Below, in pieces: positions 1 through 64,000 of a stretch of DNA of 64,000 nucleotides; the stretch's first letter is position 1, and each line of letters starts with the position of its first letter. The notes beneath the pieces were generated by a model, which saw only the letters and a program-made list of their open reading frames with translations, ran no database searches and was not told the DNA's origin. A program made the translations under genes and the position numbers. The DNA is from Candidatus Chlorohelix allophototropha. GTDB lineage: Bacteria; Chloroflexota; Chloroflexia; Chloroheliales; Chloroheliaceae. The DNA is taken from positions 2,108,001 through 2,172,000 of the forward strand of contig NZ_CP128400.1 of the NCBI RefSeq assembly GCF_030389965.1. Reading direction: 5' to 3'.

Positions 1-16
1 TATTTGAATACGCCCT
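1..16. repeat. Family A palindrome, truncated by window edge
   Basis: The first bases match the right half of the dispersed palindrome GGGCGTATTTGAATACGCCC that recurs throughout the window. The left half lies outside. Confidence 0.6.
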
Positions 17-81
17 CTGGTCTATTTACGAATTAATTTCTTAAAGTTCCCTAGTCCCTTGTCTCCGAGGTAGGTTCGTGG

Positions 82-657
82 TTAGGAGGCGCGAACCTCA
101 GCCTCGACTATCACCTTACCGGCTTTCTCAAAGTTCAGTGTCACGGACACTTTCTGACCAACCGTTAGTGGTTGCTTGACTCCGATTAACATGATGTGCA
201 GACCGCCGGGAGCAAGCGTCAGCGAACCGTTCGCCGGTACGGGCGCAGTTTCGGCAAGCACCATTTTTGAATTGACAAAGGTGTGAACTTCAACCGCATC
301 GGCAATGCTGGTTTGTCCGCCCAATAGCTTGTCGGCTTCTGCGCCACTGTTATTGATGGTCAAAAACATCCCGGTCGAGACCATCGCGCTTGCGCCGGGA
401 GTACCCATCGCCATTGTGGTGGCGGCAGCGGTGGTAGCCATTCCACCCGCCATTGTGGTAGTAGCCGGTTTGGGAGCGTTGATATACGCGCCGCTAACCT
501 GAATCTTTCCGGCAGCAGCGGCAGTGGTTGCGCCAGCGGCAGTAGTGGCAGCCGCAGTAGTGGCGGCAGGCACCGGAGTAGCAGTATTATCACCGCAAGC
601 CGCCAGCACTAAAAGTAATACCATGAAAAATGAACCTGTTTTGAAAAAGCGCATCAA
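82..657 (-). CDS. PCu(A)C-type copper chaperone lipoprotein
   Basis: Predicted exported lipoprotein of 191 residues. An N-terminal signal ends in the lipobox LLLVLAACG, followed by an Ala/Thr linker, then a PCu(A)C (DUF461) domain that in this family delivers Cu(I) to cytochrome oxidase outside the membrane. The usual His/Met ligands are visible in VEVHTF, the following Met in NSKMVL, and GGLHIML near the C-terminus. A Thr/Ala/Met-rich insert (about residues 62-90) interrupts the domain after its first strand, and could be an extra flexible Met-rich copper-binding loop or just low-complexity expansion. No oxidase or SCO gene is next to it. Confidence 0.85.
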   Translation of the reverse strand: MMRFFKTGSFFMVLLLVLAACGDNTATPVPAATTAAATTAAGATTAAAAGKIQVSGAYINAPKPATTTMAGGMATTAAATTMAMGTPGASAMVSTGMFLTINNSGAEADKLLGGQTSIADAVEVHTFVNSKMVLAETAPVPANGSLTLAPGGLHIMLIGVKQPLTVGQKVSVTLNFEKAGKVIVEAEVRAS

Positions 658-1006
658 AAACCTCCAACTAGTAATTGTAACTTTGCATCAACATATTTAT
701 ATCGATGATGGACTTCATAAAGGCAGAAAAATCCATCGTAATGCCACGTGGGTAAGTACAAACAGGCGCATTATTGCTAATCCTACAGGCTAAGTTTAGC
801 CCAAAGTTTCACAACCCCTTAAATTGTAAAATTGAATACATTTTAGAGCTATAGTACAAATTATAAAAAAGAACTATAAAAGAACTATTTGTGAATACTA
901 ATGGGCTAGATATTTACGTTTATGAAATCCGTCACAAATAATGGAATAATTCCATCATTAATGGCGGAATTGCCTTAGTACACGGTTGCGCTTATAATCT
1001 TACTCG
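658..1006. other. Intergenic region between divergent genes
   Basis: AT-rich spacer of 349 bases between the divergently read copper chaperone and guaD. It should hold both promoters. The only clear structure is the cluster of TAATGGAAT/ATTCCATCATTA/TAATGGCGGAAT half-sites at 940-971; TATAAT at about 993-998 could be a -10 element close to guaD. Confidence 0.5.
940..971. promoter_or_regulatory. Candidate operator cluster upstream of guaD
   Basis: An ATGGAAT-A-ATTCCAT palindrome (941-955) is followed by TAATGGCGGAATT. The same 12-13-mer, in the form TAATTCCGCCATG or TGACGGAATTA, recurs at 25702-25747 and as a five-copy array at 26922-26994, so a shared regulator is plausible. Confidence 0.4.
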
Positions 1007-1477
1007 ATGAAACAACATGAACTTTACATGCGCGAGGCTCTTTGCCTAGCGGAAGAAAGCGTGCGAGAGGGCGGCGGTCCCTTTGGGGCAGTGATAGTGC
1101 GCGATGGCGAAATCATCGCGGCTAGCGCAAATTCGGTTACGCTCACCCACGACCCCACCGCTCACGCCGAGGTTAACGCCATCCGTCTCGCCTGTGCCAA
1201 CCTACAAACCCATAACCTATCGGGCTGTGTCATTTATACTTCCTGCGAACCCTGCCCAATGTGCTTGGGCGCAATCTACTGGGCGCGTTTGGGCGCGATT
1301 TACTACGCTAACACCCGCACCGATGCTCAGGCTATCGGTTTTGACGACTCCTTTATCTATGATGAAATAGCGCGTCCGCTAGAGCAGCGCAAAATCCCCA
1401 TGACCCAACTCTTGCGCCAAGAGGGGTTAGAGGCATTCGAAGAATGGCGCTTGAAAGCGGACAAAAGCGAGTATTAG
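1007..1477 (+). CDS. guaD: Guanine deaminase (CDA superfamily)
   Basis: Predicted cytosolic zinc enzyme of 156 residues that would deaminate guanine to xanthine in purine salvage or catabolism. The cytidine-deaminase fold motifs are intact: HAE at 53-55 (zinc ligand H53, proton-shuttle E55) and PCPMC with zinc ligands C83 and C86. Length and the sequences DPTAHAE, SCEPCPMCLGAIYWAR and GFDDSFIY match the short Bacillus-type GuaD closely, rather than tRNA adenosine deaminase TadA. The last 124 bases, the stop and 14 bases beyond are repeated at 3864-4001 with six differences, five of them silent, so this locus has been rearranged by arrival of the cassette that follows. Confidence 0.9.
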   Translation: MKQHELYMREALCLAEESVREGGGPFGAVIVRDGEIIAASANSVTLTHDPTAHAEVNAIRLACANLQTHNLSGCVIYTSCEPCPMCLGAIYWARLGAIYYANTRTDAQAIGFDDSFIYDEIARPLEQRKIPMTQLLRQEGLEAFEEWRLKADKSEY

Positions 1478-1493
1478 CTCTGGTGCAACCTGC

Positions 1494-1636
1494 TACTGTT
1501 GGCGAACTCCTAAATATTTCTATTTTCTCCAATTTAGGTCAAAAACCGAGCATTTTTATTGCTTTTTGCCTTAAATCGCTCCAAAAAGTGCTATTTTCAA
1601 ACCCTTTTCATAGGTAAAATTAGTTCGCCAACGGTA
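1494..1636. mobile_element. Possible MITE-like element
   Basis: A 143-bp AT-rich non-coding stretch is bounded by a 15-bp inverted repeat with 14 matches (TACTGTTGGCGAACT at 1494-1508 and AGTTCGCCAACGGTA at 1622-1636). It begins three bases after the guaD duplicated block ends. No second copy was seen in the window and no target duplication is obvious, so this could also be a large hairpin. Confidence 0.35.
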
Positions 1637-1712
1637 TCAAAAGTGGGACAGAACCAATTTTTACCCTTACTTTGCTTACACTCCAGTGTGACCTGATTTG
1701 CAATATTTTGGT

Positions 1713-1734
1713 TTATGATGTATATACATCATAA
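1713..1734. promoter_or_regulatory. 22-bp perfect palindrome, probable MarR operator
   Basis: The arms TTATGATGTAT and ATACATCATAA form a perfect 22-bp inverted repeat 40 bases before the decarboxylase start. MarR-family proteins bind palindromes of this size, and a marR-like gene ends the same operon, so autoregulation is the simplest reading. The palindrome also argues against using the ATG at 1715 as the start. Confidence 0.5.
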
Positions 1735-1774
1735 GTTACAAGTATATATCAAAGGAAAGGATAAGTTCTACTAT

Positions 1775-3310
1775 ATGATCTCGTCACCTGATCCCAATTC
1801 TGTATTTTCTGAAGATATAATCGAGCAAACCCTCGATCCTGAAAACTGGGAAGATCTAAAAAGTCTGGGTCACCAGATGCTTGATGACATGTTCGATTTT
1901 CTCCAGAATGTCAGGGAACGCCCGGTCTGGCAGCCCGTTCCGGCAGAGGTCAAACAAAAACTAAAGGCTCCTTTACCCTTGGCGGCTGAAGCGGCTGGTG
2001 ACGTTTATGAGGAGTTCAAAGAACTGATTTTACCTTACCCTACCGGCAACATCCATCCCAGATTCTGGGGATGGGTTATGGGAACCGGGTCTCCATATGC
2101 CATGTTGGCTGATATGCTTGCCTCCGGAATGAATTCGCACGTAGCCGGGTACGACCAGTCAGCCGCTTACGTGGAAGAACAGGTTATTCGCTGGTTGGCA
2201 GAGCTACTCGGGTTTCCGGCTACTTCGTCCGGAGTGCTGGCAAGTGGTGGCACGGTTGCTAACCTTCTTGGCTTGGCAGTTGCGAGGAATGTCAAAGCCG
2301 GATTTGATGTGCGAGCGGAGGGGCTGCAACAGCCTGCCGTTACAAGAGCAGAACTTGTGGTTTACTGCTCAACTGAAACCCATAGCTGGGCGCAGAAAGC
2401 AGTCGAGCTTATGGGGTTGGGGGATAAATCCTTAAAACGAATTTCGGTTGATGCCTTATACAAGATTAACCTGGCTGAGCTGGAAGAAACCATCCGCCGG
2501 GACAAAGCACAGGGGAAAAATCCCATATGTGTGATTGGCAACGCGGGGACTGTTAACACAGGCGCAATTGATGACCTAGAAGGGCTTGCCAGGATTTGTC
2601 GGCAGGAAGGTTTGTGGTTTCACGTTGATGGCGCCATCGGTGCTCTGGTAAAGCTTACGCCATCTCAGGCAGGGTTGGTTTCCGGATTGGAACTGGCAGA
2701 TTCCCTGGCTTTTGACCTGCACAAGTGGCTATACATGCCCTACGAGGCAGGCTGTATACTAGTCAGGGATAGAACAGCCCATCAAAGTGCTTTTTCCATA
2801 ACCCCAAGTTATTTAACCGCCTTAAACCGGGGTATTGCCGCCCAGCCCTTGGAATTTGCAGCCAGAGGAGTGGATCTTTCAAGGAGTTTTAAGGCTCTTA
2901 AGATTTGGTTTTCTCTGAAAGTTCATGGTATAGATTTATTCGGACAATTGATTGAACAGAATATCCGTCAGGCAGCCTATCTTAAACAATTGATTGAGCA
3001 GGAACATTTGCTGGAACTGCTGGCACCGGTAGAACTGAGTATTGTCTGCTTCCGTTTTAACCCCTCAAGCCAGGAAAGTCTTGATGCACAGCTATTGGAT
3101 CGGCTCAACCAGGAGATATTATTGCGGCTGCAAGAAAGTGGTAAAGCGGTTCCTTCTGGCACTCGCATACAGGGCCGGTTTGCCATTCGAGTAGCCATTA
3201 CCAACCACCGCAGCCGCAAAGAAGACTTTGAACTGCTTTGCCAGTTGGTAGTGAATTATGGACAGGAATTGCTGGCAGACAGTAAATTTCTCGAGGAAGG
3301 AAACGGGTAA
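1775..3310 (+). CDS. PLP-dependent aromatic amino acid decarboxylase family protein
   Basis: Group II decarboxylase of about 511 residues. Family members remove the carboxyl group from L-aromatic amino acids, or in some branches act as aldehyde synthases. Visible landmarks are the substrate-region NIHPRFWGWVMGTGSP, the HVDGAIGA segment that holds the PLP-contacting Asp, and the Schiff-base lysine in FDLHKWLYMP (K317 counted from this start, codon 2723-2725). I chose ATG 1775, which has GGAAAGG upstream, because the earlier ATG at 1715 lies inside the operator-like palindrome. It is followed after 2 bases by the MarR gene, so they form an operon. The cassette interrupts the normal surroundings of guaD and was probably acquired. 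The exact substrate cannot be read from sequence. Confidence 0.8.
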   Translation: MISSPDPNSVFSEDIIEQTLDPENWEDLKSLGHQMLDDMFDFLQNVRERPVWQPVPAEVKQKLKAPLPLAAEAAGDVYEEFKELILPYPTGNIHPRFWGWVMGTGSPYAMLADMLASGMNSHVAGYDQSAAYVEEQVIRWLAELLGFPATSSGVLASGGTVANLLGLAVARNVKAGFDVRAEGLQQPAVTRAELVVYCSTETHSWAQKAVELMGLGDKSLKRISVDALYKINLAELEETIRRDKAQGKNPICVIGNAGTVNTGAIDDLEGLARICRQEGLWFHVDGAIGALVKLTPSQAGLVSGLELADSLAFDLHKWLYMPYEAGCILVRDRTAHQSAFSITPSYLTALNRGIAAQPLEFAARGVDLSRSFKALKIWFSLKVHGIDLFGQLIEQNIRQAAYLKQLIEQEHLLELLAPVELSIVCFRFNPSSQESLDAQLLDRLNQEILLRLQESGKAVPSGTRIQGRFAIRVAITNHRSRKEDFELLCQLVVNYGQELLADSKFLEEGNG

Positions 3311-3312
3311 AA

Positions 3313-3780
3313 ATGAATAAAACAGAAACCCCGCCTGAGTTTGCCAGGATACAATGCGCCTGTACCAATCTAAAAATGGCTTCCAGAGTGGTCGGCAGGG
3401 CTTATGATGCTTTTTTGGCACCGTTTGACCTCAACGTTACTCAATATGCCATTTTGGTAAACGTATCGCGCTACCAACCCGTTTCGCAAATGAAGCTGGC
3501 AGCACATTTGAACCTGGAACGAACCACGCTTTACCGGGAAGTGGCGCCTTTGGCGAAAAAAAAATGGCTCAAAATTTCCGCCACATCCAAAGGTGTTACC
3601 AAAACTCTGGAGCTTACCCCGTCAGGGCAGGAAGTGGTGAAACAGGCCATAGTTGAATGGGAGAAAATTCAAAATGGTTTTACGGACAATTTTGGCAAGG
3701 AAAGGTGGAATGAATTTTTGACCACCCTTGAAGAAATACGGGAATATTTTTCCTTTAGAAACTTAGGAGTTCCGCTATGA
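3313..3780 (+). CDS. MarR-family transcriptional regulator
   Basis: Winged-helix regulator of 155 residues. The MarR core is visible as VTQYAILVNVSRY, then the recognition helix region HLNLERTTLYREVAPLAKK and the wing with TLELTPSGQEVV. It directly follows the decarboxylase gene and its stop overlaps the next start (ATGA at 3777-3780), which indicates translational coupling. It probably represses its own operon through the palindrome at 1713-1734. The ligand is unknown; an aromatic amino acid or amine would fit the neighbour, but that is inference. Confidence 0.85.
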   Translation: MNKTETPPEFARIQCACTNLKMASRVVGRAYDAFLAPFDLNVTQYAILVNVSRYQPVSQMKLAAHLNLERTTLYREVAPLAKKKWLKISATSKGVTKTLELTPSGQEVVKQAIVEWEKIQNGFTDNFGKERWNEFLTTLEEIREYFSFRNLGVPL

Positions 3781-3872
3781 GGATCGGGTTTATCGGGGTT
3801 GGGGTGATGGGTGAGCCTATGGTCCTTAATCTCTTAAAAGCGGATATCAAGCTAAATGTCTGGTATCTATGA
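3777..3872 (+). pseudogene. Truncated NAD-binding 3-hydroxyisobutyrate dehydrogenase-like gene
   Basis: Only 31 codons remain. They encode the start of a beta-hydroxyacid dehydrogenase, MRIGFIGVGVMGEPMVLNLL, with the GxGxMG dinucleotide motif. The frame is cut at 3864, where the duplicated guaD tail begins, and ends at a TGA created by that junction. The full family is about 290 residues, so this is a remnant. Its ATG overlaps the marR stop, so the donor operon was decarboxylase-marR-dehydrogenase. Confidence 0.8.
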
Positions 3873-4001
3873 TGAAATGGCGCGTCCGCTAGAGCAGCGC
3901 AAAATCCCCATGACCCAACTCTTGCGCCAAGAAGGGCTAGAAGCGTTCGAGGAATGGCGCTTGAAAGCGGACAAAAGCGAGTATTAGCTCTGGTGCAACC
4001 T
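3864..4001 (+). repeat. Second copy of the guaD 3' end
   Basis: A direct repeat of 1354-1491 with 132 of 138 bases identical. The homologous part still reads in the guaD frame to its stop at 3985-3987. Of six differences one changes an amino acid (Ile to Met) and five are silent, so this copy comes from a functional guaD allele and did not drift as junk. Confidence 0.9.
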
Positions 4002-4111
4002 TCCTGAGAACCGCCGCAAAGTCGAGAGCGCTACCAACGCCGGGATGGGAAATATAATCACACCATCCGGCTTTTGTCTTACTTTTTTCTCCGCGCTAGA
4101 ACTGTAACATT

Positions 4112-5212
4112 TTAGGGCGCAGTCGAGAGATAAGGAATCTTAAACAAGTTGTTTTTTACGATTTGTTCAAGTGTAGCTTTTGAGTCAAATAATGTTTTCG
4201 AATAGGGTCCGCCCCCTACTTCAGCGTAGGCATTGGTAATTGCTGCAAAGGTTGTTTCGGTGGGCCATCTAAGATTCATATCATTAAATACTCCTCCAAA
4301 ACATTGTGTCCAGTTTAGATATATTTCTAACGCCGGTAATTCTTTTGACACTTCAGGGTCATTATTTGTATTCCAATTCTTTTCCATTTTTGCAATGCCT
4401 AGGGGGTCAAGAGATATTGTCATAATTACTTCGTAGCCTGTCTCAAGGGGATGCGCGAATACCCCATAAAGAGTACTCAAACCGGGTATAGCTGATACTG
4501 CCCCATCTTTTGGTTCGTTTGAGGTAATCATAACTGAAACTTGTTTGACTTCCGAAAGTTTCATTTTAGTTCGATTTGGTCTTTGTGAGCCGATTTCTAA
4601 AGAAGTTCCGCTATTTAAATTAAAGTTGTTAATATATTTCACTGCGCCGGGGTCTGTTTTTGGATCAAAGGTATCCATCCACGATGGGTTTAGTCTATTG
4701 CGAAGAGCCATACTATTTACCCCAAAATACAGAGCTAAAGTCTGTTGTAGCGCAGCATCAGTATACATGTCACTAAAGGCAATTTTGGTAGCAGCAATCT
4801 TCAGGGTAGTAAGACTTTTATTTTGCGCAAGAACAGTGCTTCCATTTGGGGCTAAGTCACCGATATAGCCAATATTAACCTTCATCTTTACGCCCGCTAC
4901 CGTCACATCCCGACTGCCGGTTACTTTTTCACGAAAGGGCATTTGCTCGTAAATCTGTTTTTCGCTAATATTTGGACCTTCTGGTGTGGGTATTTCAGTT
5001 GCTGCAAGGGTGGTAGCGGTTGGGGTTGCCGCTATTGTAGGAGTCGCGGCAAGGGTTGTAGGTGTAGGAGTTATTGCGCTTGTGGTAGCGGTAGGAGTAA
5101 ATGTACTCGGCTGAACCACAACAGGCGTTAGAGTTGCTTCCGTAGCCCCGCACGCTCCCAGAGCTAATACTATCAACAGCATAAACGCTTGAAATATATT
5201 TAATAACCGCAT
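4112..5212 (-). CDS. Lipoprotein of unknown function
   Basis: Predicted exported lipoprotein of 366 residues. The signal MRLLNIFQAFMLLIVLALGACG has a lipobox, followed by a Thr/Ala/Pro linker to about residue 75. The globular part (about 80-366) contains a segment with QKLLTTLK-like basic and hydrophobic strands, but I do not recognise a domain. The ATG at 5212 has no other good in-frame start nearby. It is a single gene; its downstream side faces the duplicated guaD tail. It is one of several linker-bearing lipoproteins in the window (compare 25896-26762 and 39473-40474). Confidence 0.75.
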   Translation of the reverse strand: MRLLNIFQAFMLLIVLALGACGATEATLTPVVVQPSTFTPTATTSAITPTPTTLAATPTIAATPTATTLAATEIPTPEGPNISEKQIYEQMPFREKVTGSRDVTVAGVKMKVNIGYIGDLAPNGSTVLAQNKSLTTLKIAATKIAFSDMYTDAALQQTLALYFGVNSMALRNRLNPSWMDTFDPKTDPGAVKYINNFNLNSGTSLEIGSQRPNRTKMKLSEVKQVSVMITSNEPKDGAVSAIPGLSTLYGVFAHPLETGYEVIMTISLDPLGIAKMEKNWNTNNDPEVSKELPALEIYLNWTQCFGGVFNDMNLRWPTETTFAAITNAYAEVGGGPYSKTLFDSKATLEQIVKNNLFKIPYLSTAP

Positions 5213-5617
5213 GCTATGTGTGCCTTTCTTGGCGCGTTCATATTAGATTAGACAAACTTGTGCAACGTAAAAAGCTTTAGCGCACCTCAATTAGCTACAA
5301 GCGAAAAAAAGGTACAGACGTAAGCCAAGTTGAGTATAAATTAAAACAAGTTGGTTAATATTTCGGTAAAAATAATGCTTAAAACTTTTAAATAAGAAAA
5401 AAAGCCGGGGGTAATTCACACAGCCCGGCTTTTAGAAAGGGGTCTCAACACGATCTGAGATAGCTGAGAACACACTCAGCATCCACTTTTATTTTAACTC
5501 AATTATTTAAACTATTTATAAATATTACCCTAAATTTATATATGAATATTCTAAAGTATTTGTAAAAATAATTTAATGACACCTGTGCTAGAGGGACGCA
5601 TTCCGATGCGCCAGATT
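5213..5617. other. Intergenic region with hairpin and family A palindrome
   Basis: The 405-base AT-rich gap between the lipoprotein and cdsA holds the upstream region of the lipoprotein, a strong hairpin at 5400-5433 and a family A palindrome at 5594-5612 just after the cdsA stop. I see no gene. Confidence 0.6.
5400..5433. terminator. Rho-independent terminator-like hairpin
   Basis: A 10-bp perfect stem AAAAGCCGGG/CCCGGCTTTT with a 14-base loop has A and T tracts on its two sides. It lies downstream of cdsA (read leftwards) and could end transcripts in either direction. Confidence 0.65.
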
Positions 5618-6430
5618 TTAGCTGTACACCAGCTTGAAAAGATAAGTAAGGGTGAGGACTATCAGCAGCGCGTCAATGCGGTCGAGCAAACCGCCATGAC
5701 CGGGAATGAGCTTGCCCGAATCTTTCGTATCGAAGCGCCGCTTGAACCACGACTCGAACAAATCGCCGCAGATACCGCCCACCGCCAGCGTCAGCCCAAG
5801 CGGAATAGTATAGTAGAGCGGAATATGCAGAGCCAGCACACCCACCAGCGTAACCCCAACCATGCCCGCCACCGCACCCCCGATTGCGCCTTCTATGGTT
5901 TTGTTCGGGCTGATTTTGGGGGCAAGCTTGTGTTTTCCCAGTAAGCGACCAACAAAATATGCGCCCGTATCGGTACCCCATGTACCCACCAACGCCAGCA
6001 CAATCCACCAGAGTGATTCGTTGCTATCGGCGCGTAAGGTAGCGGCAAGCCCTAGCGGCAAGGCGGGATAAAGCGATCCCAACAGGCTGATGCCCCAATT
6101 GGTGAGGTTACGGAGCGCGGGTTCGTTCGAATTGACAGGGCGTACCAGAATGATTGCGCCGGATATAAGGGCGTAGAGCGCAGTTGCCAGCAACATCAGG
6201 GGCAGCGAGTTGAGGTATCCGGCGAGGCATAAAAACGCTGCCAGCCCATAGCCTAACAACCGTACAGGATTAAATTTGTAAGGCGAGCGCACCGCCATAT
6301 CGTAAAATTCAAATGCGCCGATTACCGCACCGATTGCGGCGAGCAAGGCAGTAGTCTCCACGCTAAAGAACAAAAATAATAGAACGAGCGGGACGAGCAC
6401 CACCGTGCTCAATATCCGCGTGACTAGCAT
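5618..6430 (-). CDS. cdsA: Phosphatidate cytidylyltransferase
   Basis: Integral membrane enzyme of 270 residues that makes CDP-diacylglycerol from CTP and phosphatidic acid, the branch point of phospholipid synthesis. Several hydrophobic helices fill the first 200 residues. The family signature is intact near the C-terminus: SPNKTIEGAIGG, then GDLFESWFKRRFDTKDSG and PGHGGLLDRIDALL with the metal-binding acidic residues. Length is typical for CdsA. It stands alone here, divergent from the HEAT gene at 6584, and its end abuts a dispersed palindrome. Confidence 0.95.
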   Translation of the reverse strand: MLVTRILSTVVLVPLVLLFLFFSVETTALLAAIGAVIGAFEFYDMAVRSPYKFNPVRLLGYGLAAFLCLAGYLNSLPLMLLATALYALISGAIILVRPVNSNEPALRNLTNWGISLLGSLYPALPLGLAATLRADSNESLWWIVLALVGTWGTDTGAYFVGRLLGKHKLAPKISPNKTIEGAIGGAVAGMVGVTLVGVLALHIPLYYTIPLGLTLAVGGICGDLFESWFKRRFDTKDSGKLIPGHGGLLDRIDALLIVLTLTYLFKLVYS

Positions 6431-6583
6431 GCCAACCTCTTCTCAAAAATAATAGCCGCAGCCCACAAAGCTTCTGCCAAAATTATAGCATGTGCAAGCC
6501 GCTACTGCTTAAGCTCTACTCCTCTTGCGATTTATGTTAAAATTATTCGGTATGTTGGAAATTTATGATGGAGAACACTATAA

Positions 6584-7519
6584 ATGGCAGAAAAGAAATC
6601 TTATAACGAATATCTGGCGATGCTTGCCGATGAAGAGCAAAGCCTGAGCAAACGCATTATTAAACAATTTTCCAACCTTGAATCGGAACAGCAAGCGCAA
6701 TTCGAGCAAGCGTGGGGTACTTTCTCGGTAGAGCGGCGGCGCGAGATAGCCGAAGCGCTGGTAGAATATGCCGAAGAGCAGGTAGAGGAAGATTTTAACC
6801 CGCTCTTCTTATATATGTTACGTGACCCCGATGCTAAGGTGCGGGTTATCGCGCTCGAAGGGCTGTGGGAATACGAAGAACATAATATGCTGCGTATGCT
6901 CATTCCTTTGATGGAAAGCGACCCCTCCGAGGAAGTGCGCGAAAAAGCCACCATAAGCATGAGCCGTTTCGCGCTACTGGCAGAACTGGGCAAGCTACCC
7001 AGTCGCTGGAACAAGAATGTGCATGATAGTTTAATGACCCAATTCCAGAAGAAAACCAATTCGCTGGAAGTGCGGCGGCGTGCCTTAGAAGCGCTTGGCT
7101 ACTTTTCGCAGGATGAGCAAGTGCGCCAGTTTATCGCAGAAGCGTACCAAAGCGACGACGAGTTGTTCAAATCCAGCGCATTGGCGGCAATGGGACGCAC
7201 GGTGGACAAACGCTGGTTGCCTGAAATCGGGCAGGAACTGAGCAACGAATCGCCCGCCCTACGCTACGAAGCGGTACGCGCGGCAGGCGAACAAAGCAGC
7301 ACCGAACTGCTTACCCCACTGCTCAGGCTCACCAGAGACCACGACCCGGAAGTGCGCTTGGCAGCAATTTGGGCGTTGGGACAGGTGGGCGGACAAGAAG
7401 CCACCCGCACCCTGAAAGTTCTTGCCGAGAGCGAAAGCACCACTATACGTGAAGCCGCAAAGGAAGCATTGGCAGAGATTGTCTTTAGCCAAAACCCCCT
7501 CAATGTAATTGATTATTAG
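6584..7519 (+). CDS. HEAT-repeat protein
   Basis: Soluble 311-residue protein with no signal peptide. After an acidic coiled N-terminus (residues 1-75) it consists of repeated helical pairs such as DPDAKVRVIALEGLWEY, DPSEEVREKATISMSRF and DHDPEVRLAAIWALGQVGG, typical of HEAT/PBS-lyase-type repeats. Such proteins serve as binding scaffolds; no catalytic motif is visible. The start ATG at 6584 follows GGAG at about 12 bases. It is divergent from cdsA and appears to be a single gene ended by the hairpin at 7529-7565. The partner is unknown. Confidence 0.8.
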   Translation: MAEKKSYNEYLAMLADEEQSLSKRIIKQFSNLESEQQAQFEQAWGTFSVERRREIAEALVEYAEEQVEEDFNPLFLYMLRDPDAKVRVIALEGLWEYEEHNMLRMLIPLMESDPSEEVREKATISMSRFALLAELGKLPSRWNKNVHDSLMTQFQKKTNSLEVRRRALEALGYFSQDEQVRQFIAEAYQSDDELFKSSALAAMGRTVDKRWLPEIGQELSNESPALRYEAVRAAGEQSSTELLTPLLRLTRDHDPEVRLAAIWALGQVGGQEATRTLKVLAESESTTIREAAKEALAEIVFSQNPLNVIDY

Positions 7520-8008
7520 CCGGAATAGCGGCGCGCACCCTAAGTATCCGACCCGGTACGCGCCGTTACCTCATTTCGATTGAGCAATACCCCGCCACAG
7601 TCGAGTAATAATCAAATCCCTAATCCCAAGAAACTCTTATTAAAATATTTTTATTAATCTTCTTTTTAACATTGACAACCGTAAATTATGATGTTACCAT
7701 GAGTAATTAAATAGATTACAGTGCCTGCCTAAAGGTTTACTAAAATTTATCTAAATGCTTTATTAATAAGTCTGTATTAACAGCAAAGAGTAAGTTTGCA
7801 TTTCAGCCTGAAATATCCTCCAAATTGTGAGATATACCTCTACTTTAATAGCAATTAAAATGAGAAAAGTGTAATTTAAAAAGCGCTTTTTCAATAAAAA
7901 GTTTATTTCTAGCTGAACATGCATAATTAAATATATATTAAGATAATCCGCACCTAGTTGGGTTTAAGGTGCTAGAGGCTAAGGGTAATTAGCCGTGGGG
8001 TCGTTTCA
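7520..8008. other. AT-rich intergenic region with hairpin
   Basis: A 489-base gap. Near its left end is a hairpin with arms CGGCGCGCACC (7529-7539) and GGTACGCGCCG (7555-7565), 10 of 11 pairs, probably a transcript end for the HEAT gene although it lacks a T tract. The rest is very AT-rich with no ORF or recognisable RNA and presumably holds the promoter of the next gene. Confidence 0.5.
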
Positions 8009-8032
8009 TTGAGTGGAGTTGGAGGGACTATT

Positions 8033-9403
8033 TTGTATTGGTCTGAATTAATTGAGAAATTTGAACAGCAAACTGCGCTTATCGGCATTATTGGGTTAGG
8101 AAATACAAATTTGCCGCTGACGAGGCTTTTTGCACAAGCAAAGTTTAAGGTGTTCGGTTACGATGTAAGGCAAGCGCTTGTTGAGGAATTGCGCGGCGGT
8201 GTATCGTATAATGCAAGTATCACATCCCTCGATCTTATAAAATTGTTGGAATCGGGTTTGTTCCACCCTACCGCTAATTTTGAAGAATTGCGGGATGCCG
8301 ATGTTTATATAATCTGCCTCCCTACCACCCTTAATAAAGAGCGCAAGCTCGACCTCAGCTATATTGAGAATGCTGTCGAAGCGTTGCTTGAAATCTGGGA
8401 ACCGGGCAAACTGATAATTGTCGAATCAATTCCCTATCCCGGCGCTATCGATGAGCTATTCTTGCAACCCTTTAGTAAAAGGGGCTTAATTCCTGACAAG
8501 GATTTCTTGCTGGCGCTGAGTCCTGAACGGGTGGAAGAAATTGATAAAAAATACGAGTTGTCGCAAATTCCAAAGATATTAGGCGGCATAACCCCACTCA
8601 GTAGCAAAATTGCTACTACCCTTTACAACATGGTGTTTGACCAAATAATTCCGGTCTCAAGCGTGTTGGCAGTCGAATTGACCGAGTTGCTAGAAACCAG
8701 CTACCGACTCGTCAATACCGCCCTGATAAACGAGTTTGATGAGCTTTGCCAACGGCTGGGAGTAAGTACCACCGAGATAATTACCGCTGCTAAATCCAAC
8801 CCGTCCGGCTTTAGAGCTTTTTCTCCGGGTTCTGGGAGGGTTAGAGATTACCCCCCGATGGAATTTCACAATAAAAACAACCTCTCCAATTATGAGCCGC
8901 GCTTGGTGGGGCTGGCAAATGAGATTAATCGTGACCGTTCCCGCCAGTTAGTTTACCGAATTATGGAAAAGTTGAACCAGTTAGGCAAGCCCTTAATTTG
9001 GGCGAAGGTTCTTGTACTAGGAATTGGTGAGCAGCTTGAAAAGTTCGGGATGTGGGACTCCCCTTCGGTTACGCTGATTGAAGAGCTTATGCTGAAAGGG
9101 GCGGTTGTTACCTACAGCGACCCCAATGTGCGGCAAATTACCCTGCAAGATGGACGCGAACTTCAGCACAATCACTTGAGCAGATTGCTATTGAAAGATA
9201 CCGATTTGGTGGTTATTACCATCCCTTATTCGATGTTCAATTACCAATTGCTAACCGAATTTGAGGATAAAGTGCTGGATGTCAGCGGGGTTAATGATAC
9301 AAAGCCGGAAGTTATCAAGCTGCTACGCGAAAAAGAAACTACCTTAGTATATCAACCCTTGTCGGTCAGCTCGACCGCTAACGCAAAGCGAAACGCTTCG
9401 TAA
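8033..9403 (+). CDS. UDP-glucose/GDP-mannose dehydrogenase family protein, probably inactive
   Basis: Protein of 456 residues with the three domains of nucleotide-sugar dehydrogenases (WbpA/UDP-GlcNAc dehydrogenase branch): NAD-binding start IGIIGLGNTNLPL, central dimer helix TYR..NTALINEFDELC, and C-terminal UDP-binding part LVLGIG...DSPSVTLIEELMLKGAVVTYSDP. Active relatives have a glycine-rich GHCIP loop with the catalytic Cys; here that loop reads GRVRDYPP and the Cys position is Tyr (codon 8849-8851). The third glycine of the Rossmann GxGxxG is Asn. Oxidation is therefore unlikely, and a regulatory or structural role is inferred. TTG 8033 was chosen because GGAGGG stands six bases before it; TTG 8009 is the alternative. 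No sugar genes are adjacent. Confidence 0.75.
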   Translation: MYWSELIEKFEQQTALIGIIGLGNTNLPLTRLFAQAKFKVFGYDVRQALVEELRGGVSYNASITSLDLIKLLESGLFHPTANFEELRDADVYIICLPTTLNKERKLDLSYIENAVEALLEIWEPGKLIIVESIPYPGAIDELFLQPFSKRGLIPDKDFLLALSPERVEEIDKKYELSQIPKILGGITPLSSKIATTLYNMVFDQIIPVSSVLAVELTELLETSYRLVNTALINEFDELCQRLGVSTTEIITAAKSNPSGFRAFSPGSGRVRDYPPMEFHNKNNLSNYEPRLVGLANEINRDRSRQLVYRIMEKLNQLGKPLIWAKVLVLGIGEQLEKFGMWDSPSVTLIEELMLKGAVVTYSDPNVRQITLQDGRELQHNHLSRLLLKDTDLVVITIPYSMFNYQLLTEFEDKVLDVSGVNDTKPEVIKLLREKETTLVYQPLSVSSTANAKRNAS

Positions 9404-9416
9404 GAAGCCATAACAA

Positions 9417-9445
9417 AAGGGCGCATTCCGGTGCGCCCTTCTTTT
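9417..9445 (+). terminator. Terminator formed by a family A palindrome
   Basis: AAGGGCGCA and TGCGCCCTT form a 9-bp stem with a six-base loop, followed by CTTTT, 14 bases after the dehydrogenase stop. The core is a member of the dispersed palindrome family, here acting as a Rho-independent terminator. Confidence 0.7.
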
Positions 9446-9559
9446 ATTGCCCCAATCCCCTGAGATTTGTGCTTGTGCCAATCGCGCTTTTCCCGCTATA
9501 ATAATCGCGTAGTTTAGCGATGGTTTAACCTGCGTTTTAGCCTTGCCGGGGATAATGCC

Positions 9560-12500
9560 TTGAGTCAGCACGAACCGCAAAAACATTTCTTCATCAGCTA
9601 CAACAAAGCCGACAAGGGTTGGGCGGAATGGGTCGCTTGGCTGCTTGAGCAGGATGGCTACTCCCTCACCATTCAAGCGTGGGATTCGCTGCCGGGTACT
9701 AACTTCGCGGTTTATATGCACAACGCGATTATTTCCTCGCAGCGCATTATCGCTATCCTCTCTGATAATTATCTGAACTCGCTTTACACTCTACCGGAGT
9801 GGGCAGCTTTTTTCACCGATGACCCCACCGGAGAGAAACGGCTGATTATCCCCGTGTTAGTGGCAGAGTGCGACTCTAAGAAGCTCGGCTTGCTCAAGTC
9901 GCTCTCTCGCATCAAGCTGCTCGGCAAGGAGGAGGCGCAAGCGCGCGAGGAATTGCTCGAAGAAATTCGTAAAACCCTCAAAGGTACGGGCAGACCGGAT
10001 ACCGCCCCGCGCTTCCCCGGAATGGTGCAAACCGCTAACGATTCTAGCCCTGCCCCGCGCTATCCCGGCACGTTCCCGCCCATCTGGAATCTTACCCATC
10101 AGCGCAACGCCTTTTTCACCGGGCGCGAGGATTTGCTGGATGCCCTCGAATCGGCGCAGACGAACGCGATTACTCAAGCGGTGGCGGGTTTGGGCGGAGT
10201 GGGCAAGACCCAAACGGCGGTGGAATACGCTTACCGCAACAAAGAGCGGTTCGATTTGGTGTGGTGGGTCAACGCCGAGTTCGCGACTTCCCTGCGCTCT
10301 GACCTTGCTGATCTCGCTTTCAAGTTAGGCTTGGCAACGCAAGGCGCAACCGAACAAGCCGAGGCGATTGCCCTCGCCCTTCACTACTTACGCACTTGCC
10401 CCACCCATTGGCTGTTGGTGCTGGATAACGTGGAAGAACCCGCCGACATTCGCCCTTATCTACCGAACGGCGGCAACGGGCAAACCCTGATTACCTCGCG
10501 CTACAACGGCGATTGGGGCAAGAGCATCAAGCCTTTGTTTGCTCAAATATGGGGGCAGAGCCAGAGCGTGCAGTTCCTTGAAAAGCGCACAGAACGCAGC
10601 GAAGCAGCTTTCGAAGAATTGGCGCAAGAGTTGGGGGGCTTGCCGTTGGCGTTGGAACAGGCAGCCGCCTACATGAATGCGAAATCCAAGAGCGGGGAAT
10701 CGTACCTAGAGCTGTTCAAGAAGCGGAGAATGGAATTGCTGAAGCGGAGCAATGCGCCGGAGGATTACCACAACGACACGGTTGCCACCACTTGGGAGAT
10801 TTCGTTCAAAGCGTTGGGGGAAGCGAACCCGGCGGGAGCGGAGTTGCTGGAGTTGTGCGCGTGGCTAGGAGTGGCGGAAATCCCCTTCAGCCTGTTCCTT
10901 GAGAATGCGGAGGAATTGCCGGAGCGGTTGGAAGCAACGGCGGGGGATGAACTGGACTGGGACGACGCAATCGGGGCGATAAAACGCTATTCGCTGGCGG
11001 AGGTAAGCGGGGAAGGGCTGACGCTGCACCGCTTGGTGGGGCTGGCATTGCGGACGGCGCAAGGCACGGACACCGCAAGGCTAGAGCAAGCGGCAAAGCT
11101 GCTGTGGGCGGCTTACCCTGATGTGGAATTTGAGACGTGGGAGGATTGCGGGCGACTGCTGGAAGTGGGGATGGCGGTGGCGGGCTACGCCGAGGAACGG
11201 GGCGCGGCATTGGCAGCGGCAAGCTACCTGTACAACCAGATTGCGCTTTACCTGCAAAATGCGCGAGCGGACTACCGGCAAGCGTTGCCCCTCTTCCAAC
11301 GCGCCCTTGCCATTAGTGAGAAGATGCTAGGGTCTGAACATCCTACCGTTGCCATTCGCCTCATCAACATGGGGGGCTTGCTTCGGGAGATGGGAGAATA
11401 CGCCTCCGCCCTGCCCCTCTTCCAACGCGCCCTTGCCATTGATGAAAAGGCGTTAGGCGCAGAGCATCCTGACATTGCCACAAACCTCAACCACCTTGGG
11501 AGTTTGCTACAGAATATGGGAGAATACGCCTCCGCCTTGCCCCTTTACCAACGCGCCATAGAAATTGGAGAGAAAACGCTAGGCTCTGAACATCCTGATG
11601 TGGCTGTGTGGTACAACAACATGGGGGTCTTGCTAAAGGCGATGGGAGAATACGCCTCCGCCCTGCCTCTTTACCAACGCGCCATAGAAATTGGAGAGAA
11701 AACGCTAGGCTCTGAACATCCTACCGTTGCTACCCGCCTAAACAACCTTGGGAGCTTGCTACAGGATATGGGCGACCTGCCCTCCGCCCTGCCTCTTTAC
11801 CAACGCGCCCTTGCCATCCGGGAGAAACAGTTGGGCGAGTTCCATCCCGATGTGGCGCAAAGCCTCAACAACATGGGGGACTTGCAAAGGGATATGGGAG
11901 AATACGCCTCCGCTCTGCCCCTCTTCCAACGCGCCATAGAAATTGGAGAGAAAACGCTAGGGAAGGAACATCCTACCGTTGCCGCCCGCCTCATCAACCT
12001 TGGGTTATTGCTACAGGATATGGGAGAATACGCCTCCGCCCTGCCTCTTTACCAACGTGCCCTTGCCATTGATGAAAAGGTGTTAGGCGCAGAGCATCCC
12101 GATGTGTCTTCCAGTCTCAACAACCTTGGGAGCTTGCTACAGGCTATGGGCGACCTGTCCTCCGCCCTGCCTCTCTTCCAACGCGCCCTTGTCATTAGTG
12201 AGAAAACGCTCGGTTCTGACCATCCCACCGTTGCCATTCGCCTCGGCAATCTGGGAGGATTGTTAAGGGGCATGGGACAACTGCAAAACGCCCTGCCTCT
12301 TTACCAACGCTCTCTTGCTATCCACGAAAAACAGTTGGGTGAGTTCCATCCTTACGTTGCGATAGGTTGTTACAACCTTGGGAGCTTGCTACAGGATATG
12401 GGAGACTACGCCTCCGCCCTGCCTCTTTGCCAACGCGCCCTTGCTATCCGGGAGAAACAGTTGGGCGAGTTCCATCCCGATGTGGCGCAAAACCTCAACA

Positions 12501-12835
12501 ACCTTGGGTTATTACTAAAGGATATGGGCGACCTGCCTGCCGCCCTGCCTCTCCTCCAACGCGTCCTTGCCATTGATGAAAAGGCGTTAGGCGCGGAGCA
12601 TCCCGATGTGGTGAGAGATCTCAACAACCTTGGCGTGTTGCGGTATAAGATGGGGGAACGGGCGGAGGCGGAGCGGTTACTTTCCCGCGCTCTGGAAATT
12701 TGCCTCAAGAAGTTCGGTTCGCGGCATCCCGATACACAAAATACGGCGGAGTGGTTGGAAGAGGTGCGGGGTTCGGACGCAAAACAAGTAGGCAAGCAAA
12801 AGTTCAGGAAGATTAAGTGGCAGCGAGGGGAGTAG
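9560..12835 (+). CDS. TIR / NB-ARC / TPR STAND protein
   Basis: A 1091-residue NLR-like protein. Residues about 8-140 form a TIR domain (FFISYNKADKGWAEWV; the Glu in LPEWAAF is at the position of the NADase catalytic Glu). Residues about 185-560 form an NB-ARC NTPase with P-loop GLGGVGKT (210-217) and Walker B WLLVLDNV. Residues about 571-1065 hold eleven 42-residue kinesin-light-chain-type TPRs plus a partial twelfth. Bacterial proteins of this architecture are often antiviral sensors in which ligand binding by the repeats opens the NTPase and the TIR domain destroys NAD+; that role is inferred here. TTG start with GGGG about ten bases upstream. It stands alone and is followed by a cluster of dispersed palindromes. 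Confidence 0.85.
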   Translation: MSQHEPQKHFFISYNKADKGWAEWVAWLLEQDGYSLTIQAWDSLPGTNFAVYMHNAIISSQRIIAILSDNYLNSLYTLPEWAAFFTDDPTGEKRLIIPVLVAECDSKKLGLLKSLSRIKLLGKEEAQAREELLEEIRKTLKGTGRPDTAPRFPGMVQTANDSSPAPRYPGTFPPIWNLTHQRNAFFTGREDLLDALESAQTNAITQAVAGLGGVGKTQTAVEYAYRNKERFDLVWWVNAEFATSLRSDLADLAFKLGLATQGATEQAEAIALALHYLRTCPTHWLLVLDNVEEPADIRPYLPNGGNGQTLITSRYNGDWGKSIKPLFAQIWGQSQSVQFLEKRTERSEAAFEELAQELGGLPLALEQAAAYMNAKSKSGESYLELFKKRRMELLKRSNAPEDYHNDTVATTWEISFKALGEANPAGAELLELCAWLGVAEIPFSLFLENAEELPERLEATAGDELDWDDAIGAIKRYSLAEVSGEGLTLHRLVGLALRTAQGTDTARLEQAAKLLWAAYPDVEFETWEDCGRLLEVGMAVAGYAEERGAALAAASYLYNQIALYLQNARADYRQALPLFQRALAISEKMLGSEHPTVAIRLINMGGLLREMGEYASALPLFQRALAIDEKALGAEHPDIATNLNHLGSLLQNMGEYASALPLYQRAIEIGEKTLGSEHPDVAVWYNNMGVLLKAMGEYASALPLYQRAIEIGEKTLGSEHPTVATRLNNLGSLLQDMGDLPSALPLYQRALAIREKQLGEFHPDVAQSLNNMGDLQRDMGEYASALPLFQRAIEIGEKTLGKEHPTVAARLINLGLLLQDMGEYASALPLYQRALAIDEKVLGAEHPDVSSSLNNLGSLLQAMGDLSSALPLFQRALVISEKTLGSDHPTVAIRLGNLGGLLRGMGQLQNALPLYQRSLAIHEKQLGEFHPYVAIGCYNLGSLLQDMGDYASALPLCQRALAIREKQLGEFHPDVAQNLNNLGLLLKDMGDLPAALPLLQRVLAIDEKALGAEHPDVVRDLNNLGVLRYKMGERAEAERLLSRALEICLKKFGSRHPDTQNTAEWLEEVRGSDAKQVGKQKFRKIKWQRGE
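11273..12755 (+). repeat. Tandem 126-bp TPR-coding repeats
   Basis: Eleven 126-bp units and a partial twelfth encode the kinesin-light-chain TPRs. Blocks such as GCCTCCGCCCTGCC and ACCAACGCGCC recur almost unchanged at DNA level, including silent positions, so the units have been homogenised by recent recombination or duplication. Variation concentrates in the residues around HP(T/D)VA and the following helix. Confidence 0.85.
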
Positions 12836-13083
12836 TTAAAACCGGGCGCATCGGAATGCGCCCCTACCCGGACTACCCGGACGGTGCAAATATACGTTGG
12901 TTTGGCGCAAACATGAGGGTTCGGCTCGGCACGGGCGGGGGAGATTCGGGTTCGTAGGGGCGTATTCAAATACGCCCTCCGGATGGGTTAATTACCGGGC
13001 GCATCACGATGCGCCCCTACGAATTAACTCTCATAAGATTTGGTTCGGGTTCGTAGGGGCGTGGCTCGACACGCCCGGTTTTG
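12836..13083. repeat. Cluster of family A palindromes
   Basis: The gap between the TIR gene and the kinase holds four members of the dispersed palindrome family at 12844-12863, 12957-12977, 12997-13016 and 13057-13076, each preceded or followed by TAC or GTAGG and by GTTAATT/GAATTAA. No gene is present. Confidence 0.8.
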
Positions 13084-16000
13084 CTAAATCGGAATCCAGA
13101 AGCGGCAGGTAGTGCCTTTGTTTTCGGCGCTTTCGATTTCAATATCGCCGCCATGTGCTAGCAGACTCTTCTTAACAATTGCCAAACCTAGCCCTGTTCC
13201 CTGAATGTCTCCCACATTATCCGCCCGATAGAACACCTCGAACAACTGCTTCAGGTTTTCTGACGGTATGCCGATGCCCTCATCAATGACTGTGCCATGC
13301 GCTTGGGTAGCGGTATATTCCAGCTTGAACCGAATGGTGCGCTCTTTCGGGGAATACTTGACGGCATTGTACAGCAAGTTTGCCACAACCGGACGCAACA
13401 GCTTTACATCGGCAGCAATAAGCCGAGGCGGTGGCGCAATCTCAATTTGGAAGAAATGCTGCGTACCTGCCCCAAATCGAATTTCTTCCACCACCTCGTT
13501 ACAGAACAGGCTTAAATCCAGCATAGTGGGCTTGCATTCCAACTTACCGGCTTCGGCTCTGTTCAGGAAAAGCATCTCATCCAATAAGTCCGTCATGTTT
13601 CTAACCGACACCACGATGCGTTTGTAAAGCTCGGCAACCCGCTCTGGGGTAAAACGCTCCATATATTTCTCCAGCAATTGTGCCGCAGAAAGAATAATAG
13701 TGAGCGGAGTGCGGAATTCGTGCGATGCCATCGAAACAAAACGGGATTTTAACTCTGTCAATTCGCGCTGCTTTTCGATGGCAGCCCGGAGTTCATACTC
13801 CAAATCCTTATGCCGGGTAATATCCCGAAAGGCAATTAATATATGGGTTTGCCCCTCCAGCATAAGCGCGTGCGCCCGCGCTTCAACCGCAAGCTGCTTA
13901 CCGTTTCGCTTGGTTATTTCAAATTCAAAAAGGTAAGGTAACGCGCTATTTTCAGCCTTTATCATAACCGCAATAAACTGTTCGAAAATGTCGGGTGGAA
14001 TTAGCTTGAAATCTACACCCTTTCTACCGATCAATTCTTGGGGGGAGTAGCCGAGTAGTTCTTCGACAGCGCGGTTCAGGCTGATAATAGTCCCCGCCCT
14101 ATCCATCAATATAACGCTATCCGGAGAAAATTCAAACAGGGTTTTGAAGCGCGCCTGATTGATCAATTCCTCTTGCGCTCTTTTTAAGGCGGTTATATCG
14201 GTGGTCACCGAAAGCAAAGTTTCAATTTCACCGCTAGCGTTAAATTCGGGAATCAGGCGAGTTTGGAAATAAAACATTTGATCATGTACAGTTCCGTTTG
14301 TTTCGGTTACCTGCATAGTTTTGGTTTCTTCTACTTTTTGCGCCATCTCACAAACGCTATTCCAAGTACTCTGCGCCATGCCCATTTCGGTGCCGATTTT
14401 TCCATAAATTTGCTGCTGGCTACGGTGGCTGAATTTCAAAACAGCCGGATTACCATACACCATCCGCAATTGTCGATCCATCCGCATAATCAGGTCGGGC
14501 GAGTTTTCCACCAACGCTCTGAACTGTTCTTCTTTATCCCGTAGCGCTTCTTCGGCGCGCTTGCGTTCGGTAATATCAATGCTGAAACTTAAGGCACACA
14601 TTTGCCCGTCTATCTCGATTAGGTCAAAGGAATTAAGCGCATCGATAGTTTCCCCATTTTTCTTGTACAATTTCGTTTCAAAATTATGGTAGTACCCTTT
14701 TGTAACCAATTCAGTTATTATATTTTTCCCGTTTTCAGGAATTTGCCAAAGGTGCAAATCCCGGAAATCATGCCCTATAAGCTCTTCCGGTTTGTATCCG
14801 GTCAATTCGACCCACTTATCGTTTACGTCAACGAAAAAACCATTATTCATGTTACCTAAAGTGATGGCGGCCGGGTTGGCGCGGAAAAGCTTGATAAATT
14901 TCTGCTCTGACTCTCGTAGCGCATCTTTCGCAAGTTTGCGTTCGGTAATATCCTTGAGGCTGCCGAACATCCGAATGACCCGCTCATGCCCAATATCCCA
15001 CTCTGCTTGTCGAAGGAAGGTTATCCAGCGCACTTCCCCGCTTTTGGTAATTATCCGATACTCGCTTCTGAATTTTTCTGTGCCAGCAGCCGCTCTAAAG
15101 TTTTTACGCGCTTCTTCTCTATCATCCGGGTGAATAAGCATGAGAATATTATCTTGATCTATTTCACTAAGACGATAGCCGGTCAGGCGATAGAAAGATT
15201 CCTCGGTAAACCATTCGGGGGTATAAGTGCCATCCGGGTTTATCAGATAAGAATAGGCATAATCGGTAATAAGCTCGGTTACTTTGCGATAACGCTCCTC
15301 GCTCAAGCGCAATGCCTCTTTGGCGTGTTCGCGTTCGGTAATATCTATTGCCACCCCACCCACCAACCTTTGCTCGGAAAAATGAGGAAGGGGGAATTTA
15401 TAGGAAAGCACGTAGCCAAGCGTACCATCGGGACGTGGGAAAGATTCTACTATTTCCACATTCTGTCCGGTTTCAGCTACCTGCCGAATCGTAGCAATAA
15501 AATCATCGGCGTAATCCTTTGGATAGATCTCATACGCGCTCTTGCCCGTAGCTTTTTCCACATCGATTCCGGTAACTCGTCCGTAGGTAGGGCTGAGGTA
15601 AACAATATTTCCATTGTCATCGGTAATCCAGCTTAAAGCCGGGCTATTATTCATAAAAGTTTGGAAGCGAGCTTCGCTCATACGCAAAGCTTCTTCGGCG
15701 CGTTTACGCGCGGTGATATTAATTGCCTGAATCACAAAGCATGCTTCGCCGCCTAATTCCATGCTTTCGGTGGAAAGCAGCATAATAAGGATTTCACCGT
15801 TTTTATTATAAAATTCAAGCTCATAATCAGTGAGCTTACTATTATTGGTTAAAGCTTCTAGAAATTTATCAGCCTGTTGCAGGCTTGGATACAACTTCTC
15901 TCTAGGGGCAATTCCCTGAAATTGGGCAAGGTTTTCCCGGCTAAAGCCTGTCTGCTTGAAAAAACTATCGTTAGCCTCAAGCAATTTAAAGTCGGAGGCT

Positions 16001-17115
16001 CTGAAAATAGACATTGAGATAGGGCTGGCGTAGAAAATTTTGGAGAAGCGTTCATTGCTTTTTTCCAGTTCCCTGATGCCGGCGGCGCGTTTTTTCTCGA
16101 AAGTAAACTTTTCCAGCGCGAAGGAAATGTTTTGCGCCATCTCATCCAGCAACTGCACAATTTCGGGGTCGAAATATTGGCTTTCACCGGAGTATAGAAT
16201 TAATAGCCCGATTATTTCGCCGGACTCGAATAACGGGAAGGCGGCAGCAGCAGCCAGCCCTTTGGCTTTGGCGGCGATGTGGCAAGGTCTATTTGATTCT
16301 TTTTCGGTAAAACCGTTGGCAATAAAATGCTGCTTTTCGAGAAAAGCTTTGCCGCCTATTCCTTTGCTTTCCAGTTTTTCGGGGTCAATCGAAATTAGCA
16401 AAGTATCCAGATATTCCAAATCTCGCCCGTAGCAGGAAGCTTTAACCAGCACTTTTCGTTCATAATCCGGCGTTGCCACCCACGCCATTTTCATACCGCC
16501 AAATTCAACCGCTATTCGGCAAATTTCGTGGAACAAGCTCTCGCGAGAGTCGGTTCTGATTATCGCCTGATTGGATTGGCTCATTGTGGCATATAGCTTG
16601 CTGAGTTTCTGAATACGTTCTTCAGCCTCTTGGCGTTGGCACTTTTGATTCTCACTGCGCGGAATGACGTTAAATAACATCGCCGGGTCGTAGTTAGCCC
16701 GCGATATGGTTCCGGCTAACTCGCCTTGCTTGCCCGTAACTACAAGCTGCCCCAAATGGTGAGTTTCTAGCAAATTGTAAGCTTCAGGTAGAGGCATATC
16801 CGGCAGGGCGGTAATGAGCACACCGGACATAACGTTTTCAGCGCGTAGGTTGGCAAGCGCTTGGTTTTCGATTGTAAGGCGCAAAATGTCGCGCGTGGTA
16901 ATAATCCCAACCGGGGTTCTGTCTGCTTCACTGACAATAACCACCGAATCAGCCGAGTGGTAGAGCATCAATTTGATTACTTCCAACAAAGGCGTTTCGG
17001 GAAAAGCAGTAGTCACTCCGGTATTCATTACCTCTCCGGTCATAAGCAACGGGTTATGTTCTAAGATTTGCTCATGCAAAGGATTGGCGCTTTTATTGGG
17101 ATTATTCATCCACAT
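13084..17115 (-). CDS. CBS-GAF-multiPAS sensor histidine kinase
   Basis: Soluble 1343-residue kinase without membrane segments. In order: two CBS domains (about 25-150, likely adenine-nucleotide binding), a GAF domain (about 165-335), six PAS domains (about 345-1100, several with the usual DITERK linker) and a HisKA/HATPase core. The phosphoacceptor is H1132 in SMASHEFRTPL, and the ATPase has NAVKYSP, DEGIGIP and GTGLGLAIVKK. It would autophosphorylate and pass phosphate to a response regulator. Two OmpR-type regulators lie just upstream on the same strand (17322 and 18386) and are the obvious partners. A 26-bp palindrome sits 62-88 bases upstream of its ATG. Confidence 0.9.
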   Translation of the reverse strand: MWMNNPNKSANPLHEQILEHNPLLMTGEVMNTGVTTAFPETPLLEVIKLMLYHSADSVVIVSEADRTPVGIITTRDILRLTIENQALANLRAENVMSGVLITALPDMPLPEAYNLLETHHLGQLVVTGKQGELAGTISRANYDPAMLFNVIPRSENQKCQRQEAEERIQKLSKLYATMSQSNQAIIRTDSRESLFHEICRIAVEFGGMKMAWVATPDYERKVLVKASCYGRDLEYLDTLLISIDPEKLESKGIGGKAFLEKQHFIANGFTEKESNRPCHIAAKAKGLAAAAAFPLFESGEIIGLLILYSGESQYFDPEIVQLLDEMAQNISFALEKFTFEKKRAAGIRELEKSNERFSKIFYASPISMSIFRASDFKLLEANDSFFKQTGFSRENLAQFQGIAPREKLYPSLQQADKFLEALTNNSKLTDYELEFYNKNGEILIMLLSTESMELGGEACFVIQAINITARKRAEEALRMSEARFQTFMNNSPALSWITDDNGNIVYLSPTYGRVTGIDVEKATGKSAYEIYPKDYADDFIATIRQVAETGQNVEIVESFPRPDGTLGYVLSYKFPLPHFSEQRLVGGVAIDITEREHAKEALRLSEERYRKVTELITDYAYSYLINPDGTYTPEWFTEESFYRLTGYRLSEIDQDNILMLIHPDDREEARKNFRAAAGTEKFRSEYRIITKSGEVRWITFLRQAEWDIGHERVIRMFGSLKDITERKLAKDALRESEQKFIKLFRANPAAITLGNMNNGFFVDVNDKWVELTGYKPEELIGHDFRDLHLWQIPENGKNIITELVTKGYYHNFETKLYKKNGETIDALNSFDLIEIDGQMCALSFSIDITERKRAEEALRDKEEQFRALVENSPDLIMRMDRQLRMVYGNPAVLKFSHRSQQQIYGKIGTEMGMAQSTWNSVCEMAQKVEETKTMQVTETNGTVHDQMFYFQTRLIPEFNASGEIETLLSVTTDITALKRAQEELINQARFKTLFEFSPDSVILMDRAGTIISLNRAVEELLGYSPQELIGRKGVDFKLIPPDIFEQFIAVMIKAENSALPYLFEFEITKRNGKQLAVEARAHALMLEGQTHILIAFRDITRHKDLEYELRAAIEKQRELTELKSRFVSMASHEFRTPLTIILSAAQLLEKYMERFTPERVAELYKRIVVSVRNMTDLLDEMLFLNRAEAGKLECKPTMLDLSLFCNEVVEEIRFGAGTQHFFQIEIAPPPRLIAADVKLLRPVVANLLYNAVKYSPKERTIRFKLEYTATQAHGTVIDEGIGIPSENLKQLFEVFYRADNVGDIQGTGLGLAIVKKSLLAHGGDIEIESAENKGTTCRFWIPI

Positions 17116-17177
17116 TACCTCATAAAACGAAGGATTAGAAATAGCTGCGTGGCACCAATATTAGAGACAGCACTAAT

Positions 17178-17203
17178 TATATGATTAGAACTCTAATCAT
17201 ATA
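17178..17203. promoter_or_regulatory. 26-bp perfect palindrome upstream of the kinase
   Basis: The arms TATATGATTAGA and TCTAATCATATA match perfectly around a 2-base centre. It lies in the promoter region of the kinase gene and is a candidate binding site for a dimeric regulator, possibly one of the adjacent OmpR-type proteins, although those more often bind direct repeats. Confidence 0.45.
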
Positions 17204-17321
17204 TAAAGTATATAGATTCAATTATAACCAATAAATACTTATTTAGTATAAAAATTACTGAGGAATCGGCAGGAATTTCAAAAAAATAGTACCTAGTCTA
17301 GAGTAGGATTTTCCTTTAGTA

Positions 17322-18167
17322 CTAGGTATTAATACTTCCCGACCGGAAGCGATAACCAAAGCCTCTTTCAGTAATTATATAGCGAGGTTTGGAAGGGTCG
17401 GGTTCTATTTTCTGGCGCAATTGGTTGATACAAACATGCAAATATTGGGTTTCATTCTCGTATTTAGAACCCCAGACGTTGAACAAAATGTTCTTATGCG
17501 TGACAATCTTTCCGGCATTGTCAATCAGATAGTGCAGTAATTGGAACTGATGGGGTGAGAGTTTTATTTCTCGACCCTCTACCATAGCGATTCTAAGCTC
17601 AAAATCAACGGTGAGCTTGTGGGAAACAAAAACCGAGGGGGCAGGATGCGGCGCAGCAACCGGAGTTGCCTCCTGTTCGGGAGCAACCTCGTTATAAACC
17701 GCGTTGTTCTCATCCTGAATCGTGGAAATAAGCTGTTTGATGGAATTGGCAGCAGTAAGCAGTTCGGACGAAACAGACATAAGAATCGAAGATTTCAGGG
17801 AAGCATGTCTTTCCAAACGCACTCTAACTGCTTCCAGCAACTCATCCTGACTAAAGGGCTTGCTGATATAGTCCTCTGCGCCAAGTTGCATACCATGCCG
17901 TATGTCATCGTGCGTGCTTTTTGCGCTCAAGAACACAAAGGGAATGGTAAGGGTCGCAGGGTCTTTGCGCAGCGATTCTAGCACCTGATAACCGCTAATG
18001 CCGGGCATCATGATGTCAGAAATTATCAAGGCGGGTTGGAATTGTTTGGCAAGATTAATACCGGTTGTGCCGTTCTGCGCAGAAAGAACCTCGTAACCTT
18101 CAGCTTCTAATAGGTACACAAGGTTAGTTAATATTTCTAACTCGTCATCAATCACTAAGATTTTCAT
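17322..18167 (-). CDS. OmpR-family response regulator
   Basis: DNA-binding response regulator of 281 residues. The receiver domain (1-118) has the acidic pair DD at 7-8, phosphoacceptor D51 in ISDIMMPGISGYQVLE, the conserved Ser/Ala and Lys (FLSAKS, SKPFSQDEL). A long variable linker (about 119-180) leads to an OmpR-type winged helix (about 183-277, LSPHQFQLLHYLIDNAGKIV...YIITERGFGYRF). It is a close paralogue of the regulator at 18386-19243 and lies between it and the kinase, with about 206 bases to the kinase start, so it probably has its own promoter. Partner and targets are inferred from position. Confidence 0.9.
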   Translation of the reverse strand: MKILVIDDELEILTNLVYLLEAEGYEVLSAQNGTTGINLAKQFQPALIISDIMMPGISGYQVLESLRKDPATLTIPFVFLSAKSTHDDIRHGMQLGAEDYISKPFSQDELLEAVRVRLERHASLKSSILMSVSSELLTAANSIKQLISTIQDENNAVYNEVAPEQEATPVAAPHPAPSVFVSHKLTVDFELRIAMVEGREIKLSPHQFQLLHYLIDNAGKIVTHKNILFNVWGSKYENETQYLHVCINQLRQKIEPDPSKPRYIITERGFGYRFRSGSINT

Positions 18168-18385
18168 TGCAATCCCTACTCAAGTTTAGGTCAGCTTTGC
18201 ACATTACAAAACTATCTCCACATATGGCAGGCACTTTTTATAGTAGAATTATAGCAACTAAATCTAAAGAGAACATTAAAATTCAAGCGATTATACTAAA
18301 GTTTTGTTATTAATTTTTTAAAGGAATATTAGTATAACCACGCTGGTGGGTTAAGCATGGGTAAAATGGCATAGAAAATTAAAAA

Positions 18386-19243
18386 TTAGGTGATAGGGGT
18401 TGGTTCGGCAAAGCGATAGCCAAAGCCTCTTTCAGTAAGGATATAACGTGGGTTAGAAGGGTTTGGTTCTATTTTCTGGCGCAACTGGCTAATAAATACG
18501 TGCAGGTATTGGGTTTCTTTTTCATACTCAGGTCCCCACACCTTGAGCAGCACATTTCTGTGGGAAACAATCTTTCCAGCGTTCTCAACCAAATAGTGCA
18601 GTAAGTTGAACTGATGCGGTGAGAGTTTAACTTCATGCCCATTCACCGAAATATTTCTAAGTTCAAAATCAATTATAAGCTCGCCGAAATCAAATCTGGA
18701 AGTTGGTGGAACGGGTACGACAGCTTCCGGTTCAGGTTCAGGCTCATCAGAATTGGCGGCAACAGGCGGCGTTTGCGCTTCATCCTGCGCTCTGGATAGC
18801 ATGTTTTTGATAGAGTTTGCGGCGGCGTATAGCTCGTTTGAAACGGGCATCAGTAAGGAAGCTTTCAGGGAGTTTTGTCTTCGCAAACGCGCCTTAACCG
18901 CCTCCAGCAGTTCACTATGGGTAAAGGGTTTGCAGATATAATCATCCACGCCGAGTTGCATACCTTGTCGAATGTTTTCGTGGGAACTTTTGGCAGTTAG
19001 GAAAATGACCGGAATGGCAAGCGTGGCAGGGTCTTTGCGCAGCGATTCTAGCACCTGATAACCGTCAATATCGGGCATCATGATGTCAGAGAGAATCAGG
19101 TCGGGAAGGAATTGGCGGGCAAGCTCAATACCATGCTTGCCACCTTGTGCGGAAATAACCTCATAACCGGCGGCTTCCAACATATAGCACAGGTTAATGC
19201 CAATTTCCACTTCATCTTCAATCACCAAAATTTTCTTGGTCAT
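18386..19243 (-). CDS. OmpR-family response regulator, paralogue
   Basis: A 285-residue regulator with the same layout as its neighbour: receiver with phosphoacceptor D53 (LSDIMMPDIDGYQVLESLRKDPATLAIP), Pro/Glu-rich linker, and winged-helix output domain ending in ILTERGFGYRF. The two regulators are nearly identical in the receiver alpha4-beta5 region and in the DNA-binding helices, and differ mostly in the linker. They arose by tandem duplication. One kinase with two such regulators suggests branching of the signal or a shared target. The linker contains an EPEPEPE stretch. Confidence 0.9.
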   Translation of the reverse strand: MTKKILVIEDEVEIGINLCYMLEAAGYEVISAQGGKHGIELARQFLPDLILSDIMMPDIDGYQVLESLRKDPATLAIPVIFLTAKSSHENIRQGMQLGVDDYICKPFTHSELLEAVKARLRRQNSLKASLLMPVSNELYAAANSIKNMLSRAQDEAQTPPVAANSDEPEPEPEAVVPVPPTSRFDFGELIIDFELRNISVNGHEVKLSPHQFNLLHYLVENAGKIVSHRNVLLKVWGPEYEKETQYLHVFISQLRQKIEPNPSNPRYILTERGFGYRFAEPTPIT

Positions 19244-19787
19244 AATACTACTTACCAGCCCATCTTTACTACAACTATCTCCACTGTTGCCCTCTACATA
19301 TTAAAACATTTTAATTCCAAAATAGGCGCGTAATTTCTACTGTAAAAACCCGCTGAATACGGGCAAGGGTTTTATAACACCCTGATTTACAGCTACAAAT
19401 TAAAAAATCCAATAATTAACAGGAAATTGCCTGAACGCGCTTTTGAAGAAGGCAAGCGGAAGAGATATTCAAAACTTAAAGTACACGATTTTAGCAATAC
19501 CTAAACAGAATTTTAGGAAAATTTTAGGTTTCATTAATTATAGTGAATAATATTACAGGGTTAATTTATTGTCAACAGACACAGGTTAAAGGGCGACTCA
19601 CCTGCACCCCGAATGGGGCGAGCGTCGCCCCTACAGGTTAATTCTCTTAGAATGGGTGAGATGGTTTTAATTCGTAGGGGCGTGGCTCGACACGCCCGGT
19701 ATTGATTGCGTATGTTGCCCCCATCTCGCTCGATTGCGCCACCGAACCGAAGGGCGCATCCCGGAACGCATTCCGATGCGTCCGGTT
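19244..19787. other. Intergenic region with dispersed palindromes
   Basis: A 544-base gap. The right third is promoter-like AT-rich DNA for the regulator. The left part (in the direction of the MFS gene end) holds palindromes at 19616-19630, 19678-19697 and 19764-19783 with the same GTTAATTCTCTTAGAATGGG-type flank seen at 23560-23590. No gene was recognised. Confidence 0.6.
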
Positions 19788-20927
19788 TTAACCCTTGTGT
19801 TGCCTGAGCGTAATGGCTAAGCCCAGTAGCGCCCCCAAAGCGGCTACCAGATACATGCCCGTCAGCCCGTACCATTCCAACGCCAGCCCTAACAGCCAGC
19901 TTCCCATGCCGATGCCCGTATCGTAGCCCAGATAAAATGCCACCACCCCGCGCCAACGCTCGTTCGGCGAAACCATCTCTACGTGATTAGCCATTACGCC
20001 GGGATGCAGGATGCCCATCGCCGCCGCCATCAGCAGCATATTTGCCAGCAATAGCCCTTCCAAGTCCACAAACGCCAGCCCTAGCAACGCCGCTGCCAAC
20101 AGCAAAAAGGCGAAGGCTAGCAAGCGGCTGCGATCGCCCCGATCCTGCAAACGCCCGGTGGCAAGGCGCGTTAGGATGATGCCCACGCCGTAAATTGCGT
20201 AAGCCAGCCCGGTAGGTTCTAGCCCGCGCCGTTCGGTCAGAATCGGCAGAAATTGCAGGAACGCCCCAAAGCCCAAGCCCACTAACCATGCCACCAACAT
20301 TTGCCAATACAGCACGCGCGGAATTGCCAGCATGACCCGCCAACTACGCTTGGGGCGGGTCGGTTGCGGCTCGATATGCAATGCCAGCGACAACGCGCCG
20401 CCTCCCAACGCCAACGCCGCTACCAGCCAGAAAGTACCTTTAACGGTGAGAACATCGAGCAAGCTGTTGATAAGGGCAGGCGCGAACGCCATCGCCACGT
20501 TTGCTGCTGCGCCGAACAACGCTAACGCCGCGCCCTGTTGTCCCGGCAACGCCAACGCCGAGATTAGGGCGGTTCCGGCAGTGGTAAATGCCACGTAGCC
20601 GAATGCTTGTAGCAAGCGCAAGCCGAAAAGCAATACCGGGTCGGTGGTTAGGCTCACGAACGCTGCGCCCACCATCAGCGAACCCGCTCCCAAGAGTAGC
20701 ACTTGGCGATAACCCCAGCTATCGGTAAGAATCCCCGCCAGCGGTCGCCCCACCACCGCCGCGACTCCGAACGCGCCCAATATCACGCCGATTTGCCAAT
20801 CGGGCAAGCCAATTTGGGTGAGGTAGCGCGGCAAGGGAATGAGCAAGGCGTAATAGGCGGCAAAAAACGAGAGGTTTGCCACCCAAACCGTCCAATATCC
20901 TTGCTTGGTGGGAGGAAGTAACTTCAT
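19788..20927 (-). CDS. MFS transporter
   Basis: Membrane carrier of 379 residues with about 12 hydrophobic helices. Motif A of the major facilitator family is visible as GRPLAGILTDSWGYRQVLL between helices 2 and 3, and a related GRLQDRGDRSRLLAF in the second half. Its pattern resembles the arabinose-efflux/multidrug 12-helix group. It is distinct from the two 14-helix pumps at 21921 and 55785. Substrate unknown. It is transcribed away from the MarR-pump operon, with dispersed palindromes on both sides. Confidence 0.85.
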   Translation of the reverse strand: MKLLPPTKQGYWTVWVANLSFFAAYYALLIPLPRYLTQIGLPDWQIGVILGAFGVAAVVGRPLAGILTDSWGYRQVLLLGAGSLMVGAAFVSLTTDPVLLFGLRLLQAFGYVAFTTAGTALISALALPGQQGAALALFGAAANVAMAFAPALINSLLDVLTVKGTFWLVAALALGGGALSLALHIEPQPTRPKRSWRVMLAIPRVLYWQMLVAWLVGLGFGAFLQFLPILTERRGLEPTGLAYAIYGVGIILTRLATGRLQDRGDRSRLLAFAFLLLAAALLGLAFVDLEGLLLANMLLMAAAMGILHPGVMANHVEMVSPNERWRGVVAFYLGYDTGIGMGSWLLGLALEWYGLTGMYLVAALGALLGLAITLRQHKG

Positions 20928-21046
20928 TTTAGTATTCTAACCGATTTTTCCCCAAAACTTTCACCGCATCGGCGTGGTCGTTGCCGGGCAGCAACGGGAT
21001 AAAGGGCGTATTCATGAAAATTAACAATTAAATCCGTAAAACGAGA

Positions 21047-21105
21047 ATTGGGGTAAATCCATCAGATTTCACCATCAAACGCGGGCGCATCGCGATGCGC
21101 CCCTA
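21047..21105. repeat. Dispersed element with family A palindrome (left copy)
   Basis: The block GGGTAAATCCATCAGATTTC followed by ACCATCAAACGC and the palindrome 21083-21102 (GGGCGCATCGCGATGCGCCC) is repeated at 21848-21901 on the other side of the marR gene. The wider gap 20928-21237 holds no gene. Confidence 0.7.
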
Positions 21106-21237
21106 CGAACCCGAATCTCACGTGTTCGCGCCTTTGCCCCAATCCCGCCGATTGTGCCACCACACGAAGGGTGTATTCCGACACGCCCTCGATGGGTGGC
21201 TCTCTTTTCCTTCCCCCAAAATTAATCGTATATACTA

Positions 21238-21307
21238 TTGACACATCAACGAAATCTTATTATCATTGTCATATCAATGGTTGATTTGTCAATCATTGTT
21301 GGGTCAA
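21238..21307 (+). promoter_or_regulatory. Promoter with four-site operator array
   Basis: A near-consensus promoter, TTGACA (21238-21243), 17 bases, TATCAT (21261-21266), is overlaid by four 12-mers of the form TTGxxxxxTCAA at 21238, 21266, 21281 and 21296 (spacing 28, 15, 15). The first covers the -35 box and the second starts at the -10 box, so binding would block RNA polymerase. The same array with the same spacing is found upstream of the second pump at 57511-57580. Confidence 0.75.
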
Positions 21308-21330
21308 TTATTTGTAAGCAAGGAAGCTCA

Positions 21331-21834
21331 ATGTCAAACCAGATTGCCGGAAACGAGTCCGTTCATAAAGCTAGAATTGCATGGGAACGTCTCACCGAAG
21401 GCGTAACATGGGCGGGCGGGGCGCGTTTGCCGCTGATGCTGCGGTTGGCGCGGGCGAATAAAGTGGTTATTCCACGCTACGAAGAGCATATGGGCTTGAG
21501 TATTCCCCAAATGCGCATTCTAATTGAAGCGCTCGACCCCGATGGCGTAATCCAGTCCGCCTTGCACAAATATTATGGGATTGACCCCGCTTCTATTAGC
21601 CGTACCTTGCAAGCGATGGAGCGTGATGATTTGGTGACGCGCCGCGTGGATGAACAAGACAGCCGCAATATGCGCGTGTTTCTCACCGAGAAGGGGCGCG
21701 CCATCGCCGAGTCTTTCCCCGAACGCATCGCCGAATTTGAGCAGCGCATGGTGGCGGGGCTTTCCGATGAAGAAATCTTGCAAATGCATCGTTTGTTCGA
21801 ACATATAGAAAATAATTTAACCGGAAATGAGTAA
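21331..21834 (+). CDS. MarR-family regulator of the adjacent efflux pump
   Basis: Winged-helix regulator of 167 residues from the start chosen here. ATG 21331 has AAGGAAG seven bases before it; the longer frame back to 21238 would run through the operator array and is rejected. The MarR fold shows YGIDPASISRTLQAMERDDLVTRRVDEQDSRNMRVFLTEKG, with the recognition helix and basic wing. It lies upstream of a 14-helix drug pump in the same direction, the classic marR-pump arrangement, and probably represses both pumps that carry the operator array. The inducing ligand is unknown. Confidence 0.85.
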   Translation: MSNQIAGNESVHKARIAWERLTEGVTWAGGARLPLMLRLARANKVVIPRYEEHMGLSIPQMRILIEALDPDGVIQSALHKYYGIDPASISRTLQAMERDDLVTRRVDEQDSRNMRVFLTEKGRAIAESFPERIAEFEQRMVAGLSDEEILQMHRLFEHIENNLTGNE

Positions 21835-21847
21835 ACAAGAGGTTTGA

Positions 21848-21901
21848 GGTAAATCTACCAGATTTTACCATCAAACGCGGGCGCATCGCGATGCGCCCCT
21901 A
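21848..21901. repeat. Dispersed element with family A palindrome (right copy)
   Basis: Near-repeat of 21047-21105: GAGGTAAATCTACCAGATTT, then ACCATCAAACGC and the palindrome at 21879-21898. It sits in the operon between marR and the pump and may act as a transcript-processing or attenuating hairpin. Confidence 0.7.
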
Positions 21902-21920
21902 CTAAAAAGGATTATAGAAA

Positions 21921-23525
21921 TTGGTTATTAAAGAAACAGCGGTAGAAAAGCCGCAACACTCAGAAAACAGACATTTGGTACTGGCGTTGTCCGGCATAAT
22001 CATGAGCATTTTGCTGGTCGCGCTCGATCAAACCATCGTAAACCCGGCAATGCCCCGCATCGTGGAAGAATTGCAGGGCTTTTCGCTGTTCGCGTGGGTT
22101 AGCACCGCCTATCTGCTCACTTCTACTGCCACCATTCCTATCGCGGGAAAGCTCGGCGACATGTTCGGGCGCAAAACCTTGTTGCTGATTGCGGTGTTTG
22201 TGTTTGTGGGCTTTTCTGCCTTGAGCGGCGCGGCTCCCTCAATGGTTTGGCTGGTAATCTTCCGCGCATTTCAGGGTATCGGCGCGGGTATGCTGCAATC
22301 CAACGCCTTCGCGATGATTGCCGAACTCTTTCCTAATCCCGCCAAACGCGCCCGCTGGCAAGGTTTTATCGCCGCCGCTTTCGGCTTTTCCTCCTTACTT
22401 GGTCCGGCACTGGGCGGCTTTATCACCGATAATCTCGACTGGCGTTGGGTCTTTTATGTAAACGTTCCGGTGGGCGTGGTGGCAGTTTTGGCGCTCATCT
22501 TCAATTTGCCCAAATCTACTCCTAGCGGAGCGCGTAAGGTGGACTGGCTTGGCTCGTTCTTCATGACCGGGTCGGTGGTCAGCTTGTTACTCGCACTCAC
22601 TTGGGGCGGTCACACCGAGCCAAACGGTTACGCATGGAACAGCCCGCAAATTTTGGGCTTGTTCGGCATCGCAGTGATAATGCTGCTCGTCTTCCTGTTC
22701 GTGGAGACTCGCGCCGCCGAGCCGATTATACCGCTGAAGCTGTTCACCAATAAAGCGGTGAGCGTCATTGCGGTGGTGAGCTTTACTACGGGCGCGACAA
22801 TGCTAGGCGCAACTCTGTTCATCCCCCTCTTTATACAGGTGGTGAAAGGGCAATCCGCCTCCAGTTCCGGCGCACTCACTACCCCGCTGGCATTGGCAAT
22901 GGTCAGCGCCAACATCTTGACCGGGCAGTTCATCGGGCGGGTGGGACATCTCAAATGGCCCTTCATCAGCGGTAGCATCATGGCAGTGGTGGGTATGTTG
23001 CTGATGCTCACCATTGATACCAATACCTCCCTGTTGGCGGTTACGGTCTATATGATGGTAATGGGCTTCGGGCTTGGTCAGGTAATGCCGAGCATGACCA
23101 TCGTGGTGCAAGAATCAATCTCGCGGCGCGAATTGGGCGTGGGCATTTCCAGCGTGCAGTTCTTCCGCTCTATCGGTAGCACTATGGGCGTGGCGGTAAT
23201 CGGCACAATCGTTACCAACAGCTATGCTTCGGCAATCACCGCCGCGCCTGCCGCTGCCGGGTTGCCTGCCAAATTGTTGGAGACTATCTCAGAGCCGCAA
23301 AACCTGTTGAACGCGAAGGTGGCTGCCAGCTTGCCCGAATCGCTGGTGGATACGGTGCGCACTTTGCTGACCGCCGCCATTCACAGCGGCTTGCTGGTTT
23401 CAACCGGAGTAGCGGTGGTAGTATTTCTGGCGGCGCTGTTCGTTCCTTCCATTCGCATCAAATCCGGCGGAAAGAAGCAAAAATCCAGCGAGCCTGCGGT
23501 TGCCGAGAAAGAATTGGTGGCGTAA
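21921..23525 (+). CDS. DHA2-family (EmrB/QacA) drug efflux MFS transporter
   Basis: Membrane antiporter of 534 residues with 14 predicted helices. Family features are LDQTIVNPAMPRIVEEL in helix 1 (the conserved acidic DxTIVNVALP type motif), motif A GKLGDMFGRKTLLLIAV, and motif C-like GPALGGFITDNLDWRWVFYVNVPVG. It exports hydrophobic compounds using the proton gradient. TTG start follows AAAGGATTATAGAAA; its paralogue at 55785-57401 also starts with TTG after the same GGATTAT. Downstream of the MarR gene, so inducible by the regulator's ligand. The specific drug is not predictable. Confidence 0.9.
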   Translation: MVIKETAVEKPQHSENRHLVLALSGIIMSILLVALDQTIVNPAMPRIVEELQGFSLFAWVSTAYLLTSTATIPIAGKLGDMFGRKTLLLIAVFVFVGFSALSGAAPSMVWLVIFRAFQGIGAGMLQSNAFAMIAELFPNPAKRARWQGFIAAAFGFSSLLGPALGGFITDNLDWRWVFYVNVPVGVVAVLALIFNLPKSTPSGARKVDWLGSFFMTGSVVSLLLALTWGGHTEPNGYAWNSPQILGLFGIAVIMLLVFLFVETRAAEPIIPLKLFTNKAVSVIAVVSFTTGATMLGATLFIPLFIQVVKGQSASSSGALTTPLALAMVSANILTGQFIGRVGHLKWPFISGSIMAVVGMLLMLTIDTNTSLLAVTVYMMVMGFGLGQVMPSMTIVVQESISRRELGVGISSVQFFRSIGSTMGVAVIGTIVTNSYASAITAAPAAAGLPAKLLETISEPQNLLNAKVAASLPESLVDTVRTLLTAAIHSGLLVSTGVAVVVFLAALFVPSIRIKSGGKKQKSSEPAVAEKELVA

Positions 23526-23540
23526 GGTTTAACCCATCGC

Positions 23541-23560
23541 GGGCGTGTCGTGCCACGCCC
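23541..23560. repeat. Family A palindrome
   Basis: GGGCGTGTCGTGCCACGCCC, followed by CTACGGGTTAATTCTCTTGG, between the pump and the hydrolase. Confidence 0.75.
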
Positions 23561-23643
23561 CTACGGGTTAATTCTCTTGGAATGGGTGAGCGGTTCGATG
23601 CGCCCGGTTTTAGCTAAAAATATTTTCACTTGGCACATCTAAT

Positions 23644-24525
23644 ATGAAGCGTCAATCTATTTTCAAAAGCAAGCTCTTGCGTCTTGCGCTGGTCTCGCTA
23701 ATTTTCTCTCTCGCCTTTGTTTATGTTGCCATGTCTGTTTATAGCGCGTTGTTTCTTACGGTTGTATCGGATCGCGCGTTAGGCTCGCTCACCCCCGCTT
23801 CCTACAGTTTGCCTTATGAGGAAGTAGCTTTTTCCAGCCCTGCCGAAGATAAAATAACTATTCGCGGTTGGCTTGTGCCTAAAGCTGATAGCCCGCACGT
23901 CCTAATTTTGCTGCATGGGCAAAACGCCAATCGTAGCGCGTCCCTACCGATTAGCAAGCCGCTATGGGAAAAGGGCTTTAACTTGCTGTTGCTCGACTTG
24001 CGCGGACACGGGCAATCGGACGGTGAGCGACATTATTACGGGCAGCGCGAACAATATGACCTCGTTGGGGCAGTTAGCTATCTGCAAAATCGGGGGTTTA
24101 AAGCGGGCAGCATCGGCATAATGGGCTGGAGTTTAGGTGCATCGGTGGCGATAATGGCGATGAGCCAGAGTGAGGGCATCCAAGCGGGGGTTAGCGATTC
24201 GGGCTTTGCCAGTCTGGGCAACATGCTCGGTATTTGGAGTCCGGGCGTATCGCTGATAGGTCGCCTAACCACCGGGCTAGATTTTGATAAGGTTAAGCCG
24301 GAAGCGGCGATAAAACAATTGGGGCAACGTCACGTATTTATAATTCAAGGGGATAGCGACCGGAACGTGCCGCCGGATAACGCCTACAAGTTGAAAGAGG
24401 CGGGGGGCGCAAACGTCACCCAGTTCTGGATGCTGGCGGGGGTGGGACATGTCGGGGCATACAGCAGCAACCCAGACGAGTATATCCGCCGCGTTACCGC
24501 TTTCTTCGCTACCGAGTTGAAATAA
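23644..24525 (+). CDS. Alpha/beta hydrolase, membrane-anchored
   Basis: Serine hydrolase of 293 residues. An N-terminal hydrophobic segment (about 12-38) probably anchors it in the membrane with the catalytic domain outside. The fold markers are LLHGQNANR (oxyanion loop), LDLRGHGQSDG, the nucleophile elbow GWSLGAS, the acid in IQGDSDRNVPP and the histidine in GVGHVGAY. Related proteins are BEM46/YqkD-like esterases of unknown substrate. The length is normal and all catalytic residues are present. It stands downstream of the pump but separated by a palindrome, so cotranscription is uncertain. Confidence 0.85.
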   Translation: MKRQSIFKSKLLRLALVSLIFSLAFVYVAMSVYSALFLTVVSDRALGSLTPASYSLPYEEVAFSSPAEDKITIRGWLVPKADSPHVLILLHGQNANRSASLPISKPLWEKGFNLLLLDLRGHGQSDGERHYYGQREQYDLVGAVSYLQNRGFKAGSIGIMGWSLGASVAIMAMSQSEGIQAGVSDSGFASLGNMLGIWSPGVSLIGRLTTGLDFDKVKPEAAIKQLGQRHVFIIQGDSDRNVPPDNAYKLKEAGGANVTQFWMLAGVGHVGAYSSNPDEYIRRVTAFFATELK

Positions 24526-24624
24526 CGGGTTTGTTGAAGAAATTACCTAGAGTTATGTAAAGTAAATCAGGTTTAGGTCGGGTAAAAAGAAACCAGAAAG
24601 AATTAATAATTATTAGCTTTGTGT

Positions 24625-25077
24625 TTAGCTCTGAGTACGCCCCTCCCGCAACATACCAACCGCTTTGACGATTCGTTGTTGCCGGGTTTCGGCTTTTTTG
24701 GTTCCCTCAATCCAGAGCAAATACTGGCGTTTGTGGCTATAAGATAGGCTATCAAAAAACTGTTTGGCAATTGTGTCCTGTTCAAGCAGCTCTGCAAAAT
24801 CGGGCGGTAAGGTCACCTCACGCGGGGCGGTATCGAGTTCTACAGTAATATCTACCTCATCGCCTGCTGCTACGCCCGCCCCGAGGCGATTTTCTGCGCT
24901 GATACCCAGTAAAAAGACTCCACCCATAAAGGCAATGCTACTACGGTAAGTGTAGCCGTTAATCGTGACATTTACGGCGGGACGTTTACTCGAACCAAGC
25001 GCCTTTACGATTTCCTCTGGAACCTCTACACCAGTGGCAGTCTTACCGTGAAGCTGTACTTTCGCCCGAAATTGCAT
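24625..25077 (-). CDS. DUF1905 / YdeI (OmpD-associated) family protein
   Basis: Small soluble protein of 150 residues. Residues 1-90 match the DUF1905 beta-barrel (MQFRAKVQLHG..GVEVPEEIVKALG..RPAVNVTINGYTYRSSI), and residues 100-145 form the helical YdeI/OmpD-associated tail with FFDSLSYSHKRQYLLWIEGTKKAETRQQRI. Members are widespread and often placed near DUF1801 proteins, as here (24 bases from the next gene on the same strand). No biochemical role is established that I can assign. RBS AGGAGA precedes ATG 25077. Confidence 0.85.
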   Translation of the reverse strand: MQFRAKVQLHGKTATGVEVPEEIVKALGSSKRPAVNVTINGYTYRSSIAFMGGVFLLGISAENRLGAGVAAGDEVDITVELDTAPREVTLPPDFAELLEQDTIAKQFFDSLSYSHKRQYLLWIEGTKKAETRQQRIVKAVGMLREGRTQS

Positions 25078-25101
25078 AAAAATCTCCTTTGCAGGCTAAT
25101 T

Positions 25102-25452
25102 TTAGATAGTATTTGCTGCCTGTTTAAAAAGGCTTGCTAAAAAATCGTAATCCACAGCCTGCCCCTTGCGGATTTTGATGGTTTTTCTTTCGGGAGGTCC
25201 CGATTCAAAAAAGCCTTCGGGCGCTTCCAAAGCAGTGGCATTAAAAATGGTAAAGCTTACCCATTCCTTGGCGGTGCCGATGACAGCGGCGTATTTGCCA
25301 TTCTTTAAAAAATGGGGTTTGCCATACTGTATTCGTTCTGCCACGTCTGGAATAGCTTGCTGGATGTCCTGCCTAAGCTGATTACAAATTGTTGCCTGCC
25401 AATCTTGGCTAATTTTTTCAATGAACTCGGTAACCGCTATATTCAAACTCAT
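25102..25452 (-). CDS. DUF1801-domain protein
   Basis: Protein of 116 residues in the DUF1801/YdhG family. Typical features are the N-terminal helix with LRQDIQQAIPDVAERIQYGKPHF and the core VSFTIFNATALEAPEGFFESGPPERKTIKIRKG. The ATG at 25452 follows AAGGAG. It is the first gene of a two-gene leftward operon with the DUF1905/YdeI protein. Function in the family is poorly known; some relatives bind iron or form oligomers. Confidence 0.8.
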   Translation of the reverse strand: MSLNIAVTEFIEKISQDWQATICNQLRQDIQQAIPDVAERIQYGKPHFLKNGKYAAVIGTAKEWVSFTIFNATALEAPEGFFESGPPERKTIKIRKGQAVDYDFLASLFKQAANTI

Positions 25453-25895
25453 TTAAAAAACTCCTTCATTATCGGCGCAATAACCGCCGGGTTTACATTA
25501 TGCTCCTGCTCAGGGAGGGTTTGATACTACGCAGCAGGGAAAAGCTTGGCGAGGGTTTGTGCCGTGTTTTGCATCCACTCCCAACTTGCGCCACTTACAC
25601 CTTAAAGCCCGATAACGATGTCACCGTTAGCGGGCAAAAGCTTTAGTATCAAAAGCTACACTAATAGTATAACGCCTTCCCGCCTTTAACAAGGTTTCGC
25701 ATAATTCCGCCATGCTTGCCTGTACCTCGTATGGGGTGACGGAATTAAATTCTTTTTCTGTTTCTTGTAAAAAAAGACCTCACGCTTATACGGGTCTTTT
25801 TTTTGCGTGATGTGACACTCGCTACCTTTGTAAATCCTATTCCACACTATACTAAACTCATTAAATATTGGACAAAACTATAGGGAGCTAAGCAA
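25453..25895. other. Intergenic region between divergent units
   Basis: A 443-base gap containing two of the shared operator-like 12-mers (TAATTCCGCCATG at 25702-25714 and GTGACGGAATTA at 25736-25747, inverted), a terminator at 25771-25808, and the lipoprotein promoter region near 25840-25880. No gene recognised. Confidence 0.55.
25771..25808 (+). terminator. Rho-independent terminator-like hairpin
   Basis: AAAAAGACC pairs with GGTCTTTTT across a 13-base loop and is followed by further Ts. There is no plus-strand gene immediately before it in this window segment, so the transcript it ends is unclear; it may insulate the lipoprotein gene. Confidence 0.65.
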
Positions 25896-26762
25896 TTGAA
25901 AAAACTGACTATTCTAATTCTATTTGTTTTAATGCTTGCCGGGTGTGGGGATGTGGCTACTTCAACCGCTATACCACCTACTCAAACGCCAGCAGCAACC
26001 GCTACACCTGCGCCACCGCCTACGGCAACACCCCTTCCTACCGCTACTCCAGATATTATTGCTACCGTATCCGCAATATCTACAGCCACAGCAGTGGCTC
26101 AAGCGACCGCAACAAGCAACGCCTTAGCTACTGCCACCGCTCAAACTCAGGCAACCGCTACTGCCGCCGCTCAAGCAACCATAAATTATCAAGCAACTAT
26201 CGCCGCTCTACCAAAACCCAAGACTTTCACAGGAAACGGAAATAAAGTAATAACGGGTATTACGTTATCTAAAGGTATTGCTCGCATCACCGGAAACTAT
26301 AAGGGTAGCAGCAATTTTATCGTTAAATTTATGACTAGCTCCGGCGATCTTATAGCATATCCACTTAATGCAATTGGTAATTATTCGGGTGTCCAATATG
26401 TGGCAGTTGAAGCAACAAGTGACTATGCTATGGAAATACAATCCAGCGGTGCTTGGACAATCGAAGTTGCGGATATTGCTAATGTAAAAGCTGAAGGGTA
26501 TTTAACTGGACCTTATAAGGGTAGCGGGGATTTTGCTTTTATTATGGAAGTGCCTAAATCCGGGCTTTCAATATTTAAATCTTCGTATAACGGTAAAAGT
26601 AATTTTATCATTACAATAATGAGCGCGTCGGATGGTTCTATGATGGCTTTATTGGCTAATGCAATTGGTGTTTATCAAGGCGAAAAATCTCAGAAAATCG
26701 ATAAGGGATATTACTTTGTAAATATCAAGGCTCAAGGTGACTGGACGCTTGAAATATCTTAG
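25896..26762 (+). CDS. Lipoprotein with duplicated beta domain, unknown function
   Basis: Exported lipoprotein of 288 residues, TTG start with GGGAG ten bases upstream. Signal LILFVLMLAGCG is followed by a long Thr/Ala/Pro linker (about 25-105) with TATA-type repeats. Two similar halves follow (about 108-195 and 200-288), each with the pattern G-x-G...KSNFIV or SSNFIV, then LNAIGNYSG or ANAIGVYQG and a closing WTIEV or WTLEI strand. This internal duplication suggests a beta-sandwich binding module. I do not recognise the family. Single gene with a terminator right after it. Confidence 0.75.
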   Translation: MKKLTILILFVLMLAGCGDVATSTAIPPTQTPAATATPAPPPTATPLPTATPDIIATVSAISTATAVAQATATSNALATATAQTQATATAAAQATINYQATIAALPKPKTFTGNGNKVITGITLSKGIARITGNYKGSSNFIVKFMTSSGDLIAYPLNAIGNYSGVQYVAVEATSDYAMEIQSSGAWTIEVADIANVKAEGYLTGPYKGSGDFAFIMEVPKSGLSIFKSSYNGKSNFIITIMSASDGSMMALLANAIGVYQGEKSQKIDKGYYFVNIKAQGDWTLEIS

Positions 26763-26785
26763 AGAGTGAGAGCTTACTCTTTATT
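26763..26785 (+). terminator. Terminator after the lipoprotein gene
   Basis: AGAGTGAG and CTTACTCT form a short stem immediately after the stop codon, followed by TTATTT. Confidence 0.55.
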
Positions 26786-26921
26786 TAAAAAAGAGCTTGT
26801 TGGATGAAAAAGAATCTCCCCTCTTGTTGAAGGGGACTGAAACTAGCATTTTAGAGCATAACGTTTTGACATTGTGCTCTAAACCTACATTCCAATTGCC
26901 CCCCTTCAGCCTCCCGCCTAA

Positions 26922-26994
26922 TAATTCCGCCATGCTTTCTGCTATAATTCCATCATGTTTGACGGAATTAATGACGGAATTAATGGCGGTATTG
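26922..26994. promoter_or_regulatory. Five-copy operator-like array over the promoter and start
   Basis: TAATTCCGCCATG (26922) and TAATTCCATCATG (26945) point one way; TTGACGGAATTA (26959), ATGACGGAATTA (26971) and ATGGCGGTATTG (26983) point the other, the last three at 12-base steps. A TATAAT (26943-26948) lies inside the array and the array ends two bases before the ATG, so binding would control this gene tightly. Autoregulation by the encoded HTH protein is the likely reading. Confidence 0.6.
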
Positions 26995-26995
26995 C

Positions 26996-28414
26996 ATGGA
27001 TATTGCGGAATTTGAAGAATTGCTGGCGGGCGGCGAAAACGATACGGTTGAGTTCAAGCTGGACGCGCCACGCTATCCCGACATTGCCAATCGGCTGTGC
27101 GGTTTTGCCAACGGTGCGGGCGGATACCTCATTCTGGGCGTAGAGGATAAGAGTTGGCGCGTGGTGGGCGTGAAAAATCCGTCAGAGGCGAAGGATTTAT
27201 TGCTGCAAGCGGGGCGTTATTGCAAACCAGCCTTGCCGATTGAGCCGGAAACGCTGGATTATCACGGCAAGAAAGTGCTAATCGTGAGTGTGCCGCCCAA
27301 CGATGGCAGGCTCTATCAGTCGGGTGGGCAATTTCTGGTGCGGCGTGGCACGCACACCATCCCGATGGAAGCGGAAGAAATCGAACGCTTCTTTCATCGG
27401 CGCGGCAGCCTCTCGTGGGAATTGCGCCCCGTGCCGTTCGCCACACTGGACGACCTCGACCCGGAACAGGTGCGCGAGTACGCCGAATTGCGTCAGAGCG
27501 GACGGCGACAGAATGACGACCTCCCCCGCCTTTTGCTGAAAACGGGCGCAGCGGCAGAGGATGGCGCGGTAATACGTCCCACCAACGCCGGGCTGCTGCT
27601 GTTCGGGCGCGACCCCCACGAGTTCTTGATGCAAGCCGAAACGGTCTGTGTCCTTTTCGGGGACAGTTTGGGCGCGCGTCGTTTCCTCGACCGCCGTATC
27701 TTTCATGGCACAATCCGCGACCAAATCGAGCAAGCCGAAGCTTTCCTCCAACGCCACATGATAATGGCGGGTCGCATAGAGGGATTCAGTCGCATTGACG
27801 AGCCAGAATATCCCATCGGGGCGTTGCGCGAGGCGGTGGTGAACGCGCTGGTGCATCGCGATTACAGCTTGAGCGGGGAAGCGGTGCGGATTTTCTTCTA
27901 TCTCGATCGGGTGGAAGTGCATAGTCCCGGCTTGCTGGTTCCCGGCATTCGGCTGGACGAGTTGCAGCATGGCGCGTCCGCCTCACGTCCCCGCAACCCC
28001 ACGCTGGCGAACATCCTGCGCGAGTTGCCGGGCGGTTACATGGAACGACTCGGCACAGGCATCAGCTTTATGATTAATCAGATGCGCGCGGCAGGGCATC
28101 CCGAACCCGCTTTTGATGAGCGCGGCGAGTTTGTCGTCACTTTCCGCAAGGCAAACGCCTCCCGCCAAAGTGCGCCCCCGCCTCCAATCGCGCCCGAAGC
28201 GGTGAAGATGACCGCCCAAAACCTGACGGCACAATCGCTGCGACAGGCGTGCGCCCTTGAGTATATCCAGCAGCAGGGCGCAATCACCAACCGCGAGTAT
28301 CGCGAACTCACGGGCGTATCCGAAAGCACCGCCATGCGCGACCTCGAAGCGTTGGTAGAGCAAGGCACGTTACGCGCATCGGGCTATCGCCGCAGTCGCA
28401 AGTATCTGCGCTAA
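26996..28414 (+). CDS. AlbA_2 (Schlafen-type) DNA-binding / ATP-binding regulator
   Basis: Predicted transcriptional regulator of 472 residues (COG2865 type). N-terminal AlbA_2 domain: GENDTVEFKLDAPRY...LCGFANGAGGYLILGVEDKSW. Middle: a GHKL-like ATP-binding region with REAVVNALVHRDYSLSGEAVRIFFY and LERLGTGISFMI. C-terminal winged helix: YIQQQGAITNREYRELTGVSESTAMRDLEALVEQGTLR. Such proteins control their own and neighbouring genes and some accompany defence islands. The five-site array overlapping its promoter supports autoregulation, and copies of the site near guaD and at 25.7 kb suggest more targets. High GC compared with neighbours. Confidence 0.85.
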   Translation: MDIAEFEELLAGGENDTVEFKLDAPRYPDIANRLCGFANGAGGYLILGVEDKSWRVVGVKNPSEAKDLLLQAGRYCKPALPIEPETLDYHGKKVLIVSVPPNDGRLYQSGGQFLVRRGTHTIPMEAEEIERFFHRRGSLSWELRPVPFATLDDLDPEQVREYAELRQSGRRQNDDLPRLLLKTGAAAEDGAVIRPTNAGLLLFGRDPHEFLMQAETVCVLFGDSLGARRFLDRRIFHGTIRDQIEQAEAFLQRHMIMAGRIEGFSRIDEPEYPIGALREAVVNALVHRDYSLSGEAVRIFFYLDRVEVHSPGLLVPGIRLDELQHGASASRPRNPTLANILRELPGGYMERLGTGISFMINQMRAAGHPEPAFDERGEFVVTFRKANASRQSAPPPPIAPEAVKMTAQNLTAQSLRQACALEYIQQQGAITNREYRELTGVSESTAMRDLEALVEQGTLRASGYRRSRKYLR

Positions 28415-28415
28415 A

Positions 28416-28445
28416 AAAGGGTTGAACGCTAGGCTCAACCCCTTT
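28416..28445. terminator. Bidirectional terminator-like hairpin
   Basis: AAAGGGTTGA and TCAACCCCTTT form an imperfect stem with A and T tracts, between the convergent regulator and Nif11-type genes. Confidence 0.6.
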
Positions 28446-28473
28446 CTCATATCCTTCAGAGAAAATTGGCGGA

Positions 28474-28782
28474 TTAGAATTTAAATCCAACATTATACCA
28501 TTTGATTAACGCAGCCTGACCGCCAATAATTTTGTGGTCGGGTTGCTGGAAAAATTCGGAAGCGCCCCCCGCCACATGTTCCAAATCATCGGCAGAAAGC
28601 TCAGGGGTGAGCTTCGACTGTAGCGCATCTTTCCAATCGGCTTCGGAGAAGGCAAATCCGGCGGCGGATGCCATTTTCAACAAGCTTTTCACATCCCCGG
28701 TGGCAAGGCTGTCAAAGTGCTGTTTCAAGGCAGCATTTACCTCAAGTTGTTCGATAAAGGCTAGGGCGGTTGCTTTGGACAT
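28474..28782 (-). CDS. Nif11-type RiPP precursor peptide
   Basis: Peptide of 102 residues. Residues 1-74 form a Nif11-like leader: MSKATALAFIEQLEVNAAL, the GFAFSEADW segment and the terminal LSADDLEHVAGG with its double-Gly cleavage site. About 28 residues follow as a possible core (ASEFFQQPDHKIIGGQ and onward). I chose ATG 28782 because AGGAGG lies eight bases upstream; the earlier GTG overlaps that site. No lanthionine, cyclodehydratase or radical-SAM gene is nearby, and the core has no Cys, so the modifying enzyme, if any, is encoded elsewhere. A non-RiPP Nif11 role is possible. Confidence 0.75.
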   Translation of the reverse strand: MSKATALAFIEQLEVNAALKQHFDSLATGDVKSLLKMASAAGFAFSEADWKDALQSKLTPELSADDLEHVAGGASEFFQQPDHKIIGGQAALIKWYNVGFKF

Positions 28783-28920
28783 AGCGTACACCTCCTATGC
28801 GTGGAGTGCTAATTTTTTCAAATCCCCACACTATAAATCATAGCATGCTTTTAGCGGTTTGAAGCTAAGAAATTGGTCATGGGGCGTGGGAGAGTACAAT
28901 AATGAAGAGCAATTCGCGCC

Positions 28921-30492
28921 CTACAACTTCATCAACTCCGCTTTAGCATCCTCATCTCCCAAGTCGGCGGCTTTTTGGAAATCGCGCCGGGCTGCCTCTT
29001 TATTATTTAGCTTCTTATAAGCCAAACCCCGCCCGTAGTAAGAAAGATCATCATTAGGATCGAGACGAATGGCTTGGTCAAAATCCTGAATGGCGCGTTG
29101 GTATTCTTTTAGTTCAAAGAAAACACTGCATCGGTTTTGGTAAGCAAGAACATAATTAGGGTCAAGACGTATAGCTTGGTCATAGTCCTGAATAGCACGT
29201 TGATACTCGTTTAGATTTTTGTAAGCTAAGCCCCGGTTGTTGTAGGCAACTGCTAAATTAGGGTCAAGGCGTATAGCTTGGTCATAGTCCTGAATGGCAC
29301 GTTGGTACTCGTTTAGATTTTTGTAAGCTAAGCCCCGGTTGTTGTAGGCAACTGCTAAATTAGGGTCAAGGCGAATGGCTTGGTCATAGTCCTGAATAGC
29401 ACGTTGGTACTCGTTTAGATTTTTGTAAGCCAAACCTCGGTTGTAGTAGGCGATGGCAAAATTAGGGTCAAGGCGAATGGCTTGGTCATAGTCCTGAATG
29501 GCACGTTGGTACTCGTTTAGACAATCGTAAGTGCTACCCCGGTTGTGGTAGGCACTGGCTAAATTTTGGTCGAGGCGAATAGCTTGGTCATAGTCTTGAA
29601 TAGCACGCTGGTATTCTTTAAACTTATAATAAGCGTTACCTCGATTGTAGTAGGCGATGGCATCATTTGGGTCGAGTCGGATGGCTTGTTTATAATCCTC
29701 AAAAGCTTTCTGCTCTTCTTTGATTTCACCGTAAGCGAAAGCACGCCAAAAGTAGTAATCAGCTTGCCCTTTATTGAAATTAATGGCTTGGCTGAAATCG
29801 GCTATTGCTTGCTCATAGTCGCCTGTTTCCCTGTAGTTTGTACCCCGCTCATAATAAGCGTTGGCAATTTTCGTTCGTACTTGCCGATGTCCCGCATCCA
29901 GCGTTAGCAAGCGGTTACCTAGCCGAATTGCTTTATCCCACTCCTTCGCCTTTTCCGCTGCTTCCAATTGCGCAAACAGTTCATCAAATGGGTCAGAATC
30001 GTGGGTGGGCAGCGATGCAGGCGGTTTTGTTACTTTGAGCGTTCCCGCTACCGCAATGCTGAGACTTTCGGCGCGTAATTGCAGCGATTTTATCAACCGC
30101 TCATGTCCACGCTCATCGTAGTAGTTAACCCACTGCCATTCTTTGAGTCGGCGCGGTATCTCGCAATCGGTCAATTTGAGGGGGATGATAAATATCCGAT
30201 TTTCCGGCATGTAATCCGCGTAGCTTAACGCCACCTTGATTTCGCGCTGCACGTAACCCTCTTTGTCAATGGAAGCGGGGGAGAGGCACACCAAGATTAT
30301 ATGGCTCTGCTCTACTGCTTTCTCGATTTCATCGCGCCAAGTCTGCCCCGGTAGCAATTCTTCTTCGTCCAGCCACGGGTGAATCCAGCTTTCGGCTTTG
30401 AGGCGTTGGTACAGTTCGCGCACCGCCTTTTTATCGCCAGAAGAGTGGCACAGGAATACTTTTAGTTTGGAGTTGTCGCTTGCCGCTGCCAT
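28921..30492 (-). CDS. TIR-TPR protein
   Basis: Protein of 523 residues. N-terminal TIR domain (about 8-145): LKVFLCHSSGDK, WLDEEELLPGQTW, HIILVCLSP and the conserved Glu of GYVQREIKVAL, the last being the likely NADase catalytic position. A linker with DPFDELFAQLEAAEKAKEWDKA leads to about nine 34-residue TPRs (about 210-510) of the form EYQRAIQDYDQAIRLDPN. Two of these repeats are identical. The TIR domain is nearly the same as that of 37969-39354, where it is joined to a lectin-type domain instead. ATG 30492 lies 20 bases after a duplicated promoter block. A defence or signalling role is inferred. Confidence 0.85.
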   Translation of the reverse strand: MAAASDNSKLKVFLCHSSGDKKAVRELYQRLKAESWIHPWLDEEELLPGQTWRDEIEKAVEQSHIILVCLSPASIDKEGYVQREIKVALSYADYMPENRIFIIPLKLTDCEIPRRLKEWQWVNYYDERGHERLIKSLQLRAESLSIAVAGTLKVTKPPASLPTHDSDPFDELFAQLEAAEKAKEWDKAIRLGNRLLTLDAGHRQVRTKIANAYYERGTNYRETGDYEQAIADFSQAINFNKGQADYYFWRAFAYGEIKEEQKAFEDYKQAIRLDPNDAIAYYNRGNAYYKFKEYQRAIQDYDQAIRLDQNLASAYHNRGSTYDCLNEYQRAIQDYDQAIRLDPNFAIAYYNRGLAYKNLNEYQRAIQDYDQAIRLDPNLAVAYNNRGLAYKNLNEYQRAIQDYDQAIRLDPNLAVAYNNRGLAYKNLNEYQRAIQDYDQAIRLDPNYVLAYQNRCSVFFELKEYQRAIQDFDQAIRLDPNDDLSYYGRGLAYKKLNNKEAARRDFQKAADLGDEDAKAELMKL

Positions 30493-30570
30493 AGATGAGT
30501 GCTTTCTAAACGCAATAAGGTTGCCTCGCTGTTTAACGCTGATTATACCGCATGCTTAAACTGACTGCTA
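30441..30570. repeat. Duplicated 5' region of the TIR-TPR gene
   Basis: These 130 bases (first 17 codons plus promoter of the TIR-TPR gene, with GGTATAAT on the minus strand) recur at 31810-31939 with two mismatches. Confidence 0.9.
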
Positions 30571-30608
30571 GAAGGCTCAAAAGCGATTTAGGAAGAACAA
30601 TTTGCTCC

Positions 30609-31778
30609 CTACAACTTCATCAATTCCGCTTTAGCAGGCTCATATCCCAAGTCGGCGGCTTTCTGATAATCGCGCCGGGCTGCCTCTTTATTATTCAGGC
30701 TCATGTAAGCGTTGCCCCGGTTGTGGTAGGCGAAGGCATAATCAGGCTCACGGCGAACGACTTGGTCGTAGTCCTCTATCGCGCGCTGGTACTCTTTTAG
30801 ATCAAAGTAAGCGATGCCTCGGTTGTAGTAGACATTAATATACTCAGGGTTGAGGCGAATGGCTTGGTCGTAGTCCTGAATAGCGCGCTGATATTCTTTC
30901 ATTTCAAAATAAACGTTACCTCGGTTGTAGTAGGCATCGGTATAATTAGTATCGAGGCGAATGGTTTGGTCGTAGTCTTGGATTGCACGCTGGTATTCTT
31001 TAAGATTCTGGTAAGCGATGCCCCGGTTGTAGTAGGCAGTGGCATCATCTGGGTCGAGGCGGATAGCATGATCGAAGTTCTCAATCGCGTGCTGGTACTC
31101 TTTTAGATCAAAGTAAGCGATGCCCCGACTGTTGTAAGCAAATGCATTTGGGTTGAGGCTGATTGTCTGAGTTAAGTTTTGGATTGCGCGTTGGTACTCC
31201 TTGAGTATAACGCAACTGGAATCAGGTTCATTCTGAATAAGAGCAAAATTAGGGTTGAGGCGAATGGCTTGTTTATAATCCTCAATAGCTTTTTGCTCTT
31301 CTTTGATTTCACCGTAAGCGAAAGCACGCCAAAAGTAGTAATCAGCCTGCCCTTTATTGAAATTAATGGCTTGGCTGAACTCGGCTATTGCCTGATCATA
31401 GTCGCCTGTTTCCCTGTAGCTTGTACCCCGCGCATAATAAGCGGCAGCAATTTTAGCCCGTACTTGGCGGTGTCCCGCATCCAGCTTTAGTAAGCGGTTG
31501 CCCAGCCGAATTGCTCTATCCCATTCTTCTGCCTTTTCTGCTGCTTCCAGTTGCGCGAATAATTCGTCAAACTGATCCGGTGGGTTTGTAACAAGCGCAG
31601 ATTGAGCAGTTTGCAAACGCCATTCTAGAACAGCAATTTCCCTTTTGGTATCTTCAATTTGGGTTATCAGGTATGGTGGAGCATGGAGGCTACCGAATTG
31701 AGCATATTGCTGCTCTAATACTAACAGACGGCGTTCGGTTTCATCCAGTATATTTTGCAAATGGTCTTTTTCGTTCAT
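30609..31778 (-). CDS. TPR protein with coiled-coil N-terminal module
   Basis: Protein of 389 residues from ATG 31778, which follows GGGAGT by eight bases. The N-terminus (about 5-50, ERRLLVLEQQYAQFGSLHAP) is a predicted coiled coil closely similar to residues about 215-265 of the DUF4062-like protein at 36028. Then a linker and about eight TPRs, matching those of the neighbouring TIR-TPR protein repeat for repeat at the start (AAEKAEEWDRAIRLGNRLLKLDAGHRQVR). So this gene is a duplicate of its neighbour in which TIR was replaced by the coiled-coil module. No catalytic domain remains; perhaps an adaptor for the TIR proteins. Confidence 0.8.
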   Translation of the reverse strand: MNEKDHLQNILDETERRLLVLEQQYAQFGSLHAPPYLITQIEDTKREIAVLEWRLQTAQSALVTNPPDQFDELFAQLEAAEKAEEWDRAIRLGNRLLKLDAGHRQVRAKIAAAYYARGTSYRETGDYDQAIAEFSQAINFNKGQADYYFWRAFAYGEIKEEQKAIEDYKQAIRLNPNFALIQNEPDSSCVILKEYQRAIQNLTQTISLNPNAFAYNSRGIAYFDLKEYQHAIENFDHAIRLDPDDATAYYNRGIAYQNLKEYQRAIQDYDQTIRLDTNYTDAYYNRGNVYFEMKEYQRAIQDYDQAIRLNPEYINVYYNRGIAYFDLKEYQRAIEDYDQVVRREPDYAFAYHNRGNAYMSLNNKEAARRDYQKAADLGYEPAKAELMKL

Positions 31779-31809
31779 TGTACGGTACTCCCTTTTACTG
31801 GAATGCACA

Positions 31810-31861
31810 AAGAGTGGCACAGGAATACTTTTAGTTTGGAGTTGTCGCTTGCCGCTGCCAT
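31810..31861 (-). pseudogene. Relic of a TIR-TPR gene 5' end
   Basis: The first 17 codons of the TIR gene (MAAASDNSKLKVFLCHS) survive here and stop matching at 31810, after which the frame is lost. The upstream promoter half of the same duplication continues to 31939. It shows that an intact TIR-TPR copy once stood here. Confidence 0.8.
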
Positions 31862-32140
31862 AGATGAGTGCTTTCTAAACGCAATAATGTTGCCTCGCTG
31901 TTTAACGCTGATTATACCGCATGCTTAAACTGACCGCTACAACGAGGTAAGATACGTTATGTAAAGTTACTTCTCTGCCTCTCCTTACAATAATTAATTT
32001 TCTGTGAATATTGATGGCTAAATCCGGTTTAGAAAAGTAACTTAAACTACTTGCTATTTAGCTTAAGGAGAGTTAATCTATAAGGGAGTTAAAAATCGCG
32101 CCGGGCGATCTTCTTCTATCCCCGGTAAGGGAGAAACACT
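31862..32140. other. Intergenic region upstream of the TPR and small-protein genes
   Basis: Contains the duplicated promoter block (to 31939) read leftwards and AT-rich DNA. GGTAAGGGAG at 32124-32133 is the ribosome-binding region of the next small gene. Confidence 0.5.
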
Positions 32141-32395
32141 ATGACTACATTAGTTGACAACATTTACACTTCAGCAGCAAAATGGGCTACTATGCGAGCC
32201 GACCTAATCGTGCGCAAAACAGGCGTGAATTTCGACCAGATTCTGGAAGATTGCGTACTGGAATTGGACAGTGGGCCCGAAGGCTTCACCGCCCCTACCA
32301 GCGTAGCCGGCAGCATTTGGGATGAAATTATAACCAGCAACGTGCATTTTTCCCTTGCTGAAAAATCTGAAATCCTCAAAATTGCCAGACGCTAA
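32141..32395 (+). CDS. Small hypothetical protein
   Basis: An 84-residue acidic soluble protein starting at ATG 32141, preceded by GGGAGAAACACT, a convincing ribosome-binding site. No motif is recognised. It lies between the TPR gene and parA and is probably monocistronic. The composition is normal for a real protein, and the good RBS is the main support. Confidence 0.55.
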   Translation: MTTLVDNIYTSAAKWATMRADLIVRKTGVNFDQILEDCVLELDSGPEGFTAPTSVAGSIWDEIITSNVHFSLAEKSEILKIARR

Positions 32396-32729
32396 CCGCG
32401 TTTAACGACAACCGCTTCGCTCGGATGGTTCCAGAGCAGTAACCACCCCCTAATTGTGAACATTGAATACGGGATATAAGCCGGGGTCTGAAAACCTCTC
32501 TCCGGTAGGTATATTTTGCCAAATGCAACCTTAAAGCCGAGGTTTGCTTAAGGTGCGCCTGTTTTGTTACACTCCTCGCAGGCGCATCGACTCTGCCAAC
32601 GTCCCCGCATAGTAACGAGAGTAAAACTCCCTCACCCTGCCTTGCGCCCTAAAAACGCTAGCCCAAAAGCCACACAGATATGATAGAATAAATCTGCATA
32701 CTAATAGGTAAAAGAAAGGTGTGATAAAA
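32396..32729. other. Intergenic region before parA
   Basis: A 334-base gap without an ORF of note. It includes CTCGCAGGCGCATCGAC-type sequence reminiscent of the family A core and, near 32680-32700, an AT-rich stretch (ATATGATAGAATAAA) that may be the parAB promoter. Confidence 0.45.
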
Positions 32730-33506
32730 ATGGCTGACCGGAAGCCGGTTATAATTGCCATCTCACAGAATAAGGGCGGTACTGCCAAAACCACCACCAC
32801 CATCAATTTGGGCGCGGCGTTGACTAAGCTAGGCAAGCGCGTGCTGTTGATCGACCTCGACCCGCAAGCGAACCTGAGCAGCGGTGTGGGTATCGACCCG
32901 CACGAATTGGAACACTCGATGTACCATGTGTTTACCGATCGCAATATCGCCTTGGGAGATGTGACCTACGAAGTGGATGGGCTGTTGGTTGCGCCCGCGC
33001 ATATCTCGATGGTAACGCTGGAAATGGAACTGGTCAGTCGGCATGGGCGCGAATGGCTGCTAAAGCGCAAGCTCGAAGTTTTGCAAGAACAGTTCGATTA
33101 TGTGCTGATAGATTGCCCTCCTAGCCTCGGCTTGGTGGTCACCAACGCCCTAGCCGCTTGCGATTACGTGCTGGTTCCGGTGCAAACGCAAGCTTACGCC
33201 CTCTACGGTGTGCCGCAATTGATGGAAATGATCAACGTCATTCGCGAAGATTTGAACCCCCATCTGGAAGTGTTGGGCGTGTTGCTCACCTTCACCAACC
33301 GCACTCGCTTGAGCCGCGAAATAGAGGAAGAAGTAAAGAATTACTTCAAAGAGCAGGTGTTTAATACCCCCATCCGACAGAACATCAAAATCGCCGAAGC
33401 GCCCCTCTCAGGACGTAGCGTTATATATTATGCACCCGAAGCCGCCGAAGACTACATCAATCTGGCGCAGGAGGTAGAAGAACGTGTCAACCGAAAAGCC
33501 CGATAA
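32730..33506 (+). CDS. parA: ParA/Soj partition ATPase
   Basis: Chromosome or plasmid partition ATPase of 258 residues. The deviant Walker A KGGTAKTTTTINLG, Walker A' LLIDLDPQANLSSG and Walker B YVLIDCPPSLG are intact, and the C-terminal region with VLGVLLTFTNRTRLSREI matches chromosomal Soj proteins, without the N-terminal HTH of P1-type ParA. ATG 32730 follows GAAAGGTG; GTG 32721 is possible. ParB overlaps its 3' end, so the two are coupled. ParA binds DNA non-specifically in the ATP state and is displaced by ParB. Confidence 0.92.
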   Translation: MADRKPVIIAISQNKGGTAKTTTTINLGAALTKLGKRVLLIDLDPQANLSSGVGIDPHELEHSMYHVFTDRNIALGDVTYEVDGLLVAPAHISMVTLEMELVSRHGREWLLKRKLEVLQEQFDYVLIDCPPSLGLVVTNALAACDYVLVPVQTQAYALYGVPQLMEMINVIREDLNPHLEVLGVLLTFTNRTRLSREIEEEVKNYFKEQVFNTPIRQNIKIAEAPLSGRSVIYYAPEAAEDYINLAQEVEERVNRKAR

Positions 33507-34344
33507 AGCCCCCTTAAAACGACGCTTGGTAAAGGAAAGCCCCTTTGCGCGACTGACCCAACGCACTCAGGACGTGGGCGAAGAAGCGATGAAAGAGGCG
33601 CGTCTGCTTGACCTAACGCGGGTGCGCCCGAACCCCAACAACCCGCGCCGCAATCGCAGCGAACAGGGCATGCGCGAGCTTATTGAGGATGTTAAAGCGC
33701 GTGGCATCTTGCAACCGCCGATTGTGCGCCCCATCGGCGATGAGTACGAAATCGTGGTGGGTGAGCGGCGTTATCTGGCGGCACAAGCAGCAGGGCTGAC
33801 TCAGATTCCGGCGATTGTGCGCGAGCTAAACGATGCCGAGGCGCGTATCATTTCGCTGGTCGAGAATATCCAGCGCGAAGATTTGAGCTTTGAAGACGAG
33901 GCGCGTTATTTCGAAGTGTTGAGCAAGGAATACGGCTATAGCATCCGTCAGACCGCCGAACTGGTCAACAAGAGCAAAAGCTATGTTGAGGCGCGTTTGC
34001 TGCTACTGAAAAATCCGCACATTCTGGCGCAAGTGCAAAGCGAGCGTTTGGGTTTGCACGAGGCGACTTTGCTGGCGCGTATGGGTATGGGCGCAAACGA
34101 GATGGGCGAGGGCGTTGCTCAGACCGTCCGCGAAAAGGACAGAGCGGTGGAAAGTGTCCGCGAAAAGGACAATTACCGCAACTTCCCGTTGGTACAACCC
34201 ATCCGCCGCCTGACCGATTTTATCAGGAATACGCGCAGCAAAATTGAGAACGCTCCTTCGGACGAGCGTCACGCGCTGATAAAGGCGATTAACGAACTGG
34301 AAGAAGAAATTCAGGTCATTAAGTACCGTCTTGACGAAATGTAA
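33484..34344 (+). CDS. parB: ParB/Spo0J partition protein
   Basis: DNA-binding CTPase of 286 residues. After a basic N-terminus with a short ParA-contact segment, the ParB/Srx domain shows VRPNPNNPRR, GILQPPIVRP and the CTP-binding GERRYLAAQAAG; the HTH follows (VENIQREDLSFEDEA, GYSIRQTAELVNKSKSYVEARL). The C-terminus is longer and acidic with a coiled coil. GTG start inside the parA end (23-base overlap), which implies coupled translation. The middle has a tandem VREKDRAVESVREKDN. A parS-like site overlaps the stop codon. Confidence 0.92.
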   Translation: MSTEKPDKAPLKRRLVKESPFARLTQRTQDVGEEAMKEARLLDLTRVRPNPNNPRRNRSEQGMRELIEDVKARGILQPPIVRPIGDEYEIVVGERRYLAAQAAGLTQIPAIVRELNDAEARIISLVENIQREDLSFEDEARYFEVLSKEYGYSIRQTAELVNKSKSYVEARLLLLKNPHILAQVQSERLGLHEATLLARMGMGANEMGEGVAQTVREKDRAVESVREKDNYRNFPLVQPIRRLTDFIRNTRSKIENAPSDERHALIKAINELEEEIQVIKYRLDEM

Positions 34345-34355
34345 AACGTGAAACA
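34340..34355. promoter_or_regulatory. Degenerate parS-like site
   Basis: TGTAAAACGTGAAACA matches 13 of 16 positions of the conserved bacterial parS TGTTTCACGTGAAACA; one half-site is perfect. It overlaps the end of parB, where parS often lies, but the left half is weak. Confidence 0.4.
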
Positions 34356-34399
34356 TGCGCCCTACGGGAACGGGAACACGTCCTCGTATCGTTAAAACC

Positions 34400-34419
34400 G
34401 GGCGCATCGGAATGCGCCC
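34400..34419. repeat. Family A palindrome
   Basis: GGGCGCATCGGAATGCGCCC, followed by CTAC, just before the solute-binding protein start. Confidence 0.75.
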
Positions 34420-34438
34420 CTACATAGGTATTTTTCAA

Positions 34439-35896
34439 ATGAAATCTGGCAAGGGTTTTTCAAAAAGGCTTTTTTACAATAATCTGATACGGGTGGTGGT
34501 GCTGCTGCTTACTCTAACGCTGTTTCTATCGGCGTGCAGCGAGAACACGAACCAAAATATGACCACTGTTCAAATTGGACTGGAAAATGTCGGCACACCC
34601 GCGCCGGGCGCAACCGATGCGGCGAGCGGGGCTAATCGCGGGATAGCCGACAAGCCACTCGGTCGCATTATCGTTAGCGTGTGGACGGGGGGTTGGAAGG
34701 GCAATTTCGATAATGAAAAAGCCCTCGCCAGTGTTATTGACGAGTACCGCAAGCTGTACCCGTTGGTGACATTTGAGTGGCGCGATTGGGGCAACGATTT
34801 GTCCGCCAAGCTGGAGCAGGCGTGGAAAGGTACGCTCGATAAGGGTATCACAACGCCCGATTTGGTTCTGGTTAGTCCCACCGACCTTTACCAGTACGCC
34901 GCTTCCGGCTATCTGGAGGCGTTCAACGACTACTCCGAGTTCACCTCACGCCGCGCCGATTTTGTGCCTGCCGCGCTCGATACTTGCAAGGTGGCTACCG
35001 TTTATTACTGTATGCCGTGGCTTGCCGAGACGCGTTTGACCCTTATCAACAAGCGTTTGTGGTCGCTGGCGGGGCTGGATGCGGCAAAACTCCCCCGCAC
35101 TTTTGACGATTGGGATGCGATTATGCCCACGATAGTCAAGAAAACGCCCGATGAGGTTCGCGCCGTTTGGCTCAAGCCCGACCCCCTCACCGATTTTTTG
35201 CTGGAAGATTTGCCGCTATTTCAGGGTGAAGGCTCAAGTCGCACGCCCGCTTTCAATAACCCGGTAACGCAGGCGCGTTGGCTTAACTATCAGAGCAATC
35301 TCAAGAGTGGGGCTTTGATGCGCGAGGCGTTGGACGGCAATTCGCAGGACGCGCTCAATCGCTTTATTGGCGGTACGCTGGCGGTGTGGATGGATGGAGG
35401 CGATTCGCTGGCGGCTCTCAAGGGTATTAGCGCGTCGAATTACAGCCAGAATACATTGGTAACGCTCAATCCCGTTTCCAAGCCGGGCATCGTGCCGTAT
35501 CAGAGCAAGGGGGTTTGGGTCGTGCCAAAGAGCGCGAAGAATAAGAGTCGGGCGGTGGATTTCGCGGGCTTTCTCTCCAACGACCAGAATCAGCTAAATT
35601 TCGCCCGCATTATGTCGCCTTTTACGGCTGTGCCTACCGTTCAAAAGGCGCTCTCCGACCCGTTCATCACCGATACCGCCGATTTGCTGGCTCAGGCGCG
35701 TTCTCTTACCGCTTCGGCTCTTTCCAATGCCAAGCCCCCCGAAAAGCTGCTACCCTACCCGCTTTCCGCCGATAATCGCGCCAAACTGCTCACCGCTCTA
35801 ACCGATGCACAGCGCAAAATCTGGAGCGGCACAACCCCCCCCGCGCAAGCTCTTTTCGAAGCCGATAAAATCTGGGCGGAGGTTCTGAAGCAATAG
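34439..35896 (+). CDS. Extracellular solute-binding lipoprotein (sugar ABC type)
   Basis: Lipoprotein of 485 residues. The start at ATG 34439 (MKSGKGFSKRLF) gives a signal with lipobox LTLTLFLSAC; the longer frame starts inside the palindrome and lacks an RBS. The mature part has the extracellular solute-binding family 1 pattern: ASVIDEYRKLYPLVTFEWRDWG, GYLEAFNDYSEF, and the C-terminal GVWVVPKSAKNKSRAVDFAGFL. It would bind a sugar or oligosaccharide for an ABC importer. No permease or ATPase gene is adjacent, so the partner is elsewhere. Confidence 0.85.
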   Translation: MKSGKGFSKRLFYNNLIRVVVLLLTLTLFLSACSENTNQNMTTVQIGLENVGTPAPGATDAASGANRGIADKPLGRIIVSVWTGGWKGNFDNEKALASVIDEYRKLYPLVTFEWRDWGNDLSAKLEQAWKGTLDKGITTPDLVLVSPTDLYQYAASGYLEAFNDYSEFTSRRADFVPAALDTCKVATVYYCMPWLAETRLTLINKRLWSLAGLDAAKLPRTFDDWDAIMPTIVKKTPDEVRAVWLKPDPLTDFLLEDLPLFQGEGSSRTPAFNNPVTQARWLNYQSNLKSGALMREALDGNSQDALNRFIGGTLAVWMDGGDSLAALKGISASNYSQNTLVTLNPVSKPGIVPYQSKGVWVVPKSAKNKSRAVDFAGFLSNDQNQLNFARIMSPFTAVPTVQKALSDPFITDTADLLAQARSLTASALSNAKPPEKLLPYPLSADNRAKLLTALTDAQRKIWSGTTPPAQALFEADKIWAEVLKQ

Positions 35897-35918
35897 CCCG
35901 GTAAGATGCAAGCATAGA

Positions 35919-35937
35919 GGCGCATTCCGATGCGCCC
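35919..35937. repeat. Family A palindrome
   Basis: GGCGCATTCCGATGCGCCC followed by GCGTTTTATT after the binding-protein stop; may act as its terminator. Confidence 0.7.
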
Positions 35938-35962
35938 GCGTTTTATTCAAAGTAGCGAATTA

Positions 35963-36020
35963 CCGCCCGTTTGGGTATAATTAAACCACAGTTGCGATAC
36001 AGATAAACTTTATGCCGGAG
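35963..36020 (+). promoter_or_regulatory. Shared promoter-leader block, copy 1
   Basis: A 58-base block with TATAAT at 35976-35981 and a leader ending in GCCGGAG (ribosome-binding site). It is repeated before the next gene with one difference (37904-37961) and with more changes at 44647-44704, so all three lectin-domain genes are probably coregulated. Confidence 0.75.
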
Positions 36021-36027
36021 AATATTG

Positions 36028-37824
36028 ATGCCAGAGCAGATTACCAATATGCGGGTGTTTCTCTCCTCGCCGGGCGATGTCAATGAAGAACGCAAAATGG
36101 CGCTGGAAGTGCTAGAACGGCTGATACACCGCCCCTCTTTGCGAGAAAAAGTGAGTTTTCGTCCGGTGGCGTGGGATAAGCCGGGCGCAGGTACGCCGAT
36201 GCTTGCCAGCATATCTCCGCAGGAAGCGATTAACGCAGGCTTGCCCATGCCCTCCCAATGCGATATTGTGGTGGTAATTCTGTGGTCGCGCATGGGTACG
36301 CCTTTCCAATATGAAGGCGTGGATTACCACTCCGGTACTCATTACGAACTGATGGACGCGCTGAGCAACCCTCAAACCACAACTATCATCTACCGCCGTA
36401 CTGAGAAAAAGCTATTCGATGCGGACGATGATGAAGGCATCACCCAGTACAAGAAGGTGCAAAACTTTTTCAAGAGCGATTTGTTCTATGACCCTGCCAA
36501 CGGGCGCATCCGGCGCGGCGTGAACAACTACGCGCACCCTGCTGAGTTCAAAGAGAAGTTCGAGACCGATCTGGAAGCAATAGTAATACGCCTGTTAGTG
36601 AGTCACACTCCCTCGCTCGTACCTGCTGTAGCCTCACCTAGTGGAGCGGAACCTACCGAGAAGGAGAGATTGCAAAAACAGCTAGTTGTAACTAAACGCA
36701 GACTGGCGGTGCTGGAGGAACAGTACGTTGGCTTCGGAAGCCTCCATGCCCCAGTTCATCTGATAATTCAGCTTGAAGATACGCGCGAGGAAATTGCCGA
36801 TCTGGAAAAGCGGTTGCAGACTGCTCAGTCTGTATCTGCTATTCCAACTCCGCCCGTTTCATCACCCACCCCTGCGCCTGTTGTAACTCCATCCCAACCC
36901 GTTATAAAAATAGCCGAACCAAAACCCATCACGCCCGATAGCGAGCGCGAAATGATACTGCGGGAAATAGCTGACCCGTTTACGAGCCACACCCACCGCA
37001 TGCAAATCGGCGACAGGTTGAGCGAAATCGGCGACACCCGGCGCGGGGTGGGCGTGCGTGATGACGGACTGCCCGACATCGCATGGCTGGCAGTGCATCC
37101 GGGCGGTAAACTGGAGATTGAGAAACAGACCTTTGAGATACAACCCTTCTATATCGCCCAATACCAAGTAACCTTTGCTCAGTATGAGGCCTTTGTGCAA
37201 GCAAAGGACGGCTACTACAGCGCGGAGTGGTGGCAGGGCTTCCCAAAAGAATACCAACCGCAAGAGCTGAACGAGCAATGTCAAAAAGGTTCAAGCAACC
37301 CACGCGATAACATATCATGGTATCGGGCGGTAGCGTTTGGGCGGTGGCTGAATCGACGCATGCGGGGCTGGCAATTGCCCAATCCGCGCGGGACTGGCAA
37401 CCCTTTAATTTTCGGGAATAACGCGCAGGTGCGCTTGCCTACGGAATGGGAATGGCAGTGGGCGGCGCAAGGGGGCGACGAGAAGCGACAATACCCGTGG
37501 GGCGCGTGGCAGGAGGGTTACGCCAATACTTCTGAGGCGTGTTTGAAGCGGGCGGTGGCGGTGGGCATGTACCGGCAGAGGGCGGCGGCATGCGGGGCAA
37601 TGGACATGAGCGGGAACGTATGGGAGTGGTGCCAAAACAAATGGGAAAAGCTAGGGGAAGTATTGGCGGATGGGAGCGGGAACAGTCGAGTGGTGCGGGG
37701 CGGGTCTTTCGGCGGCGGTCGAGCCGGTGCGTTCTGTGCGTACCGCGCCAACAGCAGCCCGGGCGGCGGGGGTAGCAGTTTTGGCTTTCGGTTGGTGGTG
37801 TCGTCCCCTATCGCGGGTCTTTGA
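36028..37824 (+). CDS. DUF4062-like effector with coiled coil and diversified FGE/C-type-lectin domain
   Basis: Protein of 598 residues. N-terminal DUF4062-like domain (about 5-190, MRVFLSSPGDVNEERKMALE...HSGTHYELMDAL), a TIR-like fold typical of conflict proteins. Then the coiled-coil module RRLAVLEEQYVGFGSLHAP (about 225-275), a Pro-rich linker, and a formylglycine-enzyme/C-type-lectin domain (about 350-598: FYIAQYQVTFAQYEAF, RLPTEWEWQWAAQGG, GAMDMSGNVWEWC, RGGSF, FGFRLVV). Its last variable block (37708-37782) has the footprint of DGR mutagenesis, so it is probably a hypervariable ligand-binding receptor rather than an enzyme. ATG 36028 preferred to the TTG one codon earlier. Tandem paralogue follows. 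Confidence 0.85.
   Translation: MPEQITNMRVFLSSPGDVNEERKMALEVLERLIHRPSLREKVSFRPVAWDKPGAGTPMLASISPQEAINAGLPMPSQCDIVVVILWSRMGTPFQYEGVDYHSGTHYELMDALSNPQTTTIIYRRTEKKLFDADDDEGITQYKKVQNFFKSDLFYDPANGRIRRGVNNYAHPAEFKEKFETDLEAIVIRLLVSHTPSLVPAVASPSGAEPTEKERLQKQLVVTKRRLAVLEEQYVGFGSLHAPVHLIIQLEDTREEIADLEKRLQTAQSVSAIPTPPVSSPTPAPVVTPSQPVIKIAEPKPITPDSEREMILREIADPFTSHTHRMQIGDRLSEIGDTRRGVGVRDDGLPDIAWLAVHPGGKLEIEKQTFEIQPFYIAQYQVTFAQYEAFVQAKDGYYSAEWWQGFPKEYQPQELNEQCQKGSSNPRDNISWYRAVAFGRWLNRRMRGWQLPNPRGTGNPLIFGNNAQVRLPTEWEWQWAAQGGDEKRQYPWGAWQEGYANTSEACLKRAVAVGMYRQRAAACGAMDMSGNVWEWCQNKWEKLGEVLADGSGNSRVVRGGSFGGGRAGAFCAYRANSSPGGGGSSFGFRLVVSSPIAGL
37708..37782 (+). other. Variable region 1 (DGR-type)
   Basis: Twenty-five codons from TTC (F) to TTT (F). 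Compared with the same columns in the two paralogues, 18 columns differ in amino acid and 16 of those end in C or T in all three genes, with all four bases at positions 1 and 2. That is the outcome expected when A residues of AAC/AAT template codons are randomised. Codons for R (CGA), A (GCG), Y, R and P between them are constant. Confidence 0.75.
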
Positions 37825-37841
37825 AATCTGGACCAAACGCC

Positions 37842-37861
37842 GGGCGTATTCAAATACGCCC
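37842..37861. repeat. Family A palindrome after variable region 1
   Basis: GGGCGTATTCAAATACGCCC, 17 bases after the stop and 59 bases after the variable block. In known DGRs a hairpin downstream of the variable region helps homing; the same palindrome is also dispersed elsewhere, so its role here is open. Confidence 0.7.
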
Positions 37862-37903
37862 CTACTACATATCCGAACCAACAATCAGGCAAGTAGCATT
37901 ACC

Positions 37904-37961
37904 CCGCCCGATTGGGTATAATTAAACCACAGTTGCGATACAGATAAACTTTATGCCGGAG
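37904..37961 (+). promoter_or_regulatory. Shared promoter-leader block, copy 2
   Basis: Identical to 35963-36020 except for one base (CCGCCCGATTGGG here). TATAAT at 37917-37922. Confidence 0.8.
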
Positions 37962-37968
37962 CGCAAAC

Positions 37969-39354
37969 ATGCCCAACGTACCCCCCAAACTGAAAGTGTT
38001 TTTGTGTCACTCGTCTGGGGATAAAGAGGCGGTACGCGCCCTATACCAACGCCTCAAAGCCGAAAGCTGGCTTCATCCTTGGCTGGACGAGGAGGAATTG
38101 CTGCCCGGACAGACTTGGCGCGATGAAATCGAGAAGGCAGTAGAACAGAGCCATATAATTTTGGTGTGCCTTTCGCCCGCTTCGATTGACAAAGAGGGCT
38201 ACGTGCAGCGCGAAATCAAGGTGGCGTTGACCTACGCGGATTATATGTCGGAAAGCCGGATATTTATCATCCCGCTCAAATTGACCGAATGTGAGATACC
38301 GCGCCGATTGCGAGAATGGCAGTGGGTGAATTACTACGATGAGCGCGGACATGAGCGTTTGATAAAATCGCTGCAAGCACGCGCCGAGCAGGTGGGCGTA
38401 CTAAATAATAACGGCAAGCCTGTTGCCACTTCGCCCGTTATAAAAATAGCAGAGCCAAAACCCACCACGCCCGAAAGCGAACGGGAAATGATGCTGCGGG
38501 AAATCGCCGATATAAATACGAGCCACACCCGCCGTCAGCAAATCGGCGACACCCGGCGCGGGGTGGGCGTGCGCGAAGACGGACTTCCCGACATAGCGTG
38601 GCTACCCGTTGCGCCGGGCGGTACTCTGATAATTAAGATTCAACAAGGACTCTTTGATATAAAGGACTGTAATTTTGAGGTGCAACCCTTCTATATAGCC
38701 CAATACCAAGTAACCTATGCGCAGTATCAAGCGTTTGTGAAAGCTAAAGATGGCTACAAGAACCGAGAGTGGTGGCAAGGTTTCCCAAAGCGCTATGAGC
38801 GGCAACCGCTACAAGAGCAGCGCACCAAAATATTAAGTAACCCACGCGATACTATTTCGTGGTTTCAGGCGGTGGCGTTTGGGCGGTGGCTGAACAAGCG
38901 CATGCAGGGCTGGAAATTTCCAAATCCGGGCGGGGCTGGTAACCCATTAATCATCGGGAATAACATGCAAATGCGTTTGCCAACAGAATGGGAATGGCAG
39001 TGGGCAGCGCAAGCGGGCGAGGAAAAGCGACAATACCCGTGGGGTACGTGGGCTAATACAAGGGAAGCGAATTTACGGCGAACCACAGCGGTGGGCATGT
39101 ACCCGCAGGGGGCGGCAGTATGTGGGGCAATGGATATGAGCGGGAACGTGTTGGAGTGGTGTCAGAACAAGTACGGTAAGCTGGAGGTATTGGGTGTGGA
39201 CGTGAGCGGGGAAGATCGGACACTGCGGGGCGGTTCTTGCGACAACGATCGAGGTCGTGCGTCCTGCATGTACCGCAGCCGTGGCTATCCGAGCGGCGGC
39301 GGTGCCTATATCGGGTTTCGGTTGGTGGTGTCGTTCCCTATCGCGGGTCTTTGA
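37969..39354 (+). CDS. TIR effector with diversified FGE/C-type-lectin domain
   Basis: Protein of 461 residues. TIR domain (about 6-145, LKVFLCHSSGDKEAVRALYQ, WLDEEELLPGQ, Glu in GYVQREIKVAL), almost identical to the TIR of 28921-30492. A short linker leads to the FGE/lectin domain (about 200-461) matching that of the tandem neighbour: FYIAQYQVTYAQYQAF, RLPTEWEWQWAAQAG, GAMDMSGNVLEWC, RGGSCDND, IGFRLVV. The variable block is 39238-39312. Expected role: the lectin domain binds a target and the TIR domain cleaves NAD+ or signals. The shared leader places it under the control of copy 1's promoter type. Confidence 0.87.
   Translation: MPNVPPKLKVFLCHSSGDKEAVRALYQRLKAESWLHPWLDEEELLPGQTWRDEIEKAVEQSHIILVCLSPASIDKEGYVQREIKVALTYADYMSESRIFIIPLKLTECEIPRRLREWQWVNYYDERGHERLIKSLQARAEQVGVLNNNGKPVATSPVIKIAEPKPTTPESEREMMLREIADINTSHTRRQQIGDTRRGVGVREDGLPDIAWLPVAPGGTLIIKIQQGLFDIKDCNFEVQPFYIAQYQVTYAQYQAFVKAKDGYKNREWWQGFPKRYERQPLQEQRTKILSNPRDTISWFQAVAFGRWLNKRMQGWKFPNPGGAGNPLIIGNNMQMRLPTEWEWQWAAQAGEEKRQYPWGTWANTREANLRRTTAVGMYPQGAAVCGAMDMSGNVLEWCQNKYGKLEVLGVDVSGEDRTLRGGSCDNDRGRASCMYRSRGYPSGGGAYIGFRLVVSFPIAGL
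39238..39312 (+). other. Variable region 2 (DGR-type)
   Basis: Twenty-five codons from TGC to ATC, aligned with variable region 1 without gaps. Beyond it the last 11 codons (CGG TTG GTG GTG TCG ...) differ from gene 1 by one base, which makes the contrast with the variable block very sharp. Still includes two unmutated AAC/GAT-type codons (GAC AAC GAT at the start). Confidence 0.75.
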
Positions 39355-39370
39355 ACTCTGAACCAAACGC

Positions 39371-39390
39371 CGGGCGTATTCAAATTCGCT
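39371..39390. repeat. Family A palindrome after variable region 2 (degenerate)
   Basis: GGGCGTATTCAAATTCGCTC with two changes in its right arm, 16 bases after the stop, in the same place as the palindrome behind variable region 1. Confidence 0.65.
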
Positions 39391-39472
39391 CCTACGGGAA
39401 ACGGGTTCTGTGGGAGAGGGCTATTGCCCTAGATAAGTTGTGGCTACATCACGCTAAAGAAAGGAACGTTTT

Positions 39473-40474
39473 ATGAAGAGACTTAGCCTATACCTACTTA
39501 CCGTATTAGCCTTATTGGTTCCTACATTGCTGACAGCTTGTGGCGAGACTACCACCAGTGCGGGCGCGGCAACGGTAATAAACCCTAGTAATGCAGCCTC
39601 AGTTAGTTTGCTGAGCACTCTCACTGGTCATTCTGACGGTGTCTATTCGGTAGCATTCAGCCCGGATGGGAAGACTCTCGTCAGTGGGAGTGGGAGTTCG
39701 GATAAAAGCATCAAACTGTGGGACATGGCAACGGGCAAGGAAGTGCGCACCCTTACTGGTGGTTCCTCACCGGTAGCATTCAGTCCGGACGGCAAAACCC
39801 TTGCCAGTGGGAGTTGGGATTACAGCATCAAGTTGTGGGACATAGCAACGGGCAAGCTACTTAACACCATCACCGGGCATTCTCAGCCTGTTACATCGGT
39901 AGCATTCAGCCCGGACGGCAAGACCCTTGCCAGCGGGAGTGATGATAACAGCATCAAACTGTGGGACAGCGCAACGGGCAAGCTACTCAACACCCTCAGC
40001 GGGCATTCGTACTGGGTCGACTCGGTAGCATTCAGTCCGGACGGCAAGACCCTTGCCAGCGGGAGTGAGGATGGCTTCATCAAGCTGTGGGACATGGCAA
40101 CGGGCAAGCTACTTAACACCCTCGGCGATAAATCTGGTGGTGTCAGATCGGTAGCATTCAGTCCGGACGGGAAGAACCTCGCCAGCGGTAAGGGGTGGGA
40201 TATCAAACTGTGGGACATGGCAACGGGCAAGGAAGTGCGCACTCTCCCCAATGGTTACATTGTCACATCGGTAGCATTCAGCCCGGACGGGAAGAGCCTC
40301 GCCAACGGGAGTGATGATAAAAGCATCAAGCTGTGGGACAGCGCAACGGGCAAACTACTCAACACCATCAGCGGGCATTCTAGGCCTGTCGAATCGGTAA
40401 CATTCAGTCCGGATGGGAAGAGCTTCGCCAGCGGGGGTGAGGATGGCTTCATCAAGCTGTGGGGAATGGGCTAG
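39473..40474 (+). CDS. WD40-repeat lipoprotein
   Basis: Exported lipoprotein of 333 residues: signal with lipobox LVPTLLTACG, short linker, then seven WD40 units of about 42 residues (SVAFSPDGKTLASGSxDxSIKLWDxATGK), enough for one seven-bladed propeller. Units are almost identical even at DNA level, so they are recent or homogenised. A cell-surface binding or scaffold role is likely; no enzymatic part. RBS AAAGGAACG before ATG 39473. Follows the TIR-lectin gene by 118 bases. Confidence 0.88.
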   Translation: MKRLSLYLLTVLALLVPTLLTACGETTTSAGAATVINPSNAASVSLLSTLTGHSDGVYSVAFSPDGKTLVSGSGSSDKSIKLWDMATGKEVRTLTGGSSPVAFSPDGKTLASGSWDYSIKLWDIATGKLLNTITGHSQPVTSVAFSPDGKTLASGSDDNSIKLWDSATGKLLNTLSGHSYWVDSVAFSPDGKTLASGSEDGFIKLWDMATGKLLNTLGDKSGGVRSVAFSPDGKNLASGKGWDIKLWDMATGKEVRTLPNGYIVTSVAFSPDGKSLANGSDDKSIKLWDSATGKLLNTISGHSRPVESVTFSPDGKSFASGGEDGFIKLWGMG

Positions 40475-40508
40475 ACTTCTACCATATTAAACCCCTTCTA
40501 TGACGTTC

Positions 40509-40527
40509 GGCGCATTCCGATGCGCTC
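40509..40527. repeat. Family A palindrome
   Basis: GGCGCATTCCGATGCGCTC, followed by GGTTTTAC, downstream of the WD40 gene. Confidence 0.65.
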
Positions 40528-40621
40528 GGTTTTACTCCAATCTAAGTTGACACCTGTGCGCTTCTGCATCACAATTAGAAGGCTGAAAATCAATCTTACC
40601 TGAACAAGGACGTGAGGAAAA

Positions 40622-42178
40622 GTGAGCCACGATACCAACATACCCACCGATAATGTGCTGGAAGAAGCCCTGCGTGAACGTACCGCCCGCGCTCGTTCCG
40701 GCGGACTCAAGAAGTATCGCGAGAAGTTGCCCGAACAGAAGAAAATCTTTGTGCGCGAACGGCTCAAGCTGTTGCTGGATGCCGATTCTTTCGTGGAAGA
40801 CCGCTTGCTGGCAAATTGGGACAAGCACGATTTGGCGGCAGATGGCGTAATAATCGGCTTCGGCAAAATCGAAGGACGCAAGGTAGCGTTGATGGCGAAC
40901 GACCCCACCGTGAAAGCCGGAAGTTGGGGCTGGAAAACCGTTGCCAAGATTCTGCACATTCAGGAGAAGGCGCAAGAATACGAGATACCGATGCTTTATC
41001 TGGTGGATAGCGCAGGGGCGCGTATCACCGACCAAGTGCTGATGTTCCCCGGTGAGCGTCACGCCGGAAAGATTTTCTATAACGAGGTGAAGATGAGCGG
41101 AGTTGTGCCGCAAATCTGCCTATTGTTCGGACCGAGCGCGGCGGGTGGCGCATATATCCCCGCTTTCTGCGACATCGTGATCATGGTGGACGGCAACGCC
41201 AGCATGTATCTCGGCTCACCGCGCATGGCGGAAATGGTCATCGGTGAGAAGGTGACATTGGAGGAGATGGGCGGGGCGCGAATGCACTGCACCGAAAGCG
41301 GTTGCGGCGATATGTTGGTGAAAAATGAGGAAGAAGCGATAGCCGCCGCTCGCCGTTACCTGAGCTATTTCCCCCCCAATTGGCAGCAAAAACCCCCTCT
41401 AATAGAAGCTAAAGAAGCCACGCCCGGCAAGCCCATCAGCGCGATTGTACCCTCGAACCAGAACAAAGCCTTTAACATGATGGATGTTATCAATCGCCTG
41501 ATAGACGAGGGCAGTTTCTTTGAGATGAAGCGACTGTTCGCCCGCGAGTTGATAACCGGATTTGCCCGTATCGGTGGACGCGCCGTTGGGATACTGGCGA
41601 ACCAGAGTCGCGAGAAGGGCGGCGTGCTGTTCGTGGATTCCGCCGACAAAGCCGCACGTTTTATCTGGCTGTGCAACGCTTTCAACATTCCGCTGCTGTT
41701 CCTCTCGGACGTGCCGGGCTTTATGATCGGCAGCAAGGTCGAGCGGCAGGGCATCATCCGGCATGGCGCGAAAATGATTGCCGCCGTTTCGGAAGCGACT
41801 GTGCCGAAAATCTGCGTGGTAATTCGCAAATCCTACGGCGCGGGCTTGTACGCTATGTGCGGTCCCGCCTTTGAACCGGATTGCACCATTGCGCTGCCCA
41901 CCGCCCAAATTGCGGTGATGGGTCCCGAAGCAGCCGTGAACGCGGTTTATTTAAACCAGATTATGGAATTGCCGGAAGAGCAGCGGGACGATTTTGTGCA
42001 AAGTAAGCGCGAGGCGTACCGCAAGGACATTGATATATTCCACCTTGCCAGCGAAATGCTTGTGGATACGATAATTTCGGGCGACGATTTGCGCGCGGAA
42101 TTATTGCGCCGCTACGACCTTTACGCCGATAAAAACGTGGAGTTTACGCGCCGCCGCAACCCCGTCTATCCGGTGTAA
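40622..42178 (+). CDS. Acyl-CoA carboxylase, carboxyltransferase beta subunit
   Basis: Biotin-dependent carboxyltransferase of 518 residues (propionyl-/methylcrotonyl-CoA carboxylase type). GTG start after GAGGAAAA. N-half: LYLVDSAGARITDQ and LLFGPSAAGGAYIPAFCDIVIM (carboxybiotin and acyl-CoA oxyanion loops). C-half: FIWLCNAFNIPLLFLSDVPGFMIGSKVE and VVIRKSYGAGLYAMCG, the second crotonase fold. It transfers CO2 from biotin to an acyl-CoA. The alpha (biotin) subunit is not adjacent, so it must be encoded elsewhere. The specific acyl-CoA is uncertain; the CoA-binding region resembles the methylcrotonyl/geranyl group. Confidence 0.88.
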   Translation: MSHDTNIPTDNVLEEALRERTARARSGGLKKYREKLPEQKKIFVRERLKLLLDADSFVEDRLLANWDKHDLAADGVIIGFGKIEGRKVALMANDPTVKAGSWGWKTVAKILHIQEKAQEYEIPMLYLVDSAGARITDQVLMFPGERHAGKIFYNEVKMSGVVPQICLLFGPSAAGGAYIPAFCDIVIMVDGNASMYLGSPRMAEMVIGEKVTLEEMGGARMHCTESGCGDMLVKNEEEAIAAARRYLSYFPPNWQQKPPLIEAKEATPGKPISAIVPSNQNKAFNMMDVINRLIDEGSFFEMKRLFARELITGFARIGGRAVGILANQSREKGGVLFVDSADKAARFIWLCNAFNIPLLFLSDVPGFMIGSKVERQGIIRHGAKMIAAVSEATVPKICVVIRKSYGAGLYAMCGPAFEPDCTIALPTAQIAVMGPEAAVNAVYLNQIMELPEEQRDDFVQSKREAYRKDIDIFHLASEMLVDTIISGDDLRAELLRRYDLYADKNVEFTRRRNPVYPV

Positions 42179-42240
42179 GTGGCGAATAATTGTAACAATT
42201 CAGCCAGATAGAAAATAGATCTATGTAACTAAAGGAATCC

Positions 42241-42360
42241 GAGCGGGGTTCTCAGGGGTGCAACCCCTTGTGCGGGGTGGCATACCCCATACGGGGCACA
42301 GGTGGGTGTCCCCTTGAACTCACCCTCTCTCTTGAGGGGTTAGGGGGTGAATGGTTACGA
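42241..42360. repeat. Family C dispersed GC-rich repeat
   Basis: GAGCGGGGTTCTCAGGGGTG, then several inverted CCCC/GGGG segments and CTTGAGGGGTTAGGGGGTGA. Similar blocks occur at 47190-47260 and, twice in tandem, at 48680-48850. It lies between the carboxylase and the next gene. Confidence 0.7.
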
Positions 42361-42401
42361 ATAATTTTAGCAGATAAACTTGAGTGCGCCGGAGAATTTG
42401 T

Positions 42402-42911
42402 ATGTCTGATTATAGAAATGCAGAAAACACTTTTCAATTGCCGCCCAATATGGTTCTCAGTTTCGAGGTGAACGCTGCTCAGGCTAATTTGATGGACTGG
42501 AATAGCAACCAGTTCGTCTTTTTTACCGCCGGGCATGGCATAATTCGCCCTGAGCAAGTTTATGCCGTGGCGGGGCTAATCGTGGAGGTAGCCGGGCTGG
42601 ATAATTACATAAAATCTCTCACGGGTGGCTCAGAACACCGCCAGTATTTGCACTTGCTGGCGGTTTGTTTTGAAAACGCGCAGGGGCAAGTTACTATCTA
42701 TGTGCGGCTGCTGCACGACAAAAAGGTTAAGCCGGTGATGAGCAAACAACAGCTTCAGGCGGCGCTTCAGCCAAATGTCGCAAGGTACGGCAATCCGGTT
42801 ACGGTGGATGTTACGCTAGATTCGGAAAATATGAGTTCTGATAAATTTGCCCCCATGAACAACCTTACCCATTACGGCGTAAAAACCTTGATAGGCTGGC
42901 TCGATCGCTAA
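42402..42911 (+). CDS. Hypothetical protein
   Basis: Soluble protein of 169 residues from ATG 42402, which follows GCCGGAGAATTTGT, a leader similar in sequence to that of the gene at 36028 (CAGATAAACTT...GCCGGAGAAT). No motif is recognised. The second half is rich in beta strands (YVRLLHDKK, VTVDVTLDSENM), and the tail ends in HYGVKTLIGWLDR. Function unknown. Confidence 0.6.
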   Translation: MSDYRNAENTFQLPPNMVLSFEVNAAQANLMDWNSNQFVFFTAGHGIIRPEQVYAVAGLIVEVAGLDNYIKSLTGGSEHRQYLHLLAVCFENAQGQVTIYVRLLHDKKVKPVMSKQQLQAALQPNVARYGNPVTVDVTLDSENMSSDKFAPMNNLTHYGVKTLIGWLDR

Positions 42912-42931
42912 CTTTGCCGAGAGAGAAGGCG

Positions 42932-42949
42932 GATAGGGACATATCCCCC
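42932..42949. repeat. Family B dispersed repeat
   Basis: GATAGGGACATATCCCCC, one of eight copies of a second short family (also 44544, 47327, 49577, 49721, 49860, 53430 and 53539). Confidence 0.65.
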
Positions 42950-43060
42950 AAGATAGAGGGGTTGGGGTGCAACGGAATGCGCCTCTAAGAAAATCGGTAA
43001 AGCGGCTCGCGCGTGCCTTAAAAAGCTGCGAACCGCTATTATGATTCAGAGGTAGCATGC

Positions 43061-44332
43061 TCAAGCGGGCGTTTTTTGCGCCACGCAATTGCTGATGATT
43101 TGAGCTGCCGCTTCTGCGCCGTTCTCGCCCTGTATCTTCATGCCCAATTCCTTTGCGGCATCTTTTATCTCTTTAGTTAGCGCGAAACTGATTGCCTCGG
43201 CTAATTTCTCGGCGGTGAGCTTTTTCCTCGGTATGGGCTTTGCGCCTACACCCAGTTCAAAAACACGCCGCCCCCACGCAAATTGGTCGTTGCCGGAAGG
43301 AATTAATACGCTCGGCACGCCTGCCCACAAACCGGCGGCGGTAGTGCCCGCCCCCCCATGATGCACCACTGCTGCCATGCGCGGGAATAACCACGAGTGC
43401 GGGACGCTTTCGAGTATAAATATCTCCGGTGGTATATCCGCAAGGTTGGACAAGCCGCTCCAACCGGTTGCCAGAATCCCGCGCTGCCCGCTAAGTTTCA
43501 ACGCTTTGATGACCAACGCGGTGGTTTGCGCTGCTAAAGCCGGGTCGCCGATGCTGCCAAAGCCCACATATACCGGCGGTGCGCCTTTCTCCAAAAAATT
43601 CAGCAAGGCGGGGGAAGGCTTCCAAGCTGCCTCCTCCTCTAAAAACCAGTAGCCCGTGTTATAAACATGCTCTGACCAGTCGTTTGGGCGTGGGAAAACA
43701 AAGTTGCTGCAAGAAACTATTGTCGGTAAACTCTGCGTGTTTTGCTTGTCGAAGGGCGAGGTAAAATTCTCAGGCGCGTGACCAAATTCCTGCTTCCAGT
43801 ATTGTTTGACAGGCGAACTGGAAGCGAACCACATAATCTTCCCAAATATCTTGTGCGTGGCAAGGTTAAAAGTTTTGCCCAAACGCGGGGTGTTGTAGAA
43901 AATCAGGGCGGGATAATCTCTGGTGGGAGTCATGGGAAAAGGCGTAGCAAGAATCGCGGGGATTTTAAGCCGCTGCGCGATAAAATACCCGATTGCTGCG
44001 CCCGGATGGTAAACAACCGCGTCTGCGCCGACACAAGCGTTGAAAAAATCCTTTTGCAAATCAAATACAAGCGCTTTAAGTTTGTTAAAGCTGAATAAAA
44101 CCTTGAGCGGATTGTCCGCTTTCATCGCCGCAATCGAGCTATCGGTGGTGGTCACTTTGGAAACATCGCCCTTGATGGGATAAAATTCCAGCCCATGCTC
44201 TTTAACAAAAGATTCGTAGTTCTCAAAGGCGGCAACCCGCACCTGATGTCCTGCCTTTTGCAACGCCAGCCCAAGCGCAATATAGGGTTGCGTATCGCCG
44301 CGCGTGCCGGTGGTCAAAATCGAAATTAACAT
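43061..44332 (-). CDS. UGT-like glycosyltransferase (GT1/GT28 family)
   Basis: Glycosyltransferase of 423 residues with GT-B fold. N-half: LTTGTRGDTQPYIALGLALQKAGHQVRVAAFENYESFV, the acceptor-binding half typical of sterol and macrolide glucosyltransferases. C-half: nucleotide-sugar binding with AAVVHHGGAGTTAAGLWAGVPSVLIP and DQFAWGRRVFELGVG. It would transfer a sugar from UDP-sugar to a lipid or small hydrophobic acceptor. No signal peptide. A TetR-type palindrome lies about 100 bases upstream. It is read away from the TIR-lectin gene. Confidence 0.88.
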   Translation of the reverse strand: MLISILTTGTRGDTQPYIALGLALQKAGHQVRVAAFENYESFVKEHGLEFYPIKGDVSKVTTTDSSIAAMKADNPLKVLFSFNKLKALVFDLQKDFFNACVGADAVVYHPGAAIGYFIAQRLKIPAILATPFPMTPTRDYPALIFYNTPRLGKTFNLATHKIFGKIMWFASSSPVKQYWKQEFGHAPENFTSPFDKQNTQSLPTIVSCSNFVFPRPNDWSEHVYNTGYWFLEEEAAWKPSPALLNFLEKGAPPVYVGFGSIGDPALAAQTTALVIKALKLSGQRGILATGWSGLSNLADIPPEIFILESVPHSWLFPRMAAVVHHGGAGTTAAGLWAGVPSVLIPSGNDQFAWGRRVFELGVGAKPIPRKKLTAEKLAEAISFALTKEIKDAAKELGMKIQGENGAEAAAQIISNCVAQKTPA

Positions 44333-44430
44333 TCAACACCTACCAAATAATTAATAAATATAGCTCATTCGGGGCATAAGGCGGCGCACTCTAATACACT
44401 GGCGTTTCTGGTACTCATCCCCGCATAATA

Positions 44431-44452
44431 TAACTTACTTACGTGTAAGTTA
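44431..44452. promoter_or_regulatory. TetR-type palindrome
   Basis: TAACTTAC and GTAAGTTA flank a 6-base centre (TTACGT). It is about 100 bases upstream of the glycosyltransferase ATG; no TetR gene is nearby. Confidence 0.45.
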
Positions 44453-44646
44453 ATATCATTTAAATTATGCGCTGTCAAGAGGTTTCTATGAAAAAAACCA
44501 TTTCGGTTCGGTTTGAGGCGTTCTGATTGGCTTTGTGCGAGGCGAATAAGGACATATCCCCGCCATTGGGATTAAGGTTCGGATTGGGGTTGTATGGGAG
44601 AGGGCTATTGCCCTTGCTACGCCCGTGTTTTTGTTGTAGCAAAACC

Positions 44647-44704
44647 CCGCCCGTTTGGGTATAATTAAACTGTAGTTGCGTTAGAGCTAAACCCTACACC
44701 GGAG
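44647..44704 (+). promoter_or_regulatory. Shared promoter-leader block, copy 3
   Basis: CCGCCCGTTTGGGTATAATT is kept exactly as in copy 1 (TATAAT at 44660-44665); the leader has diverged but keeps its length and the closing CCGGAG. Confidence 0.75.
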
Positions 44705-44712
44705 CGCAAACA

Positions 44713-46140
44713 ATGCCCGACCCCGCCAAACTAAAAGTCTTTCTGTGCCACTCCTCCGGGGATAAGCCCATAGTGCGCGAATTGTACCAGCGCCTTAAAG
44801 CCGAAAACTGGATTGAACCATGGTTGGACGAAGAAGAATTATATCCGGGACAGCCGTGGCAGTACGCCATTGAGAAGGCATTGGAAGAAAGCCACATCAT
44901 TTTGGTGTGTCTTACGCCCGAATCGGTGGCAAAAATCGGCTATGTACAGGCAGAGATAGAAACCGCGCTATTCTATGCCAAATATATGCCGGAAGGGTTG
45001 AGCAACATCATCCCCTTGAAACTGGCGGAGTGCGAAATCCCGCGAAGGTTGAGTCGGTGGCAAGCGGCGAGGTTCTACGATGAGCGTGGGCGCGAAATGC
45101 TGTTGAAAGGGTTGCGCCTCCATGCTAAGAATTTCGGCATTGTACTACCCGAACCGCCCGTTGCCTCACCTCCTATTCAAAAGCCGCCCGTCCCGCCCGT
45201 AATAAAAGCGGTAGAGCCAAAACTTGCGCCTGCGCCCGCCCCGTCCAAAACCGAAGCGGAACGGTTGCTCGATGAAATCGCCGCGCCCAACACGACTCAC
45301 AAACGCCGCATGGAAATCGGGGATAGGTTGAGTGAAATCGGCGACCCTCGTAAGGGTGTAAGTGTGCGCGAGGATGGAATCCCGGACATAGCGTGGCTGG
45401 CGGTTGCGCCGGGTGGCAAGCTGAAGATTGAGAAACAGACCTTTGAAGTGCAACCCTTCTACATAGCGCAATACCAAGTAACCTTTGCCCAATATGAAGC
45501 CTTTGTGAAAGCAACGGACGGCTACCAGAACCGCGAGTGGTGGCAGGGCTTCCCGCAAGAGTACCAGCCGCAAGAGTTGAGGGAGCAAAGGCAGAAAGGC
45601 TTGAACATACCGCGAGATAATATGTCGTGGTATCAAGCGGTGGCGTTTGGGCGGTGGCTGAACAAGCGCATGCAGGGTTGGCAATTGCCCAATCCGGGCG
45701 GAGGGAATAGCCCCTTGGTGGTGGGGCAGAACGCGCAAGTGCGTTTGCCGCTGGAATGGGAATGGCAATGGGCGGCGCAAGGGGGCAACCAACAACGAGC
45801 ATACCCGTGGGGCGCGTGGCAAGAGGGCTACGCTAATACTAATGAAGCGGACTTGGCACGCACAACGGCGGTGGGGATGTACCCGCAGGGGGCGGCGGCA
45901 TGCGGGGCGCTAGACATGAGTGGGAATGTATGGGAGTGGTGTCAGAACGAGTACCAGAAGCCTTCGGAAGTGGCGGTGGACGAGAGCAATGCCTATAGAG
46001 TTCTGCGGGGCGGGTCTTTCTACTACGATCGAGATGATGCGTCCTGTGCGTACCGCCTCTTCAACTTTCCTTACAAAGGTAACTTTTATCGCGGTCTTCG
46101 GGTGGTGTTGTGTGCCCCTATGCGTCCCTCTGAACTCTGA
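44713..46140 (+). CDS. TIR effector with diversified FGE/C-type-lectin domain
   Basis: Protein of 475 residues, a diverged third member of the set. TIR domain (about 6-145): LKVFLCHSSGDKPIVREL, WLDEEELYPGQPW, ILVCLTPESV and the Glu in GYVQAEIETAL. Pro-rich linker (about 150-200), then the FGE/lectin domain (about 225-475): FYIAQYQVTFAQYEAF, RLPLEWEWQWAAQGG, GALDMSGNVWEWC, RGGSFYYDRD, GLRVVLC. The variable block is 46018-46092. It lies 5.4 kb from the other two, so the family is spread by copying of whole genes with their promoter. Confidence 0.87.
   Translation: MPDPAKLKVFLCHSSGDKPIVRELYQRLKAENWIEPWLDEEELYPGQPWQYAIEKALEESHIILVCLTPESVAKIGYVQAEIETALFYAKYMPEGLSNIIPLKLAECEIPRRLSRWQAARFYDERGREMLLKGLRLHAKNFGIVLPEPPVASPPIQKPPVPPVIKAVEPKLAPAPAPSKTEAERLLDEIAAPNTTHKRRMEIGDRLSEIGDPRKGVSVREDGIPDIAWLAVAPGGKLKIEKQTFEVQPFYIAQYQVTFAQYEAFVKATDGYQNREWWQGFPQEYQPQELREQRQKGLNIPRDNMSWYQAVAFGRWLNKRMQGWQLPNPGGGNSPLVVGQNAQVRLPLEWEWQWAAQGGNQQRAYPWGAWQEGYANTNEADLARTTAVGMYPQGAAACGALDMSGNVWEWCQNEYQKPSEVAVDESNAYRVLRGGSFYYDRDDASCAYRLFNFPYKGNFYRGLRVVLCAPMRPSEL
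46018..46092 (+). other. Variable region 3 (DGR-type)
   Basis: Twenty-five codons from TTC to CGC, aligned with the other two regions without gaps. Here most variable codons are TAC/TTC/TTT (Tyr/Phe) and AAC/AAA. The anchors CGA, GCG, TAC CGC and Pro are conserved. Downstream of it the gene diverges from the other two. Confidence 0.72.
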
Positions 46141-46150
46141 ATTAAAGGCA

Positions 46151-46170
46151 GGGCGTATTCAAATACGCCA
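46151..46170. repeat. Family A palindrome after variable region 3
   Basis: GGGCGTATTCAAATACGCCA, ten bases after the stop, in the same relative place as after the other two variable regions. Confidence 0.7.
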
Positions 46171-46264
46171 CTAAGGGAATCGGTATTTGTGTGGGAGAGG
46201 GTTTTACCCTCGATTATCGAGAGCAATAGCTCTCTCCCACAAGATGCCCGGTTTTAACCCCAAC

Positions 46265-47062
46265 TCATGCGGGTTGCGTGGGTACGTAGATATTGCGGTG
46301 GGTGAAGGGGGCGCGTAGCACTCGCCATACCAACTTGCGATTGGGTAGCCAGTTAATGTATGCACCGTGCTTCTGATTTGCCAGCATTTTCTTGACCAGC
46401 CACGGCGTAACCGTTTCCACTCGATCGCCCATTATATTGAAAAACTTCCGCGCTCTCTCCGAGCCTTCGCCCTCCAAACCCGGCTGCATCAAATCGGTGA
46501 CCACGATGCCGGGACTCAGGTAGCACACTTTCACGGGTGTTTTGGCAGCCTCGATGATTAGCCCTTTGGTAAAATAGGATACGCCCGCTTTGCTGGAGGC
46601 GTAGATAATCGTTTTCGGCACAACCGGTCCGCTATCGCCCATGCCCATCATGTTGTAAATCTGACCTGAGCCTTGTGCCAACATCCCCTTAAACGCCACT
46701 TTCGAGCCGAACATCTCGCCTAGCAAGTTGGTGCGAATTACCGCATTAATGGTATCGGTTGGCACATCCCAGAAAAATTCGCGGGGATAGCCCATCCCGG
46801 CGTTATTAATCCAGATGTCCACCTTGCCATAGTTGTTGATAGCGGCATCCCACAGTCCTTGAAGCTGTACCGGGTCGCTCACATTGCAAACATGGCTCTT
46901 AACCCGCGCCGCTCCGAATCGCGCTGCCAGACTTTTCTCGGCTGCGGCTACTTCTGCCGGAATATGCGCGCTGATGGTAACGCGCTGCCCTTGTTTGAGA
47001 AATTCTTGCGCCAAACCGTAGCCAATGCCTGTGCTGCTGCCGGTAATCACAATGCTTTTCAT
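46265..47062 (-). CDS. Short-chain dehydrogenase/reductase
   Basis: SDR of 265 residues. Cofactor motif TGSSTGIGYGLA, structural NNAGMGYP and the catalytic Tyr-Lys in YASSKAGV, with the preceding Ser region GDSGPVVP. NAD(P)-dependent oxidation or reduction of an alcohol or ketone; the substrate cannot be inferred. C-terminal segment LVKKMLANQKHGAYINWLP resembles the SDRs of lipid metabolism. Single leftward gene. Confidence 0.88.
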   Translation of the reverse strand: MKSIVITGSSTGIGYGLAQEFLKQGQRVTISAHIPAEVAAAEKSLAARFGAARVKSHVCNVSDPVQLQGLWDAAINNYGKVDIWINNAGMGYPREFFWDVPTDTINAVIRTNLLGEMFGSKVAFKGMLAQGSGQIYNMMGMGDSGPVVPKTIIYASSKAGVSYFTKGLIIEAAKTPVKVCYLSPGIVVTDLMQPGLEGEGSERARKFFNIMGDRVETVTPWLVKKMLANQKHGAYINWLPNRKLVWRVLRAPFTHRNIYVPTQPA

Positions 47063-47519
47063 GCCAAGCCTTTCCTATGTCAATTTGCGGGTATATGATT
47101 CTTTAACCAGCTTTATTATGCCTCAGAAAAGCGCAAATGCCTGTAGCTTGCGTTTCTTTTGAGGATTTGTAATGCGCCGTTCCGCGCGGGGTTTTCAGGG
47201 GTGTCCACTTGAACTCCTCTTTCCAATTTCCCCCTTGAGGGGGCAGGGGGTAAATAGTTACGGAAATTCTATTAAACTTTCAAGCGGCTAGAGGTCGTTA
47301 GAGAAAAAGGCTTTTCTGGATGCCAATCTACATATCCCCCGTAAATAGTACGGGCAGGGGCGAAAAACTAGAAAGATTTAGGCCTGAACAGGCTTTAAAG
47401 CAACAAAGCGGCTTTAGTGATAAACATCATATCTGCTCTAACCGTATTAGCTTACTATATAACTGAAATTATGTTGTCGCCGAGAGTTATTTGCATCAAA
47501 AGAGTAGGAGCAAAATCGA
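47063..47519. other. Intergenic region with family C and B remnants
   Basis: A 457-base gap. It has the SDR promoter, a family C repeat at about 47190-47260, a family B remnant near 47327, and AT-rich DNA before the small peptide. GTAGGAGCAAAATCGA at 47503-47519 is its ribosome-binding region. Confidence 0.55.
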
Positions 47520-47723
47520 ATGGAAAATAATAAGCCTGTCTCTGAAAAAGAGCCGATTCAGCCTGATGGTGAAGCCGAAAAAGAATTATCCGAGAACGAC
47601 CTTGATAATGTGGCGGGCGGTGGCGGTGGCTTTTGGAGTGGGAAATCGCCCATAGCCAGAGTCGGTTTGCCAAATGAATTGCTGCCTGCGGTGCAAAAAA
47701 TCATGCCGGGTGGGGCTATCTAA
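47520..47723 (+). CDS. Leader-type peptide with Gly-Gly motif
   Basis: Peptide of 67 residues with an acidic N-terminus (MENNKPVSEKEPIQPD) and the typical leader end ELSENDLDNVAGG, as in RiPP precursors and Nif11 peptides. A Gly-rich, basic tail follows (GGGFWSGKSPIARVGLPNEL then LPAVQKIMPGGAI). GTAGGAG lies about ten bases upstream of the ATG. No modifying enzyme or exporter is near. Possibly a bacteriocin-like or RiPP precursor; the short core has no Cys, Ser or Thr richness. Confidence 0.6.
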   Translation: MENNKPVSEKEPIQPDGEAEKELSENDLDNVAGGGGGFWSGKSPIARVGLPNELLPAVQKIMPGGAI

Positions 47724-47784
47724 TAGCTTGCTACCTTGTGCGGGGCGGTTTGCCAATACTCGGTGAACCGCCCTTTGCGTACCT

Positions 47785-48648
47785 CTATTTTACCGCTACC
47801 CCTGCCAGCGAGACGTTATTTAACACGTAGCTCTCGCCCTGCCGATATGCCTGTAAATCCTGCCGAGTTTGCGCCACCAGTTGTTCCATCACTTCGGGCG
47901 GTTGCTTGGCAAGGGAGACGGTGGTTATTCCCGCTGCGTCCAAAAATCCCTGCCAATATTCCTCTGCCCCCGCTACGGTCAGGCTGGCGTTGAGCCGTTC
48001 CACCCGCGCCTCGCCGAAGCCACACGCATGCAACAACCCTTCCACCACGCCCGGCGCACCAAAGCGAAACATAGAAGGACGTTCTACGCGAGGCGGCGGA
48101 AATTGGCGCGTTATTGCCAGCAACGCCAGACGGAGGAAATCCACCTCATGTTCTTCGCCCCACACTGTAACCGCTACGCGCCCGCCCGGCTTCAGCACGC
48201 GCCAAGCCTCCAGCAACGCCTTTTCTGGGTGCGGAAAGTGCATCAGCCCTAGCCCAATCAGGACGGCATCGAAACTCTCGTCTGCTGCTGCCAAATGCTC
48301 GGCATCCATCACCGTAAAGCTGATGTTTTCCAGCCCTTCGCCTTGCGCCCGCTTGCGCCCGATTTCCAACGCCTGTTCCGCAATGTCAATGCCGATAATC
48401 GCCCCTTGCGCCCCTACTTTTCGGGCAGCGTAGCGCGACACCAAACCGGGACCGCACGCCACATCCAGCACGCGCCCGCCCGTTTCCAATCGCGCCAATT
48501 CTACCATCCGTTCCAACGCGCCTCGGTTCACCTCAACCCCGCGCTCGTAACGTTCTGCCACCAGATTAAAGCCCGCCCGCTCTTGCTGCTTGAAACGTTT
48601 GGGGTCGAAACTTGCTTTTTCCGCGCTCACTTTAGCCTGCTTTCTCAC
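47785..48648 (-). CDS. SAM-dependent methyltransferase (UbiE-like)
   Basis: Class I methyltransferase of 287 residues. Motif I is VLDVACGPGLVSRYAA, then IGIDIAEQALE, MDAEHLAAADESFDAVLIGLGLMHFP and the post-motif GGRVAVTVWGEEH. It resembles the UbiE/arsenite-like methyltransferase-11 group. Substrate unknown. It converges with the small leader peptide gene on the other strand; a methyltransferase acting on that peptide is possible but not supported by more than position. Confidence 0.85.
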   Translation of the reverse strand: MRKQAKVSAEKASFDPKRFKQQERAGFNLVAERYERGVEVNRGALERMVELARLETGGRVLDVACGPGLVSRYAARKVGAQGAIIGIDIAEQALEIGRKRAQGEGLENISFTVMDAEHLAAADESFDAVLIGLGLMHFPHPEKALLEAWRVLKPGGRVAVTVWGEEHEVDFLRLALLAITRQFPPPRVERPSMFRFGAPGVVEGLLHACGFGEARVERLNASLTVAGAEEYWQGFLDAAGITTVSLAKQPPEVMEQLVAQTRQDLQAYRQGESYVLNNVSLAGVAVK

Positions 48649-48679
48649 CGGATGTCGGTTTTTGGTTGATATTTATCAC

Positions 48680-48850
48680 CCCCTGCCCCCCTCAAGGGGG
48701 AAAGGAGAGAGGGAATTTTAGGGGACACCCCTTTGACCCCGCACAGGGGTTGCCACCCCTGAGAACCCCGCTCAGAATCCCCTGCCCCCTCAAGGGGGAA
48801 AGGAGAGAGGGAATTTTAGGGGTTGCCACCCCTGAGAACCCCGCTCGGAA
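48680..48850. repeat. Family C repeat, tandem copy
   Basis: Two head-to-tail units (about 48680-48778 and 48779-48850) of CCCCTGCCCCCCTCAAGGGG type with GGAAAGGAGAGAGGGAATTT and CCACCCCTGAGAACCCCGCT. It lies just upstream of the methyltransferase start and after the thioesterase stop. Confidence 0.8.
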
Positions 48851-48851
48851 C

Positions 48852-49304
48852 TTAGAGGTTCGGTTTTTGCTTGATTTCGGTTACGGCGACGGTGCAACGC
48901 GAGACGCACACCAACCGCCGTTTTTCATCGTAGATTTTTATGTCCCACACTTGCGAACTGCGTCCTCGATGCAGCGGTATCGCCTCGCCTGTCACCATCC
49001 CGTCTCCGATGGGGCGCAGGTGGTTGGCGTTGATTTCTTGCCCCACCGCTACATGGGTGGTGCGATCGGGCAGGTTCAGCCACGCGCCCAGTGAAGCCAG
49101 CGATTCGGCAAGCGCCACATTCGCGCCCCCGTGTAGCAAGCCAAAAGGCTGATGGTTTTTGGAGTTGACCTGCATCGTGCCGACCATTTTCTCCGGGCTG
49201 GCTTCGACAATCTCAATATCAAGCGAGCCGTGCAGGGTATTATCCTTATATTGCTGATTGATTAATTTCGCTGCTTCGTACTTATCTTCTGGAAGTTGCA
49301 CCAC
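48852..49304 (-). CDS. PaaI-type hotdog thioesterase
   Basis: Protein of 150 residues in the hotdog thioesterase family (PaaI/ACOT13-like). Features: HQPFGLLHGGANVALAESLASLGAW, the catalytic helix region in which the Asn/Gly/Glu of the active site lie, and GQEINANHLRPIGDG..GRSSQVWDIKIYDEKRRLVCVSRCTVAV. It would hydrolyse acyl-CoA thioesters. Upstream are two operator-like palindromes (49319-49371), so transcription appears regulated by a TetR-type protein elsewhere. Confidence 0.87.
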   Translation of the reverse strand: MVQLPEDKYEAAKLINQQYKDNTLHGSLDIEIVEASPEKMVGTMQVNSKNHQPFGLLHGGANVALAESLASLGAWLNLPDRTTHVAVGQEINANHLRPIGDGMVTGEAIPLHRGRSSQVWDIKIYDEKRRLVCVSRCTVAVTEIKQKPNL

Positions 49305-49318
49305 ATATCCCCCTTGTC

Positions 49319-49371
49319 ATATAACAAGCGTTACAAATTCGCATGCCTCATAAATATAACAATCGTTATAT
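49319..49371. promoter_or_regulatory. Two TetR-type operator-like sites
   Basis: ATATAAC-AATC-GTTATAT (49354-49371) is a perfect palindrome; ATATAAC-AAGC-GTTACA at 49319-49335 is a degenerate copy, 35 bases away. They sit just upstream of the thioesterase start. Confidence 0.5.
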
Positions 49372-49993
49372 TATGGAATCCGGCTAACAGGTTCAATTGT
49401 GAACCCATGTTAAACCAACATATCCCCAATCGGTAGAATCGGGAAAACCGCTCTTTTGCTTTGGCAAGGAGTTTCAACCCCTTGTATTAATTCGCTGCCC
49501 ATCGCATTTGGGCAACGAGAATTATAAGCCTTTCCGCCCTTAAGGAAAAGCGGAATCGGCAAACCATATTCGTGGCGATAGAGACATATCCCCCGTTTGT
49601 GGTATGGTGAGGAGAGGGCAAGGGTTTGGGGGTTCGGGTTGGTAGGGGCGTATTTGAATACGCCCGCGATAGGTGAAAAAGGGCGTAGAATGCGTCCTTA
49701 CCCGAACGGGGGCAACGCACGATAAGGACATATCCCCGCTTGTGGTGAAATGAGGAGAAGGGAAAGGGACTTGAGCAAATTGTTACCGAATGGTGGTTCT
49801 AATTGTCTTGATGCGCTCGGCGTTTGGTGGCGTTTATCGATAGGGTTGTGGCAATGGGCGATGGGGACATATCCCCCCCCCCGATGGGTTTATACGTGTG
49901 GGGGTAACGGAATATCTGAGAGGATTGTTGTAAGCGTAAATGCTTGTCTGGTATCCGTGTAGGTGGTCACCACTACACCCGCGCCCGTGACAA
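49372..49993. repeat. Intergenic region packed with dispersed repeats
   Basis: No gene in more than 600 bases. Family B copies lie at 49577-49594, 49721-49737 and 49860-49877 and a family A palindrome at 49646-49665. A GGGAGAGGG-type purine-rich linker recurs between them (also at 53460-53630). Confidence 0.65.
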
Positions 49994-50596
49994 CTATAGC
50001 ATTATTTGACTTACTTCAAGTTTTTTAATCTTTTCCCAAGCTACTCTTCTTATTGATTCCTGCGAGTGATTTCGATATAGCCAACTAAGGGTCGGTAAGA
50101 TAGTAATATCTTCGAACTTGGCTAGAGCTTCGACTATTTCTACATTAATTGGCCTATTTTGGCAAATTAAAATGAGCGGTTCAACCGCTTTTTTCTCATT
50201 CAAATCGCTTAAAGCCTTTGCTGCACTAGCCCGTACAACTAAACTTTCATCTTTTAAGGCTTCTATCAAATAACCTACTACTTGCGGACTAGCAATTGTT
50301 CCTAGCGCACTTACACTTCTCATTCTAAGCCAAGCATCTTCACTTTTTAGGCTATTGAGAAGAAATCCAATTGCCCCATCATCCTTAGTCTCACCTAATG
50401 CCCATACAATTACCTGCTGCCATTTGCTTTCATTATGTATGTGTATATAGGTAAGTAGTGGCTTTACCGCTCTACCTCTACCTATTTTTCCTAAAGCAAG
50501 AATACTGGCGCTTTTAATTTCATCATCCTCAGCAGAATCATCCATGATATTGAGAAGAGCCTCAAAAGCATTGCTATCTCCAATCATGTCTAAAGC
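49994..50596 (-). pseudogene. HEAT-repeat gene, 3' part split off by an IS
   Basis: C-terminal part of a HEAT-repeat protein: ALDMIGDSNAFEALLNIMDD, then pairs such as DAWLRMRSVSALGTIASPQVVGYLIEAL. It joins the 5' part at 52021-53280 once the IS and one copy of the 9-bp target are removed, in frame, giving 617 codons. By itself it has an ATG at 50599 that lies in the IS end, so any product would be artificial. Confidence 0.85.
50588..50596. repeat. Target duplication, left copy
   Basis: GTCTAAAGC, identical to 52021-52029 on the other side of the IS. Confidence 0.9.
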
Positions 50597-52020
50597 CATC
50601 AGTTACAAGTTAAGGGATTAGGAGATAAGTCAAATCAATACGAGGTGAAAAAAAGCCCTATTCCAATTACAATAGGGCGATGGAAAAAGAAGAAAAACCA
50701 CCAAAAAAAGCGAGTAGTGTGCGGCATACCAGAGCCATCGCCCTTGATCGCTCAAAAAGACCCACGATCGCTCCCCCGCCCGAAGAAATCGAGCAACTGC
50801 TGGCGGAAGTGGTGCAACCCAACACTTTTAGTCTGATCCGGCTCTATCAGGAAATGGGCTTACGGGCGCGTACTCTGACCCTGCCAGTAATGCTGGCTTT
50901 CGTCCTCAGTCTGATCTGGCGTCAGATCGGGGCCGTCTCTGAAGCGGTCAGAGTAATCAAGCAAGAAGGAATGTTATGGCAGCCGCCGATCAGGGTCACT
51001 CAGCAAGCGATCAGTCAACGCCTGCGGGAAATGCCAGCGGCTCTGTTTGAAGCGGTCCTAAACGAAGTGCTGCCCCTGATGCACCAGCGTTGGCGCCAGC
51101 GTCAGCGTCCTCTGCCACCTGAGCTGCAAAGGGTTTTAGCCCACTTCAGCCGGGTGGCCGCGGTGGATGGTTCCACCCTGGATGCTTTGATCAAGAAAAC
51201 CGGTTTACTGCGAGAAATAGAAGGCAGCGTCTTAGCGGGGAAAATGATGGGTTTGCTGGATGTAGCCAGCCAGTTACCCCTCAAAATCTGGTATGGTGAA
51301 AATAGCGCAGCCCACGATCAGAGCTGGTGGGAAGCCATTATCGAGACTTTGGAAACAGAGAGTTTGACGCTGTTTGATCTGGGCTTTGTAAATTATGGCC
51401 GTTACCGGCAGTTGACGGTGGAGCACAAGTACTTTGTGACACGGGTAAAAAGTAGGATGGACTACCGGGTGGTGCAAGCGCTAACCAATGAGGAGGGAGT
51501 GCGGGAGTGGTTGATCGCGGTGGGTTCCAAAGAAGAGAAAAGTGAGCAGGTACTGCGTCTGGTGGCAGTGGAATGGGAGGGGAAAAGTTATTGTTATTTG
51601 AGCAATGTGTTGGAGAGGTCCCGTTTAACTGGAGCTACGATAGCCTATCTTTATCGCCAGCGGTGGCGGATCGAGGAGGCTTTTAAGGTAGTAAAACGGC
51701 AGTTGGGTCTGGCTTATTTTCACGCCGGCAGCATAAATGCGATCTGCCTGCAGGTCTGGGCTACCTGGTTATTGTATTGTGTTTTGATAGACTTGACCGA
51801 CAGCGTAGCGGAAGAACTAAAACAACCTTTTAAGGCAATCTCAGTAGAAATGGTCTATCGGGGGTTATACCATTACAGCCAGGCCTTAAAGCGGGGAGAA
51901 ACCTTGAGTGTTTCTCAGTATCTGGCTCAAAATGCCAAGTTATTAGGGATTGTCAAACGCCCTTCCAAAAGACCTCTTCTTATTTGACATTTACTTTGCT
52001 ACCTTAACTTGTAACCTATG
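50597..52020. mobile_element. IS4-family insertion sequence
   Basis: A 1424-bp element with imperfect terminal inverted repeats of 19 bases, CATCAGTTACAAGTTAAGG on the left and CATAGGTTACAAGTTAAGG (read inwards) on the right. It is flanked by a perfect 9-bp direct repeat, GTCTAAAGC, at 50588-50596 and 52021-52029. Target length and transposase signature are both typical of the IS4 family. Confidence 0.92.
50680..51987 (+). CDS. IS4-family DDE transposase
   Basis: Transposase of 435 residues occupying most of the element. The first catalytic Asp is in AAVDGSTLDALIKK, the second in LTLFDLGFVNYGRY, and the Glu in the YREK signature YRQRWRIEEAFKVVK (Y-x2-R-x3-E-x6-K), followed by the usual RNase-H helix. 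It runs in the opposite direction to the gene it interrupts. The frame is complete, so the element may be active. Confidence 0.93.
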   Translation: MEKEEKPPKKASSVRHTRAIALDRSKRPTIAPPPEEIEQLLAEVVQPNTFSLIRLYQEMGLRARTLTLPVMLAFVLSLIWRQIGAVSEAVRVIKQEGMLWQPPIRVTQQAISQRLREMPAALFEAVLNEVLPLMHQRWRQRQRPLPPELQRVLAHFSRVAAVDGSTLDALIKKTGLLREIEGSVLAGKMMGLLDVASQLPLKIWYGENSAAHDQSWWEAIIETLETESLTLFDLGFVNYGRYRQLTVEHKYFVTRVKSRMDYRVVQALTNEEGVREWLIAVGSKEEKSEQVLRLVAVEWEGKSYCYLSNVLERSRLTGATIAYLYRQRWRIEEAFKVVKRQLGLAYFHAGSINAICLQVWATWLLYCVLIDLTDSVAEELKQPFKAISVEMVYRGLYHYSQALKRGETLSVSQYLAQNAKLLGIVKRPSKRPLLI

Positions 52021-53280
52021 GTCTAAAGCGTAAATCACTTCCAGACGGATTTCTTTATCCGGATGCTTCAGCCTTGTAAGAAGTGCAGGTAATGCTCTTG
52101 TATCCTTGAGTTTTCCAAGATGCTCCAATAAAACTAATAGAACCCTGACTTCATTTTCTTTCAGCAATAAATTCGCTAATGGAACTGCTGCATTTGGCGG
52201 ATCAATCCGGTATAACGCTTCAATCGCTGCACCCCGCACTTTATTTTCGCGGTCTTGTAAACAGTTCATAATAGCGATTTCTACCAGTTTATTTCCGCCG
52301 CCTATTTTTTCCAGCACCGCTAAAACTTGCTCTCTTACTTCTGGATAAGAATCATTTAAGGCTGTGAGCAAAGGCTCTATTGCAGCTTTATTGCTCAATT
52401 TCTTCAAGCCAATTGCCGCTAGTTCTCTTACTTTTGGATTCAAGTGCTTCAAGAACAAAACCAATTCTTCTAAAGCTTCAGGATATTCACCGACTGTTTC
52501 AACAAGAGCTATTTTGAAGATGAAGTCTTCTTCCTCATCCAGGATTATTTCAAGTAGAGCTTGTAATATTCTATTATCACGAAAACTTCTCAGGGCTTTG
52601 GAAGCCTCTGAGCGAATGTTAAAGGATTTGCCGTTAGTTGTCTCATCTTTATTTTTCACGACTTGGAGTAGAATTTCGATTGCTTTTTGATCTCCAATAA
52701 AACCCAACACCCTTACAATATTCAGTCGTTCCTGATAATCACTCACTTCTTGGAGTCTAGAAATAAGATTCGGTACTAACGTTGAATCAAATGCAGCCCA
52801 CATTGGCAACATTTCTTTGAATTGTTTAAGCCTCACCCTATCAAGAAATTCTGGTTCTAATAATTGTGAAGTGCAAAACTTAGCACAAAAGTAATTTTGT
52901 AACCGTACGCCTTTGAAACATACCAACTGCTCTGTCTGAAATATTAACCCGGCAGTTGTAGCCCAACCCAACAATTCTTCTGCTTCTTGCTTTTCTTCTA
53001 TCCTCAAAGGTGCTTCTTTTTGAGGCGAATCTTTTCGTGTTTTAATCCGAAAAAGCCATTTCAGAGCGATATTTAAATCAATTGCGTCAGCCCAAACTGG
53101 CGTATAGGTTGCATCGTTTGATTTGTTACCAGAGGTATATTTTGAGTCAGTTAGGTTGAAGGCTAAAATGGAAAGCGCTTTGTGCAATTGCTCAATCCGG
53201 TCAGAAGGTATCTTATTCATCTCAGCGAGATGCGCTATTCTTTTATTTACGTATATTTCTAAATGATTAATAGCATTCAT
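52021..53280 (-). pseudogene. HEAT-repeat gene, 5' part split off by an IS
   Basis: N-terminal 420 codons of the split gene. About residues 1-150 look like the helical region that precedes the repeats in NACHT-type proteins (AEELLGWATTAGLIFQTEQL, QNYFCAKF). Then HEAT repeats from about residue 160 onwards (VSDYQERLNIVRVLGFIGD, LNPKVRELAAIGLKKLSN, DSYPEVREQVLAVLEKIGG). The reading continues into the IS for 11 codons (to 51991). With its 3' part the original protein would have 617 residues. There is no NTPase domain upstream, so the gene is either truncated or NTPase-free. Confidence 0.85.
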
Positions 53281-53686
53281 TGCATTACAATTTTTCTGGC
53301 ACTGTAAAATTTGAAAACATCGTCAACCCACATGTTACTATAACTTAAATGTACAACCTTCGGTAAGGTGCAAAGTTGGAGAGAAGGGCGTATTCAAATA
53401 CGTATCCACCCGAAAGGTGGCAAGCATACGAATGGGACATATCCCCCGATTGAATTGTGATTGTAGTGTGGGGAGAAGGGGAGGGTTTGGGTTGATAGAG
53501 GTGCATCTGATGCGCCCTTTTTCGCTGGGGCAACGCGCGATAGGGACATATCCCCCGTTTGTAATGATGTAATGAAATGAGGAAGAGAGGGAGAAGGTAA
53601 GGGGCGAGAGGCGATTCGAGAATCGCCCCTGCATTAAACTCTCATGGGATGGGTTGAAGGGCGCAGCGGAATACGCCCGCGTTGGA
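53281..53686. repeat. Intergenic region packed with dispersed repeats
   Basis: Family A palindromes at 53386-53405, about 53498-53517 and 53659-53678, family B copies at 53430-53447 and 53539-53556, and purine-rich linker in between. No gene in about 400 bases. Confidence 0.65.
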
Positions 53687-55540
53687 TTACTGCCACCCCT
53701 TCTGGCGCAAAAGGGCGTTGCCGAGCAAGCCGAGCAACACCTCGAAGCGCGTCCCGGTGTTTTCGGGATGCCACTCGAAGCGGTTGCGCTCGAAATATTG
53801 CACCACATAGGTTTTGCCGTCATCCGGGTTCACCTCGTTGAATTCCTCACTGATGGGGTAGCCATACATCGAAAGTCCCCCGTTCTTATCCCAATACGCC
53901 TTAAAGCTGTTGCGTAGGTTGTGCCCGGTTTGGGGGAAATAGGTTGCGCCCGGATAGCGCATATCCTCGAAGCGGTTGAACGCGCCGTTCCCGCTTGCCC
54001 GTTGCTGCTCGGTAAACTGCACCCCCAACAAGCCGAGCAATATCTCGTAGGGTGTGCCTTTATTCTCAGGGTGATACTCGAAGCGGTTGCGCTCGAAGTA
54101 TTGCACCACGTAGATTTTGCCATCGCTAGGGTTCACCTCGCGGAAAGGCTCGGTTTTGGCGTAACCGAATTGCGCTGTACCACCGTTCGCCTCCCAATAT
54201 TGGCGGAACAAGGGCGAGAGGTTGTGGCGCGTTTCTACGAAATAATAGCCCTTGTCTGCGGGGGCGGGGTTGGTCATGTTGCGGCTCGATTGCGCGGGTA
54301 ACTCCAGCGTGTACAGCCGACCATCGCGTTGCGCCAACAGCTTGAAAGGGGCGTAGGGCGTAACATCCAGAATCGACATGTTCGCGCCGAGTTTTTGCCA
54401 GCTTGTGCCGCTGTCGCCGCTGTACCAAAGATTCCCGCTCAGGTTGGTGAAGCCTATCAGGAAGCTGGAAGGTGCATCCGATATTGCCTGAACCGTTAGG
54501 CTAGGCGGCACGCCCTTGCCATCGCCCAATAATTCGGCGGGTATCGGCAAACTCTGCCATGTAGCGCCGCCATCCTTGCTGCGCTCAAGTTGGTAACTGC
54601 CCATATAAGCCGCTTTCAGTCGTAGGATGCCGTCCGCACTGTAGAAAGTTGAGACGCTGCCGGACATTCCGCTGCTGCCCATCGTTTGGAAAGTGCGCCC
54701 GCCATCGGTTGAGAGGTAGTTGGTAGAGCCGCCGCTCGAACCTGCGCCGCCGTTGCTTATCATCATAGCCAGATAATCCACCGGGGGACGGAAACCGGGC
54801 AAGGGCGGAAACCACACTTGCGGCTCAAAATAAATCCCGGTGGATTCATGTTCCGAGCGTTTCTCCCATGTTGCGCCCGCGTCTGCCGAAAAATAGATGG
54901 CGTATTTCATCTTGTTGGGCGCAACGGCATCTTTCACCTGCGAAAAGCCGTAGAGGGCGCGTCCGTCCGCTTTTGCAACGGTGATGCCACGCAAAATCCC
55001 GCCAAGCTGTTGCGCCCCTTCCGTCCAATTCAAACCGCCGTCGCTGCTGGCAAAGAAAGTGCTGGTGTAAACGACTTTCCCGTTCACCGTCTGCGAATTT
55101 ACTTGCAAACTATAGACGTAAAGCGAGCCATCGGTGGCATAATGCGTTACCTGATGGGCAATAGTGCGCCCGTTCGGGAAAGCGGGGGAGTACACCACGC
55201 CGCTACCCTCGTCCGCAAGTCTGTAAGAATAGCCGGTATAGGGATTACAAAGGATAAAATAGTTGGGGCTGTGGTCATACGCGCCCGTAGCGAGGTTCAC
55301 GCTTACTGTGCCGAAGTCCGGGTAATCCGAGTATAACCCGCTAAAGTGGTAAACATTGGGGCTTGTGCCGTCAAAGCAACGCGCCGGAGAATAGAAGGCG
55401 TTGGAATATTTGAGGCTAACGCTGGTATCGTGCCACCCGGCGGGAGGGTCTGCCGCTTGTGCTGTTCCCGCAGTGGTAGCGACCACCGTTAACAGCATAA
55501 TAATTGCCAGTAGCGTGTTAATGCTCAAGTTTCTTTTCAT
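53687..55540 (-). CDS. Secreted protein with BNR-type beta-propeller and VQYFER repeats
   Basis: Exported protein of 617 residues. ATG 55540 (MKRNLSINTLLAIIM) follows GGATGGG and gives a signal ending near AQAADP. The middle contains several asp-box-like motifs (SSDGGLNWTEGAQ, SADAGATWEKRSEH, SKDGGATWQSLP, SGDSGTSWQKLG), typical of sialidase/Vps10-type propellers. The C-terminal third has two copies of a GHNL..FKAYWDKNGGLSMYGYPISEEFNEVNPDDGK...VQYFERNRFEWHPEN unit common in Chloroflexota secreted proteins. Function: likely surface adhesion or sensing; no catalytic residues identified. Confidence 0.85.
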   Translation of the reverse strand: MKRNLSINTLLAIIMLLTVVATTAGTAQAADPPAGWHDTSVSLKYSNAFYSPARCFDGTSPNVYHFSGLYSDYPDFGTVSVNLATGAYDHSPNYFILCNPYTGYSYRLADEGSGVVYSPAFPNGRTIAHQVTHYATDGSLYVYSLQVNSQTVNGKVVYTSTFFASSDGGLNWTEGAQQLGGILRGITVAKADGRALYGFSQVKDAVAPNKMKYAIYFSADAGATWEKRSEHESTGIYFEPQVWFPPLPGFRPPVDYLAMMISNGGAGSSGGSTNYLSTDGGRTFQTMGSSGMSGSVSTFYSADGILRLKAAYMGSYQLERSKDGGATWQSLPIPAELLGDGKGVPPSLTVQAISDAPSSFLIGFTNLSGNLWYSGDSGTSWQKLGANMSILDVTPYAPFKLLAQRDGRLYTLELPAQSSRNMTNPAPADKGYYFVETRHNLSPLFRQYWEANGGTAQFGYAKTEPFREVNPSDGKIYVVQYFERNRFEYHPENKGTPYEILLGLLGVQFTEQQRASGNGAFNRFEDMRYPGATYFPQTGHNLRNSFKAYWDKNGGLSMYGYPISEEFNEVNPDDGKTYVVQYFERNRFEWHPENTGTRFEVLLGLLGNALLRQKGWQ

Positions 55541-55748
55541 GTCCCATCCTTTCATAATTCCCACCACTCGCCCTATTTATATGAAACGTAGAACCGGGCA
55601 TTAGGTTCTTTGAACCTGACTTAATTTGGCAAAATTCAGCCAAACTTGCTGCGACAAAGCTTGAGCCATCAACTACTGCTATATTAACGCTATTTGGGCT
55701 TAATTTGGGGGGAAGTAAAGGGAGGTTTCTTCTATTATATAGGTGAAT

Positions 55749-55774
55749 AGGCAAGAGGTGTTAACCCCTTGCCT
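55749..55774 (-). terminator. Hairpin after the second efflux pump gene
   Basis: AGGCAAGAGG and CCCCTTGCCT form a 9-of-10-pair stem with a six-base loop, just after the pump stop (the pump is read leftwards). Confidence 0.5.
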
Positions 55775-55784
55775 CTAATCTTTT

Positions 55785-57401
55785 TTAGGCTGCCAATTCT
55801 TCTTTTTTCACGACAACGGGTGTTTCGGTAGGTTGCCGCTTCTTCAAGCCGGATTTGACGCGAATGGCAGGCACCATCAATGCGCCTAGCAATACTACCA
55901 CCGCCAGTCCGGTAGTGATGAACAAGCCGTTGTGAATGGCGGCGGTTAGGGTAGTGCGTACCGTATCCACCAGCGATTCGGGCAGATTTCCCGCGACTCC
56001 CTTGTTTAACAGGTTTTGCGGTTCTGAGATAGTTTCCAGCAGTTTGGCTGGTAACCCGGCAGCGGCAGGCGCGGCGGTGATTGCCGAAGCGTAGCTGTTG
56101 GTGACGATTGTGCCGATTACCGCTACGCCCATGGTGCTGCCGATTGAGCGGAAGAACTGTACGGTGGCAATGCCCACCCCTATTTCGCGCCGCGACACCG
56201 ATTCTTGCACTACAATGGTCATACTCGGCATCACCTGTCCTAGCCCAAAGCCGATTATCATCATAAAGATTGTAACCGACCACAGCGGCGAGTCGGTATT
56301 GATGGTGAGCAAGAGCGACATTCCTACCAGTACGGTCAGGCTACCGCTGATGAAAGGCAATTTGAGATAGCCCACGCGCCCGATGAACTGCCCGGTCAGG
56401 ATGTTGGCGGTGACCATTGCCAATGCCAACGGGGTAGTGATTGCGCCCGAACTGGCAGCGGATTGTCCCTTCACCACCTGAATAAAGAGCGGGATGAATA
56501 GAGTTGTGCCAAGCAGGGTTGCGCTGGAAGTAAAGCTGACCAATGCCATTGTGCGTACCCCTTTGTTGGCGAACAACTTGAGGGGCAAAATCGGTTCGGT
56601 AACGCGCGTTTCTACGAAGATAAAGACCACCAACAGCGTCAACGCTGCCCCTAGCAAGCCCAGAATTTGCGGGCTGTTCCAAGCGTAACCGCGTGGTTCG
56701 GCATGTCCGCCCCAAGTGAGCGCAAGCAGCAAGCTGACTACTGAGCCGGTCATGAAGAATGAGCCTAGCCAATCGACTTTGCGCGCCCCTTTAGGCGTGG
56801 ATTTTGGCAGATTGAAGATGAGCGCCAGCACTGCCACCGCTCCTACCGGTACGTTCACATAGAACACCCAACGCCAATCGAGATTATCGGTGATGAAGCC
56901 GCCCAACGCGGGACCGACTACCGAGGATAGCCCGAAAACGGCGGCAATCAAGCCTTGCCAGCGCGCGCGTTTGGCGGAGTCGGGGAAGAGTTCGGCGACC
57001 ATCGCGAAGGCGTTGGATTGCAACATGCCCGCGCCGATGCCCTGAAAGCCTCGGAATATTACCAGCCAAAGCATCGAAGGAGCTGCGCCGCTCAGAGCAG
57101 AACCAGCCACGAAAACAAATACCGCGGGCAACAATAAGGTTCTGCGTCCGAACATGTCGCCGAGCCTTCCGGCAATCGGGATAGTAGCGGTGGAGGTGAG
57201 CAGGTAGGCGGTGCTGACCCACGCGAACAGCGAAAAGCCTTGCAGTTCTTCCACGATGCGCGGCAACGCCGGGTTCACGATGGTCTGATCGAGCGCAGCC
57301 AGCAAGATGCTCATGATTATGCCCGATAGAGCCAGTATTAAACGTTTATTTTCTGATGGTTGCGGCTTTTCCGCGGACAGTTCTTTTACAGCCACTTTCA
57401 A
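55785..57401 (-). CDS. DHA2-family drug efflux MFS transporter, paralogue
   Basis: Fourteen-helix antiporter of 538 residues, a close paralogue of 21921-23525 over its entire length (LDQTIVNPALPRIVEELQGFSLFAWVSTAYLLT, GRLGDMFGRRTLLLPAVF, GPALGGFITDNLDWRWVF). TTG start after the same GGATTAT box. It lacks an adjacent MarR gene, but its promoter has the same four-site operator array with identical spacing (57511-57580), so it probably responds to the MarR protein at 21331. Multidrug export is the likely function. Confidence 0.9.
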   Translation of the reverse strand: MKVAVKELSAEKPQPSENKRLILALSGIIMSILLAALDQTIVNPALPRIVEELQGFSLFAWVSTAYLLTSTATIPIAGRLGDMFGRRTLLLPAVFVFVAGSALSGAAPSMLWLVIFRGFQGIGAGMLQSNAFAMVAELFPDSAKRARWQGLIAAVFGLSSVVGPALGGFITDNLDWRWVFYVNVPVGAVAVLALIFNLPKSTPKGARKVDWLGSFFMTGSVVSLLLALTWGGHAEPRGYAWNSPQILGLLGAALTLLVVFIFVETRVTEPILPLKLFANKGVRTMALVSFTSSATLLGTTLFIPLFIQVVKGQSAASSGAITTPLALAMVTANILTGQFIGRVGYLKLPFISGSLTVLVGMSLLLTINTDSPLWSVTIFMMIIGFGLGQVMPSMTIVVQESVSRREIGVGIATVQFFRSIGSTMGVAVIGTIVTNSYASAITAAPAAAGLPAKLLETISEPQNLLNKGVAGNLPESLVDTVRTTLTAAIHNGLFITTGLAVVVLLGALMVPAIRVKSGLKKRQPTETPVVVKKEELAA

Positions 57402-57510
57402 TAATCCTTTAGCTAGTCAGGCAAGGGCTTTGAACCCCTGTTTGGGTTGTACGATTAAATTTCTCTATATGTTTGGGTACTAGGATGGCTCGTTTCCTCA
57501 CCACACATGC

Positions 57511-57580
57511 TTGATGCGACAATGATTGATACAGCAATCATTGATGTGACAATGATAATAAAGAATCGTTGATATGTCAA
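57511..57580 (-). promoter_or_regulatory. Promoter with four-site operator array, second copy
   Basis: On the minus strand: TTGACA, 17 bases, TATCAT, and 12-mers TTGATATGTCAA (57569), TTGATGTGACAA (57541), TTGATACAGCAA (57526) and TTGATGCGACAA (57511), that is spacing 28, 15, 15 from the pump-distal end. This mirrors 21238-21307 exactly. There is about 110-150 bases of leader before the TTG start. Confidence 0.75.
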
Positions 57581-57658
57581 TGGTATTTAGAATTAAATTT
57601 GAGGGAAGGAAAAAGGGGGTTGCTTCTATATTATAAGAGCGTGTTTGCTTATGTAAAA

Positions 57659-57688
57659 AGGGCAGTTCGCCTCTAAACGAACCGCCCT
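57659..57688 (-). terminator. Terminator after the 57722-58957 gene
   Basis: Read leftwards: AGGGCGGTTCG, an 8-base loop, CGAACTGCCCT, then a run of T; 10 of 11 pairs. Confidence 0.75.
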
Positions 57689-57721
57689 AACTTCTTCTTT
57701 TACAGTTGTATCAGTACCTAC

Positions 57722-58957
57722 TTATTGCGGTGTCCAACTAACCGTAGTGGTAGCGGTTTCAGACCCATAAGTTACCTTAACTGTTACTTTTACTTCAAAA
57801 CCTTTAGTCGGTCCGCCCACGTCCCAAACTGTGCTAGATTTTCCATCTGCGCCTGTGTCGTTGCCTGTAAAATCACTTCGTTTAGACTTGTAAGCAACGG
57901 AATAGGTTACTTTAGCGCCTGCAACGGGCTGCCCATTTTTGTTTGCGGCTACACATAGAGTTTGGTTTCCACCAGAAATACTTGGCTGAGCAAGGCTGGC
58001 GTTGATACTCAGGTTAGGGCTAACTGGCGGTTTATCGCCTGTACAACTGGCGCTATTGTTTGCTACCCCCTGAATATAGCGCCATTGGAAATAATGCTGC
58101 CCGATGTTGCCCATTTCAACTCTAAATTCTAACGGGTTGTCTGGCGTATAGGTCAGCACGCGCCGCTCAAATAGTTGGATTAAAACATCTCTTTCCTGTC
58201 CGGCTACAACCGCTTTTGCCCAATAAGCCTCAGAAATTGGGTAGCCGAACACATTGGCAATTGGGTTATCGGTATAAACTCGCCCTATTACAAATTTTGA
58301 GTTGAGCCAAATTCGCCCGGTGAGATTTTGGAAATCCACAAATACCTGCGGGATGTTATGACCAAGCGTAGATTCATAAGAACCGATTGTTATTTGAGCA
58401 GGTACGCTATCAAGGGTTTTTACTACCCCTTCTCGATTAATCCCAAGATTGGCTATTTTCCCTGTCTTATCTGTTGCGGTATTTTCTCCGGGATTAAAAG
58501 TCACCACGTTTTTGAAACTGGCGTAGGTGGGCGCAATTGCATTACCACCGCCGCTGTTATCATCCCCTGCTACTTGGCTTGTACTTGGTTGTAATGTGGA
58601 GAACTTAGCATTTCCGTCCTGACGTTGTCCAGTCACAAGTTCTTTGGTAAGTAACCCGTTAGTGACAAACTGCCCGTCAGTAGAGATTTCCATACGGCTC
58701 TTGTCAAAATATTGTACCTGTCGCTTACCCGATGGCGCTTCCTGATAATCTTCTTCAAGTATTCCAAAACTGTTAGGTCCCCAAGTGAAACCCCTACCTG
58801 CGCCCGGCACTTCATCCACCAGTTTGTCGCTATATTGCCATAGCTGTTTGAACTTATCATTGCCATAGGCTGGCGCGGCTACAGAAACCGAGATAGGAAT
58901 GAACATCAATGATGCAATAGTAAACACAAAGATTAGCGCGGAAAGTCGTTTCCTCAT
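57722..58957 (-). CDS. Secreted protein with VQYFDK domain and Big-type domain
   Basis: Exported protein of 411 residues; signal MRKRLSALIFVFTIASLMF with cleavage near VAAPAYG. About 30-150: the domain with RGFTWGPNSF and RQVQYFDKSRMEISTDGQFVTNGLL that recurs in Chloroflexota exported proteins. About 150-310: FQNLTGRIWLNSKF, GYPISEAYWAKAVVAGQERDVLIQLFERRVLTYTPDN. About 330-411: an Ig-like bacterial (Big) or fibronectin-type fold with VTYSVAYKSKR and TVSWTP at the end. A surface protein of unknown function. Confidence 0.8.
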   Translation of the reverse strand: MRKRLSALIFVFTIASLMFIPISVSVAAPAYGNDKFKQLWQYSDKLVDEVPGAGRGFTWGPNSFGILEEDYQEAPSGKRQVQYFDKSRMEISTDGQFVTNGLLTKELVTGQRQDGNAKFSTLQPSTSQVAGDDNSGGGNAIAPTYASFKNVVTFNPGENTATDKTGKIANLGINREGVVKTLDSVPAQITIGSYESTLGHNIPQVFVDFQNLTGRIWLNSKFVIGRVYTDNPIANVFGYPISEAYWAKAVVAGQERDVLIQLFERRVLTYTPDNPLEFRVEMGNIGQHYFQWRYIQGVANNSASCTGDKPPVSPNLSINASLAQPSISGGNQTLCVAANKNGQPVAGAKVTYSVAYKSKRSDFTGNDTGADGKSSTVWDVGGPTKGFEVKVTVKVTYGSETATTTVSWTPQ

Positions 58958-59011
58958 AAAGTGAAATCTCCCTTGTTGTTTTTTAGTCTAAAAATACGCT
59001 CAGCCACCCGA

Positions 59012-59599
59012 TTATTTAGTTCGGGGGACGATACCGATATTCTGTAGCATGCTTATCACCAAACTGAGCGCGAAAAAAGCTCCCATTATATAAGTCCATA
59101 TAGGCGGATCGGCATTCAGGTCTTTGCCGGCAACCGACTCCAGAAATAAAACCTGCCTAGTGCGGTTGAGTACTCGCGTACCTAACTGTTTTGAGGGGGG
59201 GATGAGATATAACACCAGACCGCCAAAAGCCCAAACGAACGCAAACCAGAAACCAATAAAAAGCGTATAAAGCACTATACCGCCTGAGTTCGAGGGTTTT
59301 CTGCGCTGGTAGTAAACCGGGGCAGGATAATAAACTGGCTGTGGAGGTGGGGCTTGCACTACTATAACTTGTGGTACTACAGGAGGCGGTGGTGATGCAG
59401 GAGCTTGTTGGGCGGGCTTGGGTGGTTGCTGTTTTTCCAAACAGCGTTCAATCAAGCCTCGAATTTCCTCATTCTCTGGATGATAGGATGCAAGGCTGTA
59501 CAATTGCATCAGGGCTTCCTGAAAACGACCACCACGCATTAAATCCTTTGCCTCACCTAATTTGAAATCATCTTCGAGCGAAAACTTTGACTGTGACAT
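59012..59599 (-). CDS. Small membrane protein with TPR-like start
   Basis: Protein of 195 residues. N-terminal about 60 residues (FKLGEAKDLMRGGRFQEALMQLYSLASYHPEN) resemble one or two TPRs. A Pro-rich stretch (70-105, PPPPVVPQ, YYPAPVYY) is followed by two strongly hydrophobic helices (about 110-130 and 170-190) with VLYTLFIGFWFAFVWAF. It may anchor a protein complex at the membrane. It is divergent from nothing obvious; the IS5-type element lies upstream. Confidence 0.7.
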   Translation of the reverse strand: MSQSKFSLEDDFKLGEAKDLMRGGRFQEALMQLYSLASYHPENEEIRGLIERCLEKQQPPKPAQQAPASPPPPVVPQVIVVQAPPPQPVYYPAPVYYQRRKPSNSGGIVLYTLFIGFWFAFVWAFGGLVLYLIPPSKQLGTRVLNRTRQVLFLESVAGKDLNADPPIWTYIMGAFFALSLVISMLQNIGIVPRTK

Positions 59600-59858
59600 G
59601 ATTTCCTCTTCTTGCTACTAAATATAAAATAGCGCCGCTTTAATACCCAAAAGCAATAGAAGTAACAATGAGTTTATAATAAACAACCATTATTCCTCGC
59701 AAGAATTCAGTATACAACTTTGCAATATGAAAACTAGGTGTAGTTCAGTCACTACTAGGAAAAAACCCATCTAATAGTTTAAATGCTAATCTTATATTAA
59801 TTTAAAGTTCGAGATTCTAGGAAATCCATAAGAAATAGGATTTAAAATCCCTTGCTTA
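59600..59858. other. AT-rich intergenic region before the IS5-type element
   Basis: About 260 bases, very AT-rich, no ORF and no clear hairpin. Probably the promoter region of the small membrane protein. The IS inserted at 59859. Confidence 0.5.
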
Positions 59859-60740
59859 GAGCGTTTCTTAAAACTGAGTAAAGAAGAAAGTTGAAATAAA
59901 AAAGAATAATGGGTAAGCTCGTATTATGAGTACAAGAAAAGCTTACCCTACCGACCCGAGCGATGCCGAGTGGGAAATCATTATGCCATATTTCCCCCCT
60001 AACAGTCGAGAAGGTCGTCCCAGAGTACATCCCTATCGTGAAATAGTCTGCGCCATCTTCTACTTACTCAAAACTGGTTGCCAATGGGAAATGCTTCCAC
60101 AAGAGTTTCCTCATTGGAAAACAGTCTATCACTACTACCGTCTGTGGCGCTGGAACGGTCTTTGGCAACGTATTTACGAGGCACTACACCAAAAAGTGCG
60201 AGTTAAGGCAGGACGAAATCCCCAACCCAGCGCTGGTATCATCGATAGCCAGTCAGTAAAAACCACCGAAGTTGGAGGAATACGGGGTTACGATGCAGGA
60301 AAAAAGGTGAATGGGCGCAAGCGGCACCTGCTGGTGGACACCTTGGGCTTTCCGATCGTGGTCAAAGTACAAGCTGCGAATATACAAGATCGAGATGGGG
60401 CAATAGAAGTGCTGGCCACTGCTGAGAATAAATGCCGTACCCTGAAGTTGGTATGGGCGGATGGAGGTTACAGCGGAAAGTTGGTAGAGTGGGTGGCTGG
60501 AATGTTCGATTTTGAACTGGAAATAGTCAAACGCACCGACGATATTAAAGGTTTTAAGGTACAACCGCGTCGTTGGGTAGTAGAACGGACGCATGCCTGG
60601 ATCGGGCGGAACCGACGAATGGCGAAAGAGTATGAGCGTTTACCACAGCATTCGGAAGCCAATATTTACATTTCTATGATCCGTTTGGCTCTCAAAAGGC
60701 TTTCTAAACTTTCGCCTTGATCTAGTTTTAAGAATGGCTC
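59859..60740. mobile_element. IS5-family insertion sequence
   Basis: An 882-bp element. Ends GAGCGTTTCTTAAAACT (left) and GAGCCATTCTTAAAACT (right, read inwards) match at 15 of 17 positions, and both are flanked by TTA (59856-59858 and 60741-60743), fitting the 3-bp TNA target of the IS1031 group. Confidence 0.87.
59926..60720 (+). CDS. IS5-family DDE transposase
   Basis: Single-frame transposase of 264 residues. N-terminal DNA-binding part (YPTDPSDAEWEIIMPYFPP, FYLLKTGCQWEMLPQEFPHW) and catalytic Asp in IIDSQSVKTTEVGG, second Asp in LVWADGGYSG, Glu in RRWVVERTHAWIGRNRRMAKEYE. The DDE triad is intact, so it may be active. ATG 59926. Confidence 0.93.
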   Translation: MSTRKAYPTDPSDAEWEIIMPYFPPNSREGRPRVHPYREIVCAIFYLLKTGCQWEMLPQEFPHWKTVYHYYRLWRWNGLWQRIYEALHQKVRVKAGRNPQPSAGIIDSQSVKTTEVGGIRGYDAGKKVNGRKRHLLVDTLGFPIVVKVQAANIQDRDGAIEVLATAENKCRTLKLVWADGGYSGKLVEWVAGMFDFELEIVKRTDDIKGFKVQPRRWVVERTHAWIGRNRRMAKEYERLPQHSEANIYISMIRLALKRLSKLSP

Positions 60741-60805
60741 TTAGCTTCAAACCTACGAACTATCTTTCTTGAGTTGTTTTCCCACCGTGCTATAATTGAG
60801 CGGAT

Positions 60806-61442
60806 ATGGCAGCAAAGAAGGGGGTTAGCTCATTCCAAATCGGCAGGATTATACGCTAGAGGAATATCTTCGGGAAGAACCACGCGCCGAGAGCAAGCGC
60901 GATTTCTACAACGGACAGATTTATGCGATGGCGGGGACAGTCCCAACCATAGCCGCATTGCTACCAATCTTCTGACCGAATTGAGCGTGGCGTTGCGTGG
61001 TAGGGACTGCGAAGCCTTTAACAGCGATTTGAAAATCGGTATTGCCACCGGAGGTATTTCTAAAAGTCGGACGAAAAAGCAAACCACTGAAGATTTCATC
61101 ACCTATCCCGATTGCAGCATAGTGTGCGGTAAACTGGAATATTACAAAGGTGATCGCTTTACCGTGGCTAATCCCACCGTTTTGTTCGAAGTATTAAGCC
61201 CCTCTACCCGCAATTATGACCGCAGTTTCAAGCTTGAGCAGTACCAGAAAATCCCCAGTTTGAAAGCCTATGTGATGCTCGATTCTGAACAAGTGCGCCT
61301 CGAATATTACTCAAAGGTGGGCGAGGGCGAATGGGTGCAGCGCATCTTGTTGGAATCGGAAGATGCGCTGACGTTGCAGGAATTGAGCCTATCGCTGCCC
61401 TTGCACGCGCTTTACGCCAGAGTCGAGTTTGAGGGCGAATAA
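60806..61442 (+). pseudogene. Uma2-family endonuclease-like gene with frameshifts
   Basis: A Uma2/DUF820 (PD-(D/E)XK-type) gene of about 190-210 residues. From ATG 60806 the frame opens with MAAKKGVSS, then a second frame holds YTLEEYLREEPRAESKRDFY and QIYAMAG (the family N-terminus), and a third holds DSPNHSRIATNLLTEL through to the end (TYPDCSIVCGKLEYY, PTVLFEVLSPSTRNYDR, LEQYQKIPSLKAYVMLDSE). One lost G in the GGGG run at about 60936 would join the second to the third; the first join needs another base change. TTGAGT and TATAAT at about 60770-60800 form a promoter. Likely a recent pseudogene, or two sequencing errors. Confidence 0.75.
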
Positions 61443-61467
61443 CACTCCCCATGCGTTCCGGTGGATT

Positions 61468-62151
61468 TCAGCCGCAATAGGCGCACACCCCCATGCGAGG
61501 CGAGTTTACCACTGGCAGCAGCATATCTTCTTCGCACTCATGGTCTTCTTCATGCTCTTCGCACACAAAACCGCTGCCATCGTCTTCCCAAATACATTGG
61601 CTGCAAATCGAGGTAGCGGGTTCACCGCAAACTTCGCAGGCAAATTCGGGCGCATTGTTGCGTGCCAACAACTGAATGGGGCTACTAAGCGGCAAAATGC
61701 CTTCGCGCTCGCCCACCACCTTTAATTTTAGCTCGGTGGTAGAGCCGAAATCATACTCGTAATCGAAGGATTGCCCCACCGCCACTACATTTTCAAGCTT
61801 AACGTCCCACATGTCTTCGTCGCCCGTGTCATAATCGGGATCAACTGAACTGATATAAGATTCATCGCCAATGGTGAATGCGCTGAGATGCCCGCAACAC
61901 TCCACCCAAATAGCCCGCAAATATTCATCGAGGGTAACCAGCGAAGTATCCGCCCTGATTTCAAGGTGCAGCCAATACAAAGGCGAGTCTTTGGATGTCA
62001 CCACCAGATGCAGCAGCTTGCTAGGTTTGTCGGTGGGCGTAACGCCAGCCTTAAAGCGGGACGGGCAACTGGTAAGATGCTTGGTCATTCCGGCTTTACT
62101 GAATTCAGTCTGGCAAAACTCGCACTTCCCTTTTGAACTTACTCTTGCCAT
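61468..62151 (-). CDS. pRiA4b ORF-3-like protein with two zinc-binding ends
   Basis: Protein of 227 residues. N-terminal C2H2-like finger CEFCQTEFSKAGMTKHLTSC (residues about 10-29). The middle (about 40-165) is the plasmid pRiA4b ORF-3 (IS1096 TnpR-like) domain with YWLHLEIRADTSLVTLDEYLRAIW and FDYEYDFGSTTELKLKVVG. C-terminal zinc-ribbon region, ACEVCGEPATSICSQC, and a His/Glu/Cys-rich tail ending in CAYCG. Function unknown; the family is sometimes linked to mobile DNA. Confidence 0.8.
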   Translation of the reverse strand: MARVSSKGKCEFCQTEFSKAGMTKHLTSCPSRFKAGVTPTDKPSKLLHLVVTSKDSPLYWLHLEIRADTSLVTLDEYLRAIWVECCGHLSAFTIGDESYISSVDPDYDTGDEDMWDVKLENVVAVGQSFDYEYDFGSTTELKLKVVGEREGILPLSSPIQLLARNNAPEFACEVCGEPATSICSQCIWEDDGSGFVCEEHEEDHECEEDMLLPVVNSPRMGVCAYCG

Positions 62152-62222
62152 AGCTTTGTTTAACCTCCTCCATCTAGGTATTAAATAAATGCAGCTGTAT
62201 TATACAAAATATTGCTTAAGGC

Positions 62223-64000
62223 TTAGGGGGTAGGCGGCAGCACTAAGAAACTGATGGGCGTGTCGTAACCCTTGAAATCGGTCAGGCGGCGTTTGGAAGG
62301 GTCGGCGCGATCGCCATCCGCCCAGAGGGTAAAATCAAAGAGGCGCACGCTGCCGAGCAACTTGTTTCCGGCATAGAGCGTCAGGTTGGCGCGAAAATCG
62401 CCGATGCGCCCGTAGCTGTTAATATCCAAATCTTTAGGATTGGGCGGGTAATTCGTCACCGTTTGCCCGTTTAGGCTAGTTGACATAACTTTGGTAGGTA
62501 AGTCCAGCTTGTATTCCAGCGTTCCGCCCACGCCCTGCACCGCCACCGACCAATAGCCATAGTGACCGGAAGGGTGCGACCCCCACGGATAGTTATACAC
62601 ATCCAGCGTAGCAGTGTAGCTACCGCCAGCCGAAACCAACCGCACCTGCGCCACCCCGCTATTGTCCTGCCGCTGTGCGCTTGCGGTCACCAATGCCACG
62701 TCCGGGCGCAATTCCACTTTACCGCTATCGGGCGAATCGCCTTGCCACAATTCCGCCCAAGCCACCATCACCTTATCGCCCGTGAAGCTGAGTTCGCGGG
62801 CTGTGCCGCTGTTCATTGTCACCACCGACAAGCCCGCCGCCAGCGTAAAACTCTGCGAAAGGCTACCCGCTTTCAAAACCACCTGTGCCGGAGCGGTTGC
62901 AGCAAACGCCACCCGCACATGCGCCGCTGCGCTCGGAGTCTGCCCGAAAGCGATATTGCCCGTGGCGTTACTGCGGGTAAAATCCAAACGCGCCAGCAGT
63001 TGCGGACTACTACGGTACAGTTCTAACAGGCTGTTGCGGTAGAGCAAATCCTCGCGCTGGAAGCCGTAAAGGGTGGGGTCTTCGCCCGCTTGAAGCAACA
63101 AGAAGGCGGCTTTCTGCCCGGAGGGAAGTGGCGACAAGGACTTAAAGCCCACGTTGATTGTGCCGTACAGCTTTTCGGCTTTGGTAACGCCGCTATGGGT
63201 CAGGTAGTAAGCGGGCAATTCCAGCAATTGCGGGTCGCTGCGGTTGTAGCCCACGAAATAGAGCGGGTCGTCCGGTTTTACCCATTGCGAAAGGTTGCGC
63301 ACCCATTTATCGGTTTTAAGCTCATAGATATAGGTACTGTCGAAACGGGCTGCCAGCGACACTTGACCGGAAAACTCACTCGCCAACCCTTGCTCAATGC
63401 GACTCCACAACGGCTTGAGGGTAGAGTCCGCACTGTTTATCACCAGATAGCGCACCTCCAACCCCTGCAACAGTTCCAATAGGCGGCGGCTAGGAAATTC
63501 TTGCTGGAAGGATTTTTTCAGGGCATCATAAGCGGGGGGCATGAAGCCGCTAAAGCCGTTCATGAGCGGTTGCCAGTCGGTACGCGCCCAATATTGGTAG
63601 AACAGGTTGCTGCTATCGCTACTGGAAAGCGGCACATTTAGCACCGCGCCCGCTTCGTGTTCTGCCAACCAACGATTCACCGAGGGCGGGTCTTGTCGCA
63701 GGGCGTTGCTGTTGAGATAATTAACATCGCTGACATATTCCAGACAGAGCAAGGCAAGCAGGGGAACGGCAAGATAAGCGGTTTTGAATTTCCAACGCCG
63801 TTGCAGGGTAGCCACCGCAAACCCGGCAAGCACCGCCACCGCCAGCGCCACCACATAGATAAAGCGCACCGGCACACGCAAGCCCTGAAAGCCCGGCACG
63901 AAATAGTAGAGCAGGGCGTAGGGCAGGGGAATTGCGCCGAATCGCCCGCTGTTCCAAATCGGACCAAAGGTGAAAATGATCGCCAGAATTGCCAGCAGAA
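62223..64000 (-). CDS. Large membrane protein, partial (glycosyltransferase-like C-terminus)
   Basis: The frame stays open to the end of the window, so the N-terminus lies outside. The visible 592 codons start with membrane helices (LLAILAIIFTFGP and PVRFIYVVALAVAVLAGFAV), with the VPVRFIY pattern seen in GT39/ArnT-type or membrane-bound glycan proteins. A long extracellular part follows with no clear enzymatic motif. The Met at about 63899 is an internal GTG codon, not a start. A sugar-related integral membrane protein is my best guess. Confidence 0.65.
   Translation of the reverse strand, partial: LLAILAIIFTFGPIWNSGRFGAIPLPYALLYYFVPGFQGLRVPVRFIYVVALAVAVLAGFAVATLQRRWKFKTAYLAVPLLALLCLEYVSDVNYLNSNALRQDPPSVNRWLAEHEAGAVLNVPLSSSDSSNLFYQYWARTDWQPLMNGFSGFMPPAYDALKKSFQQEFPSRRLLELLQGLEVRYLVINSADSTLKPLWSRIEQGLASEFSGQVSLAARFDSTYIYELKTDKWVRNLSQWVKPDDPLYFVGYNRSDPQLLELPAYYLTHSGVTKAEKLYGTINVGFKSLSPLPSGQKAAFLLLQAGEDPTLYGFQREDLLYRNSLLELYRSSPQLLARLDFTRSNATGNIAFGQTPSAAAHVRVAFAATAPAQVVLKAGSLSQSFTLAAGLSVVTMNSGTARELSFTGDKVMVAWAELWQGDSPDSGKVELRPDVALVTASAQRQDNSGVAQVRLVSAGGSYTATLDVYNYPWGSHPSGHYGYWSVAVQGVGGTLEYKLDLPTKVMSTSLNGQTVTNYPPNPKDLDINSYGRIGDFRANLTLYAGNKLLGSVRLFDFTLWADGDRADPSKRRLTDFKGYDTPISFLVLPPTP

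Follow-up and report, generated by a model that had tools for sequence, protein, structure and literature searches.

The window, a stretch of 64,000 nucleotides on contig C2 (2.45 Mb) of the 6.09-Mb, five-contig genome of 'Candidatus Chlorohelix allophototropha', contains an open reading frame of 456 codons (8033–9403, + strand). The frame begins with TTG, and a Shine-Dalgarno-like GGAGGG, found by direct reading, lies 6 nt 5' of the start (8021–8026, +). Upstream are a cdsA-like gene (5618–6430, −) and a HEAT-repeat gene (6584–7519, +), and downstream is a gene for a TIR-NB-ARC-TPR protein (9560–12835, +). Directly 3' of the stop codon there is a terminator-like hairpin (9417–9440) with a 10-bp stem, followed by a T-rich tail (together 9417–9450, +). 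The segment 9404–9455 folds at −20 kcal/mol (z = −4.05), and by a simple terminator scan alone such sites are no commoner than in shuffled sequences. The hairpin suggests that the transcript probably ends directly behind ORF 8033–9403. At the other end the transcript may be shared with the HEAT-repeat gene; there are six promoter-like sites, which is not above the 3.9 expected by chance. We found no sign of a leader RNA, the interval 7400–9700 having no Rfam match and a folding z-score of −1.25.

The HEAT-repeat and cdsA-like genes are present in all four other genomes of the family but never on the same contig, and on these grounds we rejected a link between them and the ORF; the four genomes are drafts, in which separate contigs alone are no proof of distance. 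Among the frames around the HEAT-repeat gene in one of these relatives (L162) we saw no dehydrogenase relative. A link to the TIR-NB-ARC-TPR gene was also rejected, because the hairpin terminator lies in between and the ORF had no PADLOC match. The three neighbors seem to point to no pathway. Elsewhere in the window, a second TIR-domain protein with a long TPR array is encoded at 28921–30492, and NB-ARC occurs only in the one at 9560–12835. A DDE transposase gene (50680–51987, +) sits between two HEAT-repeat frames on the opposite strand (49994–50599 and 51991–53280), so that the interval 49994–53280 looks like an insertion sequence splitting one HEAT-repeat gene. An IS4/5-type transposase frame at 59926–60720 and the frame at positions 11065–11859 of another locus (L165, C2:2264000–2278000) are both 264 codons long and may be copies of one element.

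The protein is a full-length homolog of nucleotide-sugar dehydrogenases, as a preliminary description of this DNA had proposed. It matches TIGR03026 (E = 2.6e-66) with a score of 224.1 bits, above the curated cut-off of 189.8, and its frame is open throughout, as was also claimed. Two Pfam domains exceed their gathering scores (PF03721, 85.4 against 27; PF00984, 37.6 against 25.4), and PF03720 falls just under its own (27.2 against 30). A Foldseek search with the predicted model gave Protein Data Bank entry 4r16 as the top match (E = 5.2e-26), and all 50 matches listed belong to the nucleotide-sugar dehydrogenase family, judged by their titles. Sequence identity is low: the closest relatives that we obtained, including the two nearest paralogs in the same genome, are 32–38% identical to the ORF.

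Where the family has the catalytic loop GPGxGGHCIPxDPxYLxW, the alignments place GSGRVRDYPPMEFHN (residues 266–280; 8828–8872, +), which is three residues shorter around the catalytic Cys and Asp and has lost both. The preliminary description had reported that the catalytic Cys is missing and that codon 8849–8851 encodes Tyr in its place. The first statement holds in either alignment register. The codon is indeed TAC (Tyr273), but Tyr273 lies opposite the Cys, and Glu277 opposite the Asp, only if the loop is aligned without gaps; in the gapped register with a three-residue deletion, on which MAFFT and HMMER agree, these positions are taken by Val270 and Pro274. The protein has only two cysteines, Cys95 and Cys239, neither of them in the catalytic loop. 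We rejected both as replacements: Cys95 occupies a column that is at least 90% conserved and position 239 has Cys as its consensus, so neither is new. We also rejected a local frameshift in the loop; one other frame, inspected by eye at about 8800–8900, has no GGHC-like stretch, and the losses at residues 218, 222, 334 and 341 sit elsewhere.

A Cys motif (GGHC or GGSC loop) is present in all 140 other rows of our 141-row alignment, to which ORF 8033–9403 is the sole exception. Eight further loci lie outside this alignment: six have the Cys motif (one of them, L006, is the same gene as the paralog L003 discussed below), L065 has Thr, and L007 has neither motif. Loci were chosen by their similarity to the ORF, and 80 of the relatives were picked with patterns made from the ORF and three Cys-bearing members, so the set is no census of the superfamily.

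The losses extend well beyond the Cys loop. The preliminary description had correctly identified Asn as the third residue of the GxGxxG glycines: the NAD loop (residues 21–26; 8093–8110, +) reads GLGNTN, with changes Y24N, V25T and G26N relative to the family's GLGYVG. Its further claim that the rest is intact does not stand, because the protein has also lost the catalytic Lys, Asn, Thr and Asp positions and, toward the C-terminus, a Lys, an Asp and an Arg. The segment ESTTYPG has become ESIPYPG (residues 131–137; 8423–8443, +), without either Thr. The segment VELTELLET (residues 214–222; 8672–8698, +) stands where the family has AE[ML]xK[LI]xEN, so that the Lys and Asn of the ExxKxxxN motif are replaced by Glu218 and Thr222; the catalytic Asp is Pro or Glu, depending on the register. 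Near the C-terminus, GVAYKxDxxDxRESP is replaced by GIGEQLEKFGMWDSP (residues 330–344; 9020–9064, +), with loss of its Lys, Asp and Arg. By contrast SPER (residues 163–166; 8519–8530, +), which holds the catalytic-Glu position, is retained. At columns that are at least 98% conserved among 131 homologs, the changes include K218E, N222T, T134P, K256N, H269R, K334Q, D339G, R341W and R418S, among others; T133I affects a column with 90% conservation.

The available portion of a study of human UDP-glucose dehydrogenase (UGDH) names Lys220, Cys276, Asp280, Thr131 and Asn224 as residues that make up or border the active site, and states that replacing Asp280 with Asn is detrimental, that Cys276 mutants leave the reaction unfinished, and that Lys220 mutants are strongly reduced (PMC3184952). 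Matched by motif and spacing, human Thr131 corresponds to the ESTTYPG segment, and Lys220 and Asn224 to residues 218 and 222 of the ORF. The catalytic losses far outnumber those that the preliminary description had recognized, and the sequence thus gives good support for the absence of oxidative function, better than was first argued. ORF 8033–9403 very probably encodes a dead enzyme. With most of the reaction center lost, a job other than sugar-nucleotide oxidation is therefore probable.

It is very improbable that the protein is an active dehydrogenase in which another residue replaces the Cys. Nine superfamily members (L065 and L166–L173) lend this idea some plausibility by having Thr at the catalytic position while keeping the Lys and Asn, and in 8 of 9 cases the Asp, but ORF 8033–9403 also lacks the Lys, the Asn, the Asp and the third Gly, and its two remaining cysteines are at columns where Cys is common in homologs. 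Still less credible is a sequencing or assembly artefact. The gene is known from one genome only, but its changes are spread over many separate motifs within one open frame, and a closed genome is reported for 'Ca. Chlorohelix allophototropha' L227-S17 in the available part of its publication (PMC10972752).

The Thr-bearing proteins form a clade of their own. L065 is a 587-amino acid frame (+) in another genome of the family, with the sequence AGGTLARD at the catalytic loop, its Lys and Asn kept, and tandem repeats of QHQLTEQHPTGGT between its central and C-terminal parts. When L065 was used as the query, 30 loci were listed, of which eight (L166–L173) have Thr and 22 have Cys at the catalytic position. 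The shared motif is AGGTLxRD, except that L171 reads RE, and the NAD loop is GLWHLG or GIWHLG in the seven of the nine in which it was read (all but L171 and L172). Plasmid records from Rhizobium and Lawsonia are 46–54% identical to the part of L065 that was searched. Our guess is that these proteins are dehydrogenases that carry out the first oxidation only.

To quantify the divergence of ORF 8033–9403, we used the 66 aligned columns that are at least 98% conserved in the 131 GGHC homologs, plus two fully conserved columns that are deleted in the ORF. It keeps 39 of these 68 near-invariant columns, and the next lowest among the 131 are L029 (59/69) and then L133 (64/68). With eight gap columns set aside, retention by class is 18/32 for polar columns, 16/23 for Gly/Pro and 5/11 for others. 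What is kept includes the SPER Glu position, ESxxYPG minus its Thr residues, a PT motif, Arg225, Asn228, Asn233 and Glu234, and the retained polar columns include E131, S132, E165, R166, R225, N228, N233 and E234. The 18 retained polar columns are what might be expected of a repurposed protein, one whose original cleft now serves another ligand or reaction through the SPER Glu, ESxxYPG and PT. We consider repurposing unlikely, because the substrate loop (267–280) is shorter and modeled with low confidence, the NAD loop, Lys218, Asn222, Lys334 and Arg341 are lost, and no relative is available that could define a new motif.

We searched for orthologs and found none. In the five genomes of the family, one of which is its own, the top matches other than itself are 33–38% identical and have the Cys motif. 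Among 158 genomes of the class, nothing but the ORF itself reached E = 1e-78; among 400 genomes of the phylum there was no ortholog, with 37 genomes reaching 1e-72 and the 30 loci listed, self aside, being 34–37% identical. Scans of genome contigs found nothing above 37% identity (in the pattern scan, among the 80 listed of 591 matches), viral contigs likewise yielded nothing above 37% and no relative by close scan, and the 10 plasmid matches listed, of 634 records, are 33–36% identical. A fast-evolving ortholog could be concealed among the weaker matches. In a phylogenetic tree the terminal branch leading to ORF 8033–9403 has a length of 4.6 changes per column, which is too long for a firm placement.

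The lack of an ortholog in the family, class and phylum genomes searched, the very long terminal branch, and the drift seen in all three domains are consistent with a decaying gene that was inactivated long ago, has stayed open by luck and has no function. Several observations make decay quite unlikely. Neutral drift at the conserved columns after loss would amount to about 0.55 replacements per site, and 12–16 stops would then be expected in 456 codons; none is observed, and the chance of this is about 1e-7 to 1e-5. The stop test assumes that change at conserved columns was neutral, and fewer stops would be expected after a burst of selected change; selected change in the active site would weaken the figure, yet it would in turn imply a function. 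For 60 columns, at least 98% of rows have a hydrophobic residue although its identity varies; 56 of these are still hydrophobic in the ORF, against about 79% expected under a rough model (P = 0.002); for all hydrophobic columns, 74/86 are kept (P = 0.06). The gene also has a start signal and a terminator, and its predicted fold is confident. An AlphaFold model built with 36 homologs shows the family fold (pLDDT 82.3, pTM 0.80), and pLDDT is below 50 at 169–171, 267–280, 335–341 and 420–456, which correspond to dead loops and the tail; poor alignment in these parts may be a contributing cause. Codon usage gives weak support for maintenance: the score of 0.031 exceeds those of the shifted frames (−0.019 and −0.094) and is below the middle, 18th from the bottom among 45 ORFs in the window, 17 of which score lower, although not all of these are confirmed genes. 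We conclude that the gene is likely to be maintained by selection. The preliminary description had suggested that the protein is kept for a non-oxidative function; the loss of oxidation is borne out by the many missing catalytic positions, and the open frame, the 56 hydrophobic columns and the predicted fold support the word 'kept' indirectly.

ORF 8033–9403 combines lost catalytic residues, an open frame and a predicted fold, as a pseudoenzyme does. It is best read as a lineage-specific, catalytically dead family member that is kept as a folded protein, with a role that we infer. We give a probability of roughly 0.6 to the whole explanation, which is as follows. The protein would be a fast-evolving member of the UDP-ManNAc/UDP-GlcNAc-type dehydrogenase branch, which we take to be WbpA-like. 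Its chemistry would have been lost through the changes in the NAD loop and at the positions of Cys, Asp, Lys and Asn, all read from the sequence. It would have been retained as a folded protein, as the predicted fold, the hydrophobic columns and the unbroken frame suggest, from a transcript that probably stops right behind the gene. Its most likely work would then be non-catalytic, perhaps as a scaffold, a regulator or a sensor of ligands that pairs with itself or with one of the two motif-complete paralogs of this genome.

Enzyme homologs that have lost their activity often turn into regulators. We propose the pairing role only tentatively, as a possibility with somewhat less than even odds. 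The central domain, which is the dimer-forming domain in human UGDH according to the portion of PMC3184952 available, is the part of ORF 8033–9403 that has diverged most, with a mean identity of 0.37 to the family against 0.64 among its members, and this drift counts against the guess that the protein is a dimer partner. A more specific version, in which the active paralogs make exopolysaccharide precursors and the protein is their regulatory or scaffolding subunit, is doubtful. A literature search that covered few subscription papers found no nucleotide-sugar dehydrogenase homolog with such a non-catalytic regulatory or scaffolding role, and a search under UDP-glucose dehydrogenase and UDP-glucose 6-dehydrogenase found no pseudoenzyme. 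In a wider search of the pseudoenzyme literature, the portions of the sources available mentioned the family names only in work on polymyxin-resistance genes. As an orphan gene without relatives or a pathway, the ORF shows only that the fold can outlast most of the active site.

The nearest solved structures, both by sequence and by predicted fold, are two UDP-N-acetyl-D-mannosamine dehydrogenases: 4r16 from Pyrococcus horikoshii (phmmer E = 3e-34, with the Foldseek E-value of 5.2e-26) and 3ojl, Cap5O of Staphylococcus aureus (phmmer E = 7.2e-26, Foldseek E = 2.1e-23). ORF 8033–9403 shares their fold over nearly its full length, and has the SPER and VNxAL-NE segments in common with them, but it is only 25–26% identical to them, its NAD loop is without the third Gly, and the catalytic Cys, Lys, Asn and Asp are missing. 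Similarly, its predicted model has the fold of human UGDH in Foldseek, but it has no equivalents of Cys276, Asp280, Lys220, Thr131 and Asn224, as matched by motif spacing to the available text of PMC3184952.

Within its own genome, the two paralogs L002 and L003 belong to the same family, are 33–38% identical to the ORF, and have complete catalytic motifs. Judged by eye from the translations, L002 adjoins a glycosyltransferase-like gene, and L003 (in L165) has as its neighbors an epimerase-like gene, a large fusion of glycosyltransferase-like and membrane parts, and one more large frame, in what is presumably a Pel-like exopolysaccharide cluster. ORF 8033–9403, in contrast, adjoins no glycosyltransferase-like gene. 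The Thr clade resembles it in lacking the catalytic Cys, but differs in keeping the Lys and Asn, and mostly the Asp, and in being spread over nine genomes. Being present in several genomes, that clade may be a better lead on what this family is able to do without its cysteine.
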